Both the position numbers and the translations under genes were made by a program. DNA of 51,125 nt from Polyangiaceae bacterium (lineage in GTDB: Bacteria > Myxococcota_A > Polyangia > Polyangiales > Polyangiaceae): the NCBI GenBank assembly GCA_009780955.1, contig WQZB01000032.1, forward strand, positions 1 to 51,125. Reading direction: 5' to 3'. Shown here one piece after another: positions 1-51,125 of this stretch (position 1 is its first letter; each line of letters begins with the position of its first letter). The notes below the pieces were generated by a model that had not been told where the DNA came from, searched no databases, and saw nothing but the letters and a program-made list of their open reading frames with translations.

Positions 1-440
1 GAAAACGGCTCCCCCCTCACAGCATCCTATCGCGCCTTCGCCGCTGGCGTCGTTCACGGCGCCGGTTCGTGCCGTTGCGCCATCGGGCGTCGCGCCCACC
101 GTAGCAATGCCCGCGACGGCAGCCCCGCCAGTTCCGTCGGCACCGTCACGTGCGCCGTCGAAAACGGCTCCTCCCTCACAGCATCCTATTGCGCCTTCGC
201 CGCTGGCGTCGTTCACGGCGCCGCCGGTTCGTGCCGTTGCGCCATCGGGTGTGACGCCCACCATGGTGATGCCCGCGACGGCAGCCCCGCCAGTCCCGTC
301 GGCACCGTCACGTGCGCCGTCGAAAACGGCTCTTCCCTCACAGCATCCTATTGCGCCTTCACCGCTGGCGTCGTTCACGTCGCCGGTTCGTGCCGTTGCG
401 CCATCGGGTGTGACGCCCACCATGGTGATGCCCGTAACGA
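1..440 (+). repeat. In-frame tandem repeat, 159/162 bp period, almost three copies
   Basis: The string GAAAACGGCT recurs at 1, 160 and 322, giving periods of 159 and 162 bases (53 and 54 codons). The one-codon difference is an extra CCG in the second copy. The third copy decays after about 440. The copies are nearly identical at DNA level, which suggests recent duplication or gene conversion. The array probably continues upstream of the window. Confidence 0.9.
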
Positions 441-1006
441 AGGCGCCTTCGTACGCGCGCCCAAATATAGCAGCGGGTACGGCAGCGAGCTCGCTGTCGT
501 ACGAAGTTTATTCTCCAGGCGAGGCCATGCGCCCGCGAGCTCCGACGCGCACGGGTACCAATGCGCGTGGTCCGTCGCTAAGCCTTGCGGCGATAATTTG
601 TCTTGTGCTCCTCGGCGTGTGCGTCGGCGTTGGAACCGTCGTTCTCATTATTGCCGGCACAACCGACGACAAGGCGACGAGCACGTCCACGTCACCAAGC
701 ACACACCTGCCCGAGGGTTTCCCGCCGCCGCCGTCCCTGCCACAATCGACTGATCCTACGCCACCGACTGATCCTCCCCCGCCACCAGCGCCACCCACCG
801 CGGCGCCTTCGGTGATCGAGTATCCGGAGCCTGCCGCAGAGCGACCTTCTGCGCCTGCGAAGGGGCCGTCGACGCCGCCGCCAAGGGCGCGGCCCGCTAC
901 GCCACCCAAGCCTATTTCTGCGACGGCGCAAGCAACATCTACGGGCAACACATTCACTCCCCCACCAAACCCGTATCTGCGGCCGGCTGGTCCAACAAAG
1001 AAATAA
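2..1006 (+). CDS. Repeat-rich single-pass membrane protein, 3' part only
   Basis: The reading frame is already open at the first base, so the gene starts upstream of the window. About 334 residues are visible. First come three copies of a Pro/Ala/Ser-rich repeat of 53-54 residues, each containing APSRAPSKTA and SQHPIAPSP. A transmembrane helix follows at about bases 574-660 (LSLAAIICLVLLGVCVGVG), then a Pro-rich tail ending in YLRPAGPTKK. No catalytic domain is visible. A long Pro/Ala linker, one membrane helix and a Pro-rich tail is how the C-terminal half of the Ser/Thr kinases at 16081 and 36575 is built, so this may be the end of another kinase. That is inference from layout only. Confidence 0.75.
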   Translation, partial: KTAPPSQHPIAPSPLASFTAPVRAVAPSGVAPTVAMPATAAPPVPSAPSRAPSKTAPPSQHPIAPSPLASFTAPPVRAVAPSGVTPTMVMPATAAPPVPSAPSRAPSKTALPSQHPIAPSPLASFTSPVRAVAPSGVTPTMVMPVTKAPSYARPNIAAGTAASSLSYEVYSPGEAMRPRAPTRTGTNARGPSLSLAAIICLVLLGVCVGVGTVVLIIAGTTDDKATSTSTSPSTHLPEGFPPPPSLPQSTDPTPPTDPPPPPAPPTAAPSVIEYPEPAAERPSAPAKGPSTPPPRARPATPPKPISATAQATSTGNTFTPPPNPYLRPAGPTKK

Positions 1007-1088
1007 CGTTCGCAGTCGCGCCCGTGCGTGTGGACGCGCCGCGAGGTCGAAATGCTTTGGCCGTGGGCAAAAATCGGCGTAGCTTGGC

Positions 1089-1112
1089 GCTGAACTGACA
1101 TGTCAGTTCAGC
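1089..1112. repeat. Perfect 24-bp palindrome between genes
   Basis: GCTGAACTGACA is followed immediately by its reverse complement, with no mismatch and no loop. It lies 83 bases after the upstream stop codon and 124 bases before the activase start. There is no T-run, so it is not a classical intrinsic terminator. An operator for the downstream operon or a dispersed palindrome are both possible. Confidence 0.85.
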
Positions 1113-1225
1113 CGGCGGGTTGTCGACGCGGGCACTTTGTGAGTACGCGAGGTGGCCTACGCTTGTTGTGCCTCTCGCTCGATCCTGGCGCGGGGAAGTG
1201 CACGCGCTTGCTCGCCACGTGAACT

Positions 1226-1230
1226 CGGAG
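1226..1230 (+). promoter_or_regulatory. Ribosome binding site deciding the activase start
   Basis: CGGAG ends 5 bases before ATG 1236. The overlapping ATG at 1231 is out of frame and stops after three codons, and the in-frame codon at 1152 lacks such a site. Confidence 0.6.
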
Positions 1231-1235
1231 ATGGC

Positions 1236-4200
1236 ATGGTAAACGACAGCAGCTTTCTCGCGATTGGCATGGATGTCGGCAGCACGACGGTGAAAGCAAT
1301 CGTCGTTGACCCAACTACCTCGGCCATCTTGTGGAGCAACTACCAGCGTCATCACACCAAGCAGCCCGACAAGGTCCTCGAGATGCTCGAGATGATCATG
1401 TCCGCTTTTCCCAATCAGCCGCCAAACGGTTGGCGCATTTTCCTCACGGGGTCCGGATCGGCGCCGCTCGCACTGCCTACTGGAGGCAAGTTTGTCCAAG
1501 AGGTCAACGCCATCACGCTCGCTGTCGAGCACCTGCACCCCGACGTGGGCTCTGTCATTGAGCTTGGCGGGCAAGACGCGAAGATCATTGTATTCAAGAC
1601 AGAGGGCAAAACGGGCGACCGCACGGCCATTGCGTCGATGAACGACAAGTGTGCGTCGGGCACGGGCGCCACCATCGACAAGTGCTTTCTCAAGGTAAAT
1701 GCTCCGCCGGAACTCGTGACCACGCTGCGTTTCGACAAGTCGAAACTTCATCATGTGGCGGCGAAATGCGGTGTGTTTGCGGAAACCGACATTGTCAATT
1801 TGATTAAGAGCGGCATTCCTTCCACCGAAGTCCTTTGCTCCCTTGCCGATGCCATCGTGATGCAAAATCTCAGCGTGCTAACGCGAGGCAACACGCTCAA
1901 AGCGCGTGTGCTTCTTCTCGGCGGTCCGAATACCTACCTGCCTTTCTTGCAAGACTGCTGGCGTTTGCGCATTCCCGAAGTTTGGCGCGAGCGCGGTTAC
2001 GAGTGGCCGCAAAGTAGACCTATCGAAGAAATCATCTTCGTTCCAAACAACGCGCAGTATTATGCCGCATTGGGTGCCGTGCTTTACGGAATGCACGAAC
2101 CGGCCGAAGTCGGTTGGCTTAAAGGCTTATCTGACTTGCGCGAATACATCACCATGGGTCGCAAGGCTCGTCTCGGCGAAAGCGCCGGTCCTGCGCTGTC
2201 GAAGACGGATGCCGAGCTCAGCGAGTTTTGTGCATCCTACACAATTCCAGATTTCGTTCCTGCCGCGTTCGCGCCGGGGCAGGTCGTGCGCGGTGTGATC
2301 GGGCTCGACGGGGGCTCGACTTCCAGCAAGGCGGTGATCGTTGATTACGATTCCGGCGAAATTCTTAGGAAAGCTTATCAGCTTTCGAAGGGAAATCCAA
2401 TTCAGGACACGAAGGAGCTTCTTGCGCAGCTAAAAAGTGAGATTGAAAAAGAGGGAGCCACGTTTCAATGCATGGGTTTCGGCGCCACCGGCTACGCCGC
2501 CGACGTACTCGAAGAATGTGTGAAAAGTGATGTGAACATCGTGGAGACGGTCGCGCACATGATGAGCGCGGTGCACTTCTTTGGCGACGTCGACGTGGTT
2601 TGTGACATCGGTGGGCAGGACATCAAAGTCCTGTTTTTGAAGAACGGCGACATTGCGAATTTCCGACTTTCGAATAGCTGCTCGGCCGGCAATGGAATGC
2701 TGCTCCAAGCCACGGCCGAATCGTTTGGCGTGGCCGTTCGCGAGTTCGCCGACGTTGCATTCAAGGCCGATCTTGCGCCGAAATTTAGCTATGGTTGCGC
2801 CGTTTTTCTCGATACCGACCGTGTCAATTTTCAAAAAGAAGGGTTCTCGAAAGAGGAAATGCTTGCCGGGCTCGCGCAGGTGCTTCCGAAAAATGTCTGG
2901 CAGTACGTGGTTCAAATTCCGCGGCTTGCGTCGCTCGGAACGAAGTTCGTTTTGCAGGGGGGCACGCAATACAACCTTGCAGCCGTCAAAGCGCAAGTCG
3001 ATTACATCAAAGAGCGCGTCCCGAATGCCGAGGTTTTCGTTCACCCGCACGCGGGCGAAGCGGGTGCGATTGGGGCAGCCATGGAGGCCATTCGCATTGT
3101 CAGGCGGCGCGGCCGTTCGAGCTTTGTTGGCCTGGATGCGGCCATTCACCTTGAATACACGACGAAAACCAACGACGAAACGACGTGTCACTTCTGTCCG
3201 AACGACTGCAAGCGCACGTTCATCGACGCGAAGACGCCAGATGGTCAAAAAAGTCGCTATATTGCCGGATTTTCGTGCGAAAAAGGTACCGTCGAAAGCC
3301 ACGAGGCAATGCTTGCACTCGTAGCCGAGCGCAAGGAGACCGCGCAAAAATACCCGAACATGGTCGACTACGAGGCCAGGCGTGCCTTTGCGCACTTTTA
3401 TACGCCGGTGCCTCAACCCGAGGCTGGGTCGCCCATTTCCGACATCGAGGTTCGAAAGGGCATTTTCGGCCAGAGGCGTGTGGCCATCACGAGGCCCTTC
3501 AAGCGTTCGCCGAAAGACGCCGCAGAAATGCGCCGTCGAACGCGCATTGGCATTCCACGCGTCTTGAATTTGTATTCAACGGCCCCTTTCTTTCGGACCT
3601 ATTTCGAAGCGCTCGGAATTCCGAAGCAAAATATTGTGTTTAGCGACGAAACGACGGAAGAAATGTGGGCCGAAGGGGGCAAATACGGATCCATCGACCC
3701 ATGCTACCCGTCCAAGGTCGTGCAGGCGCATCTTCACAATCTCCTTTTTCACAAGCACACCCACAAGAAGCCGCTTGCCTATATCTTTTTCCCGATTGTC
3801 ACGCACATTACGAATTTCGTGACCGACACGATGGATGACGCGACATGTCCGATTGTCGCCGGCGCTCCCAATGTCATGAAAGCGGCTTTCACGAAGGAGG
3901 TCGATTTTTTTGCGCAACGCAGAATCGAATACGTGGATCCTGCCGTGTCGTTCGTGGAACCGAATCTGATGGCCAAGCGGCTCTTCTCGACGTGGGGGTC
4001 GCGACTCGGCATCACCGAGGATGAAAACGACCATGCCTGTCGCGAAGGGTGGAAGGCTCTCACGATGTTCGAAGAGGATCTGCAAGACAAGGGCAGGGCG
4101 ATTCTCGACGCTGTCGAGGCGGAAGACCGCGTTGCCATTCTGCTCTTGTCGCGCCCTTATCATTCCGATCCGGGGCTGAACCACGGCATTCCGGAAGAAT

Positions 4201-4892
4201 TCCAAGTGCTCGGATATCCCATACTTAGCATTCGATCGATTCCGAAGACACGGGAATATCTCGATCGCTATTTCCACAAAGAGCTTACGAACGGCACGCG
4301 AAAGACTCCGCTCGAACTCCATGATGTGTGGCCCGAGAACTACTCGGTCAACAGCGCACAAAAGGTGTGGGCTGCCGTTTTTGCGGCGCACCACCCAAAC
4401 GTCGTCGTGCTCGATCTCTCGTCGTTCAAGTGTGGGCATGACTCGCCCATTTATGGCCTTGTCGATTCGATCATCGAAGCGTCAAAAACGCCGTATGCCG
4501 CGCTTCACGACATCGATGCAAACAAGCCAACCGGATCCATCAAGATTCGTGTGAAAACATACGCCCATGCGCTCAAGCTTCACGAAGAACGTTTGCATGA
4601 TGCACGTGCCAAGCATGATGAACTGGCGCACGCCATCGAGAAAAAGCATCTTGAGCTGCTCGAACTGAAGCAAAAACAGATGGCGACGTATCACGTGCAG
4701 AATGCCGATCTCGCTCGGCAGATCGAAGCGTTGCGCGAGAAAGTTCGTTCGTACACGCCGCCTGCCTGTCTGCTCGAGCCCGACCCGAATGCCCCCAACT
4801 CACACGTTATTGTGAAGCTTGGAAAGAAAACGAAAGACGGTCACATCGTTCGGCTGGACACGTCCGCTTCGGCAAGCAGTGCAGCCGAATGA
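1236..4892 (+). CDS. Giant two-domain acyl-CoA dehydratase activase (BadF/HgdC type) with DUF2229-like region
   Basis: This 1218-residue protein holds two tandem ASKHA-fold activase domains. The first (about 8-300) has GMDVGSTTVKA, LGGQDAKI and NDKCASGTGATI. The second (about 350-625) has GLDGGSTSSKA, IGGQDIKV and SNSCSAGNGM. Each keeps both cysteines expected to bind the bridging [4Fe-4S] cluster (C139 and C178 in the first; NSCSAG and YGCAVF in the second). A CHFCPNDC motif follows near 650, then a DUF2229-like region (about 765-1000), then a charged coiled coil (about 1110-1180). In the family, such ATPases inject low-potential electrons into a dehydratase or double-cubane partner, which fits the next gene. 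The start was set at ATG 1236, 5 bases after CGGAG; the longer frame from 1152 has no family-like sequence. The real substrate is unknown. Confidence 0.9.
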   Translation: MVNDSSFLAIGMDVGSTTVKAIVVDPTTSAILWSNYQRHHTKQPDKVLEMLEMIMSAFPNQPPNGWRIFLTGSGSAPLALPTGGKFVQEVNAITLAVEHLHPDVGSVIELGGQDAKIIVFKTEGKTGDRTAIASMNDKCASGTGATIDKCFLKVNAPPELVTTLRFDKSKLHHVAAKCGVFAETDIVNLIKSGIPSTEVLCSLADAIVMQNLSVLTRGNTLKARVLLLGGPNTYLPFLQDCWRLRIPEVWRERGYEWPQSRPIEEIIFVPNNAQYYAALGAVLYGMHEPAEVGWLKGLSDLREYITMGRKARLGESAGPALSKTDAELSEFCASYTIPDFVPAAFAPGQVVRGVIGLDGGSTSSKAVIVDYDSGEILRKAYQLSKGNPIQDTKELLAQLKSEIEKEGATFQCMGFGATGYAADVLEECVKSDVNIVETVAHMMSAVHFFGDVDVVCDIGGQDIKVLFLKNGDIANFRLSNSCSAGNGMLLQATAESFGVAVREFADVAFKADLAPKFSYGCAVFLDTDRVNFQKEGFSKEEMLAGLAQVLPKNVWQYVVQIPRLASLGTKFVLQGGTQYNLAAVKAQVDYIKERVPNAEVFVHPHAGEAGAIGAAMEAIRIVRRRGRSSFVGLDAAIHLEYTTKTNDETTCHFCPNDCKRTFIDAKTPDGQKSRYIAGFSCEKGTVESHEAMLALVAERKETAQKYPNMVDYEARRAFAHFYTPVPQPEAGSPISDIEVRKGIFGQRRVAITRPFKRSPKDAAEMRRRTRIGIPRVLNLYSTAPFFRTYFEALGIPKQNIVFSDETTEEMWAEGGKYGSIDPCYPSKVVQAHLHNLLFHKHTHKKPLAYIFFPIVTHITNFVTDTMDDATCPIVAGAPNVMKAAFTKEVDFFAQRRIEYVDPAVSFVEPNLMAKRLFSTWGSRLGITEDENDHACREGWKALTMFEEDLQDKGRAILDAVEAEDRVAILLLSRPYHSDPGLNHGIPEEFQVLGYPILSIRSIPKTREYLDRYFHKELTNGTRKTPLELHDVWPENYSVNSAQKVWAAVFAAHHPNVVVLDLSSFKCGHDSPIYGLVDSIIEASKTPYAALHDIDANKPTGSIKIRVKTYAHALKLHEERLHDARAKHDELAHAIEKKHLELLELKQKQMATYHVQNADLARQIEALREKVRSYTPPACLLEPDPNAPNSHVIVKLGKKTKDGHIVRLDTSASASSAAE

Positions 4893-4923
4893 TTCGGTAA
4901 AAATTTGATTTCGGAGATCGTTC

Positions 4924-6798
4924 ATGAGCCATCCAACCACGCCCTCGCTGCACAAGAGAAAGCTGCCGATCGTAAGCCCACTCGTTGATGTAGACAGCGA
5001 GCTTGCCAAGTTCGAAGCGGAAGAGAAAAGGCGCCTCGGTCTCGACATCGCGATCGAACACTGGGTCGAACCCGTGGTGAGCCGTGGTTTCAAGAAATCT
5101 GAGCGCTCGAAGGTTACGCTTCTCATAGGCGGTCTGACGTTGGCGCAAGATACCCTTATCGAGGGCGCGCTGAAGGGCATTGGCTACAAGGTGCAGCACC
5201 TCGACGTGCCGGACAATGCCGCGTTTCGGGTTGGCAAAGAGTTTGGTAATCGAGGACAGTGCAATCCAACCTATTACACCGTTGGCAATCTTATTTCATA
5301 TCTTATTACGCTGCGCGACAAGCACGGGATGAGCGCCCAAGACATTGTCGACCGGTTCCTTTTTGTCACCGCGGCTGCGTGCGGCCCGTGCCGCTTCGGT
5401 ATGTACGTCACCGAGTATCGAAAGGCGCTTCGCGATGCGGGTTTTGATGGCTTTCGCGTTCTGCTCTTCGAGCAAACCGGAAACCTTGAGCAGGCGACGG
5501 GCGACAACGTTGGTCTCGAGTTGAATGTGGCATTTTTCTGGGCCCTTATCAAAGGCGGGCTTGCGGGCGATGTTCTCAACGCCTACGGCTACCGCGTTCG
5601 CCCGTACGAGAAGGTGAAAGGGGCAACGAACGAGGCGCTCGAGAAGTCGAAGAAGATTCTCTACGAGGCCCTTGAAAAGCGTACGAACATTCTCGTGGCT
5701 CTGCGCAAGTGCAAGCAGATCCTCGCGGCCGTCGAAGTCGACAAGACGATGGCAAAACCAAGAGTGAGCATCATTGGCGAATTTTGGGCCATGACCACCG
5801 AGGGCGATGGAAATTACCAATTGCAGTCATTCCTTGAGCAGGAAGGCGCGGAGTGTGATGTCCAGCTTGTCACGGTGTGGTTGCTTTATCTAATCTGGGA
5901 AGTGCGCAACGACGCACGCGAGCGCGGCGATCTCCGCGTATTCGACAAGGCCCATTATGGGCTTGGCGATGGCGGCCCGCTGGTGGTGTTTCAGCAATTC
6001 GCTCTGAGCCATATTGCGGACTTCGTCGTGCGCGCGCTTTTCCAGACTTTTGCGCATACGATGGGGGTTCGCGGCTACACGCTACCGGACATGAATGCGA
6101 TCGCAAGCATCAGTCATGCGCACTACAACAACGATTTGCGCGGCGGCGAAGGCCACATGGAGGTGGGAAAACTCATCCTGAATGTTACTCACCGCAAAGC
6201 GCACATGACTCTCAGCGTGAAACCCTTCGGTTGTATGCCAAGCTCGGGGGTGTCCGATGGAGTGCAGAGTGCAATTATCGAGAAATTTCCGGGGACGATT
6301 TTCTGCGCCGTGGAAACAAGCGGCGACGGGCGCGTTAATTTTTATTCGCGCGTGCAAATGTATCTTTTCAAAGCCAAGCAGATGGCGATCGCCGAGTACG
6401 AACGTGCGCTCGTCGAGTATGGCGTGACAAAGGAAGAAGTTTCGGCGGCTCTCGCCTCGAATGCGCGCTTGCGCAGTCCGCTTTTCAGCGCGCGGCATCG
6501 GTACGCCGGGAGCAGCGCGGATGTCGTGGCTGCCGCTGCGCCGTATATCAAAAAGACGCGCTATGCACGGTTTTTCGATCGCGCGAAAACACTCGTGAAA
6601 CGAAGCAAGTTTGTCGTGCAGAAGGCACCGCACATGGTTGGAGGCCTCCTCGAAAACGCTGTGAAACATGGCCCCATGGCCTTTCGGCGTGTGAAGGAAG
6701 ATCTGACGCTCTTTCGTGAAATGCGCGCCGAGAAAAACGATAAGAACAAGCGCGCGACGCATGCATCAACAACGCTCGATGCGGCCGCCGAAGAGTGA
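4924..6798 (+). CDS. 2-hydroxyacyl-CoA dehydratase / double-cubane-cluster-like protein
   Basis: This 624-residue protein is the probable electron acceptor of the activase 31 bases upstream. It carries the Cys-rich motifs of the HgdB/DCCP-like superfamily: GNRGQCNPTYYTVGN around residue 110 and AAACGPCRFGMY around 150. A later block, KPFGCMPSSGVSDGVQ, supplies a further conserved Cys. In many anaerobes the equivalent region is fused to the activase in one polypeptide; here it is split into two adjacent genes. GGAG ends 7 bases before the ATG. The C-terminal 60-70 residues are basic and probably not part of the catalytic fold. Whether it reduces a CoA ester, a small molecule such as those reported for double-cubane proteins, or something else cannot be read from sequence. 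Confidence 0.85.
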   Translation: MSHPTTPSLHKRKLPIVSPLVDVDSELAKFEAEEKRRLGLDIAIEHWVEPVVSRGFKKSERSKVTLLIGGLTLAQDTLIEGALKGIGYKVQHLDVPDNAAFRVGKEFGNRGQCNPTYYTVGNLISYLITLRDKHGMSAQDIVDRFLFVTAAACGPCRFGMYVTEYRKALRDAGFDGFRVLLFEQTGNLEQATGDNVGLELNVAFFWALIKGGLAGDVLNAYGYRVRPYEKVKGATNEALEKSKKILYEALEKRTNILVALRKCKQILAAVEVDKTMAKPRVSIIGEFWAMTTEGDGNYQLQSFLEQEGAECDVQLVTVWLLYLIWEVRNDARERGDLRVFDKAHYGLGDGGPLVVFQQFALSHIADFVVRALFQTFAHTMGVRGYTLPDMNAIASISHAHYNNDLRGGEGHMEVGKLILNVTHRKAHMTLSVKPFGCMPSSGVSDGVQSAIIEKFPGTIFCAVETSGDGRVNFYSRVQMYLFKAKQMAIAEYERALVEYGVTKEEVSAALASNARLRSPLFSARHRYAGSSADVVAAAAPYIKKTRYARFFDRAKTLVKRSKFVVQKAPHMVGGLLENAVKHGPMAFRRVKEDLTLFREMRAEKNDKNKRATHASTTLDAAAEE

Positions 6799-8201
6799 CC
6801 GGCCCATTGATGCGCACCTCCTTCGATCTCGGCCTCGTGCCAAAAGACGTATTTGTCATTTGCGATCGGCTGCGCGCTGCTGGCTATTGCGCATGGATTG
6901 TCGGCGGGTGCGTGCGGGATTCGCTGCTCGGCAGGGCGGTAGCGGATTGGGATGTCGCGACCGACGCACGGCCAACGGAACTCATTAAAATTTTCCCGCG
7001 AGCCATCCCAACGGGTCTAAAACACGGCACGGTCACGCTCGTGATGCGCAACCCAAACGATGCGCAAGTGCACCATTATGAAATTACCACCTTGCGCGGC
7101 GAGGGCACGTATTCCGACGGGCGAAGGCCCGATGCGGTGCACTTCGTCGACGACATTGTGCGCGATCTTTCGCGCCGTGACTTCACCATCAACGCGATGG
7201 CCGTCGACCCTTCGAGCGGCGCCATTATCGATCCGTTTGGTGGACAGGTCGATCTGGCAAGGCACCTGGTGCGTGCGGTAGGCATTGCCATCGAACGATT
7301 TTCGGAAGACGGGTTGCGCGTGCTGCGTGCTGCACGCTTTTCGGCCACGCTCGATTTCGAACTCGATCCGAATACGTTTGCGGCCATTCGGCCCACGTTG
7401 GATACGTACCGCAAAGTCAGCGCCGAGCGCGTACGCGACGAGTGGGGCAAAACGATGAAAGCAAAATTGCCTTCGCTCGGGTTTGAGATCATGCGAAAAA
7501 GTGGCATTTTGGAGATTAGCTGTCCCGAGCTACTTGAGGGCGTTGGTTGCGCACAAAACAAGCATCACTCATTCGATGTTTGGCATCACAGCATGGCCTG
7601 CATGGACGCGTGCGAAGGCGATCCGGTGCTTCGCATCGCAGCGCTTTTGCACGACGTTGGCAAGCCCAGGTCGCGAGCATTCAGCGACAAGACGCAAGAC
7701 TTTACCTTTTACGATCATGATAAAATCGGCGCCGAGATAGCCTCTGATATTGCCACGCGCTTGCGATTCTCAAACGACGAGCGCGATCGCATCGTCCTTT
7801 TGGTGCGTCATCATCTTTTCCATTACGACGCTTGGTCGGACGCTGCGGTAAGGCGGTGGATTCGCCGCGTTGGCAAAGAGCGCATTTCCGATCTTTGTGC
7901 GCTAAACGAGGCCGACTTGCGTGGCAAGGGCACAACGTTCAAAGAAAGTGAAATCAATAATTTAATGCGGCTTCGAGCGCACGTCGATAAAGTATTGGCC
8001 GAAAAAAGCGCGCTTTCGACGCGCGACCTTGCCATTGACGGCCATGTTCTTATGAGTGAACTCGGTCTTTCACCAGGGCGCATCATTGGGCAAGTGCTGA
8101 CCGAGCTTCTCGAGCTCGTCATCGCCGAGCCGTCTTTGAACACGCGGGACGCGTTGCTTGCGCGTGCCGGTGAGATTGTTCGCGCCAAAACGCATTCGTA
8201 G
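6795..8201 (+). CDS. cca: CCA tRNA nucleotidyltransferase with HD domain
   Basis: This is a class II nucleotidyltransferase that adds or repairs the tRNA 3' CCA end. The catalytic signature IVGGCVRDSLLG followed by DWDVATDARP is at residues about 34-57. The family motif RRDFTINAMAVDP follows at about 130, and an HD phosphohydrolase motif ALLHDVGKP at about 284. Length (468) fits HD-containing bacterial CCA enzymes. The GTG start overlaps the previous stop as GTGA, so translation is probably coupled; ATG 6810 is an alternative. The stop codon TAG (8199-8201) is formed by the first bases of a GTAGGGGCG palindromic element. A poly(A) polymerase role cannot be excluded from sequence alone. Confidence 0.92.
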   Translation: MTGPLMRTSFDLGLVPKDVFVICDRLRAAGYCAWIVGGCVRDSLLGRAVADWDVATDARPTELIKIFPRAIPTGLKHGTVTLVMRNPNDAQVHHYEITTLRGEGTYSDGRRPDAVHFVDDIVRDLSRRDFTINAMAVDPSSGAIIDPFGGQVDLARHLVRAVGIAIERFSEDGLRVLRAARFSATLDFELDPNTFAAIRPTLDTYRKVSAERVRDEWGKTMKAKLPSLGFEIMRKSGILEISCPELLEGVGCAQNKHHSFDVWHHSMACMDACEGDPVLRIAALLHDVGKPRSRAFSDKTQDFTFYDHDKIGAEIASDIATRLRFSNDERDRIVLLVRHHLFHYDAWSDAAVRRWIRRVGKERISDLCALNEADLRGKGTTFKESEINNLMRLRAHVDKVLAEKSALSTRDLAIDGHVLMSELGLSPGRIIGQVLTELLELVIAEPSLNTRDALLARAGEIVRAKTHS

Positions 8202-8303
8202 GGGCGTATGGCCATACGCCCCCACAATCACGCAAATTCGTAGGGGCGGCCACAGGGGGCCGCCCCTAACAAGGCGTGGGCAGACACGGGGGTCTGCCCC
8301 TAC
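8198..8303. repeat. Three tandem palindromes of the GTAGGGGCG family between convergent genes
   Basis: Almost the whole gap between cca and pgk is palindromic. First is a perfect 22-bp palindrome at 8201-8222 (half GGGGCGTATGG). Second is an 11-bp stem at 8241-8251 and 8258-8268 with a 6-base loop. Third is an 8-bp stem at 8278-8285 and 8292-8299. The outer ends read GTAGGGGCG and GCCCCTAC. Each arm could act as a strong hairpin in either transcript, so two-way termination is a reasonable guess. Confidence 0.9.
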
Positions 8304-8307
8304 AACT

Positions 8308-9516
8308 CTAGCGGCGCAGCACCTCTATGCCCGGCAGCTTCTTGCCCTCGATGAGTTCGAGGGAAGCGCCGCCGCCGGTGGAGATGTGGCTAAACTTCTT
8401 GGCCACATCGCTGCCCGCTTCTTTCACCGCCGCGGCGCTGTCTCCACCGCCGATGACTGTGAATGCCTTCGAATTGGCCAAAGCTCGCGCAACGCCAAAA
8501 GTGCCTTTGGAAAAAGGCGTTTTTTCGAACAGCCCCATGGGGCCATTCCAAAATACGCTCTTGGCTTTGTCGAACCACTTTTGGAATTCAGCGAGCGACT
8601 TCGGGCCAACGTCGAGCGCCATGTGATTGTCGGGAATGCTGCCAACATCGACGACTTTGCCCTCTTTGGCTTCGATGCTTTGCGCGACGACGACGTCCAC
8701 GGGCAACGCTATCGTCACTTTCTTTTCCTGAGCCTTTTCGAGGATTGTGCGGGCAAGAGCCGTTTTTTCGTTTTCAACCTTCGACGATTTCATGGCGATG
8801 CCCTTCGCCGCAAGGAACGTATTGGCCATGGCGCCACCAATGACGATGGCGTCCACCTTCTCGAGCAAGGACTCAATCACGGCGATCTTGTCCGATACCT
8901 TTGCGCCGCCCAAAACGGCGACGAAAGGCTTGTCGGGATTCGAAACAATCTTGCCGAGCGCTTTGATTTCCTTCTCGAGGAGAAAGCCGCAACCGCGCTC
9001 ACTCACCAACTTTGGCAATGCATGCACCGATGCGTGTGCGCGGTGCACGGCGCCGAACGCGTCGTCGACGTACACATCGCAAAGCGCGGCGAGTTGCGCG
9101 GCGAAAGACTCGTCGTTTTTCTCTTCCTCTGCATGAAAGCGAAGGTTTTCGAGCAGGCATACCTGACCGGCACGCAGGTCGAAAACGACTTTCTTGGCTG
9201 CATCGCCGACCGAGTCTTCGGGCAGGTGGACTTCGACGCCGAGCAGATCTGCGAGACGTGCAGCACACGGCTCGAGCGACAGCTTCGGATCGGGTCCTTT
9301 TTTCGGGCGGCCAAGGTGGCTTGCGAGGATGACGCGCGCGCCGCGATCCATCGCGTGCTTGATGGTGGGCAGCGCTTCGCGAATGCGCGCATCGTCGGTG
9401 ATGACTTGCTTTCCGCTCTGCTCTTCGAGCGGCACATTGAAGTCGACACGGATAAAAACGCGCTTTTGGTCGATGGGAAGTTCGTTGATGGGCACAATGC
9501 CGGCTAGCGTGGTCAT
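8308..9516 (-). CDS. pgk: Phosphoglycerate kinase
   Basis: This enzyme converts 1,3-bisphosphoglycerate and ADP to 3-phosphoglycerate and ATP in glycolysis, in the cytoplasm. The N-terminal RVFIRVDFNVPLEE and ASHLGRPKKGPDPKLSL are the substrate-binding signature of the family. VLGGAKVSDKI and FWNGPMGLFE follow, and GGGDSAAAV near the C-terminus is the nucleotide-side glycine loop. Length 402 is typical. It follows gap by 9 bases on the same strand, so the two are co-transcribed. Confidence 0.97.
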   Translation of the reverse strand: MTTLAGIVPINELPIDQKRVFIRVDFNVPLEEQSGKQVITDDARIREALPTIKHAMDRGARVILASHLGRPKKGPDPKLSLEPCAARLADLLGVEVHLPEDSVGDAAKKVVFDLRAGQVCLLENLRFHAEEEKNDESFAAQLAALCDVYVDDAFGAVHRAHASVHALPKLVSERGCGFLLEKEIKALGKIVSNPDKPFVAVLGGAKVSDKIAVIESLLEKVDAIVIGGAMANTFLAAKGIAMKSSKVENEKTALARTILEKAQEKKVTIALPVDVVVAQSIEAKEGKVVDVGSIPDNHMALDVGPKSLAEFQKWFDKAKSVFWNGPMGLFEKTPFSKGTFGVARALANSKAFTVIGGGDSAAAVKEAGSDVAKKFSHISTGGGASLELIEGKKLPGIEVLRR

Positions 9517-9525
9517 TCTCGTTCC

Positions 9526-10542
9526 TTAGAGCTTGGCCGCTACCAGTTGAGCGAGTTCGACCATGCGGTTCGAGAATCCCCATTCGTTGTCGTACCAGCT
9601 CATGATCTTCGCGAAGTTGTCGCCCATGACTTGGGTAACCGTTGCATCGAAGATCGACGAACGCGGATCGCCAATGAAGTCGCTCGAGACGAGCGGCTCT
9701 TCGGTGTAGCCGAGAATATTTTTCATCGCGCCTTGGCTCGCGGTCTTCATCGCTGCGTGAATCGCGTCCTTCGTGATGGGCTTTTCGGTCTCGAAGGTAA
9801 GATCGACGACACTGCAATCCATCGTGGGAACGCGAATGGCTTGGCCGTCGAACTTGCCTTTGAGCGCTGGAATGACTTCGGCAAGGGCCTTGGCAGCACC
9901 CGTTGACGATGGGATCATGTTTTGTGCGGCCGCGCGGGCGCGGCGCAAATCGCCCTTGCGATGCGGCACATCGAGGACGGCTTGGTCGTTCGTGTACGAG
10001 TGCACCGTTGTCATGAGCGCGCGCTTGACGCCAAACGAGTCATGAAGAACCTTCGCGACCGGTGCGAGGCAATTCGTCGTGCACGAGCCGCACGAAATGA
10101 TGTGATGCTTCGTGCCGTCGTACTCTTGGGTGTTTACGCCAAGAACGATGGTGGCATCCTGGTTTTTCGCCGGCGCCGAAATGATCACCTTTTTTGCGCC
10201 TGCTTCGATGTGACTCTTCGCCTTCTCTTTGTCGGTGAACAGGCCCGTGCACTCGAGCACGATGTCAACGCCGAGATCTTTCCACGGAAGCTTGCTTGGA
10301 TCTTTCTCGGCCACGATTTTGATCGATTTGCCGGCAATTTTGAGGGCACCGTCGGCCACCTCGGCGCGCTGTTCGGCGCGCCCGTGCACGGTGTCGTAGT
10401 TGTACAAGTGGGCCAGCGTTTTGTCGCTGGTGAGGTCGTTGACCGCAACGACCTCGATGTCCTTCACATTGCGCTCGTACATGGCGCGGACGATACAGCG
10501 ACCAATGCGACCGAAGCCGTTGATGGCAATTTTCCTGGACAT
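9526..10542 (-). CDS. gap: Glyceraldehyde-3-phosphate dehydrogenase, type I
   Basis: This enzyme oxidises and phosphorylates glyceraldehyde-3-phosphate with NAD(P)+. The Rossmann start KIAINGFGRIGR and the active-site SCGSCTTNCLAP (catalytic Cys and the conserved following Thr/Asn) are present, as is the C-terminal SWYDNEWGFSNRMV. Length 338 is normal. The start is well supported: AAGGAG lies 5 bases upstream (10548-10553). It is the first gene of the gap-pgk operon; tpiA sits 15 kb away. Confidence 0.97.
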   Translation of the reverse strand: MSRKIAINGFGRIGRCIVRAMYERNVKDIEVVAVNDLTSDKTLAHLYNYDTVHGRAEQRAEVADGALKIAGKSIKIVAEKDPSKLPWKDLGVDIVLECTGLFTDKEKAKSHIEAGAKKVIISAPAKNQDATIVLGVNTQEYDGTKHHIISCGSCTTNCLAPVAKVLHDSFGVKRALMTTVHSYTNDQAVLDVPHRKGDLRRARAAAQNMIPSSTGAAKALAEVIPALKGKFDGQAIRVPTMDCSVVDLTFETEKPITKDAIHAAMKTASQGAMKNILGYTEEPLVSSDFIGDPRSSIFDATVTQVMGDNFAKIMSWYDNEWGFSNRMVELAQLVAAKL

Positions 10543-10547
10543 GGTAA

Positions 10548-10553
10548 CTCCTT
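10548..10553 (-). promoter_or_regulatory. Strong ribosome binding site of gap
   Basis: Read on the minus strand it is AAGGAG with a 5-base spacer to ATG. It is one of the few near-consensus sites in the window, in keeping with a highly expressed glycolytic gene. Confidence 0.75.
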
Positions 10554-10705
10554 AAAAGAACCTTTGGGCGGCGCAAGGTAGTCGCGCGCCGACCGATCGG
10601 CAAGGGTGCCTGTCACAAGCAGTGCGCACAAGCTGCGAGCGTGCCACCCATGACGTCCTTGCCGTGTGTCAGTGTAGTAATTCAGCCCACAAGAGCCAAC
10701 ACTCA

Positions 10706-11782
10706 ATGGACCAAACTCGCTCTCTGCTTCCGTTCGATCTCGCAGTGCCAATCATCCAGGCACCCATGGCAGGCGTTTCGACGCCAACCCTCGCCGCAGC
10801 GGTTTCGAACGCGGGAGGACTCGGATCCATCGGCATTGGAGCAAGCACGGTCACCAATGCCCGCCAGATGATCGAACAGACGCGCGCGCTCACGCCGCGC
10901 CCGTTCAATGTCAACGTGTTCTGCCATGAACCCGCACGTCGCGATCCTGCACGCGAGAGGGTATGGCTCGGTCATCTCGCGCCATTGTTCAACGAGCTCG
11001 GTACCCCTACGCCAACGTCGCTCAGCGAGATCTACACGTCGTTCTTGGTCGACGACGAAGCGTTCGAGATGCTGCTCACCGAGCGCCCGCCCATCGTCAG
11101 TTTCCATTTCGGCATCCCCTCGCCCGATCGCCTTGCCGCATGTCGCCAGGCAGGCATCAAAACTATGGCGACGGCCACAAACCCACGCGAAGCCGAACGA
11201 ATCGAGAGGGCAGGCATCGACGTGATCATCGCGCAGGGAATCGAAGCTGGCGGACACCGAGGCACCTTCAATCCCAACGAGGTCGACGAAGAATGGAGCA
11301 CGAGTGTCCTCGTTCGATCTCTCGCTAGACAGACGAAGCTGCCCATCGTTGCCACAGGCGGCATCATGGATGGCCGTGGAATCAAGGCTGCCCTCGAACT
11401 CGGCGCCGCCGCCGCACAACTTGGCACAGCGTTCATCTCGTGCCCCGAGTCAGCGGCGAACGCGAACTACCGACGTGCACTGAAGAGCGCGCGCGCAGCC
11501 ACGACGAGGCTCACGTCGGTCGTGTCAGGGCGCCCCGCCCGCAGCATGGTCAATCGATTCATCGTCTACGCGGAGGCGGCGGGAAGCCCCGCGCCGCCCG
11601 CGTATCCTCTCGCGTACGACGCGGCAAAGCAGCTCAACATTGCCGCTATGAAACATGGCGACGACGGATTTGCGGCCCAGTGGGCGGGCCAAGGAGCACC
11701 GCTTGCCCGCGAGCTTGCAGCCGCCGAACTCGTCGAGACACTCGCTCGCGAGATGTCGTCCACACAAGCTGTCAGGATGTGA
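10706..11782 (+). CDS. Nitronate monooxygenase (2-nitropropane dioxygenase family)
   Basis: This 358-residue FMN TIM-barrel protein oxidises alkyl nitronates such as propionate-3-nitronate. [18 protein letters not shown] opens the barrel. [11 protein letters not shown] at about 178-188 carries the family's catalytic His, and [17 protein letters not shown] forms the phosphate-binding end. The start ATG 10706 aligns with the family; the 28 extra residues of the longer frame do not. It is divergent from gap and its 3' end overlaps ftsH by 11 bases tail to tail. Confidence 0.9.
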
Positions 11783-13712
11783 CCGGTTTCGGCGGCCCGC
11801 CGAAAATGCTTGCGGCCTTACGCTTGTCCTGCTTGGCCTTCTCTTTTTCTGCGTATGTCGGAATGATGATTCTGGTGCGAGGTGGGATCTCTCGCCCCTC
11901 GAAGATGGCCTTGAGATCTTCCGCATCGAGCGTTTCAAATTCGAGCAGCGCTTTGGCAATGGCTTCCACGCGATGGCGCTTTTCGAGAAGAAGAGTTTTG
12001 ACTTTGTTGTACTGGTCTTGAATGAGCGCGCGCACTTCCTGGTCGATTTCGCGCGCCGTTTGCTCCGAGTAATCTTGGCTGCGTTGCATGTAGTCGCGCC
12101 CGAGAAAAATTGAGCCTTCCTCACCGCCATACGCGAGCGGCCCCATCTTCTCGCTCATGCCGTACTCGCACACCATGGCACGAGCAATTTGCGTGAGCTG
12201 CTTGATGTCGTTCGATGCTCCGGTGGTGAGCCTTCCGAAGAACACTTCTTCTGCGATGCGCCCACCAAGGGCCGATTGGATCTGCGCCTCGAACTGTTCT
12301 TTCGTGCGACTTAGAACATCGCCCTTTGGCAGCGGCATGGTTACGCCAAGGGCTCGACCGCGTGGGATGATGGTGACCTTGTGGACCGGATCGTGGTTCT
12401 CGTTGGCGATCATCATGACGGCGTGGCCCGCCTCGTGGACGGCGGTATTCCACTTTTCTTCTTCCGTCATGACCATCGAGCGGCGCTCGGAGCCCATGAG
12501 AACCTTGTCTTTCGCGAGCTCGAAGTCCGCCATGCTCACGGCGTCTTTGTCTTGGCGGGCGGCGAGAAGCGCGGCTTCGTTGACAAGGTTTTCGAGATCG
12601 GCGCCCGCGAAACCTGGTGTACCACGCGCAATGATTTCCATTTCGACGTCGGCCGAAAGCGGAACCCTCTTGGTGTGAACTCGCAAAATCGCCTCGCGGC
12701 CACGCACATCAGGGCGGTTGACCGTAATGCGGCGATCGAAGCGGCCCGGGCGCAAAATGGCCGGATCGAGAACATCGGGACGGTTCGTGGCCGCGATGAT
12801 GATGACGCCTTCGTTCGACTCGAACCCGTCCATCTCGACGAGAAGCTGGTTCAGCGTTTGCTCGCGCTCGTCATGCCCGCCGCCAAGCCCGGCTCCGCGA
12901 TGACGACCCACCGCGTCGATCTCGTCGATGAAAATAATGCAAGGTGCATGTTTTTTCCCTTGCTCGAAAAGGTCGCGGACGCGGCTTGCGCCGACGCCGA
13001 CAAACATCTCGACGAAGTCAGAGCCGGAAATGCTGAAGAAGGGAACACCCGCTTCCCCGGCGATGGCCCGTGCGAGAAGTGTTTTGCCAGTTCCTGGCGG
13101 GCCGATCATGAGCACACCCTTCGGGATGCGCCCGCCAAGGCGCTGAAATTTCTTTGGGTCTTTGAGAAACGCGATGATCTCCTCGACCTCGTCTTTGGCC
13201 TCTTCCACACCCGCAACGTCGGCAAAAGTGATCTTGTTCTGCGAGTCCGAAAGCATGCGCGCTTTGGACTTGCCAAAGCTCATTGCCTTGCCGCCACCCG
13301 CCTGAAGCTGCCTCATGAAGAAGAAGAACATCAGGATCAAAAATGCCATTGGAATGAGCGTGACGAGCGTGCTCGACCAGATGGGCGACTGATCTTCCTT
13401 CTCGAAGATGATTTTCGGCGGCGCGACGGACGGGTCGGTTGGCTTCAGCGTTTCGAGCAGCTTTTCGTCGGCAACCGGGCCAACGGCTTCTTTCGTGCTG
13501 GCAGCTTTGTTTGGCTCAGCGCCTTTCATTCGATACGTGTAGTCGCGATCTTTGATGCGGATTTCGTCAACGTTTCCTTTGTGGACTTCGCTGACGAAAT
13601 CGCTGAACGCGACGGGGCCCTTGCGCTCTGCCGGGGTCAAGAAATTCCAGATCGTGAGAAATGCCACGATGAGAACGACCCAGAGGAGCAGCGTTTTGTG
13701 CGATTGCTTCAC
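11772..13712 (-). CDS. ftsH: ATP-dependent zinc metalloprotease FtsH
   Basis: This is a membrane-bound AAA+ protease for quality control of membrane and regulatory proteins. An N-terminal helix (about 8-25) and a periplasmic region precede a second helix (about 115-135). The AAA domain has [18 protein letters not shown] near 205, [12 protein letters not shown] and the SRH region. The zinc site HEAGH is near 427. Length 646 is typical. The start is GTG, with GAGGT about 5 bases upstream. It lies 128 bases downstream of tilS, an arrangement seen in many bacteria. Confidence 0.96.
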
Positions 13713-13840
13713 GTTGACCTCAAACCTTTAGGCTACCACGTCGTCAGATGCTCGTCTTCGTCTCTGTCTAACTAGCTTTCATAGCCATTCATGCGGGCCA
13801 GCGCGACCCCCGAGCGACCTCATTCGCGCACGCGATTGTG

Positions 13841-14725
13841 TCAAGCCCGTGAACTAGCCCGAGGTTTTGCGGCGTTGTCGGCAACGGCCGCGACCAGACC
13901 TCCAGGAAGCCAAACCCTGGCCGTTTTCGAACGGGACCGTGCAAGGTCGCGCAGCTTTTGCTCGGTTGTGCGTGGCAGCGGAAAATTCGATGCAATAGCG
14001 GCGCCGCGGTCGACCGAAAGCTCATCGGCGAGAGCCTCGAGGTGTCGCACGATGCCTGGGCCAAGCGCTTCCAGCAGAGGCAGTAGCTCGCGGCGAACGC
14101 GTGCACGTAGGTAGCGTGGATCGTGATTCGACGGGTCGGACGCAAACTGGATCCGACGCCGCGTGAGGTGAGCGAGCACGTCCGAGCGCCTCGCGCGGAG
14201 CATGGGACGAACGAGCTCGATCGTATCAAGCCCCTCAGTGGTTGCGAGCGTTGCGAGCGGCGCTCGAGGCGGCAGAACAGCAAGGCCTCGAGGGCCCGCG
14301 CCACGAAGCAAGCGCATGAGCACGGTTTCGGCGCGATCGTCGGCGTGATGCGCGGTCGCGATCGCCTGGGCCCCAAGTTGTCGTGCCACCGCAGCGAGCG
14401 CTGCATACCGTGCTTGCCGTGCACGCGCCTGAAGGTTGCTCCCGCTTCCGACATGAACGCACGTTCGACCAAATGGCACACGAACGCTCTCGGCAAAAGC
14501 AGCCGCAAGATCGAGCTCCGCGGATGCACCTTCGCGCAGGCCGTGATCGACACCATGAGCATGAAGGTGAATGTCGAAGCCAGGAGCAATGCGTTGTGCC
14601 ACGTCGAACAGCGCCATGGAATCCGGACCACCGCTTACCGCGACAACGAGCACACTGCCCCGAGGGAGCTTCGTTTCTCCTGCAAAAGCACGGCGGACCA
14701 TGGTGACGAGCGAAGGCGTCGTCAC
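13841..14725 (-). CDS. tilS: tRNA(Ile)-lysidine synthase
   Basis: TilS attaches lysine to C34 of the CAU anticodon of tRNA-Ile2, changing its codon and amino-acid identity. The N-type PP-loop ATPase motif VVAVSGGPDSMALFD is at about 27-41, and ATAHHADDRAETVLMRLLRGAG follows. At 294 residues it is the short form with little of the C-terminal domain. It begins 3 bases after the upstream kinase stop, so the two are translationally close, and it precedes ftsH. Confidence 0.92.
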   Translation of the reverse strand: MTTPSLVTMVRRAFAGETKLPRGSVLVVAVSGGPDSMALFDVAQRIAPGFDIHLHAHGVDHGLREGASAELDLAAAFAESVRVPFGRTCVHVGSGSNLQARARQARYAALAAVARQLGAQAIATAHHADDRAETVLMRLLRGAGPRGLAVLPPRAPLATLATTEGLDTIELVRPMLRARRSDVLAHLTRRRIQFASDPSNHDPRYLRARVRRELLPLLEALGPGIVRHLEALADELSVDRGAAIASNFPLPRTTEQKLRDLARSRSKTARVWLPGGLVAAVADNAAKPRASSRA

Positions 14726-14728
14726 TGT

Positions 14729-15913
14729 TTATTGTCCATTCGCACCGCGCATATCGGGGATCTCCGTCACCGCCGAAGGCGGAATGTCTTGAGGCAACGC
14801 GAAAGGCATTATGGCGTCAGCGCACTCTACCATGGGGAGCTCGGCGGGAGTGCGCAACGCACATTCGGAGCCCTCGTCGGCCTTTGCGCTTGCGTCCTTC
14901 ACGGCGTGGCCGTCATGCCACGCAAAAAGAATGACCACCGAGGCCAGCACGGTGGCGGCGGCTGCCGTGCGTCGCACGCGTGACGAATGCGAGTCACTAG
15001 CCTCGCGCGCGAGACCCGCAACGCCGGGGACAAGCCGGCGATAAGGATCACGCTGCGCATGGCTCGTGCGTACGATGTCGTGGAGCGCACGCGCCATTGC
15101 ACCAGCATTGGCGAACCGTGCCGCGGGATCGTGCGCGAGAGCCCTATTGAACCATGCATCAATGGCCCTTGGCAGCTCCGGTCGGAGCTCGGTTGGTCGG
15201 TCGAAACGCCCCGCGTCGATGGCGAAGTAGAAGCCCTCGAGCGAATGGGCGTTGTACGGCGAGCGTTGTGTGAGCGCAAAATAGGCGACGGCAGCGAGCG
15301 AGAACAAATCTGATCGCTCGTCGGTTTTTTCAGGATCAAACATGTGCTCTGGGCTCATGTACCGTGCAGTGCCGGCAGCCAGCCGATCGCCCTCGATGCA
15401 TTCGTCACTCCGCACCGGTTTGGCGACGCCAAAATCGAGCAGCTTCACGCTTAGCGGCTGGCCAGCCTGGCCAGTTTCGAGGAAAACGTTCTCTGGCTTG
15501 ATGTCGCGATGCACAAATCCCGCCTTATGCGCTTGCGATAGCGCATTGCATGTCTGCGAAACAAGGTTCGCAACGTCGCCAAGCGACAGGGGCCCGAGAC
15601 GTTGCACGCGCTGCTCGAGAGTCTCGCCGCGCAACAATTCGAGCACGAGATATGGTTCGCCCCCCTCGGTCAGCCGGCAATCGAGCACTCGAACGACGTG
15701 TGGGCTGTTGATCGCCCCGGTGATGCGCGCCTCACGGAGAAAGCGTTCGCGAGCGCCTGGTGTCAGCGCCCACTCGGGCGACATGAATTTGACCGCGACT
15801 TGCTTGCCAAGAAGCAGATGCTCCGTAAGCCAAACGCTTCCCATGCCGCCGTTGGCGATCTTGCGAACGAGGCGAAGCGTCCCTGAGAGGACTTGTCCCG
15901 GTTCGAGGTTCAC
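14729..15913 (-). CDS. Membrane-anchored Ser/Thr protein kinase
   Basis: This 394-residue protein has a PknB-type catalytic domain at about 12-280. The Gly loop is IANGGMGSVW, then VAVKF, the canonical catalytic loop HRDIKPEN near 134, DFGVAKP and the activation-loop end GTARYMSPEH. One membrane helix follows at about 315-333, and a short extracytoplasmic tail of about 55 residues ends in PDMRGANGQ. All catalytic residues are present, so it should be active. It is the upstream partner of tilS-ftsH. The tail is short and has no recognisable sensor domain. Confidence 0.93.
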   Translation of the reverse strand: MNLEPGQVLSGTLRLVRKIANGGMGSVWLTEHLLLGKQVAVKFMSPEWALTPGARERFLREARITGAINSPHVVRVLDCRLTEGGEPYLVLELLRGETLEQRVQRLGPLSLGDVANLVSQTCNALSQAHKAGFVHRDIKPENVFLETGQAGQPLSVKLLDFGVAKPVRSDECIEGDRLAAGTARYMSPEHMFDPEKTDERSDLFSLAAVAYFALTQRSPYNAHSLEGFYFAIDAGRFDRPTELRPELPRAIDAWFNRALAHDPAARFANAGAMARALHDIVRTSHAQRDPYRRLVPGVAGLAREASDSHSSRVRRTAAAATVLASVVILFAWHDGHAVKDASAKADEGSECALRTPAELPMVECADAIMPFALPQDIPPSAVTEIPDMRGANGQ

Positions 15914-16080
15914 GTACCGCAGTCGGGTGCACCGCGCATGCCCCGTTTACGATGCGCGGCACCATGCCCACATAGGCGTTTTCGATGAAATTTATCGTTG
16001 ATCGAACACCACGGCCGTGGCTACGCGCCACGTTCCCTCGTGGCATGCCGCGGGTGGGACACGTGGGGCGTGAGGGAAAG

Positions 16081-18834
16081 TCAACCGCCGCCCGCCATCG
16101 AGACACGTACTTCGTTCGTTTTGTCTGGCACGACCTCGACAACGATGCTCTTCCTCACACCATTCGGTGCTGTTAGCTCGAGTGCGTGGCGCCCTGATGG
16201 GACCGGTCGGTTGAAGATATGGCCGGCGCCAAGTTCACTTCCGTTGTCGATGATCTGGCTACACTTCGGCATGCACACGACCGTGATCGCGCCCATGCCT
16301 CCGGCTTTTTTCGGTCCCGCAGCTGCTGGCTGCGGATTGCGGCGTGCTGCTGGAGCTGCATGCGCGGTTTTGACGCTTGTGGTGTTGGGCGCGGGCGATG
16401 CCGGCAGCTCTATGGATGTAGTCTCGGTTGGCGCAAGATCAGCACTCGACGCGGCCGGCGTTGCTTGTGGGGCTGGTGCGACTGATGCGACTGGTGGGGT
16501 TGCCGTACTGGTTGCCATGGCCTCCGGCGCAGGGGCGGACTTGCTGGCACCTGTAGGAGGCACGGGCGCGGAACTGCTCGTGGACGCAGCGTGGTTATTC
16601 GACCGTGATGAGTTGATTGCCGAGACAATGGCGATCACCATAACCGCAATGAGCACCACGATGGCACCTGCAAGCACCGCGATAGCCCACGTCGACGACT
16701 TGAAACGCTGCCACGCCGATGGGGTGTGGGTGGGTGGCAGTGTCGAACGCGGAATTGTCGGGTGGCCACTTGACGGGGCACTCGCATACGGCTGCGCGTT
16801 GGCTTGCGACGAATAATCGAACGGTGCTCCCGAGCTTCGACTTTGCTCGCTCCTATCGAGCGGGGCTGGCACACCGACAGGACCGGCAGGACCTTGTTGC
16901 GCCAGCATCACGGTGGAAACGAACGCGAGGTTGCTCATGCCGGGGGGCGTGACTGATGGGTAGTCGTGCGGCGACGCTGGTGGTGACACTGGCGCGCTGC
17001 TCGGCACCGCCAGTCGCGAAGGCAGCGGGGGCCGCACCTCGTCGCTGGCTGGTCTGGCCGGCGGCTCTGGGAAGTCCTGGAAGGCTGGGGGAAATGCTCC
17101 CGGAACAGTGTACGTCGGCGTGACGGTCACCTCGTTGCGGTCCCCCGACGATTCGCGTTCGCGGGGAGCACCCGAAATGCCGTTGCCAACGGGCCCGCTG
17201 CCCAACGCCACGGTTGCGCGTGGGTCCACCTTCGCCTTCATCAGCGTTGGCATGCGCGACGAGTCGACGTCGGCTGTCCCTTGTGCTCCCGCCGCTTCCG
17301 CACTGCTCGCGTTCTCGAGCGCTGCCGGCGCGCCGCGAATTGTTTTGTCGTCAGCGTCGGCCAAAACGGGTGGCTTGGCAGGAGGGGGCGGCTTGGTGTG
17401 CGAGGGCTGCTGGTTGGTCGAAATCGGTGGCGTACCCGCCGCGGGGCGAGGCGATGCAATCCTCCTGGTGCGCCGACCGCTGGCGATTGGCTGCGAAGAA
17501 ATGTTGGCGTGCTCGGGCGTGCCGAGCTGGTGCGACGCAATCTGCGGTGCTGCGCGATCTGGCGCAGCCGACGTCGAATTGGCCGTTGAATCGGGCTGCG
17601 GCTCGGGTAGGTTGGCTTTCGGCGGGTGCGCAGTTGAGTAAGGCGTTTGCATGGGATCCTTTGATCCGGACGCCCCTGTTGGCACCTCCGAGCTGCTCGT
17701 ACAGCCCGAGCCGTCGAAGTGTGGTCGTTCAGGAAGCTCACCGACGTCGATGGTTTGCGTGACGTCGGTAGCCCAACGCAAGTGCGCCTCGCGCTTTTGA
17801 ATGCGATCGTAGAAGATCGATCGCGTGTAGGACGCAACTTCGTCCGCGCCAATGAACAAGCCGCGTCGCATGAGCAGCGACTGCAGGGCGCGCGACACCT
17901 CGCGAGCCGTGTAGAAGCGCTCGTCCGGGTTCTTCGAGAGCGCCTTCATGACGATTTGCTCGAGATCGACCGGGTAGCCGCGAATCACAGTCGACGGAGG
18001 CGGGACGATGCACTCTTGAACTTTGGCGAGCGTATCGAGATCGTTATCCATGCGGAAAAGGCGCCGGCCCGTTGTGAGCTCCCAAAGAACGACGCCAAGC
18101 GCGAAGATGTCGGTGCGCCGGTCGACACCCTCGCCGTGCACCTGCTCCGGCGACATGTAAGCGAGCTTGCCTTTGAGCGTGCCGGCGCGCGTGTGGCTCA
18201 TGCGCGTGTCGAACTTGGCGATGCCAAAGTCAACGACTTTCGTGGTGCCGTCGTAGGTCACAAATAGGTTGTGGGGGGTTACGTCACGATGCACAAGTCC
18301 CAGTTTTTCGCCGTTCTTACCGAGAAGTTCGTGAGCGGCGTGCAGACCCTCGGCCGCGTCGGCAATGACTCGGCATGCGATTTCTGGTGGCATGGCTGTA
18401 CCGAGTTCTTCGGTTTGGCGCATGACTTCGCGCAGCGGCTCGCCATGGAGGTACTCCATCGCGATCCAGTACGTGTCCTCGTGCTTGCCGAGATCAAAAA
18501 CCGTTGCGACGTTGGGGTGCGAGATACGCGCAGCAACGCGCGCCTCGTCGAGGAACATTTGGACGAACGACTCGTCCTCGACAAGGTGCGGGTGGATCTT
18601 CTTGATGGCGACCCACTTCTGGAACCCGCCGGGACCGTCCACGCGTGCAAGGTGCACGCTTGCCATTCCACCAACGCCAATTTCGTCGACGACACGGTAG
18701 CGGCCAAGGAAATACGTGCCCGCGCCGGGGCGGACGCCAGGCGTTGACCGGGGTGATTCGGACTGCGCCCCAGCCGACGACGGCGCCACGTCTCCCGGGT
18801 TCATTTCTGGCCGCTCGGCGCGATCGTTGGGCAA
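16081..18834 (-). CDS. Ser/Thr kinase with HRDVTPHN catalytic loop and long Pro/Ala linker
   Basis: This protein is about 917 residues long. The kinase domain (about 45-310) has EIGVGGMASVHLARV, VAIKKIHPHL, catalytic loop HRDVTPHN near 180 and DFGIAKFD. The Thr in place of the usual Lys after HRD is a variant common in myxobacterial kinases. A disordered Pro/Ser/Ala linker of about 400 residues leads to one membrane helix (about 715-740) and a C-terminal beta-rich region of about 70 residues with VVCMPKCSQIIDNG, possibly PEGA-like. The start is TTG 18834, chosen for AAAAGGAG 5 bases upstream; ATG 18804 is the alternative. It follows the secreted TPR-like gene by 41 bases, and that gene could encode its partner. 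Confidence 0.88.
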   Translation of the reverse strand: MPNDRAERPEMNPGDVAPSSAGAQSESPRSTPGVRPGAGTYFLGRYRVVDEIGVGGMASVHLARVDGPGGFQKWVAIKKIHPHLVEDESFVQMFLDEARVAARISHPNVATVFDLGKHEDTYWIAMEYLHGEPLREVMRQTEELGTAMPPEIACRVIADAAEGLHAAHELLGKNGEKLGLVHRDVTPHNLFVTYDGTTKVVDFGIAKFDTRMSHTRAGTLKGKLAYMSPEQVHGEGVDRRTDIFALGVVLWELTTGRRLFRMDNDLDTLAKVQECIVPPPSTVIRGYPVDLEQIVMKALSKNPDERFYTAREVSRALQSLLMRRGLFIGADEVASYTRSIFYDRIQKREAHLRWATDVTQTIDVGELPERPHFDGSGCTSSSEVPTGASGSKDPMQTPYSTAHPPKANLPEPQPDSTANSTSAAPDRAAPQIASHQLGTPEHANISSQPIASGRRTRRIASPRPAAGTPPISTNQQPSHTKPPPPAKPPVLADADDKTIRGAPAALENASSAEAAGAQGTADVDSSRMPTLMKAKVDPRATVALGSGPVGNGISGAPRERESSGDRNEVTVTPTYTVPGAFPPAFQDFPEPPARPASDEVRPPLPSRLAVPSSAPVSPPASPHDYPSVTPPGMSNLAFVSTVMLAQQGPAGPVGVPAPLDRSEQSRSSGAPFDYSSQANAQPYASAPSSGHPTIPRSTLPPTHTPSAWQRFKSSTWAIAVLAGAIVVLIAVMVIAIVSAINSSRSNNHAASTSSSAPVPPTGASKSAPAPEAMATSTATPPVASVAPAPQATPAASSADLAPTETTSIELPASPAPNTTSVKTAHAAPAARRNPQPAAAGPKKAGGMGAITVVCMPKCSQIIDNGSELGAGHIFNRPVPSGRHALELTAPNGVRKSIVVEVVPDKTNEVRVSMAGGG

Positions 18835-18839
18835 ATTGT

Positions 18840-18847
18840 CTCCTTTT
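18840..18847 (-). promoter_or_regulatory. Ribosome binding site selecting a TTG start
   Basis: On the minus strand this reads AAAAGGAG, 5 bases before TTG 18834. No comparable site precedes ATG 18804, so the TTG start is preferred. Confidence 0.6.
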
Positions 18848-18875
18848 GTGTTGTGGATGGAAGGAAGTGTGGGAA

Positions 18876-19910
18876 TTATCTGGTTCGGGCGTCGGTAGTA
18901 ACTTGATATGAGGACCGGATTCCGAAGTATCCGGCAGCTCCGGCCCCGGTCAGCGCAATGCTGCCGATGATGTACGGCCAAGGCGTAGACCAAAAGCCGC
19001 CACCCGATGTGATGGTCGATGTGGTGACATCGGTACGACGTGTGATGGTGTCGGTCGGCTGCGAGGTTGTTGCGGCATGGCTCGGCCCGGCTGCGACAAC
19101 CACCGGCGCGGCGGCTCTGGTGGTGGGCGTGGCAGGCGTGACATGAATGCGCTGCTCGGTCGATGCGAGACGGTTATCGTGGCTGTCGAGCGCGTCGACG
19201 CGCAGCGCGATGCTTGCGTTCGGAAGCGTCATCGACGCAGGAACTTCGAGGTCCACGGTGGACGATGCTTTTGCATCGATCTTCATCGTGTTTCCGCTTG
19301 TTCCGTCGCGTGCGACAAGGCCAACCTTCGCAATCATTGGCACATGAGCCGCATCGAGTTGTGCGGTGACACGGAAGGATTGGCCCGCCGGCGTTTCCGT
19401 TGGCGCGCGGAACCAAAGGTGGATCGTGCCAATTTTGGCTGTGTCTTTCTTTGCCTGCGTGGCAAACGCCCAACCTCTTGGGCCGCCTTCGCTTGGCACG
19501 GTGAACGACGCGTCAAGGACCGAGGCTGCACGAAATGCGGCAACGGATTGATCTTTCCTGCCGTCGGCCGCACGAATGGCACCAAGGCGCACGTAGCTTT
19601 CAAGCACCTCGTCAGGCGCAAGCCCGCCTTTTTCTAGCGCTTCGCGGTAGCTTGGTTCGGCAACGTCGAACGAGCCCTTGTCCCATGCTGCGCGCGCCTG
19701 GCGCAACGCTGACGCACCTGCTGCGACGTCAGCCGCCCGCGCCGAATCGGTGGCAGCAACAAGCGTGATGAGAGCCATGAGCGCAAAGGTGAAGGCACGC
19801 AGCCCAGACCGCGGCACCTCGCGCATCCACCGCACCGACGAGCGGCACTCGGCCCCCACTTTGGCAAGCTTGGCAGGATAGCCTCGCACGTCACGGAATC
19901 TTTTCACCAT
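18876..19910 (-). CDS. Secreted TPR-like protein with C-terminal membrane helix
   Basis: This 344-residue protein has a basic N-terminus and a signal segment (about 38-58, FALMALITLVAATDSARAA). A short TPR-like helical part follows, with residues such as ALRQARAAWDKGSFDVAEPSYREAL. A beta-rich middle holds alternating Val/Asp strands. After a Thr-rich linker there is a membrane helix (about 312-332, WPYIIGSIALTGAGAAGYFG). It is the gene directly upstream of the HRDVTPHN kinase in the same orientation. TPR-like secreted proteins paired with such kinases are frequent in Myxococcota. No specific family was recognised. Confidence 0.75.
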   Translation of the reverse strand: MVKRFRDVRGYPAKLAKVGAECRSSVRWMREVPRSGLRAFTFALMALITLVAATDSARAADVAAGASALRQARAAWDKGSFDVAEPSYREALEKGGLAPDEVLESYVRLGAIRAADGRKDQSVAAFRAASVLDASFTVPSEGGPRGWAFATQAKKDTAKIGTIHLWFRAPTETPAGQSFRVTAQLDAAHVPMIAKVGLVARDGTSGNTMKIDAKASSTVDLEVPASMTLPNASIALRVDALDSHDNRLASTEQRIHVTPATPTTRAAAPVVVAAGPSHAATTSQPTDTITRRTDVTTSTITSGGGFWSTPWPYIIGSIALTGAGAAGYFGIRSSYQVTTDARTR

Positions 19911-20021
19911 TTAAAAAGTATCGGGCTGCGTTGCGCTACGCAAGCACCCTGGCGGTTTTTACGCATGGGCTCTGCGTTCGTCGCGGAGCTCGGTCCGAAA
20001 TGGCGGCAGGCCATGCGGGAC

Positions 20022-20789
20022 TTACGGGAAAGGCTGCGCTGGACGCCCGCGCTCGAAGAAGAACCTGAACGTCCCTTTGATGTGCCCTCGGCACGGTGGG
20101 GGAGGCCCAAGGCCGCCGGCTGCTCCCTCGCGCGGATCAGCGAAATATACGTCGAAACAGCCTGCCGTCAGTCGCTCGGCCGCGTTCGTTTCATCCAAAT
20201 TGCCATTGAAGACATGGGTGAATGCCGCCAGGCTTTGGCCCGTTCCAACGCCTGCGACATTCACCGTGTTCGGATCGCACGCCGCCGTAGGATCGGCTCC
20301 TGCCACCGCCGCGGCGTCGCACGACCCGTCCGAGGGAATGGTAACCTCCTTGACAGCCTGAAGTGTCACGTTCTGCGTGGCGCACGTTTTCTGAAGATAC
20401 ATCGTCATGCTGATGTTCGGTGGGTTGGGGTCGGGCGTGACCGGAACACCAGGAGGCGTTACCTCTGGCTGCAAGCCTACCTCGAGGGCATCGCCGTACT
20501 CGCCCGCGAATCCGGAGGATGGGCGGATTTTGCTCGTGTCGTAGATGAGAATCGAGATGCCGTCGGAGAACGTTTCAAAGTCGCTTCCGTTTTGGATCCG
20601 GAGTTGAAGTGACGATCCTGCAGGATCGGCCGCAAAAAAATTTGGGTCCAAGTTGAATGGCCCCGTCCAACAACTGGGCACGTTGAGCGTGCCGACGACA
20701 ATGCCGTCACCTTTGCCTTGTGAGCATGCTGGTATCATGCACGCAATCGCCAATGCGACGCATGTCAAACACATGCCACGCTTTGCCAC
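20022..20789 (-). CDS. Putative lipoprotein of unknown function
   Basis: The N-terminus MCLTCVALAIACMIPAC looks like a lipoprotein signal ending at an acylated Cys, followed by SQGKGDG. The mature part (about 230 residues) is rich in Asn, Pro and paired Cys (VPSCWTGPF, KTCATQN, DGSCDAA, TAGCFDVYF), so it probably folds with disulphides outside the cytoplasm. The start is uncertain: GTG 20789 gives the basic residues AKRG before the hydrophobic core, ATG 20774 lacks them, and the frame is open to 20867. It lies downstream of mnmA on the same strand. Confidence 0.7.
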   Translation of the reverse strand: MAKRGMCLTCVALAIACMIPACSQGKGDGIVVGTLNVPSCWTGPFNLDPNFFAADPAGSSLQLRIQNGSDFETFSDGISILIYDTSKIRPSSGFAGEYGDALEVGLQPEVTPPGVPVTPDPNPPNISMTMYLQKTCATQNVTLQAVKEVTIPSDGSCDAAAVAGADPTAACDPNTVNVAGVGTGQSLAAFTHVFNGNLDETNAAERLTAGCFDVYFADPREGAAGGLGPPPPCRGHIKGTFRFFFERGRPAQPFP

Positions 20790-20879
20790 CTGTCGACGAG
20801 CGGCCACGAAGCGACTGTAGAACACTACGGCAAAGAGGAGTAGCGAGCCGACAGCGACCGCACACACGCCTTGGTTCGT

Positions 20880-21983
20880 TCAACATAACCGGCCGCCGCC
20901 AAGCACTCGCTCGCCATCGTAAAATACGGCGACTTGCCCGCGGCTCACGGCTTTCACGGGGTGCGCGAAGGCAATCGTGGCGCAGTCATCGCCCGCGTGC
21001 ACACGTGCCAACACCCCTTCGTGCCGGTAGCGCACGCGTACGCGCGCGTCGAACGGCAACGATACTCCGGGGGCGAGCACGACATCGTTGACTTGGACCG
21101 TTTGCGCCGCTTGCTTGGTGAGCTCATTGATGTTGCCAAGACGCACCGTGGCTGTGCTCGGGTCGATCGACGTGACGAACGTCGGCTTGCCAAGCGCAAC
21201 GCCAAGGCCTTTGCGCTGTCCCACCGTGAAGCGATGGATGCCACTATGCGTGCCAACGACGCGGCCATCGGCATCGATGATAGGCCCGGGTCGCACGCGA
21301 CCCTTGGCGTGCTCGGACACGAATGACGCGTAGGCGCCCCGGCCTGCGCCGACGAAGCAAAGCTCTTGGCTTTCGCCTTTGGTTGCGCCCGGCAGATGGC
21401 GCATCAAGGCTTCTGCGCGAACTTGTGACTTTGTGCTTTCGCCAAGCGGGAAGATGAGCCGCTCGAGTTGCGCGTGCTCGGTTGCATAGAGAAAGTAGCT
21501 CTGGTCTTTGTTGCGATCTACACCTTCGCGCACAAACGGCATGCCGTTACATGTGCGCCCAAGACGCGCGTAATGACCGGTTGCGACATGCGAAGCGCCA
21601 AGGCGATTGGCGAGGGCCACGAGCTCGCCAATCTTCAGGCTTCGGTTGCATGCCGTGCACGGACTTGGCGTTTCGCCCGCAAGATAAGCTTCGACAAATG
21701 GGTCAACCACCGTGCGCTTGAACAGCTCGCGGCGATCAAAGGTAAAATGTGCGATGCCAATGGCATCTGCCATGCGGCGCGCATCGTACTGATCCTCAGG
21801 AGCGCAGCAGCGGCCATGGGCTTTCGCGTCGTTTTCGTCTGGATAGTCCCAGAGATGAAACGTAACCCCAACGACATCGTAGCCCCGATCCACGAGGCGT
21901 GCGGCTGCCACTGCGGAGTCAACCCCGCCGCTCATCGCAATAAGAACACGACCAAGAATGCGATTTGAGGTGGGAGTTGACAC
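20880..21983 (-). CDS. mnmA: tRNA-specific 2-thiouridylase MnmA
   Basis: MnmA puts sulfur on U34 of Lys, Glu and Gln tRNAs. The PP-loop VLIAMSGGVDSAVAAARL is at the N-terminus. The catalytic cysteine pair is in ETPSPCTACNRSLK (about 105-118) and SQELCFVGAGRG (about 205). The C-terminal beta-barrel and length (367) are normal. It starts 18 bases after the YscI-like gene, suggesting co-transcription with the sigma-factor block, an odd neighbour for a housekeeping tRNA gene. Confidence 0.95.
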   Translation of the reverse strand: MSTPTSNRILGRVLIAMSGGVDSAVAAARLVDRGYDVVGVTFHLWDYPDENDAKAHGRCCAPEDQYDARRMADAIGIAHFTFDRRELFKRTVVDPFVEAYLAGETPSPCTACNRSLKIGELVALANRLGASHVATGHYARLGRTCNGMPFVREGVDRNKDQSYFLYATEHAQLERLIFPLGESTKSQVRAEALMRHLPGATKGESQELCFVGAGRGAYASFVSEHAKGRVRPGPIIDADGRVVGTHSGIHRFTVGQRKGLGVALGKPTFVTSIDPSTATVRLGNINELTKQAAQTVQVNDVVLAPGVSLPFDARVRVRYRHEGVLARVHAGDDCATIAFAHPVKAVSRGQVAVFYDGERVLGGGRLC

Positions 21984-22001
21984 GAGCCGCGTGAAAGCGG
22001 G

Positions 22002-22358
22002 CTATTGCCCTTGGATGACGGTTTTGATTCCGTTTGTGGCACGATCGATGATCTTCGACGAGAGATCGACCGCTTCGCTATATTTATAAACGCCAGCTTG
22101 CAGTGCGATGAGCTCGGACGGACCGAGATCTTGGCCGCCGGCACTCGTGGCCTTTCGCATCACGCGCTCGCCTTGGTCAACCTCGTGGCCGAGCCCACGA
22201 AGAACTTGCTGGAAGGGGCTTGGCCCTTCTGTTTCCGGCGCATCCGCGCCTTTGACGTTGGCGGCGTTGCTGTCGACACTGCCGACGCTTGGTGTACCAG
22301 CCGAGCTTTGTGCAAGCCCGGCCGCTGTGCTGCTGCTTGTTCCTTCTCCTATGCGCAT
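22002..22358 (-). CDS. Type III secretion inner-rod-like protein (EscI/YscI/HrpB type)
   Basis: This protein is 118 residues long. The first half is Ser/Ala/Gly-rich and probably disordered. The C-terminal half matches the pattern of type III secretion inner-rod subunits: a helix beginning GPSELIALQAGVYKYSEAVD, then SSKIIDRATNGIKTVIQGQ, ending at a Gln as family members do. Size also fits (about 110-140). The gene sits between a FliA-type sigma factor and mnmA; no other secretion apparatus gene is in the window. FliE is a more distant alternative. The call rests on pattern memory, not on an alignment. Confidence 0.65.
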   Translation of the reverse strand: MRIGEGTSSSTAAGLAQSSAGTPSVGSVDSNAANVKGADAPETEGPSPFQQVLRGLGHEVDQGERVMRKATSAGGQDLGPSELIALQAGVYKYSEAVDLSSKIIDRATNGIKTVIQGQ

Positions 22359-22449
22359 GTTTGTTTATTCGACCATTTTTGATCTTGGTTGCGTGAAAAC
22401 GAGCAATTCGAAAAAAAAATAGAACAGGCCGAAATGACTGGCTAGTCGA

Positions 22450-23166
22450 CTATTTTACTACTATGCGCCCGCGCTTCATCGCCTTCGCAATGCCCTCCAT
22501 AGCCCGCGCGTGCAGCCGGCTTGCCCACGATTTTGAAAGGCCGAGCTCGTTAGCGGCTTCCTCAAAGGAAAGTTCGTCGAAATAGTGCCGCTCGAGCAGC
22601 TGGCGCTCGGCCTCGGGCCTTTCCAAAATCGCATTGCGGACCGTTTCAATGAGCTCAGCGCGGATCACCGTATCTTCCGGGCCTTCGTTCGGATCGGGAG
22701 CGTGTTCGAGTGCGTCGCCAGATTTCATCGAAAGAAACGACAACGCCATCGCCATTGCGGCTGTGCCAAGCTGATCAGACAGCGCTTCGTCTGCGGCCTC
22801 GGCGGCTGTCAACGTTGGCGGCCCCTGCTCTTCAGCCAAAGCTTCGTAGATTTCATCGCTAGCGAGCAGCGCGCGGAGCTGCCGATAAACGCGCCGCGGA
22901 AGATTGCCTTGCTGGCGAACGCCGTCAATCATTGCCCCACGCACGCGGAGGTTGGCCCAGCGCCGAAAGGGCACGCCCCTGTCTGGATCGTAGGTGCGCG
23001 CGGCGGCGAGCAGCGCTTCGCGTCCCTGTGCGATGAGGTCTTCGGTTTGCACGTAGGGACCGAAGTAACGACGAAGCTGGCGCCCGAGCAAGTCAACGAG
23101 CTCGAGCCCGTCATTGAAGCGTGCGAGCACTTCGGGCGAATCGGACGATTTTCTAGAGACGGACAT
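22450..23166 (-). CDS. FliA/WhiG-type sigma-70 family factor
   Basis: This 238-residue factor has region 2 (about 40-85) with TEDLIAQGREALLAAARTYD and then RGVPFRRWANLRVRGAMID, a pattern diagnostic of the FliA/WhiG group. Region 4 (about 195-235) has LSFEEAANELGLSKSWASRL, the promoter -35-binding helix-turn-helix. The middle is longer and more acidic than in FliA. It is first in a minus-strand series followed by the YscI-like gene 91 bases on. It may direct transcription of a secretion or motility regulon elsewhere in the genome. No anti-sigma gene is adjacent. Confidence 0.9.
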   Translation of the reverse strand: MSVSRKSSDSPEVLARFNDGLELVDLLGRQLRRYFGPYVQTEDLIAQGREALLAAARTYDPDRGVPFRRWANLRVRGAMIDGVRQQGNLPRRVYRQLRALLASDEIYEALAEEQGPPTLTAAEAADEALSDQLGTAAMAMALSFLSMKSGDALEHAPDPNEGPEDTVIRAELIETVRNAILERPEAERQLLERHYFDELSFEEAANELGLSKSWASRLHARAMEGIAKAMKRGRIVVK

Positions 23167-23378
23167 GCGCGAGATCGACGCTTCGGGTGACGAATACGAA
23201 GGCGAAAGAGGCTGTGCCCCTTTGGTGAGCGCGGCAACGATCCCAGGGTACGTTCAGGCAAGTCAAGCCCCGACGTTGGATCCGAGCCATATTATGTCGA
23301 GCAAAGCGGTTCGTCGGGCGCGTTTCGTGAATGCTACGCTAGCTACGCGAAAAGTGGTTTTTGTTACAGAAAGAACGA

Positions 23379-24053
23379 ATGAGTCAGGGATCCGATTCCG
23401 ATCTCGATAACCGATGTGGATCGTGCGCGCGCTTTGTACGCGTGGTCGAGATCGCAAACGAGAAAGGCGAGGTCCAGCGACGTGGCGAGTGCCTTCTCGG
23501 TGCGTGGCCCGCTCTGCTTTGGGAAATGAACACTTGCTCGCACTACGTTCGGCGCGGCACTTTCACTAGCAAACCCACGGCTAGGTCGCGCGCAGCACGC
23601 TCGCGGCGTTCGCGCGCGACGTTGTCGGAATCGGCCGCGCCGGTCGCGCCAAGCGCGCATGGGCGAGTCGATTTCGAATTGCCCGAGGAGCTTTTGGACA
23701 TGAATGCAGACGAGTTTCGAGAAATCCTTCGTGATGTTTTGCGCGACGAGCTTGGCGTTTCCGATGCCTCTCTTGGCCAGCGCTGGGAAGGTGGCGAGGT
23801 CGTGTTCAAGCCGGGCAAAGAGGGTACAGCGGAAAAACGCGTTCCCATCGAAACCATCTTTTCGAAAATCGTGATGATTCGTGACAAGCTTCGCCTTCTT
23901 GAGCAGAAGGTCAATGCGCATCCAAAACTCACGGCCGAAGACAAGGTGCAAATGCAGCACTACATCACGGGGTGCTACGGATCGCTCACCACGTTCAACG
24001 TTTTGTTCGCCGACAAGGAAGATACGTTCGTGGGCCAGAAAGGCGATGGGTAG
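23379..24053 (+). CDS. Hypothetical protein with N-terminal Cys motif
   Basis: This 224-residue protein is not a family I recognise. The N-terminus has CGSCARFV, then RGECLLGAWPALLWEMNTCSHYVR, a four-Cys arrangement that could bind zinc or an iron-sulfur cluster. A basic Arg/Ser linker follows. The C-terminal 130 residues are helical (ELLDMNADEFREILRDVLR and IFSKIVMIRDKLRLLEQKV). ATG 23379 was chosen over the TTG at 23361 because the Cys motif starts just after it. Its last 8 bases overlap the redoxin-like gene. Confidence 0.8.
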   Translation: MSQGSDSDLDNRCGSCARFVRVVEIANEKGEVQRRGECLLGAWPALLWEMNTCSHYVRRGTFTSKPTARSRAARSRRSRATLSESAAPVAPSAHGRVDFELPEELLDMNADEFREILRDVLRDELGVSDASLGQRWEGGEVVFKPGKEGTAEKRVPIETIFSKIVMIRDKLRLLEQKVNAHPKLTAEDKVQMQHYITGCYGSLTTFNVLFADKEDTFVGQKGDG

Positions 24054-24603
24054 CGCGGCTAGTTCGCGCTCGCCGCGACTGCCGCGTGTCGCATTTGCAG
24101 CGCTCATGCTTTTTGCTTGTGAGCGGACCGTGGTGCAAGTCCCACCGGTTGGTGTATCTGACAAGTCTCGCGCATCGGTCCCAGACCATCGACCGGCTGT
24201 GTACGCATTCGATTCGCTCGACGATCGTCCCGTGACATCGGAAACGATGCGCGGCAAGCCCACCGTGGTCGTCTTTTTGACAACGGGCGATTTACTCGGG
24301 CAAGCTCAAATCAACTACCTCGTTGCCATGGCAAGAAACGATGGCGACAAGGTCAATTACGCGATGGTGGCGCTTCACCCGCGCAAAGAAATCGTAATTG
24401 TCGACGCTTACGCCAAGGCGCTGAACGTGAACTTTCCGGTGGCGCTCGGTGATCCGTCGTCAACGACGTCGGAGGCGGGTCCCTTCGGTGCCATCACCGC
24501 TGTGCCAACGACCATTGTGCTCGCGCGCGACGGCCACATGGTGTGGAAGCACACCGGTCTCGCGAAGAGTGAAGACATACGGGCCCACATGCAGGGATTG
24601 TAG
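24046..24603 (+). CDS. Redoxin-like lipoprotein lacking the CxxC active site
   Basis: This 185-residue protein has a basic signal and a lipobox ending FAALMLFAC. The mature part follows a TlpA/AhpC thioredoxin-like pattern: PTVVVFLTTGDLLGQAQINY, then VNYAMVALHP, PVALGDPSS, and the cis-Pro loop AVPTTIVLARDGHMVWKHTG. Where redox-active members have WCxxC this one has TTGDLLG, so it cannot do dithiol exchange and may be a binding or chaperone variant. Its stop codon TAG is the first three bases of the MITE-like element at 24601. The start ATG 24046 overlaps the previous gene by 8 bases. Confidence 0.8.
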   Translation: MGSAASSRSPRLPRVAFAALMLFACERTVVQVPPVGVSDKSRASVPDHRPAVYAFDSLDDRPVTSETMRGKPTVVVFLTTGDLLGQAQINYLVAMARNDGDKVNYAMVALHPRKEIVIVDAYAKALNVNFPVALGDPSSTTSEAGPFGAITAVPTTIVLARDGHMVWKHTGLAKSEDIRAHMQGL

Positions 24604-24727
24604 CCCGCTTTCGATTTGACGCGATCTCTTCGTTGGCGGCTGCGGTGCGGTCCTCAAAGCGCAAGGAGGCTGTTCCGGTCCGCTCCTCGCCGCCGCCTCG
24701 ATCTCGCGTCAACTTGAAAGCGGGCTA
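24601..24727. repeat. MITE-like element, copy A
   Basis: This is a 127-bp sequence with 24-bp terminal inverted repeats (left 24601-24624, starting TAGCCCGCTTTCGATTTG; right 24704-24727, ending CTTGAAAGCGGGCTA), mismatched at two positions. The GC-rich core shares long blocks with copy B at 44885 in opposite orientation. It holds no reading frame of note. It fills the gap between two convergent genes and its terminal TAGs are the stop codons of both. Confidence 0.85.
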
Positions 24728-25573
24728 GCTTGCTCGCTTGTCGATCCAGCGCGCCATGGCATCGACGATGTCCTTCCACGACGGCTCGTTCAGCACTTCG
24801 TGAAAAAGCCGTTCGCGTGCGTCCCATGTTTTGTCACGGCTGCCTGCCGCGTCGAAAAAAAGCTTGGTAGCGTGCATGCTCGCAATGCGATCTGCTTTGC
24901 CTAACGTGATGTAGAGCGGCATTGACAATCGCGAGGCTCGGGCGAATGCGTCGTGCTGCGCGGCGATGGACTCGGTAAACCACCGTGCCTTCGCGGTCTT
25001 GAAAACGAGCGGATCGCCATCGTACGCGTGTGCCTTATCAACATCGTGCGTGAGATCTTTGCCAGCAAGACCACTTGGTAGCCCAAACTTCGGCACGATG
25101 CGCGAGGCGACTTTGGCCGCCAAGAGCTTGCCTCGCGACACATCGATCGCGAGACCAAAAAATGGCGCCGAGAGCACGAGCCCACGCCAAGGAGTTGGAT
25201 CATCCAAGGCGGACATGGCGGCAACGAGCCCCCCGAAACTGTGGCCGAAAAGGAATCGTGGCGCTCCCTTTGCGCGCTCGAGGGCGAGGCTTTGAAGCTC
25301 GCGCGCATCGTCAAGAAATTCGCCAAAGCAATTGCAGAAACCGCGCGTGCCGTGGGCGCGACCATGGCCGCGCATGTCGATCATCACCGAGCCGATGCCG
25401 TGCTCGGCAAGTGCTCTCATGACGTGCGAGTAGCGTGCGCTGTGATCCGCGTAGCCATGAAGCATGGCGACGACCGCCTTGTTGGCTTCGGCTGGCATCG
25501 CGGCCGCGTAATAAAGGCGCGGACCGCTCGTTATACGCCGCGTTAGCACTCCCTCATCGAGCTCGATGTTCAT
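24725..25573 (-). CDS. Monoacylglycerol lipase / lysophospholipase-like alpha/beta hydrolase
   Basis: This 282-residue serine hydrolase cleaves monoacyl glycerolipids or related esters in its family. Visible features are VVAMLHGYADHSARY (oxyanion loop), MIDMRGHGRAHGTRGF, the nucleophile elbow LFGHSFGG (Ser 112), an acid in LGKADRIAS and the base in LFHEVLNE. No signal peptide is seen. ATG 25573 is preferred; a GTG at 25618 would add 15 residues that come from a repeat-element fragment. The stop TAG belongs to element copy A. Fragments of the same element family lie on both sides of the gene. Confidence 0.88.
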   Translation of the reverse strand: MNIELDEGVLTRRITSGPRLYYAAAMPAEANKAVVAMLHGYADHSARYSHVMRALAEHGIGSVMIDMRGHGRAHGTRGFCNCFGEFLDDARELQSLALERAKGAPRFLFGHSFGGLVAAMSALDDPTPWRGLVLSAPFFGLAIDVSRGKLLAAKVASRIVPKFGLPSGLAGKDLTHDVDKAHAYDGDPLVFKTAKARWFTESIAAQHDAFARASRLSMPLYITLGKADRIASMHATKLFFDAAGSRDKTWDARERLFHEVLNEPSWKDIVDAMARWIDKRAS

Positions 25574-25578
25574 CTTGA

Positions 25579-25609
25579 ACGCTTTCGATTTGACGCGATT
25601 TCTTCGTTG
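25579..25609 (+). repeat. MITE-like element fragment D (left end)
   Basis: GCTTTCGATTTGACGCGA followed by TTCTTCGTTG matches the left 30 bases of copy A in the same orientation. The core is missing except perhaps CTGTTCC. It lies between the divergent hydrolase and tpiA genes. Confidence 0.75.
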
Positions 25610-25641
25610 CTGTTCCACCCAATTACAGGCAAATTACATAC

Positions 25642-26406
25642 ATGAATCCATCGCGACGCCCACTCATTGCCGGCAATTGGAAAATGTACAAAGGGGGCCG
25701 TACGGGCGTTGAGCTCGCGCAAGACATTGTGAAGTCTTCGCATTCGCTTGGCTCCGGGGTCGACCTCGTGATTGCGCCACCGTTCACCGTGCTTGCCGCA
25801 GTTGCTTCAACCGTTGAAGACTCGAGTGTGCAGCTTGCTGCGCAGAACTTTTACCCCAAAAACGAAGGTGCGTTTACCGGCGAAATCAGCCCGAGTATGC
25901 TGAAAGACTGCGGTTGTGCATGGGTTATCATCGGTCATAGCGAACGGCGTCAGTACTTTGGCGAAAGCAATTCATTCGTTGCTGAGAAGGTCACAAGCGC
26001 TCTTGCCAACGATCTTGTCCCCATTGTTTGCGTTGGCGAAACCCTCGCGCAGCGCCAGGCGAACGAAACTTTGCGCGTCGTCGAAGGGCAGCTGAACGCG
26101 TTCATCGACATCATCGCCCGTAGCCCACACGCCGTCGCCATCGCCTACGAGCCCGTCTGGGCCATCGGCACGGGCAAAGTTGCGGGCCCTGGCGAGGCCG
26201 AAGAGGTCCACGTCGCCATCCGCAAGCAGCTTGCGGCCAAAGACGAGGCGCTCGCAACGCGCACGCGCCTTCTCTATGGCGGTTCGGTCAAGCCGGAAAA
26301 TGCCGCCGCGCTGCTCGCGTGCGCGAACGTCGACGGGGCACTCGTTGGCGGAGCCTGCTTGGACGCGGCGTCTTTTAGTGCTATCGCCAGGGCTGCGAAT
26401 AGGTAA
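25642..26406 (+). CDS. tpiA: Triosephosphate isomerase
   Basis: This enzyme interconverts dihydroxyacetone phosphate and glyceraldehyde-3-phosphate. N-terminal PLIAGNWKMYKGG carries the substrate-binding Asn and Lys, VIIGHSERRQYFGE the electrophilic His, and AYEPVWAIGTGKVA the catalytic Glu and flexible loop 6. LLYGGSVKPENAAAL is the phosphate loop. Length 254 is typical. Its TAA overlaps the ATG of secG by one base (TAATG), a common bacterial pairing. Confidence 0.97.
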   Translation: MNPSRRPLIAGNWKMYKGGRTGVELAQDIVKSSHSLGSGVDLVIAPPFTVLAAVASTVEDSSVQLAAQNFYPKNEGAFTGEISPSMLKDCGCAWVIIGHSERRQYFGESNSFVAEKVTSALANDLVPIVCVGETLAQRQANETLRVVEGQLNAFIDIIARSPHAVAIAYEPVWAIGTGKVAGPGEAEEVHVAIRKQLAAKDEALATRTRLLYGGSVKPENAAALLACANVDGALVGGACLDAASFSAIARAANR

Positions 26407-26852
26407 TGGCCACATTTGTCACCATCGTTCATGTCTTTGTCTGCCTTGTGCTCATGTTCGTCGTGCTCATTCAGCAGGGCAAAGGTGGCGGCATGGGCTC
26501 GGCGTTCGGCGGCGCGTCGGCGCAAGTCTTCGGTGGCAGCGGCGCCGGCAACATCCTTACGCGTGCAACAGCCATTTGCGCCGCCGTTTTCATGATTACG
26601 AGCGTTGCGCTCGCACACGAAGCGTCCTCGCAAGATCGACTCTTGCGTAAGAGAACGGAAGAGCAGGCCAAGAAGAACGAAAAAGGCGCTCCTCGCGAGA
26701 CCACGCCGGCTGTGCCACCAGGTGACGGTAACGGGGCGCTTGCACCAGGTTCGAGCCACGCGCCGTCGGGTGAGCCTGCTTCTCCACCGGCTTCCGGTGG
26801 TGAGCCCGCGGACGACTACGACGAGCAGGACGAGCAAGACGAGAGCCACTAG
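26406..26852 (+). CDS. secG: Protein translocase subunit SecG with extended tail
   Basis: SecG is a small inner-membrane part of the SecYEG channel. There are two membrane helices (about 3-23 and 52-72). Between them lies the conserved loop IQQGKGGGMGSAFGGASAQ with GGSGAGNILTRAT. At 148 residues it is longer than usual because of a Pro/Gly/Glu-rich cytoplasmic tail of about 70 residues ending in acidic DEQDEQDESH. It overlaps tpiA by one base. Confidence 0.93.
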   Translation: MATFVTIVHVFVCLVLMFVVLIQQGKGGGMGSAFGGASAQVFGGSGAGNILTRATAICAAVFMITSVALAHEASSQDRLLRKRTEEQAKKNEKGAPRETTPAVPPGDGNGALAPGSSHAPSGEPASPPASGGEPADDYDEQDEQDESH

Positions 26853-28200
26853 AATCGCGAGAACAGCGCTCGTCGTTGACGTAGGGGCGATCGCGCTTGT
26901 GCATGCCTTGGCGTGCGCAATGGTTTTGCGAGGGCCGTTCGATCACGTTTCCGACGACGACTTTGCCCGCACCACCATCGCAGCAGCTTTTGTGCATGCG
27001 CCACATCTCGATCCAAGTAGCACCAGTTGGTTGCCATTCCATTTCTGGATCTTAGGGTTTGCAATGGCCGTCTTCGGGCGATCGCTCGATGTCGCGCGCG
27101 CCGCAAGCATCGCGATCGCAAGCCTTGCGGCGACGCTGCCCTACCTTGCGCTTCGGCTCGGCCCTGCGGAGGCGTCTCGCATTCGTGCTCTTCTGGCCGT
27201 AACGTTCGCCATGATTTCGCCGTGGGGTCTGTGGCTCGGTGCTTCCACGGTGCCCGAATCTTTTACTGCGAGTTTCACCTCAGCCGCGGTGGTGGCTCTT
27301 GGCGGGGTCGGCAAGCCGAAGGGCGAGGTATGCAAAGAATGCAAAATGCAAGTAATGTTCGCCCTGGCGCTCTTGGCAGCGTGCTTGTCACGCTACGAGG
27401 CATGGCCGGTGGCTGCAGTGCTCGCATTCGTACTCAGCACGCGTCAATTCCGTCAATTTCGTCAATCTAAGCAACGCGCCTTCGTACTCCCTATTGTTCT
27501 TGTCGCGATTGGGCCGCTCATGTGGATGGCGTGGAACGCGTACGCACATGGCAGCTTCGTGCATTTTTTCCATCGCGTTTCGAACTACAAGCGCGCCATT
27601 GGCGAAGGTTCGACGGGCGCGCTTACGGCGCTCCTTTTTTACCCGCGCCTTCTGGTCACGATGCGCCCCGACGTTGCGATTGCATCAGCATGCGCGATGT
27701 TCTTGCTTCGCCGTGCCGAGGTGCGGCGTGTGTGGGCTGCTCCGCTCGTGTGCGCGGCGGCCTCCATGCTTTTCCTTGCTTACGGCAACGTTCTCGACGG
27801 CGCACCTGCGCATCACCCTGAGCGCGCACTTGTTGGGATCGTCATGGTGCTCGCCATCTTTGGCGTTGACGCGATAGGCAGAACGTTTGCGAGAAGCACG
27901 CGTCGAGTCGCTATTGTACTCTCAACGGTAGTAGCCGTAGTAGCCTTGGTGTGGCTTGCCAACCTGCGCGCTCTTTGGGGCCATGAGATCCCGGGGACAT
28001 CGCAACAAGAAGATCGTCACGCGCAGATCGAGGCGGGGCGTAGATTGCGAGCCGAGGCTATTGACCACATTGTCATTACGCCATGCGAGCTTGAGCATTT
28101 TGCGCTGCTTGCGGCATTCGGCGCGCCGGAACGCGCGCTGGTTTTGCCGCGCTCGCACAAGCCGGTAACAAGCGATTGTCCGCAAATTGAGCGGCGCTAA
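26800..28200 (+). CDS. GT-C superfamily-like multi-pass membrane glycosyltransferase
   Basis: This is a protein of about 466 residues with around ten hydrophobic helices. Helix 1 (TALVVDVGAIALVHALACAM) is followed by GPFDHVSDDDFARTTI, placed like the acidic loop of mannosyltransferase-type GT-C enzymes that use lipid-phosphate sugars. STSWLPFHFWILGFAMAVFG continues that pattern. A soluble C-terminus of about 90 residues ends at SDCPQIERR. No good ATG precedes helix 1; GTG 26800, inside secG, keeps the helix and is my choice. GTG 26899 would cut it. The donor and acceptor are unknown. Confidence 0.7.
   Translation: MSPRTTTTSRTSKTRATRIARTALVVDVGAIALVHALACAMVLRGPFDHVSDDDFARTTIAAAFVHAPHLDPSSTSWLPFHFWILGFAMAVFGRSLDVARAASIAIASLAATLPYLALRLGPAEASRIRALLAVTFAMISPWGLWLGASTVPESFTASFTSAAVVALGGVGKPKGEVCKECKMQVMFALALLAACLSRYEAWPVAAVLAFVLSTRQFRQFRQSKQRAFVLPIVLVAIGPLMWMAWNAYAHGSFVHFFHRVSNYKRAIGEGSTGALTALLFYPRLLVTMRPDVAIASACAMFLLRRAEVRRVWAAPLVCAAASMLFLAYGNVLDGAPAHHPERALVGIVMVLAIFGVDAIGRTFARSTRRVAIVLSTVVAVVALVWLANLRALWGHEIPGTSQQEDRHAQIEAGRRLRAEAIDHIVITPCELEHFALLAAFGAPERALVLPRSHKPVTSDCPQIERR
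27442..27468 (+). repeat. Triple 9-bp tandem repeat inside the GT-C gene
   Basis: CGTCAATTC, CGTCAATTT and CGTCAATCT follow one another in frame and encode RQFRQFRQS in a loop between membrane helices. The stretch is AT-richer than the surrounding gene. Confidence 0.8.
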
Positions 28201-28291
28201 CGCTCGAGGCACCCGCCACGTAAACAACCGTAAACGCGGGCATCGAAAGCCCTCGTTGGTGGTCTACAAGACCAACAAGGAGAAAATTGTC

Positions 28292-28669
28292 ATGCGATCA
28301 ATCTTCGTCATCACTTCACTTGCCATTGCGACTCTCGCTACCGTACCCGCTTTTGCCGGCCCAGCAGGAGAAGCGCCCGCGAAGGTCTCTCACGGCGACC
28401 AGTCGAAGTTTCCAATGCCTGCCGCCGAGTTCAAGCAGAAGGTCGAAGCCCGTCAGGCCAAGGCACGCGCACGGATGGAAGAGCGCGCCTCGAAGCTTTC
28501 TGCTGAGGAGGCGAATGCCCTTCGAGCAAAGTTCGAAGCGGGCACTGCAACCATCAACGCCGAGGTCGAGAAAATCATTGCCGATGGAACTGTAACCGCG
28601 GAAGAAGCGAAAGAGTTTCGCGAAGTCGTGCGGTCGGTGTTCCCTCACGCGGGCAAACACAATCGCTAG
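28292..28669 (+). CDS. Small secreted helical protein
   Basis: This 125-residue precursor has a signal peptide cut after VPAFA (about residue 22). The mature chain is almost all charged helix (EFKQKVEARQAKARARMEER, then SAEEANALRAKFEAGTATIN) and ends in IIADGTVTAEEAKEFREVV, which resembles an EF-hand-like helix-loop-helix without a full calcium loop. AAGGAG lies 9 bases before ATG 28292 and fixes the start; the longer frame has no site. A small hairpin (TGGTC / GACCA) precedes the site. No family was recognised. Confidence 0.82.
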   Translation: MRSIFVITSLAIATLATVPAFAGPAGEAPAKVSHGDQSKFPMPAAEFKQKVEARQAKARARMEERASKLSAEEANALRAKFEAGTATINAEVEKIIADGTVTAEEAKEFREVVRSVFPHAGKHNR

Positions 28670-29103
28670 ATAGCGTCGAGTTGCGCGATGCGCCTGATGT
28701 GCCGAACATCGCCTGAAAATGGCGTTGCGATAAAAATCTCTGCAAAGCGCATGCAATCAGCTTCGGCACTCGTGCGCGCACCGAGCGACAGCACGTTTGC
28801 GTTGTTATGCTCGCGGGCAAGCTTTGCGGTTTCGTCGCTATGGGCGAGGGCACACCTTGCACCATGCACCTTGTTTGCGGCCATGGCCTCACCGTTGCCC
28901 GACCCACCAATGACGATACCCAGACTGCCCGGATCGGCCACGGTGCGCGCCGCTGTATCCACGCAAAACGGCGGATAATCGTCATTTGCGTCATACACGT
29001 ATGGCCCGCAGTCGACGATTTCGTGACCGAGCTCACCAAGCCGCTTTGCGATCACTGCTTTGAGCGCAAAGCCGGCGTGGTCGGAGCCAAGGTAGATATG
29101 CAT
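28666..29103 (-). CDS. rpiB: Ribose-5-phosphate isomerase B, Glu-type active site
   Basis: This enzyme interconverts ribose-5-phosphate and ribulose-5-phosphate. N-terminal MHIYLGSDHAGFALK and the anion loop GIVIGGSGNGEAMAANK are clear, followed by ARCALAHSDETAKLAREHNN. The active-site loop has GNGE (Glu 72) where many RpiB proteins have a Cys-containing CGTGIG, so it belongs to the mycobacterial-type subgroup that uses Glu as base. Length 145 is typical. Its stop overlaps that of the gene converging on it by 4 bases. Confidence 0.95.
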   Translation of the reverse strand: MHIYLGSDHAGFALKAVIAKRLGELGHEIVDCGPYVYDANDDYPPFCVDTAARTVADPGSLGIVIGGSGNGEAMAANKVHGARCALAHSDETAKLAREHNNANVLSLGARTSAEADCMRFAEIFIATPFSGDVRHIRRIAQLDAI

Positions 29104-29153
29104 GGTCTTTGCACCTGTACCTAATTGTGGCGTGTGTGGTGTGGCGCGCGCGG

Positions 29154-30359
29154 TCAGCCGCGCTTTGCCTTTTCAATCGCTGCGCGAATGGAGGCAATGC
29201 CGCCGCGAATGCGCTCTTCGCTCGTCGCGTAACTAAAGCGCACATAGCCTGGTGCGCCGAATGCGCCGCCAGGAACGGCCGCAACGTGGGCCTCGTCGAG
29301 CATGAAGAAGGCAACGTCTTCGTCGTTTGCGATGGGCTTTCCTTTGTAAGGAATTCCATAAAGCGAGCGACAATCGGCAAAGGCGTAAAATGCGCCTTCC
29401 GGCATGCGGCACGACACGCCCGGCAGGGAGCGGAGCGATTCGACCATGACGTTGCGGCGCTTTTCGAAGGCCGATCGCATGCGCTCGACTTCTTCTTGTG
29501 GCCCCGTGAGCGCCGCGACCGATGCATGTTGCGCGATGGCGGTTGCGTTCGTTGTGCTTTGGCCTTGCACGACGTCGAGCACCTTGGCGAGTGGCGCGGG
29601 CGCAATGCACCAACCGATGCGCCAACCGGTCATGGCATAAGTTTTCGAAACGCCATCGACGATGACGATGCGGTCGATTTGGTCTTGCGCGAGCTTTGCG
29701 ACCGATGCGTGCACGAAGCCGTCGTAAACGAGGTCGGCGTAAATTTCGTCGACGATGAGCCACGAATTGCTCTTCTTCCACACGTTGAGTAGGGCACTGA
29801 GTTCGCTTTCTGAGTACGCGGAGCCAGTGGGATTGCTCGGTGTGCAAAGGATGACGGCTTTGGTTTTTGGCGACAGCGCTTTGTCAAACGCCTCCGGCGT
29901 CATTTTGAAACCGCTTGCTTCGGTTGTGTCGACGGTAACCGGCTCGGCACCGAACATTTTCACTTGCTCGGGGTAGCTGACCCAATACGGCGCTGGGATG
30001 ATGACCTCGTCGCCTGGCTCGTACAGGGCGAGGGCAAGGTTGAAGAGTGCATGCTTTGCACCGACCGTGACCACGACCTGATTGGGCTTTGGCGACCAGC
30101 CGCGCACTTTGCGTGTGCGCTCGCACACGGCTTCTTTCAGGGCGGCGATACCGGTAACGGCCGTGTACTTCGACACACCTTTGTCAACGGCTTTTCGGGC
30201 AGCTTCGAGCACGAACGCGGGCGGTTCGAAGTCGGGTTCACCGACACCGAACGCGAACACGTCGGCTCCTTTGCTACGCAATTCGGCCGCGCGGGCGTTC
30301 ATGGCGAGTGTCACACTGGGTTTTACGACTTCGAGGCGTTTGGCAAATGAAAGAGACAC
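29154..30359 (-). CDS. Class I/II aminotransferase, aspartate aminotransferase-like
   Basis: This 401-residue enzyme is a PLP-dependent fold type I aminotransferase of the 1-beta subgroup, most like AspC/AspB of thermophiles and myxobacteria. Features are FGVGEPDFEPP, the ring-stacking and Asn segment SNPTGSAYSESEL, the Schiff-base Lys in GVSKTYAMTGWRIGW (near 240), and YVRFSYATSEERI with the substrate Arg. It is 50 bases upstream of rpiB on the same strand. Substrate specificity between aspartate, prephenate and related amino acids cannot be set from sequence. Confidence 0.92.
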   Translation of the reverse strand: MSLSFAKRLEVVKPSVTLAMNARAAELRSKGADVFAFGVGEPDFEPPAFVLEAARKAVDKGVSKYTAVTGIAALKEAVCERTRKVRGWSPKPNQVVVTVGAKHALFNLALALYEPGDEVIIPAPYWVSYPEQVKMFGAEPVTVDTTEASGFKMTPEAFDKALSPKTKAVILCTPSNPTGSAYSESELSALLNVWKKSNSWLIVDEIYADLVYDGFVHASVAKLAQDQIDRIVIVDGVSKTYAMTGWRIGWCIAPAPLAKVLDVVQGQSTTNATAIAQHASVAALTGPQEEVERMRSAFEKRRNVMVESLRSLPGVSCRMPEGAFYAFADCRSLYGIPYKGKPIANDEDVAFFMLDEAHVAAVPGGAFGAPGYVRFSYATSEERIRGGIASIRAAIEKAKRG

Positions 30360-30472
30360 GGCGCATTACTTTACTCAGACATGAGCGATGATGCGAGAGC
30401 TTCTTTATGCGCCCAAGTGCAGCGCGGATCGGTGCCTTGACGTTTGCGATGCAAGAGCAGAAAACCGTTGCC

Positions 30473-31846
30473 ATGGTCCGCTTTTCGATTGCGATTGCGC
30501 CAGTCGCGTCGCCCTTGGCTATGATGGCGATGGCTACGGTGTGCATCGAGCTCTTTGCCGGGTGCAGGGGCGACTCGTCGCCCACGAGCACCCCGGTGGC
30601 GATCGTTGACGCGGCTCCACCCGTCGAGCCAGCCGAGGCCGCCCGCACCGCTGCGCTGGGCGCGAAAAATATGTATGATGCAACAAGTTCGGCCGATGTT
30701 GGGGTCGAAGCCGACGTGCGTGCCGCGAACGATTTCGCGTTCAAGTTTTACGCTCACAAAAAAGACACGGCAGGCAATGTCATGCTTTCGGGCACGAGCC
30801 TTCGGCGTGCGCTTTCGGCTGCTTACCTCGGTGCGCGCGGGGAAACGGCAAGCGAAATGGCACGTGCGCTTTTGCTATCAACCGACGCAAACAAAGCTTC
30901 CGCTGCCGCAAAAGCGGAGGGCGCTGCCTGGCAACGCGCGCAAGGCACTGCCCCAACGAGCGCCAAGCTTATCGTTGCCGATCGCTTGTGGGTCGAAAAG
31001 TCCCTTACGCTCGAAGCCGGATACACGAAAGCTGTTGAAAGCGCGCTCGATGCATCGGTTGCTCCGCTCGACTTCGTGCACGCGTCCGAAGAGGCGCGCA
31101 CAACCATAAATGGTTGGGTCGCGGAAAAAACCGCGGGTCAAATCAAAGAGCTTCTCCTCGCCGGGTTCGTCGATGCAAATACGCGTTTGGTCATCACGAA
31201 CGCCATTTACTTCAAGGGCAAGTGGGCATTGCCGTTTTCGAAGTCCGCCACGCACGACGAAGCATTCACGAGCGCGCCAGGCAAGACGATGACAACGCCA
31301 ACCATGCACGCGACAGGGACTTACAAGCTTGCCAGTGCTTCCGGCGCCAAAGCACTCGAAATGCGCTACGAGGCCGGCGATCTCGCGATGCTCGTCATCC
31401 TGCCGAACGACCAAAATGGCATCGGCAAGCTCGAAAACGATGTTGCAAAGAACGGCATCGACACTTGGACCACGAACCTTGCCACCACTCGCGTTGCTGT
31501 CACGTTGCCGAAGTTCACGTTTGATTTCGGCAGTTCAATGAACAATGCATTGAAGGCCCTTGGCATGAAGGCGGCCTTCACACCCAACGCCGATTTCAGC
31601 GGCATTGCCAAACCGCAGGGCAACGATCGGCTCTACGTGAGCAACGTGGTGCACAAAACATGGGTAGCCGTTGACGAAGAAGGCACCGAAGCCGCCGCGG
31701 CCACCGGCGTTGGCACGCGGACGACGGGCATGACTATTGGTCCTGTCGCCGAGTTTCGGGCTGACCACCCGTTTCTCTTTTTCATCCGCGATACCAAAAG
31801 CGGCCGCATTCTTTTTATCGGCCGCTTCACCGAACCAAAATCATAA
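30473..31846 (+). CDS. Serpin-family lipoprotein
   Basis: This 457-residue protein has a signal segment and lipobox ending ELFAGC, then a linker, then a full serpin fold from about 85 to the end. Clear serpin marks are NVMLSGTSLRRALSAAYLGA, RLVITNAIYFKGKWALPF, and the hinge VDEEGTEAAAATGV followed by DHPFLFFIRDTKSGRILFIG. The hinge has the small residues needed for loop insertion, so it should be an inhibitor. Counting from the hinge puts P1 near the TRTTG segment, with a Thr or the nearby Arg as specificity residue. The protein would be tethered at the cell surface or in the periplasm. Several upstream Met codons exist; ATG 30473 gives the best signal. Confidence 0.9.
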   Translation: MVRFSIAIAPVASPLAMMAMATVCIELFAGCRGDSSPTSTPVAIVDAAPPVEPAEAARTAALGAKNMYDATSSADVGVEADVRAANDFAFKFYAHKKDTAGNVMLSGTSLRRALSAAYLGARGETASEMARALLLSTDANKASAAAKAEGAAWQRAQGTAPTSAKLIVADRLWVEKSLTLEAGYTKAVESALDASVAPLDFVHASEEARTTINGWVAEKTAGQIKELLLAGFVDANTRLVITNAIYFKGKWALPFSKSATHDEAFTSAPGKTMTTPTMHATGTYKLASASGAKALEMRYEAGDLAMLVILPNDQNGIGKLENDVAKNGIDTWTTNLATTRVAVTLPKFTFDFGSSMNNALKALGMKAAFTPNADFSGIAKPQGNDRLYVSNVVHKTWVAVDEEGTEAAAATGVGTRTTGMTIGPVAEFRADHPFLFFIRDTKSGRILFIGRFTEPKS

Positions 31847-31871
31847 CGAACGAAATCGCGTCAAATCGAAC
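31847..31871 (-). repeat. MITE-like element fragment E
   Basis: AAATCGCGTCAAATCGAA matches the end of copy B. It begins at the base after the serpin stop codon and is joined directly to a GTAGGGGCG element. Only about 20 bases of the terminal repeat survive. Confidence 0.6.
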
Positions 31872-31942
31872 GTAGGGGCGCCATTCATGGCGCCCGATCG
31901 CAGGCCGATCTCGAGCGAGGGCGCGATGAATCGCGCCCCTAC
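31872..31942. repeat. Two-hairpin GTAGGGGCG element between convergent genes
   Basis: The 71-bp unit begins GTAGGGGCG and ends CGCCCCTAC. It contains two 8-bp-stem hairpins with 4-base loops: 31876-31883/31888-31895 (loop TTCA) and 31919-31926/31931-31938 (loop TGAA). The arms are reverse complements of each other except for one base pair, changed on both sides so that each hairpin still pairs. It fills the gap between the serpin and the RNA-binding protein gene. Confidence 0.9.
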
Positions 31943-31950
31943 AGTCTTAC

Positions 31951-32841
31951 TTATTCGTCGTCTTTGTCGAAGTCGCCGTGCCGCCAATCGTCGTCGCGTT
32001 CGCGGCGCCCGCCGCGGCCACCCTTGCGCGGTGGCCCGCCTTCGCCACCCTCGCTGCCGCTGCTTTGTTTGCGCCTGCGATCGCTATCGAATGTTTTGCG
32101 TGAAGCCGGCGGTCCGCTGAAACTGGGGGCACCGCCGTAACCACCGCCTCCGCTGAACCCGCCACCACCGCCACCGCCACCACCGCCACCGAAGCCGCCT
32201 TCGCGTTCGCGCGAAGGACGCTCGCCCTTTGGATGAGCGATGTTCACAATGAGACGGCGGCCACGAAGGTCGGCGGACTTGAGCTGCTCGGCCGCGGTCC
32301 TTGCGGACTCGGCACTTGCCATGGTGACGAAGCCGAATCCGCGCTTTCGGCCGTCGGGATCCATTGGAAGGTGAACGCGAACGACGCAGCCTTCGCCGAC
32401 AACGCTGTTGATGAGCGCCTCGAGCTCCGGCTGCGCGCAGTCATAAGGCAAGTTGCCAACGTACAGCGTGCGATCTGGGGCTTGCTGCCCGCCGCCGCCG
32501 CCACCACCACCACTGGAACGTGGAGCACCGCTGGGGCTCGACCGCGGCGGCGCCATGCTGTCGCCCTTGCGCGGGGGTTCGTTTTGGAACGGCCGCACCG
32601 AAATCGAACGACCGCCTTGCACCGATCCGTCGAGCGCATCGCGGGCTGCTTGCGCGTCTGCCGGCGTGGCGAGAGTGACGAAGCCAAACCCGCGTGGGCG
32701 GCCCGTCATGCGATCTTTCGGCAAAGTCACGCTGATGACTTTGCCGCCGATAGCTTCAAAAATTTGCTTTAGGACCTCTTCGGAAACGCTGTCTGGTAGT
32801 CCTGCCACGAACAGCTTTGCTTCCTCATTCCCGATCGCCAT
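31951..32841 (-). CDS. RNA-binding protein with two RRM domains and Gly-rich tail
   Basis: This 296-residue protein has RRM1 (about 8-82; LFVAGLPDSV and GRPRGFGFVTLA) and RRM2 (about 122-200; LYVGNLPYDC and KRGFGFVTMA). A Gly-rich, then Arg/Gly-rich tail ends in acidic DDDWRHGDFDKDDE. Both RNP1 motifs keep their aromatic residues, so both domains should bind RNA. Most bacterial RRM proteins are about 100 residues with a single domain; the two-domain plan recalls hnRNP-type proteins. ATG 32841 was chosen over 32895 because RRM1 starts just after it. Confidence 0.9.
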   Translation of the reverse strand: MAIGNEEAKLFVAGLPDSVSEEVLKQIFEAIGGKVISVTLPKDRMTGRPRGFGFVTLATPADAQAARDALDGSVQGGRSISVRPFQNEPPRKGDSMAPPRSSPSGAPRSSGGGGGGGGQQAPDRTLYVGNLPYDCAQPELEALINSVVGEGCVVRVHLPMDPDGRKRGFGFVTMASAESARTAAEQLKSADLRGRRLIVNIAHPKGERPSREREGGFGGGGGGGGGGGFSGGGGYGGAPSFSGPPASRKTFDSDRRRKQSSGSEGGEGGPPRKGGRGGRRERDDDWRHGDFDKDDE

Positions 32842-32983
32842 GCAGATATCCCTGAAAATCCTCCCAAACTGTATTGGTGTCAGCGTGGTTGTCACCGCTG
32901 ACGTCTTGGCAGCGTAGTAGTCGTACGATGCCCGGCTACTCTCCGTAACATCATTACGATATCGTGCGCCAGCTTCTCGTCAA

Positions 32984-34708
32984 CTAAGGCTTTGCACGGC
33001 CCGAGAAAGCGGTCTGATGTCTGCTTGTTTGTCGCGTGGGCTCGTGTACGCCTGGGTCGAACGAACGGTCGCGTTCGTCCCAGAACTTACGACGTGCCGT
33101 TCGCTGGCGAGTCGGAACGGTGAAGCTGAACGTCGATCCAGCTTCTCGGCCGCTACACTCGACCCATGCGCGACCGCCGTGGCTTTCGGCAATGTGCTTG
33201 ACGAGAGCCAGGCCGATGCCGCTGCCCCGAACAGGCGGTGCGCTGTCGTCGCTGACGCTGCGCGCGCTCGTCAATCGGACGAAGCGCTCGAAAATACGCT
33301 CTCGATCTTCCTCTGGAATGCCAGGGCCTTCGTCGACGATGTCCACGCGCACGCTGCCGTCGACAGAGCGGGCCCGTACGATGATCTCTTTGCCATCCGG
33401 TGCGTATTTGAGCGCATTGTCGACAAGGTTTACAACGGCGAGTTGAATGGCGCGTTCGTCGATTCGCGTGCGAGGCAAATCGGGCGCGATGTCGAGCACG
33501 ACGCGGACGCCCTGGCGTTCGATGCGGTAGCGATAGGCTATAACAGCACGTTTTACGGCCTCGCCGATCTCGCCCTCGGCGAACTCGTAGTTCTCGCGGC
33601 CTCGCTCGAGGCGCGCGAAGTCCAGCACATTTTCGATGAGCGCCGACAGCCTTTCGCCCTCGCGCACGATGATGTCGAGGTACTCTTGCTGCTTGGCTGG
33701 CGAGGCCACGCGGCCCGACTGAAGCATTTCAGCGAACATGCGAACGAGTGCCAGGGGTGTTTTGAGCTCGTGGCTTACGTTGGCGACGAACTCGCTTTTC
33801 AAGGCCGAGATGCGTCGGTCTTTCTCGGTGGCAAGTAGAATCACGATGGCAGCCGCAACGATGACGACGCATGAAATGGTCATCATGGCGAGTTCGAGCA
33901 GTCGCCGGTTCTGCACGCGCGAGGCAATTTCTTCGCTTGCCAGCGGAGAGACTTGCACTCGCCAGTTGTAAAGCGTCGTCGGGAAGCGAACAGCAACCGT
34001 GAACTCGCCCGTGCCAAGCGACGGGCCGTAGATGATCCGGCCTTCTTCGTCGATCACGTTGACGCGGCTCGTGGCGCTCGTGCCTACTAACTTTGGTGAC
34101 TGATTTTCATCGCGAGGGGATTCCCGTCGATCGAGCATCATGGGAAGCGTTTCGCGGACGATGCGACCGATATCGTGGCGTGCAACCACGAGGTAGCGAC
34201 GACCCTCGTGCACGCGTTGCCAATAGGCAAGCAAGTAGACTTGAGAATCATACTCGCCATGAAGATGGCGCAGCTCGTCGGGCGGCAGGTCGGCGAGATT
34301 CATGTCGCCGACGATCCGCGCGACGAGAAGGCGACGGAATGCTTCTTCGTCGCTGAAGGCCGACGCGCGCGATGCGAAGGCTAAAACCGTGCGAGTTTCA
34401 TCGAGCACGAGGATCGCACGCACGCTCGGCGTTTCGCGTTGTGCCGTTGGAATCCATCGCTCCGTGAGCTCGTCGAGCCTTGCCGGATCGGCAATTGCCA
34501 TCACGACGTTGTCTTGATCGATGAGCCTTCGGTCGATACGAACGGCTTTTTCCGTTGCGAGTGCGAGCGTTGCCTCGAGCACCGACTGCTGGCGGAGCGT
34601 GTCAATCTGCAGTGTCGTGCGCACCGTAAAGTACGCGAGGATGCCCACGGCCGCGACGACGAGCGGCAACAGAACGAAGACGCGCAAGCGATGACGGTGA
34701 CGGGACAA
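32984..34708 (-). CDS. Sensor histidine kinase
   Basis: This 574-residue membrane kinase has helix 1 at about 8-28 and an extracytoplasmic sensor of about 235 residues with two alpha/beta halves (AILVLDETRTVLAFASRA, VNVIDEEGRIIYGPSLGT), like a double-Cache domain. Helix 2 is at about 270-292. HisKA follows with EFVANVSHELKTPLALVR (His near 313), then HATPase_c with NLVDNALKYAP, DEGPGIPEEDRERIFERF and RGSGIGLALVKHI. No response regulator is adjacent. The start is probably TTG 34708, 11 bases after the lolC-like stop; the longer open frame is only a shadow of that gene. Confidence 0.88.
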   Translation of the reverse strand: MSRHRHRLRVFVLLPLVVAAVGILAYFTVRTTLQIDTLRQQSVLEATLALATEKAVRIDRRLIDQDNVVMAIADPARLDELTERWIPTAQRETPSVRAILVLDETRTVLAFASRASAFSDEEAFRRLLVARIVGDMNLADLPPDELRHLHGEYDSQVYLLAYWQRVHEGRRYLVVARHDIGRIVRETLPMMLDRRESPRDENQSPKLVGTSATSRVNVIDEEGRIIYGPSLGTGEFTVAVRFPTTLYNWRVQVSPLASEEIASRVQNRRLLELAMMTISCVVIVAAAIVILLATEKDRRISALKSEFVANVSHELKTPLALVRMFAEMLQSGRVASPAKQQEYLDIIVREGERLSALIENVLDFARLERGRENYEFAEGEIGEAVKRAVIAYRYRIERQGVRVVLDIAPDLPRTRIDERAIQLAVVNLVDNALKYAPDGKEIIVRARSVDGSVRVDIVDEGPGIPEEDRERIFERFVRLTSARSVSDDSAPPVRGSGIGLALVKHIAESHGGRAWVECSGREAGSTFSFTVPTRQRTARRKFWDERDRSFDPGVHEPTRQTSRHQTAFSGRAKP

Positions 34709-34719
34709 AGGGGCACTGC

Positions 34720-36321
34720 TTATTCTGCGCGCAGGCCGTCGGACGGCCGTAGGCGCGCCGCATAAAGAGCGGGGAAGATGGTCGCGACGAGGCAAATCAG
34801 GATGGCGATGGCGCCGGTGAGGAGAAACTCGTTCGGGCGGATGTTCACGGGCAGCTTCGAGATGAAGTAGACCTTTGGGTCGAGCGGAAAGCCATAAGCA
34901 GCTAGGGCCTTGCACCCGCCCCAACCAAGAAGCAGGCCGAGCACTGTGCCAACGACACCGATGATTCCGCCTTGGTAGACGAAGATACGCAAGATGGCGT
35001 CGTCGCTCGCACCGATTGCCTTGAGAAGCGCAATTTCGGTTTTCTTGTCGAGCACCACCATGATGAGCGTTGCAATGACCGTGAAGGCTGCCACAACAAT
35101 GATGAGCGCCAGCACGATGCTCATGAAAATCTGCTGAACAGCCAGCGCCGTGAACAGAGCATGATTGAGCTCGCGCCAATCGGTTGTGTGGTAGACGCCG
35201 CTCGAAAGAAGCTTGTCGACTTCTTTTGCCACCGACGCGGCCTGTTCGATGTCGGAAACCTTCGCCTCGACACCGGTAACGCTGTCGCCCTGCTCGTAGA
35301 AGGCCTGCGCCTCGTACAGATCGATGTAAACGAGTTTCGAGTCGTATTGATCGAAGCCGGCCTCGAAGATTGCGATGACGCGAAACTGCTTGGCGATCGG
35401 AGGGCGCGCGCCGCTTGCACCGAAAGCCATTCCAATTTGCGGAGATGTAATTTGCAGGCAATCGCCAAAGCCGACCGCAAGGCGTTTGGCAAGCGTGCGG
35501 CCGATGACGACACCCGGAAGCGACTTGACCTGCTCTGGACTTTTGCATGGGTTGGAGTCGAGGCCGGCGGGTAGTACGTCGTCTTCAGGAAGTGTGCTTG
35601 CAAAGCCTCCTTGGGGAGTGATGTTGCCAGCTGGCAACAAAGCGGCATGCGATGAAGCCGTGGGAGCACCGGCATCGAGGATGGTATCCACACCAGCATC
35701 CGGATGCGCCCTGGCTTCCTCGTTGTGCGCGATTCGCTGTTCGATCGCCTCGAGCACGCTGAGCTTGCCTCCGTCGGGCGAAATGGGCGCACTATCCGCT
35801 CGAGGCTTGCCAGCATCGTGTTCGTCGGTTGCACCGTCGATGTCGGAATCCGGCGATGGGTCGTTGCCGGGCGGCGGCTCAGGGGGTTTCGCATCGGCCT
35901 TGCGCATTCCATCGAGTGAACCCTCGACGATGTGCCTGGGCAGGTCGAGCACCCGCGGCATCATGGTCGGGTCAACTCCTTTGAGGAGCACGCCCGTGGC
36001 CGTGCGATCGCCATGGGTGATCATCATTGGGTTGATGACGAACGGCTCCACCGCGACGACGCCGGGGACTGACATGACCGTTTTCATCACGTCGCGGTAG
36101 TCGCGAAAGTGGACGGCATACTTGAGGACGATGACGTGCGCGTTGACGCCGAGCACCTTCTCGCGAAACTGATCGTGAAACCCGCCCGTCACGCTCATGA
36201 CAATCGAGAGTGCCGCAACCCCGAGCGCGACCCCGAGCATGGCGATGGCCGTGCCGACCGAAACGAATGCGCGCTGTTTCGAGCCAAGGTAGCGAAGCGC
36301 GATCTGGACAGAGTAGCCCAT
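34720..36321 (-). CDS. LolC/LolE-type lipoprotein-release permease with large insertion
   Basis: This 533-residue FtsX-superfamily ABC permease has helix 1 at about 20-44, a large periplasmic domain, and three C-terminal helices in the last 150 residues with DKKTEIALLKAIGASDDAI, the cytoplasmic coupling segment. The N-terminal SVQIALRYLGSKQRAFVSV is typical of LolC/E, which lift lipoproteins from the inner membrane. It is about 120 residues longer than usual because of a Pro/Asp-rich insert (PPEPPPGNDPSPDSDIDGA and following) in the periplasmic domain. No LolD ATPase gene is adjacent. ATG 36321 fits the family better than the TTG at 36399. Confidence 0.88.
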   Translation of the reverse strand: MGYSVQIALRYLGSKQRAFVSVGTAIAMLGVALGVAALSIVMSVTGGFHDQFREKVLGVNAHVIVLKYAVHFRDYRDVMKTVMSVPGVVAVEPFVINPMMITHGDRTATGVLLKGVDPTMMPRVLDLPRHIVEGSLDGMRKADAKPPEPPPGNDPSPDSDIDGATDEHDAGKPRADSAPISPDGGKLSVLEAIEQRIAHNEEARAHPDAGVDTILDAGAPTASSHAALLPAGNITPQGGFASTLPEDDVLPAGLDSNPCKSPEQVKSLPGVVIGRTLAKRLAVGFGDCLQITSPQIGMAFGASGARPPIAKQFRVIAIFEAGFDQYDSKLVYIDLYEAQAFYEQGDSVTGVEAKVSDIEQAASVAKEVDKLLSSGVYHTTDWRELNHALFTALAVQQIFMSIVLALIIVVAAFTVIATLIMVVLDKKTEIALLKAIGASDDAILRIFVYQGGIIGVVGTVLGLLLGWGGCKALAAYGFPLDPKVYFISKLPVNIRPNEFLLTGAIAILICLVATIFPALYAARLRPSDGLRAE

Positions 36322-36574
36322 GGTGGTGACAGGAACGACAGCGAGAATTGAGGAGAGCGCGAGCAGCCCGCAAGGCTTCGTAGCACGGGATGTGGCCAAG
36401 AGCCTGTCTTCGTCCTCCTGGAACGCTCTCGAGAACGGGCGCGCCTACCACAATTGTCGTATAGTGTAGTTAGGTAGTTAGCGGTCGGGCTGGCGAGGCT
36501 GCTGCATCCGAAAGCGCTTCGTTGAGCTTTTCGAACCGCCAGAAACCAGTATCTTCAAAATTGCTTTTACGACC

Positions 36575-38425
36575 ATGCCGACTCGCCCTGGCCCTGCCGC
36601 GCCGCTCCCCGAACGCACTCAAGCCCTTGATCGCGTCACGCCGCCTCGTTTCCTTGGCGCTCCTGGCGTAGATGCGTCGCAGACCGCGGCGTCGCAGACC
36701 GCGAATATCCGCGGTCAAAGCCCTTCGCAGCCACATTCTCCTGGCGTCGAGCAGACCGCGAATATCCGCGGTCAAAGCCCTTCGCAGCCACGGGTTGACT
36801 CGCTCGTTGGCTGCACACTCGACAATCGCTACTACATCGAGAAGCAGCTCGGTGAAGGCGGCATGGGGGTTGTCTACCGAGGCCGCCATACGCTGATCGA
36901 CAAGCGTGTTGCCATCAAAGTCTTACGGGGAGATCTCGCGGCCGACAGCGAGATGACCGAGCGCTTCTTGAATGAAGCGAAGGCCGCTTCAAGCATTGGC
37001 AACCCACACATTGTCGACATTTCCGACTTTGGGCGCATACCCGACGGGCCCGCGTACTTCGTCATGGAATTCCTCGACGGCGTGAGCTTGTCGTCACAAA
37101 TCGCGAACGGCGTTGTGCCCGTGCCGAGGATCATTCACATTGCCAAGCAAATCGGACGTGGCCTGGCCGTAGCGCATGCCATTGGCATTGTGCACCGCGA
37201 TCTCAAGCCCGATAACGTGATGCTCGTCACGCGCGGCGAAGACCGAGATTTCGCAAAGATCTTGGACTTCGGTATCGCGAAAGTCTCCGGTGACGCCCAC
37301 CGCCTCACGCGCGCTGGCAGCGTCTTCGGAACGCCCCACTACATGTCGCCAGAGCAGGCCGCCGGGGCACCGGTCGATCAGCGCACCGATATCTATGCGC
37401 TCGGCGTCATTCTGTACGAAATGGCTGTGGGCAAGGTCCCCTTCGACGCCGACAACTTCATGGGGATCCTCACTCAGCACATGTACAAGTCCCCGGCGCC
37501 GCTGCGAACCATCGTGCCGCTCCCGCAGGAGATCCCACCGGGGCTCGAGGCAATCGTTCTCAAGTGCCTCTCGAAGAAGGTCGATCTCCGCTACCAATCG
37601 ATGGAGGAGCTCGTTGCCGATCTCGAGAAGGCCGAGCGCGGTATGGTCCCCGACGCCGTTCACGAGATGATGGCTCGTTCCGCGAGCTTCAATGTTCCTG
37701 CCGACTATTTCCACGCAACGGCAAGCCGCCCTGCCGATGAATCGATCATGCAGGCCGCAGCAGCGCAGCCCGTGCGCCGGAGAACCTCCGTTTTCTGGGC
37801 CGCGATGGCGAGCATTACGGGCGTCGTGCTCGTCGTTGGGGGGATTGTCGGGGCGGTCTCTCTTCGCGCATCGCCCAAGCAGCAAAATACGCCCGGTGGT
37901 GGCGTTGTCGTCGCAACTTCGGCGTCGACGGCAGATCCCGCGGTGACGCCTCCTCCGGTGGCGACTCCCGTAGGTGTTGCCGTGACCCCGCCCGCTACAG
38001 CGGTGCCCACGGTCGAACCTACGGTGATCCCGGCAGTCGCTTCGGTGTCCACAGCCGATCCAGCGGCGGCAACGAAGGTGGGGCAGCGTGATGTAGTCAT
38101 CACGCCATCTCCCGCCGACGCGGTTGTGTGGCTTGACGACAAAAATCTTGGATCAGGCGAGCAGGTCATCCACGTTGGCCATGGCGAAACATCCACGGTC
38201 AAAGTCGAGCGCGCAGGTTACGTGTCTCGCACTGTGAAAGTGGATGGGAACAAACGCGCCGTTGCCATTCGGCTCGATCGCGAGGTGCCAAGGTTCGTGC
38301 CTGCAGTCAGGTCTCCCGCAACGAAGTCCACAGCAACGGCTGCCCCTGCCAAGTCTGCTTCGCCTGTACCGTGCTCGCTCGAGGATCGAGATCCGTTCAA
38401 TCCCCAGGTATGCAACAGGCACTGA
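36575..38425 (+). CDS. Ser/Thr protein kinase with C-terminal PEGA domain
   Basis: This 616-residue kinase has an 80-residue Pro/Ser-rich N-terminus with a duplicated QTANIRGQSPSQP. The catalytic domain (about 84-345) has QLGEGGMGVVYRG, VAIKVLRG, HRDLKPDN near 207, DFGIAKVSG and GTPHYMSPEQAAG; all catalytic residues are intact. A membrane helix at about 405-430 leads to a Val/Pro/Ala linker and a PEGA domain (about 505-568; VVITPSPADAVVWLDDKNLG), then a basic Cys-containing end. It is divergent from the lolC-like gene and its stop is 4 bases from that of the converging lipoprotein gene. Confidence 0.94.
   Translation: MPTRPGPAAPLPERTQALDRVTPPRFLGAPGVDASQTAASQTANIRGQSPSQPHSPGVEQTANIRGQSPSQPRVDSLVGCTLDNRYYIEKQLGEGGMGVVYRGRHTLIDKRVAIKVLRGDLAADSEMTERFLNEAKAASSIGNPHIVDISDFGRIPDGPAYFVMEFLDGVSLSSQIANGVVPVPRIIHIAKQIGRGLAVAHAIGIVHRDLKPDNVMLVTRGEDRDFAKILDFGIAKVSGDAHRLTRAGSVFGTPHYMSPEQAAGAPVDQRTDIYALGVILYEMAVGKVPFDADNFMGILTQHMYKSPAPLRTIVPLPQEIPPGLEAIVLKCLSKKVDLRYQSMEELVADLEKAERGMVPDAVHEMMARSASFNVPADYFHATASRPADESIMQAAAAQPVRRRTSVFWAAMASITGVVLVVGGIVGAVSLRASPKQQNTPGGGVVVATSASTADPAVTPPPVATPVGVAVTPPATAVPTVEPTVIPAVASVSTADPAAATKVGQRDVVITPSPADAVVWLDDKNLGSGEQVIHVGHGETSTVKVERAGYVSRTVKVDGNKRAVAIRLDREVPRFVPAVRSPATKSTATAAPAKSASPVPCSLEDRDPFNPQVCNRH
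36694..36791 (+). repeat. Direct 41-bp repeat with hairpin core inside the kinase gene
   Basis: The same 41 bases occur at 36694-36734 and 36751-36791, 57 bases (19 codons) apart. Each includes GACCGCGAATATCCGCGGTC, a 7-bp stem with a 6-base loop. Both copies are read in the same frame and encode QTANIRGQSPSQP. Confidence 0.9.
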
Positions 38426-38429
38426 CCGC

Positions 38430-39875
38430 CTATCGCCTGTGGTGGGGTGCGTGATCGTTCTTCGCGGGCGCAGCATGCTGCGCCCCTACCTGGACAAATT
38501 GGCCTTTTTCGTAGCGAAAGGTCTGCGATTTGACCCCTCCCCACGGCAGAAGAATCGCGCGGTCGTCGTTGGCGATTGGCTCGTGGAAACTCGCTTGGTC
38601 CCAACCCGCAGCAGGCTCCGCGCTCACTTCGACCTCGTTGCTCGAGATGCGCACGGCATTGGACAGGCGCCTTTGGCCGTCGGCTGACGCGATCGCGATT
38701 TCGTGTGAGAAGATTGTGCTTGGCTCGTTGCCGTTGGCGAGCGACCAGATCTCCAGCCTCTCGCGCTCGGCACCATTTTGCTTGAAACGGCGCCGAGCAA
38801 AAAGGACGTCTTTGCTGGCGCCGTCAAGGGACCGTGACTCAAGCGAAGTGATCGTGCCGCTCAGTTCGCGCCACAAGAACTGCCTGCCGTCAAGGTATCC
38901 AGGACCGCAGATCGTGAAAAAAGACCCAAACACGCTGATCCGTTCTTTGCGCTCGTCGCCAGTGACATCCGAAAATACATCGATGCTTGGCGGCTGCCCG
39001 GCAAGATTCATTGGTTCGAGCAATTCGTCGACCACGGCTTGCTCGGGTGCGGTTGGAAGCGCCGGCAATTCGAACGGATTCTGGACGCTGCCAGGACCCG
39101 TTGCGAGCACGCCGCGAACGCGTCGGCCGTCGCCGTCGACGTAACGGAAGGACGCGCGCAAACCTACACGCAGCGTGCGTGCTTCGGCGAACGTTGACCA
39201 AGGAAGAGCAACTTCGAATGTGTAGCCACTCTTCGTCTCGGCTTCGACAATGCGCGCACCAAGGGCCGCGCGCCCCGCTTTTGGTCCGCTCGCCCACGAA
39301 ACGTAGCCTGCTGTTTCTCCAGGCTTGCCTGGCCAAAAACCGATTGCGTATGCCTTGAGCGAACCGCCGCTCGACGGAAATGCGAGCGTCATCGTGACGT
39401 GATCGTCCGCTTCGCTATGGGAAGCACCGCGAGCAAGTTTTGGATTGGTCACTTCACCTGCAACATAGATTTTGTTGTCGTCGTACTTCACGGCAACGCC
39501 AAAGCCGATGCCGGTGGTTGTTCCAGAAATCGTGTTGGTTGCAGGCGATTGGGTTGGCCACTCGCTCAGGATGCCGTCGAGTTTCACCGGGTTGGCCGGG
39601 TCGATGGGGTCGGCAAAAAGAGGGCCTTTCATCGCCACCTCGTTGCCCGACGCACTGCCCTCGTTTCGATTGCCTTCGCCGCTCAGCGACGCGAGCCCGC
39701 CCTGCGCCGCAGCGATCTCACCAATCGACTCGCGCTTTGCGTGGTCCTCGTTGCCCACAGAAGGAGCCTTCGCCTCGCTGCTGCCTCCGCATGCAACGAG
39801 ACCCGACAGCGTCGTTGCCATGAACAAGCCTTGTGCACATCGTGCTTTCAAAAATATGTATTGTGCACGGTTCAT
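38430..39875 (-). CDS. Lipoprotein with CBM9/DOMON-like domain
   Basis: This 481-residue lipoprotein has a signal ending TLSGLVAC. After a Ser/Glu-rich linker, residues about 85-250 read like a family-9 carbohydrate-binding or DOMON-like beta-sandwich (VKLDGILSEWPTQSPATN, VAVKYDDNKIYVAGEV, YTFEVALPWSTFAEAR). The second half contains VFSDVTGDERKERISVFGSF, like FG-GAP-type repeats. Its last 20 residues are encoded by a palindromic element (38466-38489), giving VGAQHAAPA, so the native C-terminus has been replaced or lengthened. It lies 23 bases downstream of another lipoprotein gene on the same strand. Confidence 0.82.
   Translation of the reverse strand: MNRAQYIFLKARCAQGLFMATTLSGLVACGGSSEAKAPSVGNEDHAKRESIGEIAAAQGGLASLSGEGNRNEGSASGNEVAMKGPLFADPIDPANPVKLDGILSEWPTQSPATNTISGTTTGIGFGVAVKYDDNKIYVAGEVTNPKLARGASHSEADDHVTMTLAFPSSGGSLKAYAIGFWPGKPGETAGYVSWASGPKAGRAALGARIVEAETKSGYTFEVALPWSTFAEARTLRVGLRASFRYVDGDGRRVRGVLATGPGSVQNPFELPALPTAPEQAVVDELLEPMNLAGQPPSIDVFSDVTGDERKERISVFGSFFTICGPGYLDGRQFLWRELSGTITSLESRSLDGASKDVLFARRRFKQNGAERERLEIWSLANGNEPSTIFSHEIAIASADGQRRLSNAVRISSNEVEVSAEPAAGWDQASFHEPIANDDRAILLPWGGVKSQTFRYEKGQFVQVGAQHAAPAKNDHAPHHRR
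38466..38489. repeat. GTAGGGGCG-family palindrome inside a coding end
   Basis: A perfect 20-bp palindrome (half GGGCGCAGCA) at 38466-38485 is followed by CTAC, so on the minus strand it reads GTAGGGGCGCAGC and so on. It lies wholly within the last codons of the lipoprotein gene, close to the convergent kinase stop. Confidence 0.85.
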
Positions 39876-39898
39876 TCTCGTCCTTGTATACGTTGGTA

Positions 39899-40459
39899 TC
39901 AGATCGCATAGGCCTTGTCGTACGAACGAGGAATGCTCAACGGATGCTCTTGCTCGATGTCCCTGTCGATCTGGTTCTTGAGTGCAGGCCACACCTTGTC
40001 GCTTACGCGGTCAACAGCCTCGAGATCCTGCTTCAGCCGCGTCTGCCACGCGCGCGCTGTATCCATGTCTCGCAGTCGCTCGTCGCGCAGCGCACCTCGC
40101 GCGACATTGGCTTGACCTTTTAGCGAAACGAGGTGCTTGTCGATCCATCGAATTTCGCGCATGAGCACCCGCCGAAGCTCGTGTCGCTCGCGCGCAATTT
40201 CTTCGGCCACGTCGGCTTGTTCTTGTTCGGCGGGCGGATCGTCGATGGAAGCTTCCTCGGCAGGAGACTCGGAGTGACCTTCCTTGTGCTCGAGATTCTG
40301 CATTGCCTCCACATGATGATTCGGCATTATAGTGGACTGGACGCTTGCGTGTGCGTCGTCTTGGGTTGCCTTGTGGCATCCCGCTACTGCCATCACGCCC
40401 ATCACAAAAGTTGTTGCCGCGATCACGCCGCGCACGTCTCGAAAAAGCCCGGTGCTCAT
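39899..40459 (-). CDS. Small helical lipoprotein
   Basis: This 186-residue lipoprotein has signal TTFVMGVMAVAGC. The mature part starts with an acidic Glu/Pro/Ala stretch (ESPAEEASIDDPPAEQEQAD) and continues as long charged helices (RRVLMREIRWIDKHLVSLK, MDTARAWQTRLKQDLEAVD). It may be a periplasmic coiled-coil protein. ATG 40459 is the first Met that gives a signal peptide; the upstream open frame has no coding character. It probably shares a transcript with the CBM9-like lipoprotein. No family was recognised. Confidence 0.82.
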   Translation of the reverse strand: MSTGLFRDVRGVIAATTFVMGVMAVAGCHKATQDDAHASVQSTIMPNHHVEAMQNLEHKEGHSESPAEEASIDDPPAEQEQADVAEEIARERHELRRVLMREIRWIDKHLVSLKGQANVARGALRDERLRDMDTARAWQTRLKQDLEAVDRVSDKVWPALKNQIDRDIEQEHPLSIPRSYDKAYAI

Positions 40460-40599
40460 AGTGGACAGTCGAGCTGCATGAAGCGTGCACGAATCGTGTT
40501 GTTGGAGGCACACGCCATGCTTGGGCTGCGTGCATGCACTCTGACCAAGGCGACAGTCCGAATTCAGCGTCCTGCGCGCGACAACGAGCGACGAAACCG

Positions 40600-40926
40600 A
40601 TGGCTGCGGCAGCTCTCGATGAGGCTGACGAGCGTGCGCTCGCGATCGCCGAGCATGTGCAAGGGCAGCTTGCGATCGCTCGAAGCCTCGCGCGCATCGC
40701 GGCGAGCGTGCTGCGCGATCGTGCGCTCGAAACCATGAGTTCACTCACGCAAGCCGCGATGATCGAATGGCGTCAGGTGATGCGCGTCGCGCGCGCCACC
40801 GCACAAGCGGCCACACACGCGACGGTTGCCGCCGAGGCGCGAAGGCAACGAGCGCACCGAGAGTCGGCGCGATCAGCGCACGCGATGGATCCCAGCGAGA
40901 CTTGTGGCGGCGCTCACCTGCGTTGA
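40600..40926 (+). CDS. Small Ala/Arg-rich helical protein, uncertain
   Basis: This open frame of 108 residues is predicted almost entirely helical (ALDEADERALAIAEHVQGQL, then IARSLARIAASVLRDRALET), with heptad-like Ala/Leu spacing. No family or clear ribosome binding site was seen. Its regular helix pattern and its position in an otherwise empty divergent region are the only arguments for it. It could be spurious in this GC-rich DNA. Confidence 0.4.
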   Translation: MAAAALDEADERALAIAEHVQGQLAIARSLARIAASVLRDRALETMSSLTQAAMIEWRQVMRVARATAQAATHATVAAEARRQRAHRESARSAHAMDPSETCGGAHLR

Positions 40927-41023
40927 GCCCGAAATCCGTGGCTCACGCTCCGCTTCTTTCGAGAGCCATGGCCTTCGGGCTCAACGGAGCGCGACGTGTG
41001 CGCATCGCCATTGGACTTTCAAA

Positions 41024-41048
41024 TACAGCGCAACTGGGTTGCGCTGTA
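41024..41048. repeat. 11-bp-stem hairpin upstream of the HIT gene
   Basis: TACAGCGCAAC, loop TGG, then GTTGCGCTGTA form a perfect 11-bp stem, followed by GGGGGC. The outer bases resemble the GTAGGGG edge of the palindrome family elsewhere in the window. It lies 142 bases before the HIT start, so it might end an upstream transcript or be another family member. Confidence 0.75.
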
Positions 41049-41190
41049 GGGGGCACGACCAGCCTGAAGCGGGAGCAGTGGCTCGTTCGGTTCGACAATG
41101 AGACCATCCGGGCGGTCTTGCGGAGCGGTGTTGCTTCAAAACTTCGTTTTTCATCAGCCGGTTGCGAGGTGCTTGAGGTAAACATGAGTA

Positions 41191-41529
41191 ATGTGTCTGT
41201 TTTGTAATGTCATCGAGAAGAAAACTCCCGCGACCGTCGTCTACGAAGACGAGCACGCGATCGCCTTTCGCGACATTCGTCCAATGGCGCCAACCCACGT
41301 GCTCGTTGTGCCTCGCAAGCACATCTCAGGTATTCGCGACCTCAGTGCCGATGACGTAACAACCATCGGGCAAGTTTTTCTTGTCGCGCGTCATGTTGCA
41401 AAGCTTGAAGGCCTTGAAGCGCACGGCTACCGCCTTGTCGTCAACGATGGCGACGCAGCCGGCCAAACCGTGCACCATATCCACGTGCATGTGCTGGGGG
41501 GGCGCAATTTTGCGTGGCCCCCCGGCTGA
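41191..41529 (+). CDS. HIT-family nucleotide hydrolase/transferase
   Basis: This 112-residue HIT (Hint-type) protein hydrolyses purine nucleoside phosphoramidates in its family. CLFCNVIEKKTPATVVYEDE is the N-terminal pattern; PTHVLVVPRKHI and the catalytic HHIHVHVLGGR follow, with the His triad intact. Length is typical. The stop is immediately followed by a fragment of the MITE-like element (41530-41566). Confidence 0.95.
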   Translation: MCLFCNVIEKKTPATVVYEDEHAIAFRDIRPMAPTHVLVVPRKHISGIRDLSADDVTTIGQVFLVARHVAKLEGLEAHGYRLVVNDGDAAGQTVHHIHVHVLGGRNFAWPPG

Positions 41530-41566
41530 CCGCGCCTCGACCTCGCGTCAACTTGAAAGCGGTCTA
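41530..41566. repeat. MITE-like element fragment C (right end)
   Basis: CGCGTCAACTTGAAAGCGG with the preceding GCCTCGACCT matches the right 37 bases of copy A. It starts at the base after the HIT stop codon. The converging minus-strand gene ends inside it, so its last codons (RPLSS, stop TGA) are element sequence. Confidence 0.85.
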
Positions 41567-41997
41567 GCAACTTTGGCGATCTGCGTCTCGTCGTCTGCTA
41601 ACAGCAGCCGCATGAGCGCGTCTTGCACGAGCGTGCGATCTGCATCGTCGGCTGGCAAAAAGGATATTTGAGCGCGCGTAGCAAGCAGGCGCACGATCGC
41701 GAGCTCGAGCCGCGAGATGGACGCCACGCGTTCGAGGTACATCTGCGGGATCTGGTAGCGAAGGATGAATCGTGCTGCCCGTGACGAACCGGCTGCGAAC
41801 CCATCGTTGTCCGGCAGGACCGACACGGCGCAAGCATGCCCAAGATGACGGACGATGTCCCGCAAGGTTATTGCGCGGCAGCGTGCGCGCGAAATGGCGG
41901 CCTTGTTGAAAAGATCGAACATGCGGTTTCGCGCGTAAACGCCTGGCGCCAGGGCCATCGCACACGTTAGCGCTTCGAGCCGTTGCGCGTTGCTCAC
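41548..41997 (-). CDS. Hypothetical protein downstream of prfA
   Basis: This 149-residue protein is cytoplasmic and mostly helical, with no family recognised. Segments such as ITLRDIVRHLGHACAVSVLP and RFILRYQIPQMYLERVASIS suggest a small alpha/beta or helical domain. The GTG start overlaps the prfA stop as GTGA, so it is co-translated with release factor 1. Its C-terminus is supplied by the repeat element. Confidence 0.75.
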   Translation of the reverse strand: MSNAQRLEALTCAMALAPGVYARNRMFDLFNKAAISRARCRAITLRDIVRHLGHACAVSVLPDNDGFAAGSSRAARFILRYQIPQMYLERVASISRLELAIVRLLATRAQISFLPADDADRTLVQDALMRLLLADDETQIAKVARPLSS

Positions 41998-43121
41998 GTG
42001 CTGTCCTCGTCGTTGCCGCCGAACATCGCGGGCACGGGCGACGCGGCCATGTTGCCGCTGCCTTCTTCGTGCAGCAAAGCGGCCTGCCGATGCGTGCGCA
42101 GTGCCGTTACGAGCTCGTCGAGATCGCCACTGATGATGCGATCGAGCTTGTTCAGCGTGAGCCTGATGCGATGATCGCTCACGCGGTTTTGCGGGTAGTT
42201 GTAGGTTCGAACTTTCTGGCTGCGCTCGCCAGTGCCAACCATGCCTTTGCGCTCGGCTGACAGCGCGGCTTCTTGCTTGGCGCGCTCGATGTCATAAAGA
42301 CGACTCTTCAGAACCTTGAGCGCTTTGGCTTTGTTCTTCAGTTGCGAGCGCTCGTCTTGGCATTTTACGATAATGCCTGTTGGCTTGTGCAGGATCTGCA
42401 CGGCGCTGTTCGTCGTATTGACGCCTTGCCCACCAGGCCCACCACTCGCAGCAATGGAAATTTCGAGATCTTTTTCGTCGACGTGAACGTCGACGTCGTC
42501 GGCTTCAGGCAGCACCGCCACGGTGGCCGTGGACGTGTGAATGCGTCCCTGCGTTTCGGTGGCTGGCACGCGCTGGACGCGGTGCACGCCGCCTTCAAAG
42601 CGAAGATGCGAGTAGACGTCTTTGCCGCTCACGAGCGCAATGCACTCCTTGTAGCCGCCCGTTGCGCTTTCGCTTAGCGACATGACTTGGGTAGTCCAAT
42701 TTTTCATTTCGGCGTAGCGCGCATACATACGAAACAAATCCATCGCGAAAAGCGATGCTTCTTCGCCGCCTTCTCCGCCGCGAATTTCGAGGATGACGTT
42801 TCTTTTGTCGTTTGGATCAGAGGGTAGCAAAAGCAGGCGTAGCTCTTTTTCGATCTCGCTGCGTTCCGCCTGAAGTTCGGGGATTTCGAGCTCGGCAAGC
42901 TCGCGCAGATCGGGATCGGCAAGTGCCGCTTCGTCGTCGCGTAACTTCTTGTCAACGGTGCGATAGCGCACAAATACCATAACAAGCGGTTCGAGCTCTG
43001 TGCGCTCTTTGTTTAGCTTCGAGAGCTGATTACGGTCCGAAAGAACCTCGGGCTGGCAGAGCAAATCGTCGAGCTCGGTGTAGCGCCGCGAAAGCTGCTC
43101 CAGCTTGTCGAAGGGAAGCAT
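41994..43121 (-). CDS. prfA: Peptide chain release factor 1
   Basis: RF1 ends translation at UAA and UAG. The stop-codon-recognition tripeptide is PAT in QRVPATETQGRIHTS, and the peptidyl-hydrolysis motif GGQ is in ASGGPGGQGVNTTNSA. The family ending NYPQNRVSDHRI and LDRIISGDLDELV is present, then about 30 extra residues that make it 375 long instead of about 355-360. It lies 124 bases downstream of the DUF1385 gene, as in many bacteria, with a palindromic element between them. Confidence 0.96.
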   Translation of the reverse strand: MLPFDKLEQLSRRYTELDDLLCQPEVLSDRNQLSKLNKERTELEPLVMVFVRYRTVDKKLRDDEAALADPDLRELAELEIPELQAERSEIEKELRLLLLPSDPNDKRNVILEIRGGEGGEEASLFAMDLFRMYARYAEMKNWTTQVMSLSESATGGYKECIALVSGKDVYSHLRFEGGVHRVQRVPATETQGRIHTSTATVAVLPEADDVDVHVDEKDLEISIAASGGPGGQGVNTTNSAVQILHKPTGIIVKCQDERSQLKNKAKALKVLKSRLYDIERAKQEAALSAERKGMVGTGERSQKVRTYNYPQNRVSDHRIRLTLNKLDRIISGDLDELVTALRTHRQAALLHEEGSGNMAASPVPAMFGGNDEDST

Positions 43122-43162
43122 TGGAGGTTACAGAATACCACAGGCCGTTTCAAAACGCATTC

Positions 43163-43249
43163 GTAGGGGCGCCATTCATGGCGCCCGCCTGCAGTATTTT
43201 GGAAACCATACCATTGATCTCCAGAGGGCGCGATGAATCGCGCCCCTAC
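43163..43249. repeat. Two-hairpin GTAGGGGCG element between DUF1385 and prfA genes
   Basis: The outer arms (43163-43186 and 43226-43249) are base-for-base the same as those at 31872, including the compensatory pair. The 39-base spacer between the arms is different and AT-richer. The last TAG of the DUF1385 gene (43246-43248 on the minus strand) is part of the GTAGGGGCG edge. Confidence 0.9.
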
Positions 43250-44580
43250 AGACCGATGTTACGAAGATGCGGTGCACTCATGAGTGCGTCGAAGCTTTGG
43301 TAATTCACGTCAGCAAGTGCAAGTGAGTCTTGCTGCGATGGAGGCGTCACCCATGTTGGCATTGTTGATGTTGCGCGCGTCGCACGCTGCTCGATGTCAT
43401 TTTCACGGAAAAGGGTGACCTGAAGTGCAGCAAGGGCCACTTCGAGCTGGTCGTCGGTTGGTTCAATGGTCGTGATCTTCTGACAAAGAAACCCTGGCCA
43501 CAAGAGCGCCCGCAAAGGACCTTGCGTGCAATGGCGCGCAAAAAAACGCTGGATTTCAAATGTTATCGCTGCGATGACTGGCAAAAAAGGCAATTTTTCG
43601 AGAAAGAACAGGACGTTGTTGAGAACGGCTTTCCCGGTTTCGATTTTTGGCAGAAAGCTTCCGATGGCCGTAAAAACGAGAATGGAGACCAACGCCACCA
43701 TGACGAGGAAGGTCGTGCCGCAACGCGGGTGGAGCGTTGACTTTGTGCGTGCATTTTCCACAGTGAGCGCTTCGTTTGCCTCGTAGGTGCTAATCGTTTT
43801 GTGCTCGGCACCGTGATACTGAAATACACGGCGGATATCTGGTAATGCGCGCCGAATGAGAGCCAAATAACCGACAACGATGACGAGCTTGAAAGCGCCC
43901 GTCATTGCCTGAAAGCCCGCCGACTGAACACCGATATTGAGCCCGAGCAGCTTCGCTGTGGCTGCCGCGGCGGCTTGCGGCAATGCGATGAGAAAACCAA
44001 TCATGAGGAGGAGCATCACAACCATTGAGCCGTTGCCTTTTGCTTTATTGGCTCCGTCCGCTCCAGCACCTGCAGTGGTTTCTGGTGTGCATTCGCTCTT
44101 CTCGAGCTCGGCATCGTTCGGTGCGCGCGCCGCGCCGTTCGCATCATTCGCGTTGGCCGCGTTGTCATCGCCAGTCGAAAGAAGCAGAAATAATGTGTAT
44201 GATGCAGCCTTTAGCAGCCCCACAACGCTTGCGCCAACACCGCCGCCACTCCGAGGCACCGTTTTTTTTGTGGCGTGATCTTCCTTGTCGAGCGCGTCGA
44301 GATCGCGTTCCATTTGCTCGGCCGAGAAGCGCAAGGCTTCGCTGCCAAGCTTGACGCTTTCAACGATTGCCATGACCCCACGCCACAACGGAAGCTTGGC
44401 CGCGCCCGTGCGCCCGTCGGCCATGGCTTTTTCGCGAACGTGCAGCGATCCATTGCGGCGTCGAACCACGACCGCGAAGGATTTGGGCGATCGCATCATG
44501 ACGCCCTCGAGCACGGCTTGCCCCCCGATGTACGGCCGATGCGGCTCCGCAGACAATGCCACTTTGCTCGGCGAATTCAC
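43246..44580 (-). CDS. DUF1385 membrane protein
   Basis: This 444-residue protein has the family start [20 protein letters not shown] and [19 protein letters not shown], then four or five membrane helices in the middle and end. [20 protein letters not shown] and [20 protein letters not shown] are the family's most conserved block. A low-complexity Ala/Asn/Asp insertion (about 145-190) makes it longer than usual. Function is unproven; genomic neighbours (rpmE and prfA) are the usual ones. The start is GTG, overlapping the rpmE stop as GTGA. It ends in a repeat-derived TAG. Confidence 0.92.
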
Positions 44581-44822
44581 TTCGCGGCAGTCTCCTGCTT
44601 TGTGGCCTGTGCAGCAGGCTTGGTGGCGCTGCCGTAACGCTTGCGGAAGCGATCGACGCGGCCAGCGGCGTCAACGAGCTTTTGCGTTCCCGTGTAGAAC
44701 GGATGGCAGTTCGAGCACACGTCGACTTGGAAATCGCCCCGCGTTGAGCGCGTAACGAATGTATTGCCGCAGGCGCAGCTAACCGTGGCCGGCGGATATT
44801 CCGGGTGAATTCCTTCTCTCAT
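44577..44822 (-). CDS. rpmE: Ribosomal protein L31, zinc-binding type
   Basis: This 81-residue 50S protein begins [20 protein letters not shown], with CAC then [19 protein letters not shown] completing the zinc-binding cysteine set of the C+ form. The tail is Ala/Lys-rich. GGGAG lies just upstream of the ATG. It heads the rpmE-DUF1385-prfA series. Confidence 0.96.
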
Positions 44823-44884
44823 AATCTCCCGGTCTTAGCGGAAGGGCCACGGCCCTGCAAGCACGTGAACACGAGACCGCTTTA

Positions 44885-45057
44885 CCGCTTTCAAGTTGAC
44901 GCGAGTTCAAGGCGGCGGCGAGGTGCGTGTGCTTATTATAGCACACGCACACGTCGTCGCACGGCTCCTCCAGGAGCGGACCGGAACAGCCTCTTCCGGC
45001 TTTGAGGACCGCACCGCAGCCGCCAACGCAGAAATCGCGTCAAATCGAAAGCGGTCA
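44885..45057. repeat. MITE-like element, copy B, with internal insertion
   Basis: Left terminal repeat 44885-44904 (CCGCTTTCAAGTTGACGCGA), right terminal repeat 45035-45056 (TCGCGTCAAATCGAAAGCGG). The core blocks AGCGGACCGGAACAGCCTC and TTTGAGGACCGCACCGCAGC match copy A in reverse orientation. About 51 bases between GCGGCGAGG and AGCGGACCG are absent from copy A. The ssb stop codon TGA (45055-45057) sits on its right edge. A short GACCGCTTT duplication precedes the left end. Confidence 0.85.
44923..44950. repeat. 11-bp-stem hairpin within the insertion of element copy B
   Basis: GTGCGTGTGCT, loop TATTAT, AGCACACGCAC form a perfect stem. It belongs to the roughly 51-base segment missing from copy A. 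Confidence 0.85.
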
Positions 45058-45561
45058 GAAGGGGATTTCGTCGTCGCCGTCTCCCCCACCTCCCGGATAA
45101 TCACCGAAATCATCGGCGGCTGGAGCTGGAGCTGCTGGCGCTCGACCACCGCCCGCACCGCCCGCGTCGTCACTGCTGCGAGCACGCCGTTCGTAGCCGC
45201 CGCCCGCGCCGGCGTCGTCGCTCACACCCCGGCTGCGCCCCGCCAAGATCACGTTGGTTGCGTGAATTTCCGTGCGATAACGCTTTTCGCCGTTTTTCTC
45301 GTAGCTCGATGTGCGAATCGCGCCTTCAATGAAAATGCGCTCGCCCTTGGAAAGAAACTTGGCAAGAGCCTCGCCGCGCTTGCCCCAGATCGTGATCTGG
45401 TGCCATTCGGTGCGCTCTTGGCGCGTGTTGTTCCGGTCGAGGTACGACTCCGTCGTTGCGAGGCGCAGCTTGAGAATGGCTTGCCCGCCAGCCGTCATTT
45501 TCAGCTCGGGATCGGCACCGAGGTTGCCGAGCAACATCACTTTGTTCAAGCCTTCTGCCAT
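45055..45561 (-). CDS. ssb: Single-stranded DNA-binding protein
   Basis: This 168-residue OB-fold protein covers ssDNA in replication and repair. N-terminal LNKVMLLGNLGADPELK, TEWHQITIWGKRGEALAKFL and GERIFIEGAIRTSSYE are the family pattern. A Gly/Ala-rich linker leads to the acidic protein-interaction tip DDEIPF. The lipoprotein gene ends 38 bases upstream on the same strand. Its stop lies on the edge of element copy B. Confidence 0.96.
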   Translation of the reverse strand: MAEGLNKVMLLGNLGADPELKMTAGGQAILKLRLATTESYLDRNNTRQERTEWHQITIWGKRGEALAKFLSKGERIFIEGAIRTSSYEKNGEKRYRTEIHATNVILAGRSRGVSDDAGAGGGYERRARSSDDAGGAGGGRAPAAPAPAADDFGDYPGGGGDGDDEIPF

Positions 45562-45599
45562 TCTCGTGTCCTCCGTTGAACTCTGAGGCCGCGCCGTGC

Positions 45600-46742
45600 C
45601 TACTTGCTAGCCGGCGTTTCGAGTGCGTACTTTACTTTGATTCCTTGCTCGTCGATGGTCTTCTTTCCCGCCGTGGGATCTTGCCCGGCGGGCGCTTCGA
45701 CTTTTGCGTGCTTGACTTGCTCGCCAACGACTTTCGTGGCGATACGGTCAAAGCGAAATGTGTGCGTTGCCGTTCCCGAGCCGTCGATTTCTATCGTAGC
45801 GCCAGGCATGCGCGGATCAGGATAGGCTCGCTTTGGGACCTTCTCTTCCGTTGTTATGAGGATGGTCCCACCCGCATCATTTACGTTTTTGAGTTCGAAT
45901 GTGCGCTTGGACTGCAGTTCGGGCTCGTGATCGTTCGCGCTGTCCGTGCGTTCCCACTTTGCGCCTTGACCGATTGCCGTGTCGGGCAGTAGCTGGACGA
46001 CGAGCTCGACGAACTGCGCGAACACGCCAAGGATCTCCTCTGCGCCTTCGTGTTGCATCTTCTCGTTGCCGCCCAGCGACAGCTCACCGACTTCGCCCCG
46101 TTGGGTCACATCGAACGTTGCCGACGTTCCGATTTGTGTTGCGAAGTGTTGCGCGGCGGCCTGCGCGAGGCGTGGATCGATCTTGTTTTTGTCGGCGAGA
46201 TCGACCTTCACGAGCTTCATCTCGAAGCGAGCGCTAGTCCCTTTCACCTCTTTTGCAACGACGTCGATCGTCATCACGAGACCGGGGGGCTGTTGCACTT
46301 GGCCTTGTGCCGTGACGCTTTGGGTAACGGTGAACACGCGCCGCTCGACACGGTTTGCCACAAAGGCATATTTGCGCACGGCCCGCGGCTCGGAGCCTGG
46401 TTCGATCACTTTCACGGTGGGTACGGTGGGAGCGCCAGCCGCGTTGGCGGTGTCCGCGCTGCCATCCGGACCGCCACTTGGTCCATCGAGGCCTGCCTCG
46501 AAGCCGCCGTCGACGCCTTTGACTGCGAGCCCCTGACTGCTGCTGCCGCTTGGAAGAAAGTCATTGACGACCATGTCCGACGGGACCGCACTGGCCTTGC
46601 TTTCTTCCTGCGGCACCGGTTTTTTTTCTTCTTTGCTGCACGCGCTGCACGCAAGGAGCGACACGATGACCATCGCGAGAGCAGCCTTTGTGCGGCGAGC
46701 GTCACGACCGAGAGAACGCATTGAAGAAAGGGCTGCAAACAT
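45600..46742 (-). CDS. Lipoprotein of unknown function, two-domain beta-rich
   Basis: This protein of about 380 residues has signal AALAMVIVSLLACSAC. A Gly/Asp/Ser linker of about 70 residues leads to a beta-rich body with alternating strands (RVERRVFTVTQSVTAQGQ, VVAKEVKGTSARFEMKLVK) and a second half with TFDVTQRGEVGELSLGGNE. It is 38 bases upstream of ssb on the same strand. Internal ATG 46721 is an alternative start. The family was not recognised. Confidence 0.8.
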   Translation of the reverse strand: MFAALSSMRSLGRDARRTKAALAMVIVSLLACSACSKEEKKPVPQEESKASAVPSDMVVNDFLPSGSSSQGLAVKGVDGGFEAGLDGPSGGPDGSADTANAAGAPTVPTVKVIEPGSEPRAVRKYAFVANRVERRVFTVTQSVTAQGQVQQPPGLVMTIDVVAKEVKGTSARFEMKLVKVDLADKNKIDPRLAQAAAQHFATQIGTSATFDVTQRGEVGELSLGGNEKMQHEGAEEILGVFAQFVELVVQLLPDTAIGQGAKWERTDSANDHEPELQSKRTFELKNVNDAGGTILITTEEKVPKRAYPDPRMPGATIEIDGSGTATHTFRFDRIATKVVGEQVKHAKVEAPAGQDPTAGKKTIDEQGIKVKYALETPASK

Positions 46743-46906
46743 GACGGCGCGACCCTACTACGAGCCATGGCCCAACGGGAGAAGCTCGCGAGCGAGTTGT
46801 ACGCGGACGATCGAGGTGACTTGGCGACCGCATGCGGAACGTACTAAAGAGAGCGCTCCCAAGGTGCCTATTTTCGGGCTATGCGCCCGTAGGAGCCTTT
46901 CCCGCT

Positions 46907-47680
46907 ATGACAACAAGCGCTCAATCAAACGGTGAATTGCGTCCATCGTGCAGCATTCGTGGTCCCCAAGTTTCCATTGTCATTCCCGTTTACAATGAGG
47001 AGGCAATTCTCCACGCCGCGGTGGTCGATCTTCGCGAGCGTCTCGAGTCGACGGGGTGGAAGTACGAAATCATCCTTGCCGAGAACGGCTCGCACGATAG
47101 CACAATCGAAATCGGCCAAGAGCTCGCGAACAAGTACGGCAATGCTCGCATGGGCCAGGTCAAGATCATCAGCGTGGGCGAGCCCAACTACGGCAAGGCT
47201 CTCAAGCAAGGCATTTTGCTTGCGCAAGGCGACATCGTCATTTGCGATGAAATCGATCTCTGCGACGTCGATTTCCATCGTCACGCGGTCGAGTTGCTCG
47301 ACACGGGCGAGGCTGATTTGGTCATTGGTTCGAAGCTTGCCGAGGGCTCGGAAGACGACCGCCCGGCAATCCGCCACGTCGCAAGTATCGCGTATTCATC
47401 CATGCTTCGCACGCTTCTCGGCTTCCGTGGCACCGACACGCATGGTCTCAAGGCGTTTCGGCGCACGGCGCTGCTCGATGTCGTGCGCGCGTGTCTCATC
47501 GACAAAGACGTCTTCGCGAGCGAGTTCGTCATTCGCGCCGACCGCGGCGGTGTTCGAACGAAAGAAGTGCCCGTGCGCGTCATCGAGAAACGCCCGCCGT
47601 CGATCAACCTTTTCAAGCGCATCCCGAATGTGCTCAAAAATGTTGCGAAGCTAATGTACGCGATTCGTGTTCGTGGCTAA
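46907..47680 (+). CDS. Family 2 glycosyltransferase, dolichol-phosphate-mannose-synthase-like
   Basis: This 257-residue cytoplasmic GT-A enzyme has VSIVIPVYNEEAILHAAVVD, ILAENGSHDSTIEIG, GKALKQGILLAQGDIVICDE and a DLCDVD acidic segment for metal-nucleotide sugar binding. GTDTHGLKAFRR and ADRGGVRTKEVPVRVIEKR match the C-terminal part of lipid-phosphate sugar synthases. There is no membrane helix. AGGAG lies 11 bases before ATG 46907; the longer frame from 46832 was rejected. The sugar donor and lipid acceptor are unknown. A GT-C enzyme in the same window could use its product. Confidence 0.9.
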   Translation: MTTSAQSNGELRPSCSIRGPQVSIVIPVYNEEAILHAAVVDLRERLESTGWKYEIILAENGSHDSTIEIGQELANKYGNARMGQVKIISVGEPNYGKALKQGILLAQGDIVICDEIDLCDVDFHRHAVELLDTGEADLVIGSKLAEGSEDDRPAIRHVASIAYSSMLRTLLGFRGTDTHGLKAFRRTALLDVVRACLIDKDVFASEFVIRADRGGVRTKEVPVRVIEKRPPSINLFKRIPNVLKNVAKLMYAIRVRG

Positions 47681-47743
47681 CTCAATGTCGAGCGCGCTCG
47701 GTGCCGCTCGAACGCGCGCGAAACCACCTCTCGATCGCGTGGT

Positions 47744-47757
47744 ACGATAAGTATCGT
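47744..47757. promoter_or_regulatory. Inverted repeat just before the toxin-antitoxin-like pair
   Basis: ACGATA, spacer AG, TATCGT end 2 bases before ATG 47760, overlapping the expected ribosome binding site. This is a typical place for an autoregulatory operator of an antitoxin gene, but no DNA-binding fold is proven in the first gene. Confidence 0.5.
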
Positions 47758-47759
47758 TC

Positions 47760-48080
47760 ATGATTCGCCTCGGTCCGACATCGCCTGCGCTCTTGCAAGA
47801 CGACACGCGACCGTATTTCCTTTTTTGGACGGACGCGACCGTCGCCGATCTTCGCGCCCACCTGGCGTCCGAAGATCTCGAAGAGCGGGCATACTGGATG
47901 GGCGCCCTCTTGCGTGAAGCCAACACACGCGACGTTTGGCTCTTTGTCACGCAAGCCGAGATTCGCGCGCTCTGGCCGCGGCTCGTCCGTTACCTTGGTC
48001 GCGCCCGCGCAATGTGGAGTTATCTGCTCGGCCTTCCAGAGCCGTCATGGCCACCGCCCAAGGCAAAGCGTGCGCAATAG
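47760..48080 (+). CDS. Small partner protein of AbiEii-like nucleotidyltransferase
   Basis: This 106-residue protein is mainly helical: PYFLFWTDATVADLRAHLAS, EERAYWMGALLREANTRDVW, then EIRALWPRLVRYLGRARAMW. Similar small proteins with an LFW start and a closing helix often precede AbiEii/AbiGii-type toxins and are listed as presumed antitoxins. Its 3' end overlaps the nucleotidyltransferase gene by 11 bases, so the two are co-translated. The antitoxin role is inferred from context only. Confidence 0.75.
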   Translation: MIRLGPTSPALLQDDTRPYFLFWTDATVADLRAHLASEDLEERAYWMGALLREANTRDVWLFVTQAEIRALWPRLVRYLGRARAMWSYLLGLPEPSWPPPKAKRAQ

Positions 48081-48723
48081 CTTCGACCCTCGCATTGTAC
48101 CGGGTGAAGTGGCAGACGTGATTCGCGCCTGCCAAGATCGTGTTCGTTGTCGGCTCGGTGGTGGAGCCGCGCTCAGCGGCGCCTACCTCGGGCATCGTGC
48201 GACCCACGACGTCGATCTCGTTTGCCGGCACTCCGCGGACGTTCGATCTCTCGTGCGAGATCTCCCGAACATTGCGGACCAAACGGGAACACGGATTACG
48301 CTCGTCCGCGACGCCGGAACGTTCATCCGTGCGAGCGTCGCCACGCGGTCCAGCACATTGGAGCTTGACGCCGTGTTCGAAGCAACGCCACCGATCGAAG
48401 AAGGCGCGTCGCTGGATGGAATCGCGCTCGAGTCGCTTGCAGATCTCCGTGCTTCGAAGCTTACGTGCATCCTCTCGCGCTCCGAACCTCGCGATCTCGT
48501 AGATCTCTTGTTCCTCGACCGCGCCGGATACCACCCAGAGAACGATCTCTCTTTGGCCCTTCAAAAGGATGGTGGCATCGATCCTGGGATCCTCGCGTGG
48601 CTTCTCGGACAGTTTCCGCTCGAGCCACTTCCGGTGATGCTCATCGCCGTCACGCGAGACGATCTCGCAAACTTCCGTGATTCGCTACGTGAACGATTCC
48701 GGAAGATCGCTTTGCCAAGTTGA
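48070..48723 (+). CDS. AbiEii/AbiGii-type nucleotidyltransferase (candidate toxin)
   Basis: This protein is about 217 residues long. The nucleotidyltransferase signature is RLGGGAALSGAYLGHRATHD immediately followed by VDLV, the GG...DxD pattern of the minimal NTase fold. A third acid may lie in TLELDAVFE. ESLADLRASKLTCILSRSEP and DLVDLLFLDRAGY follow the family C-terminal helical region. The GTG start 48070 overlaps the small partner gene. Family members act as toxins that modify tRNA acceptor ends, or as phage-abortive proteins; that function here is inference. Confidence 0.82.
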   Translation: MRNSFDPRIVPGEVADVIRACQDRVRCRLGGGAALSGAYLGHRATHDVDLVCRHSADVRSLVRDLPNIADQTGTRITLVRDAGTFIRASVATRSSTLELDAVFEATPPIEEGASLDGIALESLADLRASKLTCILSRSEPRDLVDLLFLDRAGYHPENDLSLALQKDGGIDPGILAWLLGQFPLEPLPVMLIAVTRDDLANFRDSLRERFRKIALPS

Positions 48724-48842
48724 TTTCGCCGGCAGCCCCTACCTCATCCTGACTATTTTTGCGTTCGAAGCAACCTTTTCGCAAACCGGTCGACATAGAC
48801 AATAGCGGCAGGTTTGTGGCCGCGTTTCGAAAGGCACTTCCT

Positions 48843-50549
48843 ATGAAAAATTTTTCTATCGCTGTATTGCTCGTTGCCGTTGGTTGCGTTGCATCGTGCG
48901 CCACGCCGTTCGGCGAGGCTCCTGGCCCCGATAGTGGGTCGGATCAAACCAATGGCGACTTGGACGGCGGGGTCGTTGACCCCGGTGCAACGTTCTCGTT
49001 CGTGCAAGCCGATGGCCCGGTATACGTTCGGCAAGGGCAACCCATTAATCTTCCCATTACCGTCAAGCGAAGCATAACGCCCGGAACGGATATCAAAATC
49101 AATATAACAGGTGCAATCCAGGGTCTTTCCGTGGGCTCGCTCACCATTCCATCTGGATCGAGCACGGGGAGCTTGCCCATTACCGTTGACGCGTCCACTC
49201 CTCAAGGGCTCACGCACATGTCACTTCACGGCTCTGCGGAGGGCGCATCCGCCAACGTCGTCACGGATCTCCAGCTTTTCGTTCGTGGCCAGCCTGGCGC
49301 CCTCGATACCACATTCCACATTGCGCCTGACGGCATCATCGAGGACACAATAGATTATTCCTATATATATACGGCCACTCCGCAAAGCGATGGCACAATC
49401 CTTATTACTGCACAAAACCCCGCCCCGGCCTCGAGCCCCTCAAGCGCGGTGATTCGCCTGAACGCCGATGGCTTGGTCGACAAAACACTCACTGGGACGA
49501 AGATACAAAATATTACCGGGTACCTTTTTGATGCATTTGGCGCTGGCGCGAGCGTGGCCGCATATTCCGACGGTCGCATCCTAACGGCGGGGAGTACGAT
49601 CAACCGCTACATGGCCGTCGGCGACCTGGACACAACATTCAATGAAACAAACCCCTGGGTGACGAATTCATCACCCCCAATCATCCCTGCCGATTGGCCT
49701 TATTTTCAACCAGAGGCCGTCGCTGTGGGGCAGGATGACAGCATCTACGTCGGCGGATACACTGATGACCACATTCCCAATTACCCCTACGCATTCCTAC
49801 AAATCCCAGCCAATGGGCAGCCAGCCGACGGGCAAATGATGCACGGCTGCTCAGGATCTTATAATAACACCGACTACTGGCAGTACATTACCCATCTGTC
49901 TCTGCTTCCAACTGGTGCGCTTGCTTTTGCCGGTGTCAGTGTGGAAGGCCCCTCCTCTAACCGTGGAGGCCTAGGTGTCGGTCGGTACAAGCAGCCATCG
50001 TCTTGTACTCTTGACGAGAAATATGGACCCAACGGTAACGGAACATGGTCCTCTCCGGACTGGTCATATTTGGGTGATGCCTTTTTCGAGACCGATGGAA
50101 GCGTTGATTTGCTCGTGGACAAAGGCACAAACCCACCATACGTCTATTCGATTGTTCATCTCGACCCAGCCGGCAATCCAGCGGCCCCTGTGGATTCCCC
50201 GCTTGTGTGTTATAATGAAAACACTTTAAGCACTTATGGCTGTTCTATCACGCGTGCACCCGATGGCCGCTACCTTGTTGCGGGTCAGTACCAAGACCCG
50301 ACGGCAGGCAGCGATTCCATGGCTGTTGCCTATTATACTTCGGATTTGCAACCCGATACGTCCATTGGCAATCAAGATGGTATCGTTACCATACCCGTCT
50401 CCACCGCTTTGACCGATCACTATGTGTATGCCATGCGCGCCGTATACACGCCCGACGGCTTGCGCACGGTGGTCGTGGGCAGCATAAGCGGTGGAAACGC
50501 TGCCGGCGCTGATGTCGTACGCATCATCGTAGCGCGCATTTGGAATTGA
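48843..50549 (+). CDS. Delta-60-repeat-type lipoprotein, lower GC than neighbours
   Basis: This 568-residue lipoprotein has signal NFSIAVLLVAVGCVASC, a GPDSGSDQTNGDLDGG linker, a beta-sandwich region (about 40-140), then a body with repeated motifs of delta-60 type (GALDTTFHIAPDG, DGRILTAGSTINR, DLDTTFNET), probably a beta-propeller. AAGG precedes ATG 48843 by 8 bases. The coding region is visibly richer in A and T than the rest of the window (for example TATATATATAC near 49365), which hints at acquisition from elsewhere. The ligand is unknown. Confidence 0.87.
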   Translation: MKNFSIAVLLVAVGCVASCATPFGEAPGPDSGSDQTNGDLDGGVVDPGATFSFVQADGPVYVRQGQPINLPITVKRSITPGTDIKINITGAIQGLSVGSLTIPSGSSTGSLPITVDASTPQGLTHMSLHGSAEGASANVVTDLQLFVRGQPGALDTTFHIAPDGIIEDTIDYSYIYTATPQSDGTILITAQNPAPASSPSSAVIRLNADGLVDKTLTGTKIQNITGYLFDAFGAGASVAAYSDGRILTAGSTINRYMAVGDLDTTFNETNPWVTNSSPPIIPADWPYFQPEAVAVGQDDSIYVGGYTDDHIPNYPYAFLQIPANGQPADGQMMHGCSGSYNNTDYWQYITHLSLLPTGALAFAGVSVEGPSSNRGGLGVGRYKQPSSCTLDEKYGPNGNGTWSSPDWSYLGDAFFETDGSVDLLVDKGTNPPYVYSIVHLDPAGNPAAPVDSPLVCYNENTLSTYGCSITRAPDGRYLVAGQYQDPTAGSDSMAVAYYTSDLQPDTSIGNQDGIVTIPVSTALTDHYVYAMRAVYTPDGLRTVVVGSISGGNAAGADVVRIIVARIWN

Positions 50550-50882
50550 ACTCGCGTTCGAAAAATCAGCCTCGCTTGAAGACTTCGCATGCGCGAGGGC
50601 CGCGCGCGAGGCCTCAACCGGCTTCTCCTCCATGAGCTTGTCGCCCGTCGTGATCCGGGAAGCTTCCGAGACGTGCGGGAAGTTTCCCGTACGACTTTCG
50701 AAGCTTCCCAGATGGACGAAGCTTCGGTTCAAGCCGTACCCACGCACCTCGAGCCCGCGACGCACGTACAATCCAGCGCACTCTCACTGCAATGTTATGT
50801 CGTTACTGAATTGATAACGAGCGCCTGACGATTTTTGGTTCATCGACGCAACTCGCGTCGAAAGCGGCCGACTTAAGCCGTC
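50550..50882. other. 333-bp intergenic region with no convincing gene
   Basis: This gap between the delta-60 lipoprotein and the gene leaving the window holds a cluster of GAAGCTTC-type palindromes (50657-50726) and, near 50848, a short resemblance to the MITE-like ends (ACTCGCGTCGAAAGCGG). Open frames across it have no family features. Confidence 0.6.
50657..50726. promoter_or_regulatory. Four spaced GAAG(C/T)TTC palindromes, possible operator array
   Basis: GGAAGCTTCC (50658-50667), GGAAGTTTCC (50678-50687), CGAAGCTTCC (50699-50708) and CGAAGCTTCG (50717-50726) have centres 20, 21 and 18 bases apart, about two helical turns. That suits cooperative binding of a dimeric regulator. A decaying dispersed repeat is the alternative. 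Confidence 0.5.
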
Positions 50883-51125
50883 ATGAGCAATTGGTACGAT
50901 GCTGTTTCATCACGTGCTCGCGAGACCTTTAACCAAGCTGAAGAAGGAGCCCACAACGCCATTTCAAAAGCAAAAGAAGCCGTCACCTCGGTCACTCGCC
51001 GAGCCGAGCCGCCCCCGCTGCCCGAGCCATCGAAGGCGATGGACGAGCAGTTCGGTGCCGACGTCACCGCCATGGCCAACGCGCAGCTGTCAACCATTCC
51101 ACCCAACTCGCCTGCCACGCCCCCC
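50883..51125 (+). CDS. N-terminus of a protein leaving the window
   Basis: The frame from ATG 50883 is open for 81 codons to the end of the window. It begins MSNWYDAVSSRARETFNQAE, with an amphipathic helix of about 40 residues, then Pro-rich EPPPLPEPSKAMDEQFGAD. No family is visible in this fragment. A helical N-terminus followed by a Pro-rich stretch is frequent in large secreted or toxin-like proteins of this phylum, but nothing here proves that. Confidence 0.6.
   Translation, partial: MSNWYDAVSSRARETFNQAEEGAHNAISKAKEAVTSVTRRAEPPPLPEPSKAMDEQFGADVTAMANAQLSTIPPNSPATPP

What the first reader, a model, noticed from the sequence alone, without database searches (positions are those of the whole stretch)
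24601..24727. One element supplies the stop codons of two convergent genes
The terminal TAG of copy A is the stop of the redoxin-like gene on the plus strand (24601-24603) and, by symmetry, of the hydrolase gene on the minus strand (24725-24727). Element ends also meet or form the stops of ssb (45055-45057), the hypothetical gene after prfA (41548-41550), cca (8199-8201) and the DUF1385 gene (43246-43248). Insertion at or into 3' ends with a ready-made stop would be nearly neutral, which may explain how the elements spread.
Basis: partly seen in the sequence, partly recalled or inferred. Interest (0 to 1): 0.72.

Follow-up and report, generated by a model that had tools for sequence, protein, structure and literature searches.

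The report
Mobile hairpins planted on stop codons
A short mobile hairpin repeat, present in a few hundred copies in two related Labilithrix-like (Polyangiaceae) genomes, sits with one particular end exactly on the stop codons of genes far more often than chance, and mostly without changing the proteins, because the genes keep the stops they already had.

Summary
The redoxin-like and hydrolase stops flank copy A exactly; ssb's stop abuts another copy; the gene after prfA stops inside a solo end. The cca and DUF1385 stops belong to an unrelated GTAG-tagged palindrome. Family A has 446 terminal repeats here, 459 in a sister species and none in ten congeners. Within 60 bp of a gene's 3' end its left end lies on the stop codon in 52 of 63 cases (null 5-19%; p 7e-17 and 8.5e-13); the right end does not.

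Genes carrying the element end where element-free orthologues end (8/15 identical, 11/15 within one residue; controls 63/120 and 76/120). A minority do take their stop from the element.

Sister family B suggests the mechanism: a 3-bp TNA duplication (28/47; one exact empty site) and IS5-type transposase remnants bearing its ends. Insertion into TGA or TAA duplicates the stop. Family A shows no duplication, and the excess over target preference and the orientation bias remain unexplained. New variant of known stop-adjacent bacterial MITE/REP repeats.

The parts
24603..24725 (+). Copy A: full-length family A element, left end at 24603, right end at 24725; terminal G's complete both TAG stops
24601..24603 (+). 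TAG stop of redoxin-like gene (23881-24603); same residue and codon in the element-free orthologue
24725..24727 (-). TAG stop of alpha/beta hydrolase gene (24725-25618, PF12146); end lies within the range of congener ends
44883..45056 (-). Second full copy (long class, 170 bp between CCGC ends); left end abuts ssb
45055..45057 (-). TGA stop of ssb after canonical DDEIPF; orthologue has TAG at the same residue
41533..41564 (-). Solo right-end fragment of family A
41548..41550 (-). TGA inside the terminal repeat used as stop by the gene after prfA; native tail replaced (ends RPLSS against SEVISPE)
25578..25609 (+). Solo left-end fragment in the hydrolase 5' region
8199..8223 (+). Unrelated GTAG-tagged palindrome supplying TAG (and THS) to cca; not family A
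43224..43251 (-). Unrelated GTAG-tagged palindrome supplying TAG to the DUF1385 gene; not family A

Best explanation
Family A is a dispersed, non-autonomous palindromic insertion element (MITE-like). Many copies went into or directly against native stop codons, left end facing the gene, and such insertions leave the upstream protein unchanged. SHOWN: position on stops, orientation bias, unchanged C-termini, and in sister family B a 3-bp TNA target duplication with matching IS5-type transposase remnants. INFERRED: stops are hit and kept because the target includes TGA/TAA and the junction restores a stop. In B a copy of the target stands on each side (TGA|element|TGA), or TA plus the element's first G gives TAG. 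In A it is host T or TA plus the element's terminal GA or G. Insertions elsewhere in this roughly 90%-coding genome are mostly purged. When the abutting stop decays or is missed, a TGA 15 bases inside either terminal repeat ends the protein a few residues later. Family A's own transposase and cleavage chemistry are not known.
For: Left ends at 0-1 nt from stops: 29/35 and 23/28 in two species against at most 19% expected. Stop position unchanged relative to element-free orthologues. Syntenic empty sites: CAATAG|C..element..|TTATGCG against AAGTAGTTACGCG; AACTGA|element|TCATCG against AACTGATCGG. Family B: exact 3-bp repeats, nearly all TNA, in 28/47 against 6.8 expected; exact empty site with TCA duplicated; IS5-type transposase C-termini followed by B and B-variant ends in G010; homologous core with A. 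IS1031-group elements prefer TNA and make a 3-bp repeat (PMC12016507).
Against: No target duplication detectable in family A at any offset in 83 paired copies. The excess at stops is 4-5 times what flank preference (A) or random TNA use (B) predicts. Left-end bias at stops (A 53:8, B 29:8) is not explained by a near-symmetric target. No transposase with A's own ends was found.
Confidence: 0.62

Rival explanations
1. One reading: the element lands near 3' ends and supplies the stop codon, so that host codons at the junction are lost or replaced.
For: The element's ends carry GA/G and an internal TGA that do complete or form stops; 19 ends in the two genomes use the internal TGA, with altered tails; 0 of 4 testable +15 cases keep the orthologue length.
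Against: Abutting cases keep the orthologue end (8/15 identical, 11/15 within one residue) and mostly the same codon (11/15); redoxin TAG is identical without the element.
Confidence: 0.15
2. Functional retention: the element is kept directly after the stop in one orientation because its RNA hairpin acts as a 3'-end stabiliser or attenuator, and selection rather than insertion preference creates the pattern.
For: Very stable single hairpin (-75 kcal/mol, z -6.65); strong orientation bias; several families with different ends share the position.
Against: Selection should not discriminate 0-1 nt from 5-20 nt after the stop; both strands fold about equally well and no T-tract follows either end.
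Confidence: 0.18
3. REP/REPIN-type repeats moved by a RAYT transposase.
For: Two inverted ends forming one hairpin, hundreds of mostly extragenic copies, solo ends.
Against: No Y1_Tnp domain found in the genome; the ends lack a GTAG or CGTC tag; sister family B has TNA duplications and DDE-type partners.
Confidence: 0.05

Closest known systems
MITEs of IS5-family, IS1031-subgroup insertion sequences
   Same: Short palindromic element without genes; sister family B has 3-bp TNA duplications and shares its ends with IS5-type transposase remnants
   Different: Family A itself shows no duplication and no transposase with its own ends was found; placement on stop codons is not part of that family's description
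GTAG-tagged REP repeats (PMC3733652)
   Same: Located mostly downstream of genes; [quoted passage not shown]
   Different: Family A is a 123-bp element with long terminal repeats, no GTAG tag, and the stops it abuts are native and of all three kinds
YPAL / RU-2 of Yersinia
   Same: About 168-bp hairpin elements with filled and empty sites; recalled from the 2006 abstract as inserted closely downstream of stop codons (not read here)
   Different: YPAL duplications vary from 3 to 26 bp and its inverted repeats are internal (PMC2229807); exact abutment of one defined end is not described in what I could read
MIRU of mycobacteria
   Same: Mobile repeat inserted at translation signals with little effect on the gene (PMC12548453)
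   Different: MIRUs couple an internal ORF to the next gene's start; no overlap of the right end with start codons was seen here
ERIC / RU-1
   Same: Similar size (127 bp), one long hairpin, hundreds of kilobases between copies, extragenic
   Different: Different sequence; terminal TA and target duplication are reported for ERIC (PMC2229807) and not found for family A

Membership tests
MITE (general) | short, no coding capacity, terminal inverted repeats, many copies | tested here: met
   119/168-bp classes with about 20-bp imperfect terminal repeats, 446 terminal matches
MITE (general) | target site duplication | tested here: not met
   family A: none in 83 paired copies; family B: met
MITE (general) | partner transposase with the same ends | tested here: inconclusive
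   found for B and a B variant in G010; not found for A
IS1031-subgroup MITE | 3-bp TNA duplication | tested here: not met
   not seen for family A; met for B
REPIN/RAYT | RAYT (Y1_Tnp) gene in the genome | tested here: not met
   PF01797 search of own genome, no match while controls ring
GTAG/CGTC REP | GTAG or CGTC tag at the foot of a 20-40 bp palindrome | tested here: not met
   family A ends GACCGC/GCGGTC; met for the GTAGGGGCG repeat at cca and DUF1385
MIRU | end overlapping the start codon of the next gene | tested here: not met
   distances from right end to next start scattered, mostly 7 nt or more
ERIC | TA target duplication | tested here: not met
   no 2-bp repeat enriched at any offset
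YPAL | duplications of 3-26 bp, internal inverted repeats | tested here: not met
   no longer duplication found; inverted repeats are terminal

The most novel reading that the evidence does not exclude
Insertion is directed to gene ends as such: one defined end is placed 0-1 nt from any of the three stop codons by a mechanism that senses the transcript or translation termination rather than a DNA motif.
Probability: 0.12. Interest if true: 0.85.

Novelty: new variant of a known kind. Interest (0 to 1): 0.55.

Why it matters
It gives a concrete, countable case of how a mobile repeat can colonise a compact genome (about 90% coding) at almost no cost, by using the one place in a gene where duplicating or completing the target restores the signal. 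Two species carry the family, and the compared sites show copies present in one and absent in the other, so target choice, selection and function can be separated by comparing filled and empty sites. It also warns that stop codons touching repeats should not be read as repeat-made without an orthologue check.

Tried and rejected
RAYT/REPIN origin: no Y1_Tnp gene. Target duplication in family A: none at any offset tested, longer and one-mismatch repeats included. Autonomous copy of A by spacing of its ends: none convincing. Rfam: no match in the window. Intrinsic terminator: no T-tract after either end. Gene-caller artefact or systematic truncation at the element: rejected by orthologue ends. 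MIRU-like overlap with start codons: rejected. A copies inside other repeats, to get an exact empty site: none found; one B copy was.

Full report
CHECKING THE OBSERVATION. The sequence reads as described: TAG 24601-24603 ends the plus-strand ORF 23881-24603, and TAG at 24725-24727 on the minus strand ends the hydrolase ORF (PF12146). The repeat between them matches at least 40 places of the same genome at 91% identity or more. Its terminal repeat occurs 446 times with up to 2 mismatches and never in the reversed control. In 1.21 Mb I found 51 paired copies, mainly 119 or 168 bp between the CCGC ends, and 50 solo ends. The two ends differ: left CCGCTTTCGATTTG, right CCGCTTTCAAGTTG. The first base outside the core covaries as a pair (68 of 83 complementary, z = 14) and the second is complementary in 59 of 83. 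So the element is GACCGC...GCGGTC, with a GC...GC variant in copy A (24603-24725), and only the G of each TAG is inside it. The finding's gene list mixes two elements: cca and DUF1385 end in a GTAG-tagged palindrome of another family.

IS IT MORE THAN CHANCE? I called genes with a codon-usage model (987 genes, 90% coding; stop counts) and measured the stop position relative to each element end. In this genome 16 left ends have the stop at offset 0 (stop|CCGC) and 14 at -1 (stop plus one base, mostly TAG), of 53 left ends facing a gene end; right ends give 4 of 35. In the sister species G010 the numbers are 19 + 4 of 38, and 4 of 25. Within 60 bp of a stop, 29/35 and 23/28 left ends lie at 0-1 nt. 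Expected fractions are 5% (flat), 9-10% (T/TA preference) or 18-19% (full flank preference taken from copies not at stops); p = 7e-17 and 8.5e-13 under the strictest null. Right ends are not enriched under that null. TGA, TAG and TAA stops are all used. In the orthologous sites compared, A copies of one species were as a rule absent from the other; one reciprocal pair holds A in one species and B in the other, and one weaker pair (43% identity) carries A at both stops.

DOES THE ELEMENT SUPPLY THE STOP? Redoxin: G010 ends ...HMRGL-TAG and continues CCAGCCGG with no element; several congeners end at the same GL. ssb: both species end DDEIPF, with TGA here and TAG in G010. The hydrolase end falls within the range of eight congeners. 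Systematically, over reciprocal best pairs of at least 55% identity, genes with an abutting A element differ from the element-free partner by 0 residues in 8/15 and by at most 1 in 11/15; pairs without elements give 63/120 and 76/120; 11/15 pairs have the same stop codon against 65/120 in controls. So the stop position is native. Two caveats. The final G or GA of the stop coincides with the element's own terminal bases, so those bases may physically be the element's. And a minority class ends at the TGA inside the terminal repeat (+15), with native tails replaced by PLSI/PPSI/PLSS-type residues (0 of 4 testable cases unchanged). The gene after prfA belongs to that class. cca ends in AAA-ACG-CAT-TCG-TAG-GGGCG; the same AAAACGCATTCGTAGGGGCG stands in an intergenic copy at 43151-43170, so Thr-His-Ser-stop comes from the GTAG repeat, two or three residues beyond the probable native end.

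WHAT IT IS. A search for words enriched directly after stops revealed further families with other ends but a similar core. The largest, family B (GAGC[A/G]TGTTTACCAGCC...), shows exact 3-bp repeats, nearly all TNA, in 28 of 47 copies against 6.8 expected. One copy sits inside another repeat whose empty form is present elsewhere, which proves a TCA duplication. In G010, IS5-type transposase C-termini are followed by CCTGGTAAACATGCTC or CTGTCGAACACGCTC, the ends of B and of a B variant. PMC12016507 states that IS1031-group elements prefer 5'-TNA and make a 3-bp repeat. TNA covers TGA and TAA, so insertion into such a stop leaves TGA|element|TGA and an intact gene; at TTAG the duplicated TTA plus the element's first G rebuilds TAG. 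B ends lie at stops in 13/37 and 24/90 noncoding cases, against 7-8% expected from random TNA use. For A no duplication is visible. Syntenic empty sites show A inserted at the stop with little or nothing lost (TAG|TTA; TGA|TCGG; TGA|ATTATG).

MECHANISM AND RIVALS. Most likely, related DDE-type MITEs use short T-rich targets that coincide with stop codons, the junction restores a stop, and insertions elsewhere are removed because 90% of the genome is coding. This leaves a four- to fivefold excess and the left-end bias unexplained. Selection for a 3' hairpin in one orientation, or true targeting of gene ends, could account for them. The A hairpin is very stable, but both strands fold alike and no T-tract follows, so the functional rival gets 0.18.

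COMPARISON AND NOVELTY. GTAG REPs are reported to provide TAG stops (PMC3733652), MIRUs to insert at translation signals (PMC12548453), and YPAL is recalled as lying just downstream of stops (the 2006 paper was not available; YPAL features from PMC2229807). The new points are exact abutment of one defined end, use of all three stop codons, protein ends unchanged by direct comparison, and a sister family whose TNA duplication explains how a stop can be entered without loss. I class this as a new variant of a known kind. The host is a Labilithrix-like member of the Polyangiaceae: the G010 contig of 131,170 bases matches WQYX01000002.1, Emb289P4bin34. Ten other congeners, 6.6 to 11.9 Mb, lack both families.

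LIMITS. Gene calls are my own; about 29% and 16% of the two genomes were analysed; the assemblies break at these repeats; cells in the statistics are copies, not proven independent insertions; there are no expression or transposition data.

Noticed in passing
G010 loci L163, L165, L166; G000:C37:1-102 (L201): IS5-type transposase fragments lie at contig ends, and the G010 ones carry family B-like ends; the assemblies seem to break inside a multi-copy IS.
   Followed up: partly
G010 L105-L144 and G000 L045-L104: Several further palindrome families with different ends (GAGCGTGTT, GAGCGAGTTC, AACGCGTTTG, CTACTGCCG) also start at or within 2 nt of stop codons.
   Followed up: partly
window 8199, 31871-31944, 43162-43251; 225 TAGGGGC sites in 1.21 Mb: A GTAG-tagged palindrome is common in this genome (21 of 225 TAGGGGC sites are in-frame stops) but rare in the sister species (29 sites, none a stop), although no Y1_Tnp gene was found here.
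   Followed up: partly
genomes G000 and G010 against ten congeners: The two repeat-rich species have the smallest genomes of the genus sample (4.2 and 4.8 Mb against 6.6-11.9 Mb); repeat expansion may go with genome reduction.
   Followed up: no
window 1-439 and 36694-36791: Tandem repeats: 159/162-bp units at the window start, and two identical 41-bp copies spaced 57 bp apart.
   Followed up: no
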